A stretch of 12,585 nt of DNA from Myxococcales bacterium (GTDB lineage Bacteria; Myxococcota; Polyangia; Polyangiales; Polyangiaceae): assembly GCA_020430865.1 (NCBI GenBank), contig JAGQIY010000793.1, positions 1 through 12,585 of the forward strand. Reading direction: 5' to 3'. Positions 1 to 12,585 of this stretch are shown one piece after another. A program made the position numbers and the translations under genes. The notes under the pieces are model-generated. The model saw nothing but the letters and a program-made list of their open reading frames with translations, ran no database searches and had not been told where the DNA came from. Position 1 is the first letter of the stretch, and each line of letters begins with the position of its first letter.

Positions 1-194
1 AGGGCAGAGCCGTCTCCCGGATCCCCCCCGTTGCCCCCGAACGCACCGCTGCCGCCGTAGGCGGCCGAGCCCCCCGAGGACGAGTCTTCCTGGGCCGAGC
101 AGCTCGCGCCGAGCGCGATGAAGAACAGGCCCATCACGCTGAGTCGACCGATCCAGCGGCTTGGGGGCGGCGTATCCGAGGCTAAGTGGGTCAT
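1..194 (-). CDS. Gly/Ser-rich secreted lipoprotein, N-terminal part only
   Basis: The first 64 codons of a gene that runs off the left edge of the window. The ATG at 194 opens a frame with no stop to base 1; going upstream the same frame hits TGA at 222-224, so the start must lie at 194 or at a TTG at 198-200. The N-terminus has a polar, Arg-containing stretch (about residues 1-18), a hydrophobic core around MGLFFIALGA (20-29) and then Ser-Cys, an approximate lipobox with Cys31 as the likely lipidated residue. After it the chain becomes Ser/Gly-rich with few bulky residues (SSSGGSAAYGG and on), typical of a flexible tether on myxobacterial surface proteins. There is no strong Shine-Dalgarno sequence. 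A candidate sigma-54 promoter lies about 40-60 bp upstream. The functional domain is outside the window, so no activity can be assigned. Confidence 0.7.
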   Translation of the reverse strand, partial: MTHLASDTPPPSRWIGRLSVMGLFFIALGASCSAQEDSSSGGSAAYGGSGAFGGNGGDPGDGSA

Positions 195-235
195 GTCCAA
201 GCGCCGGCCCTCAAGCCGACATCACCCAGATATAC

Positions 236-252
236 AGCACGCCTCGTGCCAA
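236..252 (-). promoter_or_regulatory. Candidate sigma-54 (-24/-12) promoter for the lipoprotein gene at 194
   Basis: Read on the minus strand the site is TTGGCACG-AGGC-GTGCT. The sigma-54 consensus is YTGGCACG-N4-TTGCW, so only the first base of the -12 element departs from it, and the invariant GG and GC doublets have the required 10-base separation. The predicted transcription start lies near 225, leaving a leader of about 30 nt before the ATG at 194. Myxobacteria are rich in sigma-54 activators, which fits. No enhancer-binding site was identified. Part of the site also forms a short inverted repeat (GCACG-cct-CGTGC, 237-249). Confidence 0.45.
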
Positions 253-352
253 GGCGAATGCACTGCATGAGAATCCCGGGCGTTCGCGCCTTTGCATCCG
301 CCTTCGCAGCCCCGGACTCTGGCAGCGCTGTCGCGGTCTCTTGAGCCAAACC

Positions 353-368
353 CGCAGCAACCGCTGCG
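353..368 (-). terminator. Weak hairpin terminator candidate after the beta-propeller gene
   Basis: Ten bases past the TAG stop, the minus strand reads CGCAGC-GGTT-GCTGCG: a perfect 6-bp GC-rich stem with a four-base loop, followed by GGGTTTGG. The T-run is short, so termination may be partial or Rho-dependent. It would separate the propeller gene from the lipoprotein gene at 194, which has its own promoter candidate. Confidence 0.35.
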
Positions 369-378
369 CTTCGCGCGC

Positions 379-2433
379 CTACTTGAGCGCGACGTTCATC
401 ACCACGGTGTTCGCTGCGCTGTCGTACACGCGCACGCTCAGCATGACCGGACCCTTCCCAGCGATGGGCGCCACGTCCGCGTCGAACTCCTCCTTGGCTT
501 CGTCGTAGATTCCATCCTTGGGATCGAAGGGGAACCACTCGTCAGTGCCGGCCACGGAGATCTCGATGCGCTGGATCGGACCGACCCCGTCCACGGCCGT
601 GCCGCTGATGCGTCGTCCGTTTGCCTTCAGTCCCTTGATGGCGGGTGGGGTGTTGTCGACGATGATCACGTTGCTCTCGAGGCGGTGACGCTTCACACGT
701 GACGGCGTGTTGCTGGGCGAGTCGCTCGCGGTGACGCGCACGCGGTACTTGCCCTCGGGCAGATCACCAGTTTCCCACGAGTAGCTGGTCGCGGTGACCT
801 TCTCATTTGGCTTTTCCAGCGGGTAATACGTGGTCGTGCCGACGAGGCGATACTCGAGGTGATAGTCGAGGATGTCGTTGTCGGGGTTGTCGACACGCCA
901 GGTCAGGTTGACCTTTGTGCTCGGCTTCGCAGACACCGGACCACCAGAGGACTGCATCCCGGGGTTGGTGTTGCTCTTCACCTTCACGTCGATGTTGGTG
1001 ACGACCGCTTTCAGGTTGTCCGTGATGAACGGCAGCGTGACCTCGGTGAGCTCCGCCTTCGGGTCTTTCGACCAGCGCGCTCGAACCTGAACGAAGCGAC
1101 CAGCAGGACTCTTGATGTCCCCAGGAGCCGTCATGCCAGCGCTCCAGGGGCTCCAGGAGTCGTCCGGCTCCTTCGTGTTTCCGGTACGCGTGCTGAACTC
1201 CAGGGTGCCGTCGGACTCCCACGTCATGCGGCCGAAGGTGGCTCGCAGGTTGGCGTCGAGTACTTTGCTGGTCCACACGGCGTCAGGACCGCCCACACCT
1301 CGCACCGGGTGAACGACGACGGGATCGCTTGCGATCACGTACTTGTTCTTGCCGCTCATGATGAGCTGCGAGACTTGGCGCTCCTCCACATCGGCGATCA
1401 GCACCGAGTTGTGCGCGTCGTCCACCGTGTGGATCTTGCCTTCGGCGCCGCTACCGACGTACGGCTTGCCATCGTCACCGACGGTCAGCGTCACGAAGTG
1501 CTCCGAGGAGTCCTCGAACAGCTTCTCTGGAGCTCCATCCTTGTCGAAGACGTACAGCATGCCCTTGCCGCGCGTCGTCGGCGGCGTCGGGACGGGTCCC
1601 TGGACGCTGAGCCCTGAAGAGAACGACGCGTAGCTACCGGCCGAGATCTCGTTGGCGATGGCATAAACCAGGCCCCCCGCCCCGAACGCGATGCCGCGCA
1701 CCTCGGTGGCTGCGAAGTCGTACACGACCTTGGGCGCCTTGTTGCCGCCTTCGACCTCGTACAGCTTCCCCTTCTCACCACCGCCGACGTACACCTTTCC
1801 GTCCGGAGACACGGCGACGCTCATCAGGTGCTTCTCGTCAGAGCTCATGAAGACCTGAGCCTGACCCTGCTGGGTGATGCGGTAGACCTTGCCCTCGGGG
1901 CCGGTCGCTGCATACACGACGCGCGCCTTCTCGTCGTACGCCAGCGCCCAGATGTGCTTGGCGTTCGGGAGCTTGGCCAGGGTGGTGAGCTTGCCGCGCT
2001 CCCACTTCTTCACTTCGCCGCCGGGCAGGGTGCCGAGGATCACCGCGCCGCCCCAGGCCTCGACCATCGAGGTGATGGCAAGGGTCTTGGTCTCGGCGAG
2101 CACCGTGGTCTTCGCGCCCTTCAGCGCGATCAGCTTGCCCTCGTTGCCAGTTCCCAGCAGCAGCGTGCCGTCCTTCTGGACCAGCGAGCTCCAGACCGTG
2201 TCAGCGCCCTCGATGCCGATCTTGCCCAGATTGAGGCCAGCGCGAACGCGCCCCGCGGAATCGATGGCGACCCCCTTGAGGTCTCCCCCCTCGAAGTCCG
2301 ACTTCGTGCCGAGGTCGAAGGTACGAGTGCCAACCGCGGAAGCGGTAGAGGGAAACAACGCGGAGAGCAGCAGACCAGAGGCGACCAACCCAGCGGCGTG
2401 GGCGAAACGTGAAGCGAGGCGTAGTTTTGACAT
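379..2433 (-). CDS. Secreted beta-propeller protein with C-terminal Fn3-like domain
   Basis: A 684-residue exported protein. I chose the ATG at 2433 because it gives a clean Sec signal peptide: SKLR basic end, hydrophobic core, then STASA|V with cleavage near residue 33. A GTG at 2481 would add 16 residues ahead of it. Residues about 70-380 are repeated short beta-blades, each with a pattern such as DGTLLLGTGNEGKL, DGKVYVGGGEKGKLYEV or DGKPYVGSGAEGKIHTV, as in NHL/PQQ-type propellers of six or seven blades. Residues about 380-490 are beta-rich and contain WSPWS. Residues about 500-595 look like a fibronectin type III domain (LTWRVDNPDNDILDYHLEYR, then LPEGKYRVRVTASD). The last 85 or so residues form another Ig-like strand set starting at TPPAIKGLKANG. 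No catalytic motif is seen, so binding or scaffolding in the periplasm or at the surface is most likely. It lies 118 bp downstream of the S55 peptidase gene on the same strand; the two probably form an operon and may work together. Confidence 0.88.
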   Translation of the reverse strand: MSKLRLASRFAHAAGLVASGLLLSALFPSTASAVGTRTFDLGTKSDFEGGDLKGVAIDSAGRVRAGLNLGKIGIEGADTVWSSLVQKDGTLLLGTGNEGKLIALKGAKTTVLAETKTLAITSMVEAWGGAVILGTLPGGEVKKWERGKLTTLAKLPNAKHIWALAYDEKARVVYAATGPEGKVYRITQQGQAQVFMSSDEKHLMSVAVSPDGKVYVGGGEKGKLYEVEGGNKAPKVVYDFAATEVRGIAFGAGGLVYAIANEISAGSYASFSSGLSVQGPVPTPPTTRGKGMLYVFDKDGAPEKLFEDSSEHFVTLTVGDDGKPYVGSGAEGKIHTVDDAHNSVLIADVEERQVSQLIMSGKNKYVIASDPVVVHPVRGVGGPDAVWTSKVLDANLRATFGRMTWESDGTLEFSTRTGNTKEPDDSWSPWSAGMTAPGDIKSPAGRFVQVRARWSKDPKAELTEVTLPFITDNLKAVVTNIDVKVKSNTNPGMQSSGGPVSAKPSTKVNLTWRVDNPDNDILDYHLEYRLVGTTTYYPLEKPNEKVTATSYSWETGDLPEGKYRVRVTASDSPSNTPSRVKRHRLESNVIIVDNTPPAIKGLKANGRRISGTAVDGVGPIQRIEISVAGTDEWFPFDPKDGIYDEAKEEFDADVAPIAGKGPVMLSVRVYDSAANTVVMNVALK

Positions 2434-2551
2434 GAGAATTTCTAGACGAGCGAGTAGTCGAGCCAGTTTGCCGAGGCACACGGCCTCTGTGAGTTGTCTA
2501 GGTTCGATGCTGAGAGTGCTGTGGGTGAGAACGGAAACGAGCGCTGCGGGG

Positions 2552-4435
2552 TCAGCGAATCACGGGACGAACCTTCACCTGGACGCGATCGCCTCCCACC
2601 ATGAACAGCGGGAGCGGGACGACCTGACGCACCATGGGCGAGAACGAGGATGGAGCGACGCTCGACTGGGTGGGCCGGATCATGTCCATCGCGCCGGGAG
2701 GCAGGTCTTCGGCAATCATGCCCTTGTAGGCGACGCCCCCGGTCTTCGCGCTGTAGCTCACGATCAGCGACTTGGGCGGATAGATCGGGTCTTCGAAGTT
2801 CTTGATCAGCTCACCGAGGTTGTTCGGTGGTGCCTTGATCTTGTAGTGCGTGTAGCCCGGGGAGAGGCTCAGGCTGACCGTCTGCCCCGCCAGGTCCTTC
2901 GGCAGCGGCACCTTGATCACGCGGGTGATCTCCTTGCCGGCCCAGGGCATCAACGTGAGTCGAATCCGTGCGGATTGCCCAGCGTCGACCTCGGGGTCCA
3001 GCAGCTCGGTGCCCTTCAGCATGTAGATCTCCCGCGCGAAGCGGAACTCGATCTCCATCGAGACGCCGTCGATGAAGGCATACTCCCAGGGGTTGTTCAT
3101 GATGGCGCCGATGGCGCGGACCAGGTTCGAGCCGATGAAATCACGCGGCGAGGGCGAGCCGCCCACGGAGACCCCGAAGTCTTCCAGCTCGATCTCTCCG
3201 TAGCCCTTGATCTTGAGCTTGCTGGTCGCGTTCCAGCTGACATCCTGGTTCTCGGCAGCGACGGCCTGCATCGCCGAACCCAGGGCGACGGCGACGAACG
3301 AGGGCGTCATGAACTTCTCGTGCGCGACCTCGAAGTCCCACTTCGTGTAGGGGTTGCCGGGCACGCCCTTGATCTTCAAGCTGACGGGGAACGTGGGCGC
3401 CTGGAGCGACTGATCGACGACGATCGACGCCTGACGGTCGTTCACCAGCGTGCCGATCGGTCGCACGGACTCGCCGATCTTGAACGAGCGCGAGACGCTG
3501 GCCATGAAGTGCAGGACGCGGCCGATGGTGGTGGGCAGCGCCGTATTGCCGGACATCATCATGGGGTGGCCGAAGGCCACGAGCTTGTCGCCTTCCACGC
3601 GCGTCACGGTGCCAAGCCCCATGCCGCTCATATCCCCACGGATCAACTCGACGCCGATTGCACCGCCATCCTCGAAGCGGGTCGGTGCGCCGGGCTGAAC
3701 CCCGGAGCTACCACCCGCCTGGAGGGGCTCGAGCCCCAGCGGCGCAAACAGCTCACGTGCGACTTCGATGGCGCCAGTGGTCATTCCACCGATCATGATC
3801 GGCGTCGCCACGGGTCGCACGCCCGTGGTCTCGCTGGGCGCCTTCGCGGCCTTCGCCTTGCCGATCTGCTCCGCATGCTTCTTCAGGTCGTAGTCCTGGA
3901 TCTTGCCGGCGAAGCGCTGCTGTGATCCCGTCTTGCGCAGCGCCTGCTTGGCCTTTGCCGACGGCTTCCTGGGCAGCGCGTGGAGCGGCCAGCCATCGAT
4001 CTCCTTCGGCAGGGGTCGCACCAGATCGTCGAGCATCAGACGAATCGGGGTCACGCCGGCGACCGGCTCCCTGCCGAACGTCCAGCCGTAGGCATAGGCG
4101 CCGATCATCTTGTTGTTGATGTAGATCGGGCTGCCGCTCATGCCGGCGACGACCTTGGCGACCTCGAGGCGGGGGTGCTTGGTCTTGACCAGGATCAGTT
4201 CCTGCCGGGGCTGGAAGTTCTTCAGGACGTCGATGACCTCGACCTCGAACTTCTCCGGCTTGGTGCCCTTGAACACCGTGAGCCCATAGCCCTTCATCCC
4301 CGGCTTGATGTCCTTCACGGGCATGATGTCGGGCCTCGACGTGAGCCCTTCCGCCTTCGCGGCTTGCAGACCAATGGGAAGTGGAGCCAGCAGCCCGATG
4401 ACAGCCGCCGCTGCGATGAATGTAGTCGCCCTCAA
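2552..4435 (-). CDS. Exported SpoIVB-type (S55) serine peptidase-like protein, permuted motif order
   Basis: About 627 residues from a TTG at 4435, chosen because it directly precedes a signal peptide (RATTFIAAAAVIGLL, ending near QAAKA|EG). A GTG at 4486 is an alternative start that adds 17 residues. No good Shine-Dalgarno is visible, and a five-codon ATG reading frame (4449-4432) ends on a TGA that overlaps the TTG. Residues 37-130 contain IKPGMKGYGLTVFKG and then VVAGMSGSPIYINNKMIGA, matching the GMSGSPI nucleophile motif of Bacillus SpoIVB; the Ser is residue 100. Near residues 270-297 the sequence GLGTVTRVEGDKLVAFGHPM resembles the SpoIVB histidine segment (G-GT-T then LGH), with His290. 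In SpoIVB, as I recall it, His precedes Ser; here the order is reversed. Residues 150-205 are a Lys/Ala-rich linker, and about 300 C-terminal residues are beta-rich with no recognised motif. Peptidase activity is inferred. It could process exported partners, the neighbouring propeller protein being the obvious candidate. Confidence 0.87.
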   Translation of the reverse strand: MRATTFIAAAAVIGLLAPLPIGLQAAKAEGLTSRPDIMPVKDIKPGMKGYGLTVFKGTKPEKFEVEVIDVLKNFQPRQELILVKTKHPRLEVAKVVAGMSGSPIYINNKMIGAYAYGWTFGREPVAGVTPIRLMLDDLVRPLPKEIDGWPLHALPRKPSAKAKQALRKTGSQQRFAGKIQDYDLKKHAEQIGKAKAAKAPSETTGVRPVATPIMIGGMTTGAIEVARELFAPLGLEPLQAGGSSGVQPGAPTRFEDGGAIGVELIRGDMSGMGLGTVTRVEGDKLVAFGHPMMMSGNTALPTTIGRVLHFMASVSRSFKIGESVRPIGTLVNDRQASIVVDQSLQAPTFPVSLKIKGVPGNPYTKWDFEVAHEKFMTPSFVAVALGSAMQAVAAENQDVSWNATSKLKIKGYGEIELEDFGVSVGGSPSPRDFIGSNLVRAIGAIMNNPWEYAFIDGVSMEIEFRFAREIYMLKGTELLDPEVDAGQSARIRLTLMPWAGKEITRVIKVPLPKDLAGQTVSLSLSPGYTHYKIKAPPNNLGELIKNFEDPIYPPKSLIVSYSAKTGGVAYKGMIAEDLPPGAMDMIRPTQSSVAPSSFSPMVRQVVPLPLFMVGGDRVQVKVRPVIR

Positions 4436-4707
4436 AGTCCGCTGAGCATACCACCAGGCTCGGCAGGGCAACTGGAAAGCGCACACCCTGCGCGGAAGGC
4501 CGAGCAATCGACATCGCACGGGAAGGAGCCCAGCGACCAACCGTTGCCCGAAGCCGCGTGCTCCTTGCCTCGCGCTCCGGGGGTCGAACGCGGGGAATGC
4601 TGCCGCACGCGTCGACCATTCTGCAGCCTCGACTCGCGAGGGCAGTATGGGCTACTGGTTTCCCACGCTCCTCGGCCGCGCCGGCACGGAGCCTTGGGAC
4701 GAGTGAA

Positions 4708-4950
4708 ATGGACTGGCTCATCGTGATCACCCTCGCCGTCTCTTTCGGCGCGCTGGTCACCAGCCATTTGACTCTGTGCGTCGGCCTGGCTCGACGCGAG
4801 GGGCTCTGGCGCGGCGCGCTGGCGCTGTTGCTGCCTCCGCTGGCGCTGGTGTGGGGACTGACCCATCGCCTGCGCGTGCGCAGTGCGATCTGGCTCACCT
4901 CTGCCGTCCTCTACGTGGTCGCCCTGATCGCGGCCAGCTCGGGCGCCTGA
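4708..4950 (+). CDS. Small three-helix membrane protein, unknown function
   Basis: An 80-residue protein starting at the ATG at 4708. Three hydrophobic segments are visible: residues about 3-27 (begins DWLIVITLAVSFGALV), 36-51 (GALALLLPPLALVWGL) and 59-77 (AIWLTSAVLYVVALIAAS), separated by short basic loops (ARREGLWR, HRLRVR). This suggests an inner-membrane protein. Codon choice is strongly G/C-ending, supporting a real gene. The upstream GGGACGAG is a modest ribosome-binding site. The reading frame extends upstream to 4558, but that part is not hydrophobic and looks like noncoding shadow. The TGA stop is only four bases from the stop of the convergent lipoprotein gene. I do not recognise a family. 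Confidence 0.62.
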   Translation: MDWLIVITLAVSFGALVTSHLTLCVGLARREGLWRGALALLLPPLALVWGLTHRLRVRSAIWLTSAVLYVVALIAASSGA

Positions 4951-4956
4951 GCGCTC
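4949..4956. other. Minimal convergent gene junction, palindromic stop codons
   Basis: The TGA of the small membrane protein gene and the TGA of the opposing lipoprotein gene are separated by only GCGC, so the junction reads TGAGCGCTCA, a perfect palindrome. There is no room for a dedicated terminator on either strand; transcripts from both sides must overlap into the opposite gene. Confidence 0.6.
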
Positions 4957-5677
4957 ACTTGCGCACGGGCATCTCGCGGGTCAGCGGGCGCATGCGCTGG
5001 AACCCCTCGAGCACCCAGCGATCTCGCAAGCGCTTGGCGAGCGCCTCTTCTCCGCGCCAGGGGATCGCCACCGCGTAGATCAGGCATGCGTCAGGATACG
5101 CGCCAGGATACGCGGCCCAAGCACCCGAGAAGAACCTGCGCTCGAGCCCCAGGTCCACGTAGCCGTCGACGAGCTTCACCAGCATCGGCTTGCCGCGATA
5201 CTCGCGGCGCTTGGTGCGCAACGGGCTGAGCCCCACGTCGAACGCCTCCACCTTGGGCCAGCCCCAAGCTTCGAAGCGCCTCATGCAGCTTCGGGAGTCC
5301 GTCCCCTCGCCCGCCGGAACGGGCTGGACGAACACGATGGCCATCACGTGGTGGTCGTCACCGTAGCGAAACCCGGTGAAGTGCTTGACGCCCCAGTAGC
5401 GGACCCGCTTCCAGTGCTCCCAGTCCGGAGTCGGCGCGTGGAGTTGATCGTCCTTGTCGTTGCGCTCGCCCCAGGGGGCTTCGAGCAAGCGCGTCAGCGC
5501 TGCCCGATGTGGGTCGTGAGCGTCGCCACCAGGCTCTGCCACGCTCACGGTCTGCGGCTGCGGTGGTGCGCCGGGCGGCTGACGTGCGGCGCTCTCTCCC
5601 CCACAACCCGAGGAGACCGCCCCGAGCAACCCGCAGACTCCCACCGAAGCGAGGTGGCGCAGGCGTCTCTCACTCAC
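4955..5677 (-). CDS. Putative lipoprotein, unknown function
   Basis: A 240-residue protein. The start is the GTG at 5677, preceded by GAGGA eight bases upstream. The same frame is open much further upstream but only through low-complexity sequence and the 15-bp repeats, which I do not believe is coding. The N-terminus is basic (SERRLRH), then hydrophobic (LASVGVCGLLGAV), then SSGC, an approximate lipobox with Cys25, followed by a Pro/Gln-rich linker to about residue 50. The mature part has several Trp/Tyr-rich stretches (RVRYWGVKHFTGFRYGDDHH, then CMRRFEAWGWPKVEAF and FFSGAWAAYPGAYPDACLIYAV). Two Cys (CMRR and DACL) could form a disulfide. I recognise no family. The gene is divergent from the large repeat lipoprotein gene and shares its 438-bp upstream region. 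Confidence 0.78.
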   Translation of the reverse strand: MSERRLRHLASVGVCGLLGAVSSGCGGESAARQPPGAPPQPQTVSVAEPGGDAHDPHRAALTRLLEAPWGERNDKDDQLHAPTPDWEHWKRVRYWGVKHFTGFRYGDDHHVMAIVFVQPVPAGEGTDSRSCMRRFEAWGWPKVEAFDVGLSPLRTKRREYRGKPMLVKLVDGYVDLGLERRFFSGAWAAYPGAYPDACLIYAVAIPWRGEEALAKRLRDRWVLEGFQRMRPLTREMPVRK

Positions 5678-5882
5678 GCCCGACGTCCTCACGCGCGGGA
5701 CGAACACGGACGCCGAAGGCTCTTCTGCGCGCTCCACCGCCAACAACGTAGCACTCGCATGCGATGCGCGCGGCGTTCGAGCGCGGACGCCCAGAAATCC
5801 GGCGAAGCTGAGCCAGCGGTCGCGGGGCACCGCCGTTGGACGGAGCAGGCGCGTCCCGCAATCAATGCGCCAAGCACTGCCG

Positions 5883-5982
5883 GCGCGAACCACTGCAGCG
5901 CGAACCACTGCAGCGCACACAACTGCAGCGCACACAACTGCAGCGCACACAACTGCAGCGCACACAACTGCAGCGCACACAA
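5883..5982. repeat. 15-bp minisatellite, 6.7 copies
   Basis: Two copies of GCGCGAACCACTGCA (5883-5912) are followed by four identical copies of GCGCACACAACTGCA (5913-5972) and a 10-bp partial copy (5973-5982). The two unit types differ at a few positions in the middle. Every unit junction creates the palindrome CTGCAG. A 15-bp period keeps all frames open and would encode pentapeptides (for example CSAHN on plus, CAAVV or CALQL on minus), but the array lies upstream of the supported starts of both flanking genes. The identical copies suggest recent expansion by slippage. Confidence 0.93.
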
Positions 5983-6034
5983 GGGCCCATTGGCGCATAC
6001 AAGCTGCGACGGCCTGAAGTCTCTCCCAAACGGG

Positions 6035-6062
6035 GTAGCGGAACTTTCGGAGACCCCGCTAC
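6035..6062. promoter_or_regulatory. Inverted repeat in the leader of the repeat-lipoprotein gene
   Basis: GTAGCGG (6035-6041) and CCGCTAC (6056-6062) are perfect inverted arms around a 14-base spacer, ending 53 bp before the ATG at 6116. With G-U pairs the RNA stem could extend to about 10 bp, and TTT follows at 6065-6067. It could be an operator or a leader hairpin; the sequence alone does not decide. Confidence 0.35.
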
Positions 6063-6115
6063 TCTTTGAGGTTGGGGAAACCGGCGAATGACGACCGCCG
6101 GACGAAAGGACTGTT

Positions 6116-8452
6116 ATGAACATCACCAAACTCATCAAGGTGGCGACCGCCCTCGGGGTGTTGTCACTTGCTGGGTGCCCGGGGCCAAACGGGCCTGGAC
6201 CCAACCCGCCCCCTCCGCCGAAGGCCTTCGCGGACGAAGAGTGCGATCCCAACCAGATGAACCGCGCGGAACCGCTGATCGTCGATTGGCGCGGTAACGA
6301 TCGCCTGAACCTGGAAGCCGCCATGCGCCAGGGCGTCGCGGTCGTCTCCTACAGCTGCAACGCGATCAAGCTGCTGCCGAACTGCCGAGTCAAGGGCGAC
6401 TACGGCTTCATCGGCGTCTCGACGAAGCAGGAGAAGCTGAGCCTCAAGGACCAGTCGGAGATCGTCGCCAACCTGCCGCTCACTGGCATGGCCCTGATCG
6501 CCAAGGCAGGAGGTCAGCTGAAGCAAGGCTCGGGCATCGATGTGCAGCTGATCATGGTGGGCAAGAAGCGCACCGCGATCAGCGAGGTCGAGAAGGTGAA
6601 CCTCGAGGGCGAGTGCGAGGGCGCGACCCACTTCGTCCAGGGTGCCACGGTCGGCGCCTTCATCGTGAGCACCGACTCCCAAGCCCTCGGCAGCGTGATG
6701 GCTGAGGTCATGGGCGGCGGCGGGAGCGCGGCCAGCTCGAAGTCGAAGAAGAGCGAGGTCGTCGATGGTCAGCCGGACGAGTGCGACAAGGCCGATCCGA
6801 TGTCCGACCGCCCACCGTCCCAGTGCCAGTCCGCCATGCGCCTCGACTTGGTGAAGATCTCCGGCATCGGTCAGGACGCTGCCAAGCCCAGAGAAGACGG
6901 CGATCTCGGCTCGAGTCAGACCCACGGCAAGGACACCGCCTCGTGCCCGCCTGGGCTCGTGCTGAGCGGTGGCAAGTGCACGAAGAAGACGTCCGCCGTC
7001 ACCAACTACGAGTGCAGCGGCAAGGACGAGGCGGAGTGCGCCGCCCAGTGCGGCAAGGGCAACATGGCGAGCTGCCGCCTGCAGGGTCTCTTGCAGGAAG
7101 ACGGCGGACGCTTCAAGGACGCGACGAAGAGCTATCTCGTTGCGTGCAAGGGAGGCGACGCCATCGCTTGCTCGAACGCGGGCTACATGTACCGCACCGG
7201 TCGCGGTGTGCCGAAGCAGGAGGACACGGCCGCCAAGCTCATGGCCCTCGGCTGTGAGACCGGCGATGCCCGTGGCTGCACCGATCTCGGCTACTACTAC
7301 GAGAAGGGGATCGGCGTCGCTGCGAGCAACGAGAAGGCGGCGACGCTGTACAAGCGTGGGTGTGATGGCGGCAACCTCACGGGCTGCGCCAACTACGCCT
7401 ACATGCTCAACACCGGTACCGGGGTGCAGAAGGATCACACCCAGGCCGCCGTCTACCGCCGCCGCGCATGCCTCGCAGGCAACGCGCGCTCGTGCAGCGA
7501 CCTCGGCTACCAGTACGACCGCGGGCAAGGCGTGCCCAAGGATCTGGCGATGGCCCAGTCGCTGTACGTCAAGGCGTGCGACGGGGACAACGGCATCGGC
7601 TGCATGAACGCCGGTATCACCTTCGAAGAAGGCGAGCGCGCGGACATTTCCCGCGCGGCAACCTACTATCAGAAGGGCTGCAAGCTCGAGAGCGGCACCG
7701 CCTGCCGGCTCCTGGGCGGTCTCTACCAGACCGGTCGCGGCGTGACGAAGAGCTCCGACCTCGCCAGAGCCTCCTTCAAGAAGGCGTGCGAGCTCGGGGA
7801 CTCCGAGGGCTGCAAGCTCGAGAAGACGGTGGCGACGGCGACTGCCAAGGCTGTCGCTCCGTTCAAGTCCGGCACCCGAGTGCGCGCGACCCGCAGCTAC
7901 GACGGCAAGATCGTCGCAGGCATGACCGGGACCTACTATGGAACCAACGGCAAGGAACCGCCGGCCTTCGTGATCTGGGACCAGCGCATCGGCTCCGATC
8001 CCTTCTACTACACCGACGAGGGCGCACCCGCGGGGAAGAACGACTACGCCTACTGGGTGCCCTGGGACGTGCTCGAGCGCGCCATGGCCCCTGGCATGCG
8101 CATCCGTGCCACGCGAGACTACGACGGAACCATCACCAAGGGCATGCTCGGGACCTACTACGGAACCAACGGGGGCACCCCGCCCGCGTTCGTGCTCTGG
8201 GACAAGCGCATCGGCGCCAACCCAGTCTACTACGACAAGGAAGGCGCTCCGCGCGGAAAGAACGACCACGCATACTGGGTGCCCTGGGACACCATCGAGG
8301 AGGTCCTCAAGCCAGGTACGCGCATCGTCGCCCTCAAGGACTACGACGGCAAGATCCGCAAGGGCATGGAAGGTGTCTACTGGGGCACCAACGGCAAGAA
8401 CCCGCCAGCCTTCGTCGTCTGGGACAAGGACCTCGGCTCGAGTTCCTTCTAA
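6116..8452 (+). CDS. Sel1-repeat lipoprotein with 74-aa C-terminal repeats, cut short by TAA
   Basis: A 778-residue product as it reads, starting at the ATG at 6116 with AAAGGA five bases upstream. Residues 1-21 are a lipoprotein signal (MNITKLIKVATALGVL, then SLAGC with lipidated Cys21), followed by a Pro-rich linker. Residues about 38-250 form a domain I do not recognise, containing LNLEAAMRQGVAVVSYSC and LLPNCRVKGDYGF. Residues about 307-573 are seven Cys-bearing Sel1-like repeats (pattern G-GCTDLGYYYEKGIGV, ending in AC or GC) that should stack as an alpha-helical solenoid with disulfides, as in Helicobacter Hcp proteins; such repeats bind other proteins. From residue 586 come the 74-residue repeats. 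The frame stops at TAA 8450-8452 in the middle of repeat 3, but repeats 4 and 5 continue in the same frame to 8980; the intact gene would encode 953 to 954 residues. It probably acts at the outer membrane or in the periplasm. Nothing visible defines its ligand. Confidence 0.88.
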   Translation: MNITKLIKVATALGVLSLAGCPGPNGPGPNPPPPPKAFADEECDPNQMNRAEPLIVDWRGNDRLNLEAAMRQGVAVVSYSCNAIKLLPNCRVKGDYGFIGVSTKQEKLSLKDQSEIVANLPLTGMALIAKAGGQLKQGSGIDVQLIMVGKKRTAISEVEKVNLEGECEGATHFVQGATVGAFIVSTDSQALGSVMAEVMGGGGSAASSKSKKSEVVDGQPDECDKADPMSDRPPSQCQSAMRLDLVKISGIGQDAAKPREDGDLGSSQTHGKDTASCPPGLVLSGGKCTKKTSAVTNYECSGKDEAECAAQCGKGNMASCRLQGLLQEDGGRFKDATKSYLVACKGGDAIACSNAGYMYRTGRGVPKQEDTAAKLMALGCETGDARGCTDLGYYYEKGIGVAASNEKAATLYKRGCDGGNLTGCANYAYMLNTGTGVQKDHTQAAVYRRRACLAGNARSCSDLGYQYDRGQGVPKDLAMAQSLYVKACDGDNGIGCMNAGITFEEGERADISRAATYYQKGCKLESGTACRLLGGLYQTGRGVTKSSDLARASFKKACELGDSEGCKLEKTVATATAKAVAPFKSGTRVRATRSYDGKIVAGMTGTYYGTNGKEPPAFVIWDQRIGSDPFYYTDEGAPAGKNDYAYWVPWDVLERAMAPGMRIRATRDYDGTITKGMLGTYYGTNGGTPPAFVLWDKRIGANPVYYDKEGAPRGKNDHAYWVPWDTIEEVLKPGTRIVALKDYDGKIRKGMEGVYWGTNGKNPPAFVVWDKDLGSSSF
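7034..7834 (+). repeat. Sel1-like repeat region, seven Cys-paired units
   Basis: The encoded units are about 34-38 residues, each having a Cys near the start (for example ARGCTDLG, LTGCANYA, ARSCSDLG) and one at the end (KRGC, RRAC, VKAC, QKGC, KKAC), with the central Tyr-x-x-G-x-GV signature in most. Unit 6 has a degenerate centre (EEGERAD). A partial eighth unit (GDSEGCKLEK) closes the array. Boundaries are by eye. Confidence 0.8.
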
Positions 8453-8977
8453 TACAGCGACGAAGGAGCTGGGCCCGGAAAGAACTCTCACGCTTACTGG
8501 GTGCCCTGGGACGTGATCGACGAGGCGCTGTCCAGCGGAGTGCGCGTCATCGCGACCAAGAACTACGACAGCAAGATCAAGCGCGGCATGATGGGCACGT
8601 ACTACGGCACCAACGGCAAGAGCCCGCCAGCCTTCGTGCTCTGGGATGACTTCATCGGCTCGAATCCGGTCTACTACACCGGCGGCGGCGCTCCTCCGGG
8701 TCGCGATGGCTACGCCTACTGGGTGGAGTGGGACGTGATCCGTCAGGCGTTCATCCCGGGACGCAAGGTCAAGGCCGTGCGCAGCTACGACGGCAAGATC
8801 AACAAGGGGGACATGGGAGTGTACTGGGGCACCAACGGCAAGAACCCGCCGGCCTTCGTGCTCTGGAACAAGACCATCGGCGCAAACCCCGTGTACTACA
8901 GCGACGAAGGCGCACCCCGCGGCAAGAACGCGAACGCCTACTGGGTGCCCTGGAACGTGATCCAGCCTCTGAATTAC
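7871..8977 (+). repeat. Five tandem 222-bp (74-aa) repeats
   Basis: Units: 7871-8092, 8093-8314, 8315-8536, 8537-8758 and 8759-8977 (the last is one codon shorter). The shared pattern is G-x-[RK]-[VI]-x-A-x-x-x-YD-x-KI-x-x-G-x-x-G-[TV]-Y-[YW]-GTNG-x-x-PPAFV-x-W-x-x-x-[IL]-G, then YY, then G-A-x-x-G-[KR], then AYWV-x-W-[DN]-V. The spacing is fixed with no indels. Conserved Gly, Trp and aromatic positions with beta-prone segments suggest a small SH3-like barrel per unit; that fold is inference. The third unit carries TAA at unit position 46, where the others have Tyr. Confidence 0.92.
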
Positions 8978-8980
8978 TGA
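8453..8980 (+). pseudogene. Severed C-terminal part of the repeat lipoprotein (rest of repeat 3, repeats 4-5)
   Basis: This stretch is in the same frame as the gene starting at 6116, has no further stop until TGA at 8978-8980, and encodes the remainder of repeat 3 plus complete repeats 4 and 5 with all conserved positions kept. It lacks its own signal peptide, and its first possible start, a GTG at 8501, is an internal Val of the conserved YWVPW motif with no ribosome-binding site, so an independent gene is unlikely. The lack of decay shows that the stop at 8450 is recent, is read through, or is a sequence error. Confidence 0.8.
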
Positions 8981-9000
8981 GGCGCTGAGTCACATGAACC

Positions 9001-9032
9001 GAGCGGCGGGCCAGGCGACTGGCTCGCCGTTT
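9001..9032 (+). terminator. Intrinsic terminator hairpin after the repeat lipoprotein gene
   Basis: CGGCGGGCCAG (9004-9014) pairs with CTGGCTCGCCG (9019-9029) as an 11-bp stem with one G-U pair and a GCGA loop (GNRA type), extendable by three pairs at the base, ending in TTT (9030-9032). It begins 20 bp after the TGA at 8980, not after the TAA at 8452, so it marks the end of the original full-length gene. Confidence 0.65.
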
Positions 9033-9112
9033 CACGTTGCCTCCCCTCTCCCCCAACCCTGTCGTTCGATTCCCCGCGGCAACTGCTTGCGCCTGCGGGC
9101 GGGCGACGCGGG

Positions 9113-9529
9113 CTAGGTCTCGAGCGGACGCTGCGGTGCTTGCTGGGGGTGAGGAACCGCGCAGCCCGCAGCGTCGCAACGTCCGGTCCACTTGAGGCGG
9201 TTCTTCGCGAAGCGCTCGTAGGCGGCGTCGAGCCCCTGGCGGACCCCAGGGAGACGGGTCAGCGCGACCAGCGGCGACAGCCCGACGGCGGCGTAGAGCC
9301 TCCTGAACACCTCGACCCCCGTGATCCACTCGCCTCCAGGCAGCCTCCCGTGGATCTTGTCCATCAGGGTCACGTAGTCGGTGCCCAGCGCCTGGGCGTC
9401 GAACTCCGGCGCTGCGATGTCGGTGAAGCGGATGCGCTGCTTGCGATCGAGCTTCTGGAGCATGTGGATCTCACGCACACACAGTGGGCAGTCACCATCG
9501 AAGAAGACCTCGACTTCGTAGTCGCTCAT
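9113..9529 (-). CDS. DCC-family thiol-disulfide oxidoreductase (DUF393)
   Basis: A 138-residue protein with its start at the ATG at 9529, which puts the hallmark motif near the N-terminus as in the family. The motif [14 protein letters not shown] (residues 8-21) contains the conserved Asp-x-x-Cys-x-x-Cys (Asp11, Cys14, Cys17), a thioredoxin-like redox pair. The middle ([20 protein letters not shown]) and the Cys-containing tail ([15 protein letters not shown]) also match the family pattern. No signal peptide, so probably cytoplasmic. Substrates of this family are poorly known. No clear Shine-Dalgarno precedes the ATG; a longer start at 9643 adds a basic, unlikely extension. It is divergent from the thioesterase gene, with 123 bp between them. 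Confidence 0.9.
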
Positions 9530-9652
9530 GAGTGGGCTGTGAGACCCGGCGAGGGCAATGTAAAGATCCGGGAGCGGGCGGCTGCATTTCCGCAGCGCTG
9601 GCCGGCGCAGGCGGCGCTTTACACGCCAACCGGACTCGGGCACCTAGGCTCG

Positions 9653-10090
9653 ATGCTGCCGTCATTGATCAGCGCCGAAGCCTTCACTCGACTAGTCGAC
9701 GACCACATGCACATGGGCGAGGACTTCCGCTTCAGTGTGCTCGAGCTGGAGCGCGGGCGCGCCCGCATCGGTCTGCAGGCCTCGGAGAAGTTCCGGCGCC
9801 CCGGAGGCACGGTCAGCGGACCGACGCTGTTCACGCTCGCAGACGTCACGCTGTGGGCTGCGGTGCTGTCGGAGATAGGCATCCAGGCGATGGCCGTCAC
9901 GAGCGACATGACGCTCCACTTCTTGCGCAAGCCACGCCTCGGCACCCTGGTGTGCGAGGCGCGCATCCTCAAGGTGGGCCGGCGCCTGGTGCACGGCGAC
10001 ATCCGAATCTGGCTCGCGGACGAGCCGGCGGTGGTGTGCCACGCGACAGGGACCTACGCGCGACCGGAGGCTGAGGCAACCGCGCCTTGA
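9653..10090 (+). CDS. PaaI-family (hotdog-fold) acyl-CoA thioesterase
   Basis: A 145-residue protein with its start at the ATG at 9653, giving the usual length for this family. Residues 50-66 (RPGGTVSGPTLFTLADV) correspond to the hotdog-helix segment, with Gly51-Gly52 and a likely catalytic Asp64. TSDMTLHFLRKPRLGTLVCEARILKVGRR-like sequence (from about residue 84) is the typical strand pair of PaaI-type enzymes. Expected reaction: hydrolysis of acyl- or aryl-CoA thioesters in the cytoplasm, probably as a dimer or tetramer; the substrate cannot be read from the sequence. Only a weak AGG lies upstream. The frame is open further upstream to 9140 but overlaps the opposing gene and lacks family similarity. 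Confidence 0.9.
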   Translation: MLPSLISAEAFTRLVDDHMHMGEDFRFSVLELERGRARIGLQASEKFRRPGGTVSGPTLFTLADVTLWAAVLSEIGIQAMAVTSDMTLHFLRKPRLGTLVCEARILKVGRRLVHGDIRIWLADEPAVVCHATGTYARPEAEATAP

Positions 10091-10122
10091 GGCAGACTTG
10101 CGGCACGTCGCGGCGGGCGGAG

Positions 10123-10144
10123 GGCGCGGAGTCATCACCGCGCC
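10123..10144. terminator. GC-rich hairpin between convergent genes
   Basis: GGCGCGG (10123-10129) and CCGCGCC (10138-10144) form a perfect 7-bp stem around an 8-base loop. It sits 32 bp past the thioesterase stop and 27 bp past the DUF362 gene stop, so it could end transcription from both sides. No T-run follows on either strand, so it is only a candidate. Confidence 0.35.
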
Positions 10145-10171
10145 GCCAACTCATGCCACGGGGCAATCAGC

Positions 10172-11305
10172 TCAGATGGTGACGCTCTTGACCCGGATCT
10201 TGTTCAAGTCGAACACACCGAGCCCCAGCTCGCCGGCGGTCTTGATGTACTTCGGCTCGCGCTTGACGTCGGCCAGCGACTTCATCCCGTTCTCCTTGCG
10301 GGCGGCGTCGATCACCTTCCAGCCGTAGCGGTCCATCGCCACCGGATCGGTGGCCACGTAGACGGCGCCATGAGGAATGCGCTTGCGCGGATCGCGGTCC
10401 AGCGGTCCGCGATCGTAGATGATCTTGAAGGCGTCGGTGATGTGCAAGCGCACTCGACTGGTCACGATCGGGTGGTTGTAGAGCATCGCGATCTGGGGAC
10501 TCGCCAGGTGCGCGTGGTGGTCCTCTGGGTTGTTCACGTTGCCGTGGGTGATGTTCTTCAGCGTCCCCGTGTAGCCGCAGATCCCGTGATCCTTCATCTG
10601 GGTCATGTCGATCACGGCCGTCGCTTGCAGCAGCTGGGTCGAGAACTTGGTCTTGATGCCCTGGTAGATGGTGATCTCCGGCATCTTGTGGTCGAGGTTG
10701 TTGTGAGTCGCCGTCTTCACGCCTTCGGGTAGATCGTAACCCTTCACGCTGACGCGCGTGCCCATCAGGAAAGTCGGGAACTGCTCGTAGACGGTTATCT
10801 TTTCCGCAGGGACACCGACACCGATGACGGCCTCGACCACCGGCTTGATCAGCTCGAAATTGACGGCCATCGTGTAGCCCTTCTGGCCCGCGATGCCGTT
10901 GACCTTGATCGCCACGGTGTCGTCCTTGTGGACGAAGCGCTTCATCGCCTCCACCAGGTTCGACTTGCCCGTGAACTCGGTCATCGCCCGCTCGAGCAGC
11001 TCCTTGGCCACATCGGCCTTCGGCCAGAGCTGGTTTGGCTGCATGAAGGAAGCAAAGTCGCCCTTCTTCTCGACCTTGACGATCTTTCCGGGCACCGCCA
11101 TGGGACGAAATCCCTTGGGCGGCTTGGCGGTCAGAGTCTTGGCCACGGCTTCGTCCGAGAGACCGGTCAGCATCGCCGCGCTGCCGAGCGCAATCGATCC
11201 CTTCATCAGGTCGCGGCGGCTGACGCCCGGGCCTCGCACCTTCTCAGCAGCTTCCCGAACGGACGCCCTCAGCTCCTTGGCGATCGAATCACGCTCACTT
11301 GCCAT
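10172..11305 (-). CDS. Tat-exported DUF362 domain protein
   Basis: A 377-residue protein. The ATG at 11305 has a near-perfect Shine-Dalgarno (GGAGG, five bases before it). Residues 29-36 (SRRDLMKG) followed by the moderately hydrophobic SIALGSAAMLTGL form a twin-arginine signal, implying folded export. The DUF362 pattern is clear: DDTVAIKVNGIAG and then NFELIKPVVEAVIGVGVP, a central MTQMKDHGICGYTGTLKNITHG, and VYVATDPVAMDRYGWKVID near the C-terminus. DUF362 proteins are of uncertain function. Some carry iron-sulfur clusters, but no ferredoxin Cys motif is present here; only one Cys (in HGICG) is seen in the mature part. The gene lies 78 bp downstream of the formylglycine-enzyme-like lipoprotein gene on the same strand; a weak promoter (TTTGCC and GATACT, 16 bp apart) might lie between. 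Confidence 0.92.
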   Translation of the reverse strand: MASERDSIAKELRASVREAAEKVRGPGVSRRDLMKGSIALGSAAMLTGLSDEAVAKTLTAKPPKGFRPMAVPGKIVKVEKKGDFASFMQPNQLWPKADVAKELLERAMTEFTGKSNLVEAMKRFVHKDDTVAIKVNGIAGQKGYTMAVNFELIKPVVEAVIGVGVPAEKITVYEQFPTFLMGTRVSVKGYDLPEGVKTATHNNLDHKMPEITIYQGIKTKFSTQLLQATAVIDMTQMKDHGICGYTGTLKNITHGNVNNPEDHHAHLASPQIAMLYNHPIVTSRVRLHITDAFKIIYDRGPLDRDPRKRIPHGAVYVATDPVAMDRYGWKVIDAARKENGMKSLADVKREPKYIKTAGELGLGVFDLNKIRVKSVTI

Positions 11306-11383
11306 AGTTCCCTCCGATGACGTTAGGGAAGTATCACGGCGCCGGGACCCGGGCAAAGTGCCGCTAGCCGGTTCCTGCGACCT

Positions 11384-12373
11384 TCAGGGTCCGTCTGATC
11401 CAGCGCTGCGCTCGCCCTGGGGCGGGCTCCCAGCATCGGCGCAGCAGCGAAACGAAACGAAATAGTAGGTGAATTCCGGTTCATGACTGGTCGTCACCGG
11501 GCGACAGGCGTTGCGGACGTGTCCCCACGCCCCGCCCTTCAGCGCTGCGAACACCGCCCTCTGCTTGGGCCGATCGTGATCCGCCAGCGCCCACTCGTCG
11601 AAGTTACCGGTCAGATCGTGGACGCCGTAGTCGCTCACGCACGCCTTCATCGCGCCGCTCGGCTTGCTCTGATCGAGACGCGCGAGCTCGGGGTCCCGCA
11701 CCTCGGGCTTGCTCGAGTAGATCTTCTTCAAACTGGGACTGATCCAGCGGTTGTCGATGTTGCACTTCTCACTCGATCGCTCCCATCCGTAGGGAAACGG
11801 CTTCTCGTCCGGTCCTTCACAAGCGGCGACCCATTCGCTCTCGTAGCAAAGCCGTTTGCCCAGGGCGCCGCAGGCGCCCGCCGCGTCGTACCAGCTCACC
11901 ATCACGGGAGGGTGCCCCCCTTCCTGGTTCGGGTACTCGTAGCGATCGATGCAGAAGTCGAGCTTGATGCGCTCGCCTCTGCAGGTGTTCTCGTCCTCCG
12001 CGAAGCGATGACAGATCGTGATGTGATTGCTCCGATCGTACTCGCTCTTCAAGCACTTGCGCTCCATCTCGGGGCAGAAGTCGTGCTGCACGTGCAGCAT
12101 GCCTTCGGGGCAAGCAGGAGGTGGGACGCTGGGTCCTCCGCCAGCCGCGTCTGGGGCCGAGACGCCGCCTTCCGTCGGTGTCGCCGCGCCCGTCGCGGTG
12201 GGCGCCTCCGCCGCGGTGGGACGCTCTGCCGGAGCGACCTCGGGAGGGGGCTGAGGAGCGCAAGCAGTCAGCAGACACGTCACCACGCTGCTCGCGGCAA
12301 GCCCACGAGCGAAAGGCCCGGAGGCCCGCGGCCGAGGACGCGGGCACGGATTCGAGACGGACGAGCGAAGCAT
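11384..12373 (-). CDS. Cys-rich SUMF1/formylglycine-generating-enzyme-like lipoprotein
   Basis: A 329-residue protein from the ATG at 12373 (a GTG at 12433 is an alternative). The first 38 residues have an Arg/Pro-rich start, a hydrophobic stretch (LAASSVVTCLLTA) and a good lipobox LLTAC with Cys38. Residues 39-87 are a Pro/Ala/Thr-rich tether. The rest shows SUMF1-domain landmarks: PVMVSWYDA (156-164), GKRLCYESEW (172-181), LTGNFDEW (254-261) and GGAWGHVRNAC (280-290), ending in VSFRCCAD (306-313). True formylglycine-generating enzymes use two Cys in GGS-W/F-x-C-x4-C to bind copper; here the first is His285 and only Cys290 remains. At least ten further Cys suggest disulfides. A structural, binding or divergent enzymatic role at the envelope is more likely than sulfatase maturation. 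Confidence 0.85.
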   Translation of the reverse strand: MLRSSVSNPCPRPRPRASGPFARGLAASSVVTCLLTACAPQPPPEVAPAERPTAAEAPTATGAATPTEGGVSAPDAAGGGPSVPPPACPEGMLHVQHDFCPEMERKCLKSEYDRSNHITICHRFAEDENTCRGERIKLDFCIDRYEYPNQEGGHPPVMVSWYDAAGACGALGKRLCYESEWVAACEGPDEKPFPYGWERSSEKCNIDNRWISPSLKKIYSSKPEVRDPELARLDQSKPSGAMKACVSDYGVHDLTGNFDEWALADHDRPKQRAVFAALKGGAWGHVRNACRPVTTSHEPEFTYYFVSFRCCADAGSPPQGERSAGSDGP

Positions 12374-12447
12374 GGGCAGGACTTGAGGTCGGGGCGCCGC
12401 CAGTGACCCGCGCCCCGACCTCGAGTAGCGCACTCTCCGTCATCGCC

Positions 12448-12585
12448 TCAAGGCTTCGCTCGATGCTTGGGCTTTTTCGCCTTCTTGCCCTCGTCGTCGG
12501 CGGCCTCTTCCGCAGGTTTGGGTGGGTCCACGACGATCAGCGGACTCAGCCGCTTCAGCGTGCGCACACCGATGCCGCGCACCCG
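12448..12585 (-). CDS. C-terminal end of a helix-hairpin-helix (ComEA-like) protein
   Basis: The last 45 codons of a gene entering from the right edge, ending at TGA 12448-12450. The visible part reads RVRGIGVRTLKRLSPLIVVD, which matches the second helix-hairpin-helix of ComEA-type DNA-binding proteins (VxGIGxKTLxKLxP). It is followed by an acidic then Lys-rich tail (EEAADDEGKKAKKPKHRAKP). ComEA proteins bind incoming DNA during natural transformation, but other small HhH proteins share this motif, so the role is only suggested. The stop lies 74 bp before the next gene's ATG on the same strand. Confidence 0.6.
   Translation of the reverse strand, partial: RVRGIGVRTLKRLSPLIVVDPPKPAEEAADDEGKKAKKPKHRAKP

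Follow-up and report, generated by a model that had tools for sequence, protein, structure and literature searches.

A probable recent nonsense mutation in a Sel1-repeat gene with CPH-like repeats from a Polyangiaceae bacterium

A gene for a Sel1-repeat protein is split by one in-frame TAA in the window, that is, the whole stretch of 12,585 nucleotides analysed here (contig JAGQIY010000793.1 of a Myxococcales bacterium, Polyangiaceae). The most likely reading, held with moderate confidence, is that a single, very recent nonsense mutation yields a truncated protein of 778 residues. The mutation would have arisen very recently, either in the lineage or in the sequenced strain. The TAA base is presumably real and termination at UAA-U presumably efficient; translation would then end there and leave a 778-residue, probably lipid-anchored protein. 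This protein would retain the Sel1 repeats and two complete CPH-like repeats, stop two thirds of the way into the third, and lose repeats 4 and 5 together with the conserved C-terminus. The partial third repeat is probably unable to close the small β-barrel of such a domain, since the last two strands of the structure model built for repeat 5 would be missing from it.

Layout of the interrupted gene

A frame scan found TAA 8450–8452 to be the only internal stop of the frame that runs from ATG 6116 to TGA 8978–8980. The sequence-only reading of this DNA had described an open frame at 6116–8980 split once by a TAA, and this description holds, the figure of 955 triplets being reached with both stops counted. 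As read from the ORF list and Pfam, the interrupted gene (6116–8452, plus strand) encodes a Sel1-repeat protein of 778 aa with a lipoprotein-type N-terminus. In translation, the 21 N-terminal residues (6116–6178, plus strand) are hydrophobic and carry LAGC at residues 18–21, a motif spotted by eye that we take to resemble a lipobox. From its sequence, the 778-aa product is a putative lipoprotein. Its Sel1 match in Pfam (PF08238) scores 97.6 bits against a cut-off of 30.7, with an E-value of 3.1e-28 over 5 stretches.

The premature TAA on the plus strand is codon 779 of the window copy. It is followed by T, giving UAAU in the message, and the triplet directly after it is TAC. Beyond it lies an orphaned 3′ part of 175 codons (8453–8977, plus strand), of which the conservation in orthologue alignments is still coding-like. 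The distal stop TGA (8978–8980, plus strand) comes at the place matching the end of the ORFs in two related genomes, L001 and L002. From base composition alone, 175 open codons 3′ of the TAA have a probability of 0.006, and that this openness exceeds chance is settled by homology, the amino-acid identity 3′ of the stop being 77–91% without gaps.

An independent downstream gene of 159 aa starting at GTG 8501 is thought unlikely, and its product would be without an N-terminal signal. The start candidates 3′ of the TAA have no evident ribosome-binding sequence when inspected by eye, which also argues against such a gene. A protein search with the 175-aa distal piece, in which candidate lengths were restricted to 0.55–1.75 times the query, matched just one of 63 candidates: P0121, which shares 59% identity but is another protein, with two repeats. 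Whether a nonsense allele or an error, the stop matters chiefly for annotation, which should show one interrupted gene here instead of two proteins, one of 778 aa and the other of 159 aa beginning at GTG 8501. P0121 itself is encoded on a 275 kb contig; it is 215 aa long, has a lipoprotein-like N-terminus and carries only two such repeats.

Past the distal stop, a GC-rich, terminator-like hairpin of 14 pairs with a short T run is found at 9001–9032 (plus strand). Its fold is far more stable than those of shuffled sequences (z −4.4, with 0 of 200 shuffles reaching its stability), and the L001 hairpin at the matching place folds alike (z −4.5; again 0 of 200). A hairpin terminator following the distal stop had been claimed from the sequence. 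The hairpin is real, but the T run that ends its 3′ arm is short (three T in the window, four in L001), and 9001–9032 is missing from the output of the consensus terminator scan. The hairpin is in keeping with a transcription unit that spans the gene at full length.

Upstream of the gene, an array of a 15-base unit in tandem (GCGCACACAACTGCA-like, spacing 15) occupies 5883–5987, between the divergent gene at 4955–5998 (minus strand) and ATG 6116. The first codons of this minus-strand ORF run through the array, and the true start codon may therefore be an internal one. Its counterpart in L001, at 4042–4842, has 266 aa against 347 in the window. Elsewhere in the window, a minus-strand gene (2552–4540) matches the SpoIVB peptidase S55 domain (PF05580) in part, at 38.2 bits where the cut-off is 25.

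Orthologues and constraint beyond the stop

Three proteins found by protein search extend past the stop position and cover 95–100% of the query: P0001 (953 aa, 90% identity), P0002 (956 aa, 77% identity) and P0003 (917 aa with a later start, 77% identity). Among the best 120 of 153 matched proteins, only these three align near full length; the others (P0004–P0120) cover 24–77% and were left out. P0001 stands for a cluster with 11 member sequences, and the orthologue count rests on P0001 itself. A scan of species genomes added two loci, a 948-aa ORF in L001, a Polyangia metagenome-assembled genome, and a 951-aa ORF in L002, a Polyangiaceae metagenome-assembled genome. P0003 and the L002 ORF differ at 1 of 916 compared columns and are the same gene, and four distinct orthologues are therefore counted. 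All four have Tyr at the column of the stop, as part of a Tyr-Tyr pair, and none has a stop there. The possibility raised earlier that orthologues all end at this TAA was checked and came out negative, every one of the four continuing past 8452 with Tyr at the column. The TAA at 8452 is thus ruled out as the normal end of the gene.

The relationship extends beyond the gene. L001 aligns to the window at 890–4484, 4706–5593, 6018–9569 and 9635–10375, with 79–85% DNA identity. The distal piece matched 2 of 144 genomes (E 0.001), namely those of L001 and L002; the 144 are relatives of the L002 genome, with the L001 and L002 genomes included. The loci labelled L003–L007 are stretches of the L001 and L002 genes. 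At megablast sensitivity, nothing in a collection of plasmids matched the window.

The downstream repeats had been said to show no decay, and no clear sign of it was seen: the part after the TAA is free of gaps and of further internal stops, and constraint on it has not clearly slackened in the lineage of the window. In a six-sequence alignment, none of the 175 downstream columns contains a gap. Between the window and L001, dN/dS is 0.076 for the whole part 5′ of the stop, 0.115 for the repeats within that part and 0.171 for the part 3′ of the stop. The corresponding values are 0.222, 0.252 and 0.330 between the window and L002, and 0.229, 0.229 and 0.233 between L001 and L002, both of which are intact. 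For the window and L002, dS goes from 0.73 in the repeats before the stop to 0.53 after it while dN goes from 0.184 to 0.175, so the rise in dN/dS after the stop in this pair is due to the lower dS and not to dN.

The window branch carries 7 changes in the 175 codons after the stop, against 4 in 196 for the repeats before it (p = 0.36) and 14 in 772 for everything upstream (p = 0.088), the unresolved changes in this comparison numbering 9, 10 and 23, respectively. The branch of the intact L001 has 7 of 175, 6 of 196 and 24 of 772 (p = 0.78 and 0.49 for the two comparisons with the part after the stop). The denominators here are 175, 196 and 772, and the three-way comparison of the upstream part is a few codons shorter owing to gaps. 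When all six sequences are compared, the window alone is changed at 3 of the 175 columns after the stop, at 2 of the 196 in the preceding repeats and at 4 of the 538 upstream of the repeats; for L001 the counts are 5, 4 and 7.

Some counts speak against a young nonsense mutation, among them the window-branch changes after the stop and upstream of it (p = 0.088) and the higher dN/dS after the stop in both pairs with the window. In addition, amino-acid differences between the window and L001 are denser after the stop, at 23 of 175 versus 61 of 772 before it (Fisher p = 0.038). Those between the window and P0001 are even (15 of 175 after versus 71 of 777 before, p = 0.88). When the window, L001 and P0001 are compared, the intact L001 has 14 unique changes among the 175 positions after the stop and the window has 9. 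Judged by these alignments, most of the raised change downstream is not specific to the window. As a crude bound, a period free of constraint would make up at most 6–17% of the window branch since L001, the range arising from how unresolved changes are assigned.

An old pseudogene is rejected: of the further decay expected downstream, neither indels nor more stops are present, and the excess of changes on the window branch is not significant; at most, the interruption is very young. The 175 codons without gaps or clear loss of constraint point to a young interruption. The suggestion of a very recent nonsense mutation, made from the sequence, fits both the intact orthologues and the lack of clear decay downstream.

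Error, truncation, recoding and readthrough

The same two observations also fit the second option offered by the sequence-only reading, a sequence error. A sequencing or assembly error, or a base from a minority strain in a metagenome consensus, would mean that the true gene is intact; this is the second likeliest explanation, possible but well short of probable. One change in an otherwise conserved gene, with no clear decay, is the pattern that an error would leave. Moreover, the two named relatives come from metagenome assemblies, and the window may share that origin. Against this, there is neither a frameshift nor a second internal stop in the frame of the gene. The seven further ORFs inspected across the window are open, and their lengths, where compared by eye, equal or exceed those of the L001 counterparts. 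The otherwise clean frame and the open ORFs argue, weakly, for good base quality.

If the base is real, the shortened product may still serve. The number of repeats could be variable, two complete repeats could suffice and the loss could be tolerated, as two-repeat proteins such as P0121, with its 215 aa and lipoprotein-like N-terminus, do exist. Nevertheless, the four distinct orthologues retain five repeats and a near-identical C-terminus, and the truncation leaves a partial third repeat, so that a functional truncated protein is regarded as improbable. Since a real mutation could end in just such a tolerated shortening, the likelihoods given to these readings are not strictly exclusive.

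Alternatively, TAA could be decoded as an amino acid throughout the organism. Of the seven further ORFs inspected, 2 end in TAG, 5 in TGA and none in TAA, as such a change of code would have it, yet TAA stops are rare in GC-rich genomes, and few genes of GC-rich species end in UAA (PMC5289835, in the excerpted text). Moreover, ORF 4042–4842 of the close relative L001 does terminate with TAA. No tRNA genes were found in the window. A code change is hardly credible on this evidence.

Readthrough of the stop, whether programmed or tolerated, is very unlikely, though somewhat less so than a change of code. UAA would be decoded at a low rate, giving mostly the 778-aa short form with two and two thirds repeats and little of a rarer, five-repeat long form. 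The constraint retained downstream of the stop speaks for such a mechanism, and readthrough has been proposed for in-frame stops in bacterial genes, which the excerpted text of PMC7918605 describes as widespread and as lying in genes with dN/dS below 1. The same text states that these stops tend to last only a short evolutionary time, and in the window the downstream constraint is explained by the recency of the stop. The stop is private to the window, being present in 0 of 4 distinct orthologues. In addition, UAA followed by U is described in the excerpted text of PMC5289835 as the strongest and most efficient bacterial termination signal, with UAA as the least leaky stop. The strength of this signal and the restriction of the stop to the window make programmed readthrough unlikely. 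Folded without pseudoknots, the RNA at 8445–8520 is no more stable than its shuffles (z +1.26), 183 of 200 of which fold at least as well, and Rfam gave no family at the gathering score anywhere in the window. The earlier proposal of readthrough producing short and long forms is therefore unsupported by the orthologues, by the stop signal UAAU or by the fold. If readthrough of UAAU in a bacterial chromosomal gene were true, it would contradict the accepted strength of this stop signal.

The CPH-like repeats and comparison with known systems

Five CPH-like repeats on the plus strand make up the C-terminal part of the full frame. Repeats 1 (7862–8083) and 2 (8084–8305) have 74 aa each, and residues 654–698, which match PF11515 best within the 778-aa piece, lie mostly in repeat 2. 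Repeat 3 (8306–8527) is the one broken by the stop; repeat 4 (8528–8749) and repeat 5 with the C-terminus (8750–8977) follow, the last having a structure model with a mean pLDDT of 82.6. Tyr-Tyr is present at the matching site in the other four repeats of the window, as had been noticed from the sequence, and the TAA replaces the first Tyr of the pair. The site given then was right, but the numbering 46–47 belongs to another register; in the 74-residue unit with repeat 3 starting at 8306, the break falls at position 49. What remains downstream had been put at two and a half repeats, which has to be corrected to about 2.3, namely the last 25 residues of repeat 3 followed by repeats 4 and 5.

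Tyr-Tyr also stands at the matching site in all five repeats of L001 and all five of L002. That the stop falls exactly at a conserved Tyr is true but says little. The five repeats of L001 offer 154 single-base routes to a stop, of which Tyr codons account for 60 and the Tyr-Tyr pair for 20; those of L002 offer 134, with 62 and 20, respectively. The pair would be hit about once in eight times if the routes were equally likely, and the position of the stop thus requires no special explanation. Gene conversion between repeats was considered as a source of the TAA and rejected, since no stop is found at this site in the other repeats of the window or in the ten of L001 and L002.

The repeats score 23.7 and 22.4 bits against PF11515 (CPH), under the Pfam curated cut-off of 25, and for this reason they are called only CPH-like. 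A profile of 15 repeat sequences matches the CPH structures 2jng (E 3e-5) and 2juf (8e-5); the first row of this search is a designed ankyrin protein (5.5e-6) with no single stretch passing, and it was taken as a chance match. Similarly, a Foldseek search with the repeat-5 model gave 2jng and 2juf as the first two matches, with TM scores of 0.61–0.71. A search of genomes with PF11515 matched 0 of 2, and the controls likewise 0 of 14, which makes this search uninformative. Judged by titles only, no paper was found on bacterial CPH repeats or on this gene. These repeats (7862–8977), which are like a eukaryotic domain, sit in a bacterial lipoprotein-like protein.

By sequence profile and by the fold of the repeat-5 model, the C-terminal repeats of the window appear to resemble the CPH domain of Cullin-7 and PARC (PF11515; 2jng, 2juf). 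They differ from it in being apparently bacterial, arranged in tandem in five copies and below the cut-off in Pfam, and the comparison carries no information on binding of the p53 type. Closer at hand are the Sel1-repeat proteins of Polyangia, for instance P0003 ('sel1 repeat family protein [Polyangiaceae bacterium]'), which share the same architecture with 76–92% identity before the stop. Those proteins are intact at 948–956 aa (or 917 aa in P0003, whose record starts later), whereas the window copy is interrupted at codon 779. As for the interruption, the in-frame stops of Belinky et al. 2021 (PMC7918605) likewise involve, in the excerpted text, a single stop in a frame under purifying selection and are evolutionarily young. 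The large-scale set described there consists of stops common to orthologues of at least two species, whereas the stop of the window is shared by none of its four distinct orthologues; what is seen in the window is compatible with either a young polymorphism or an artefact.
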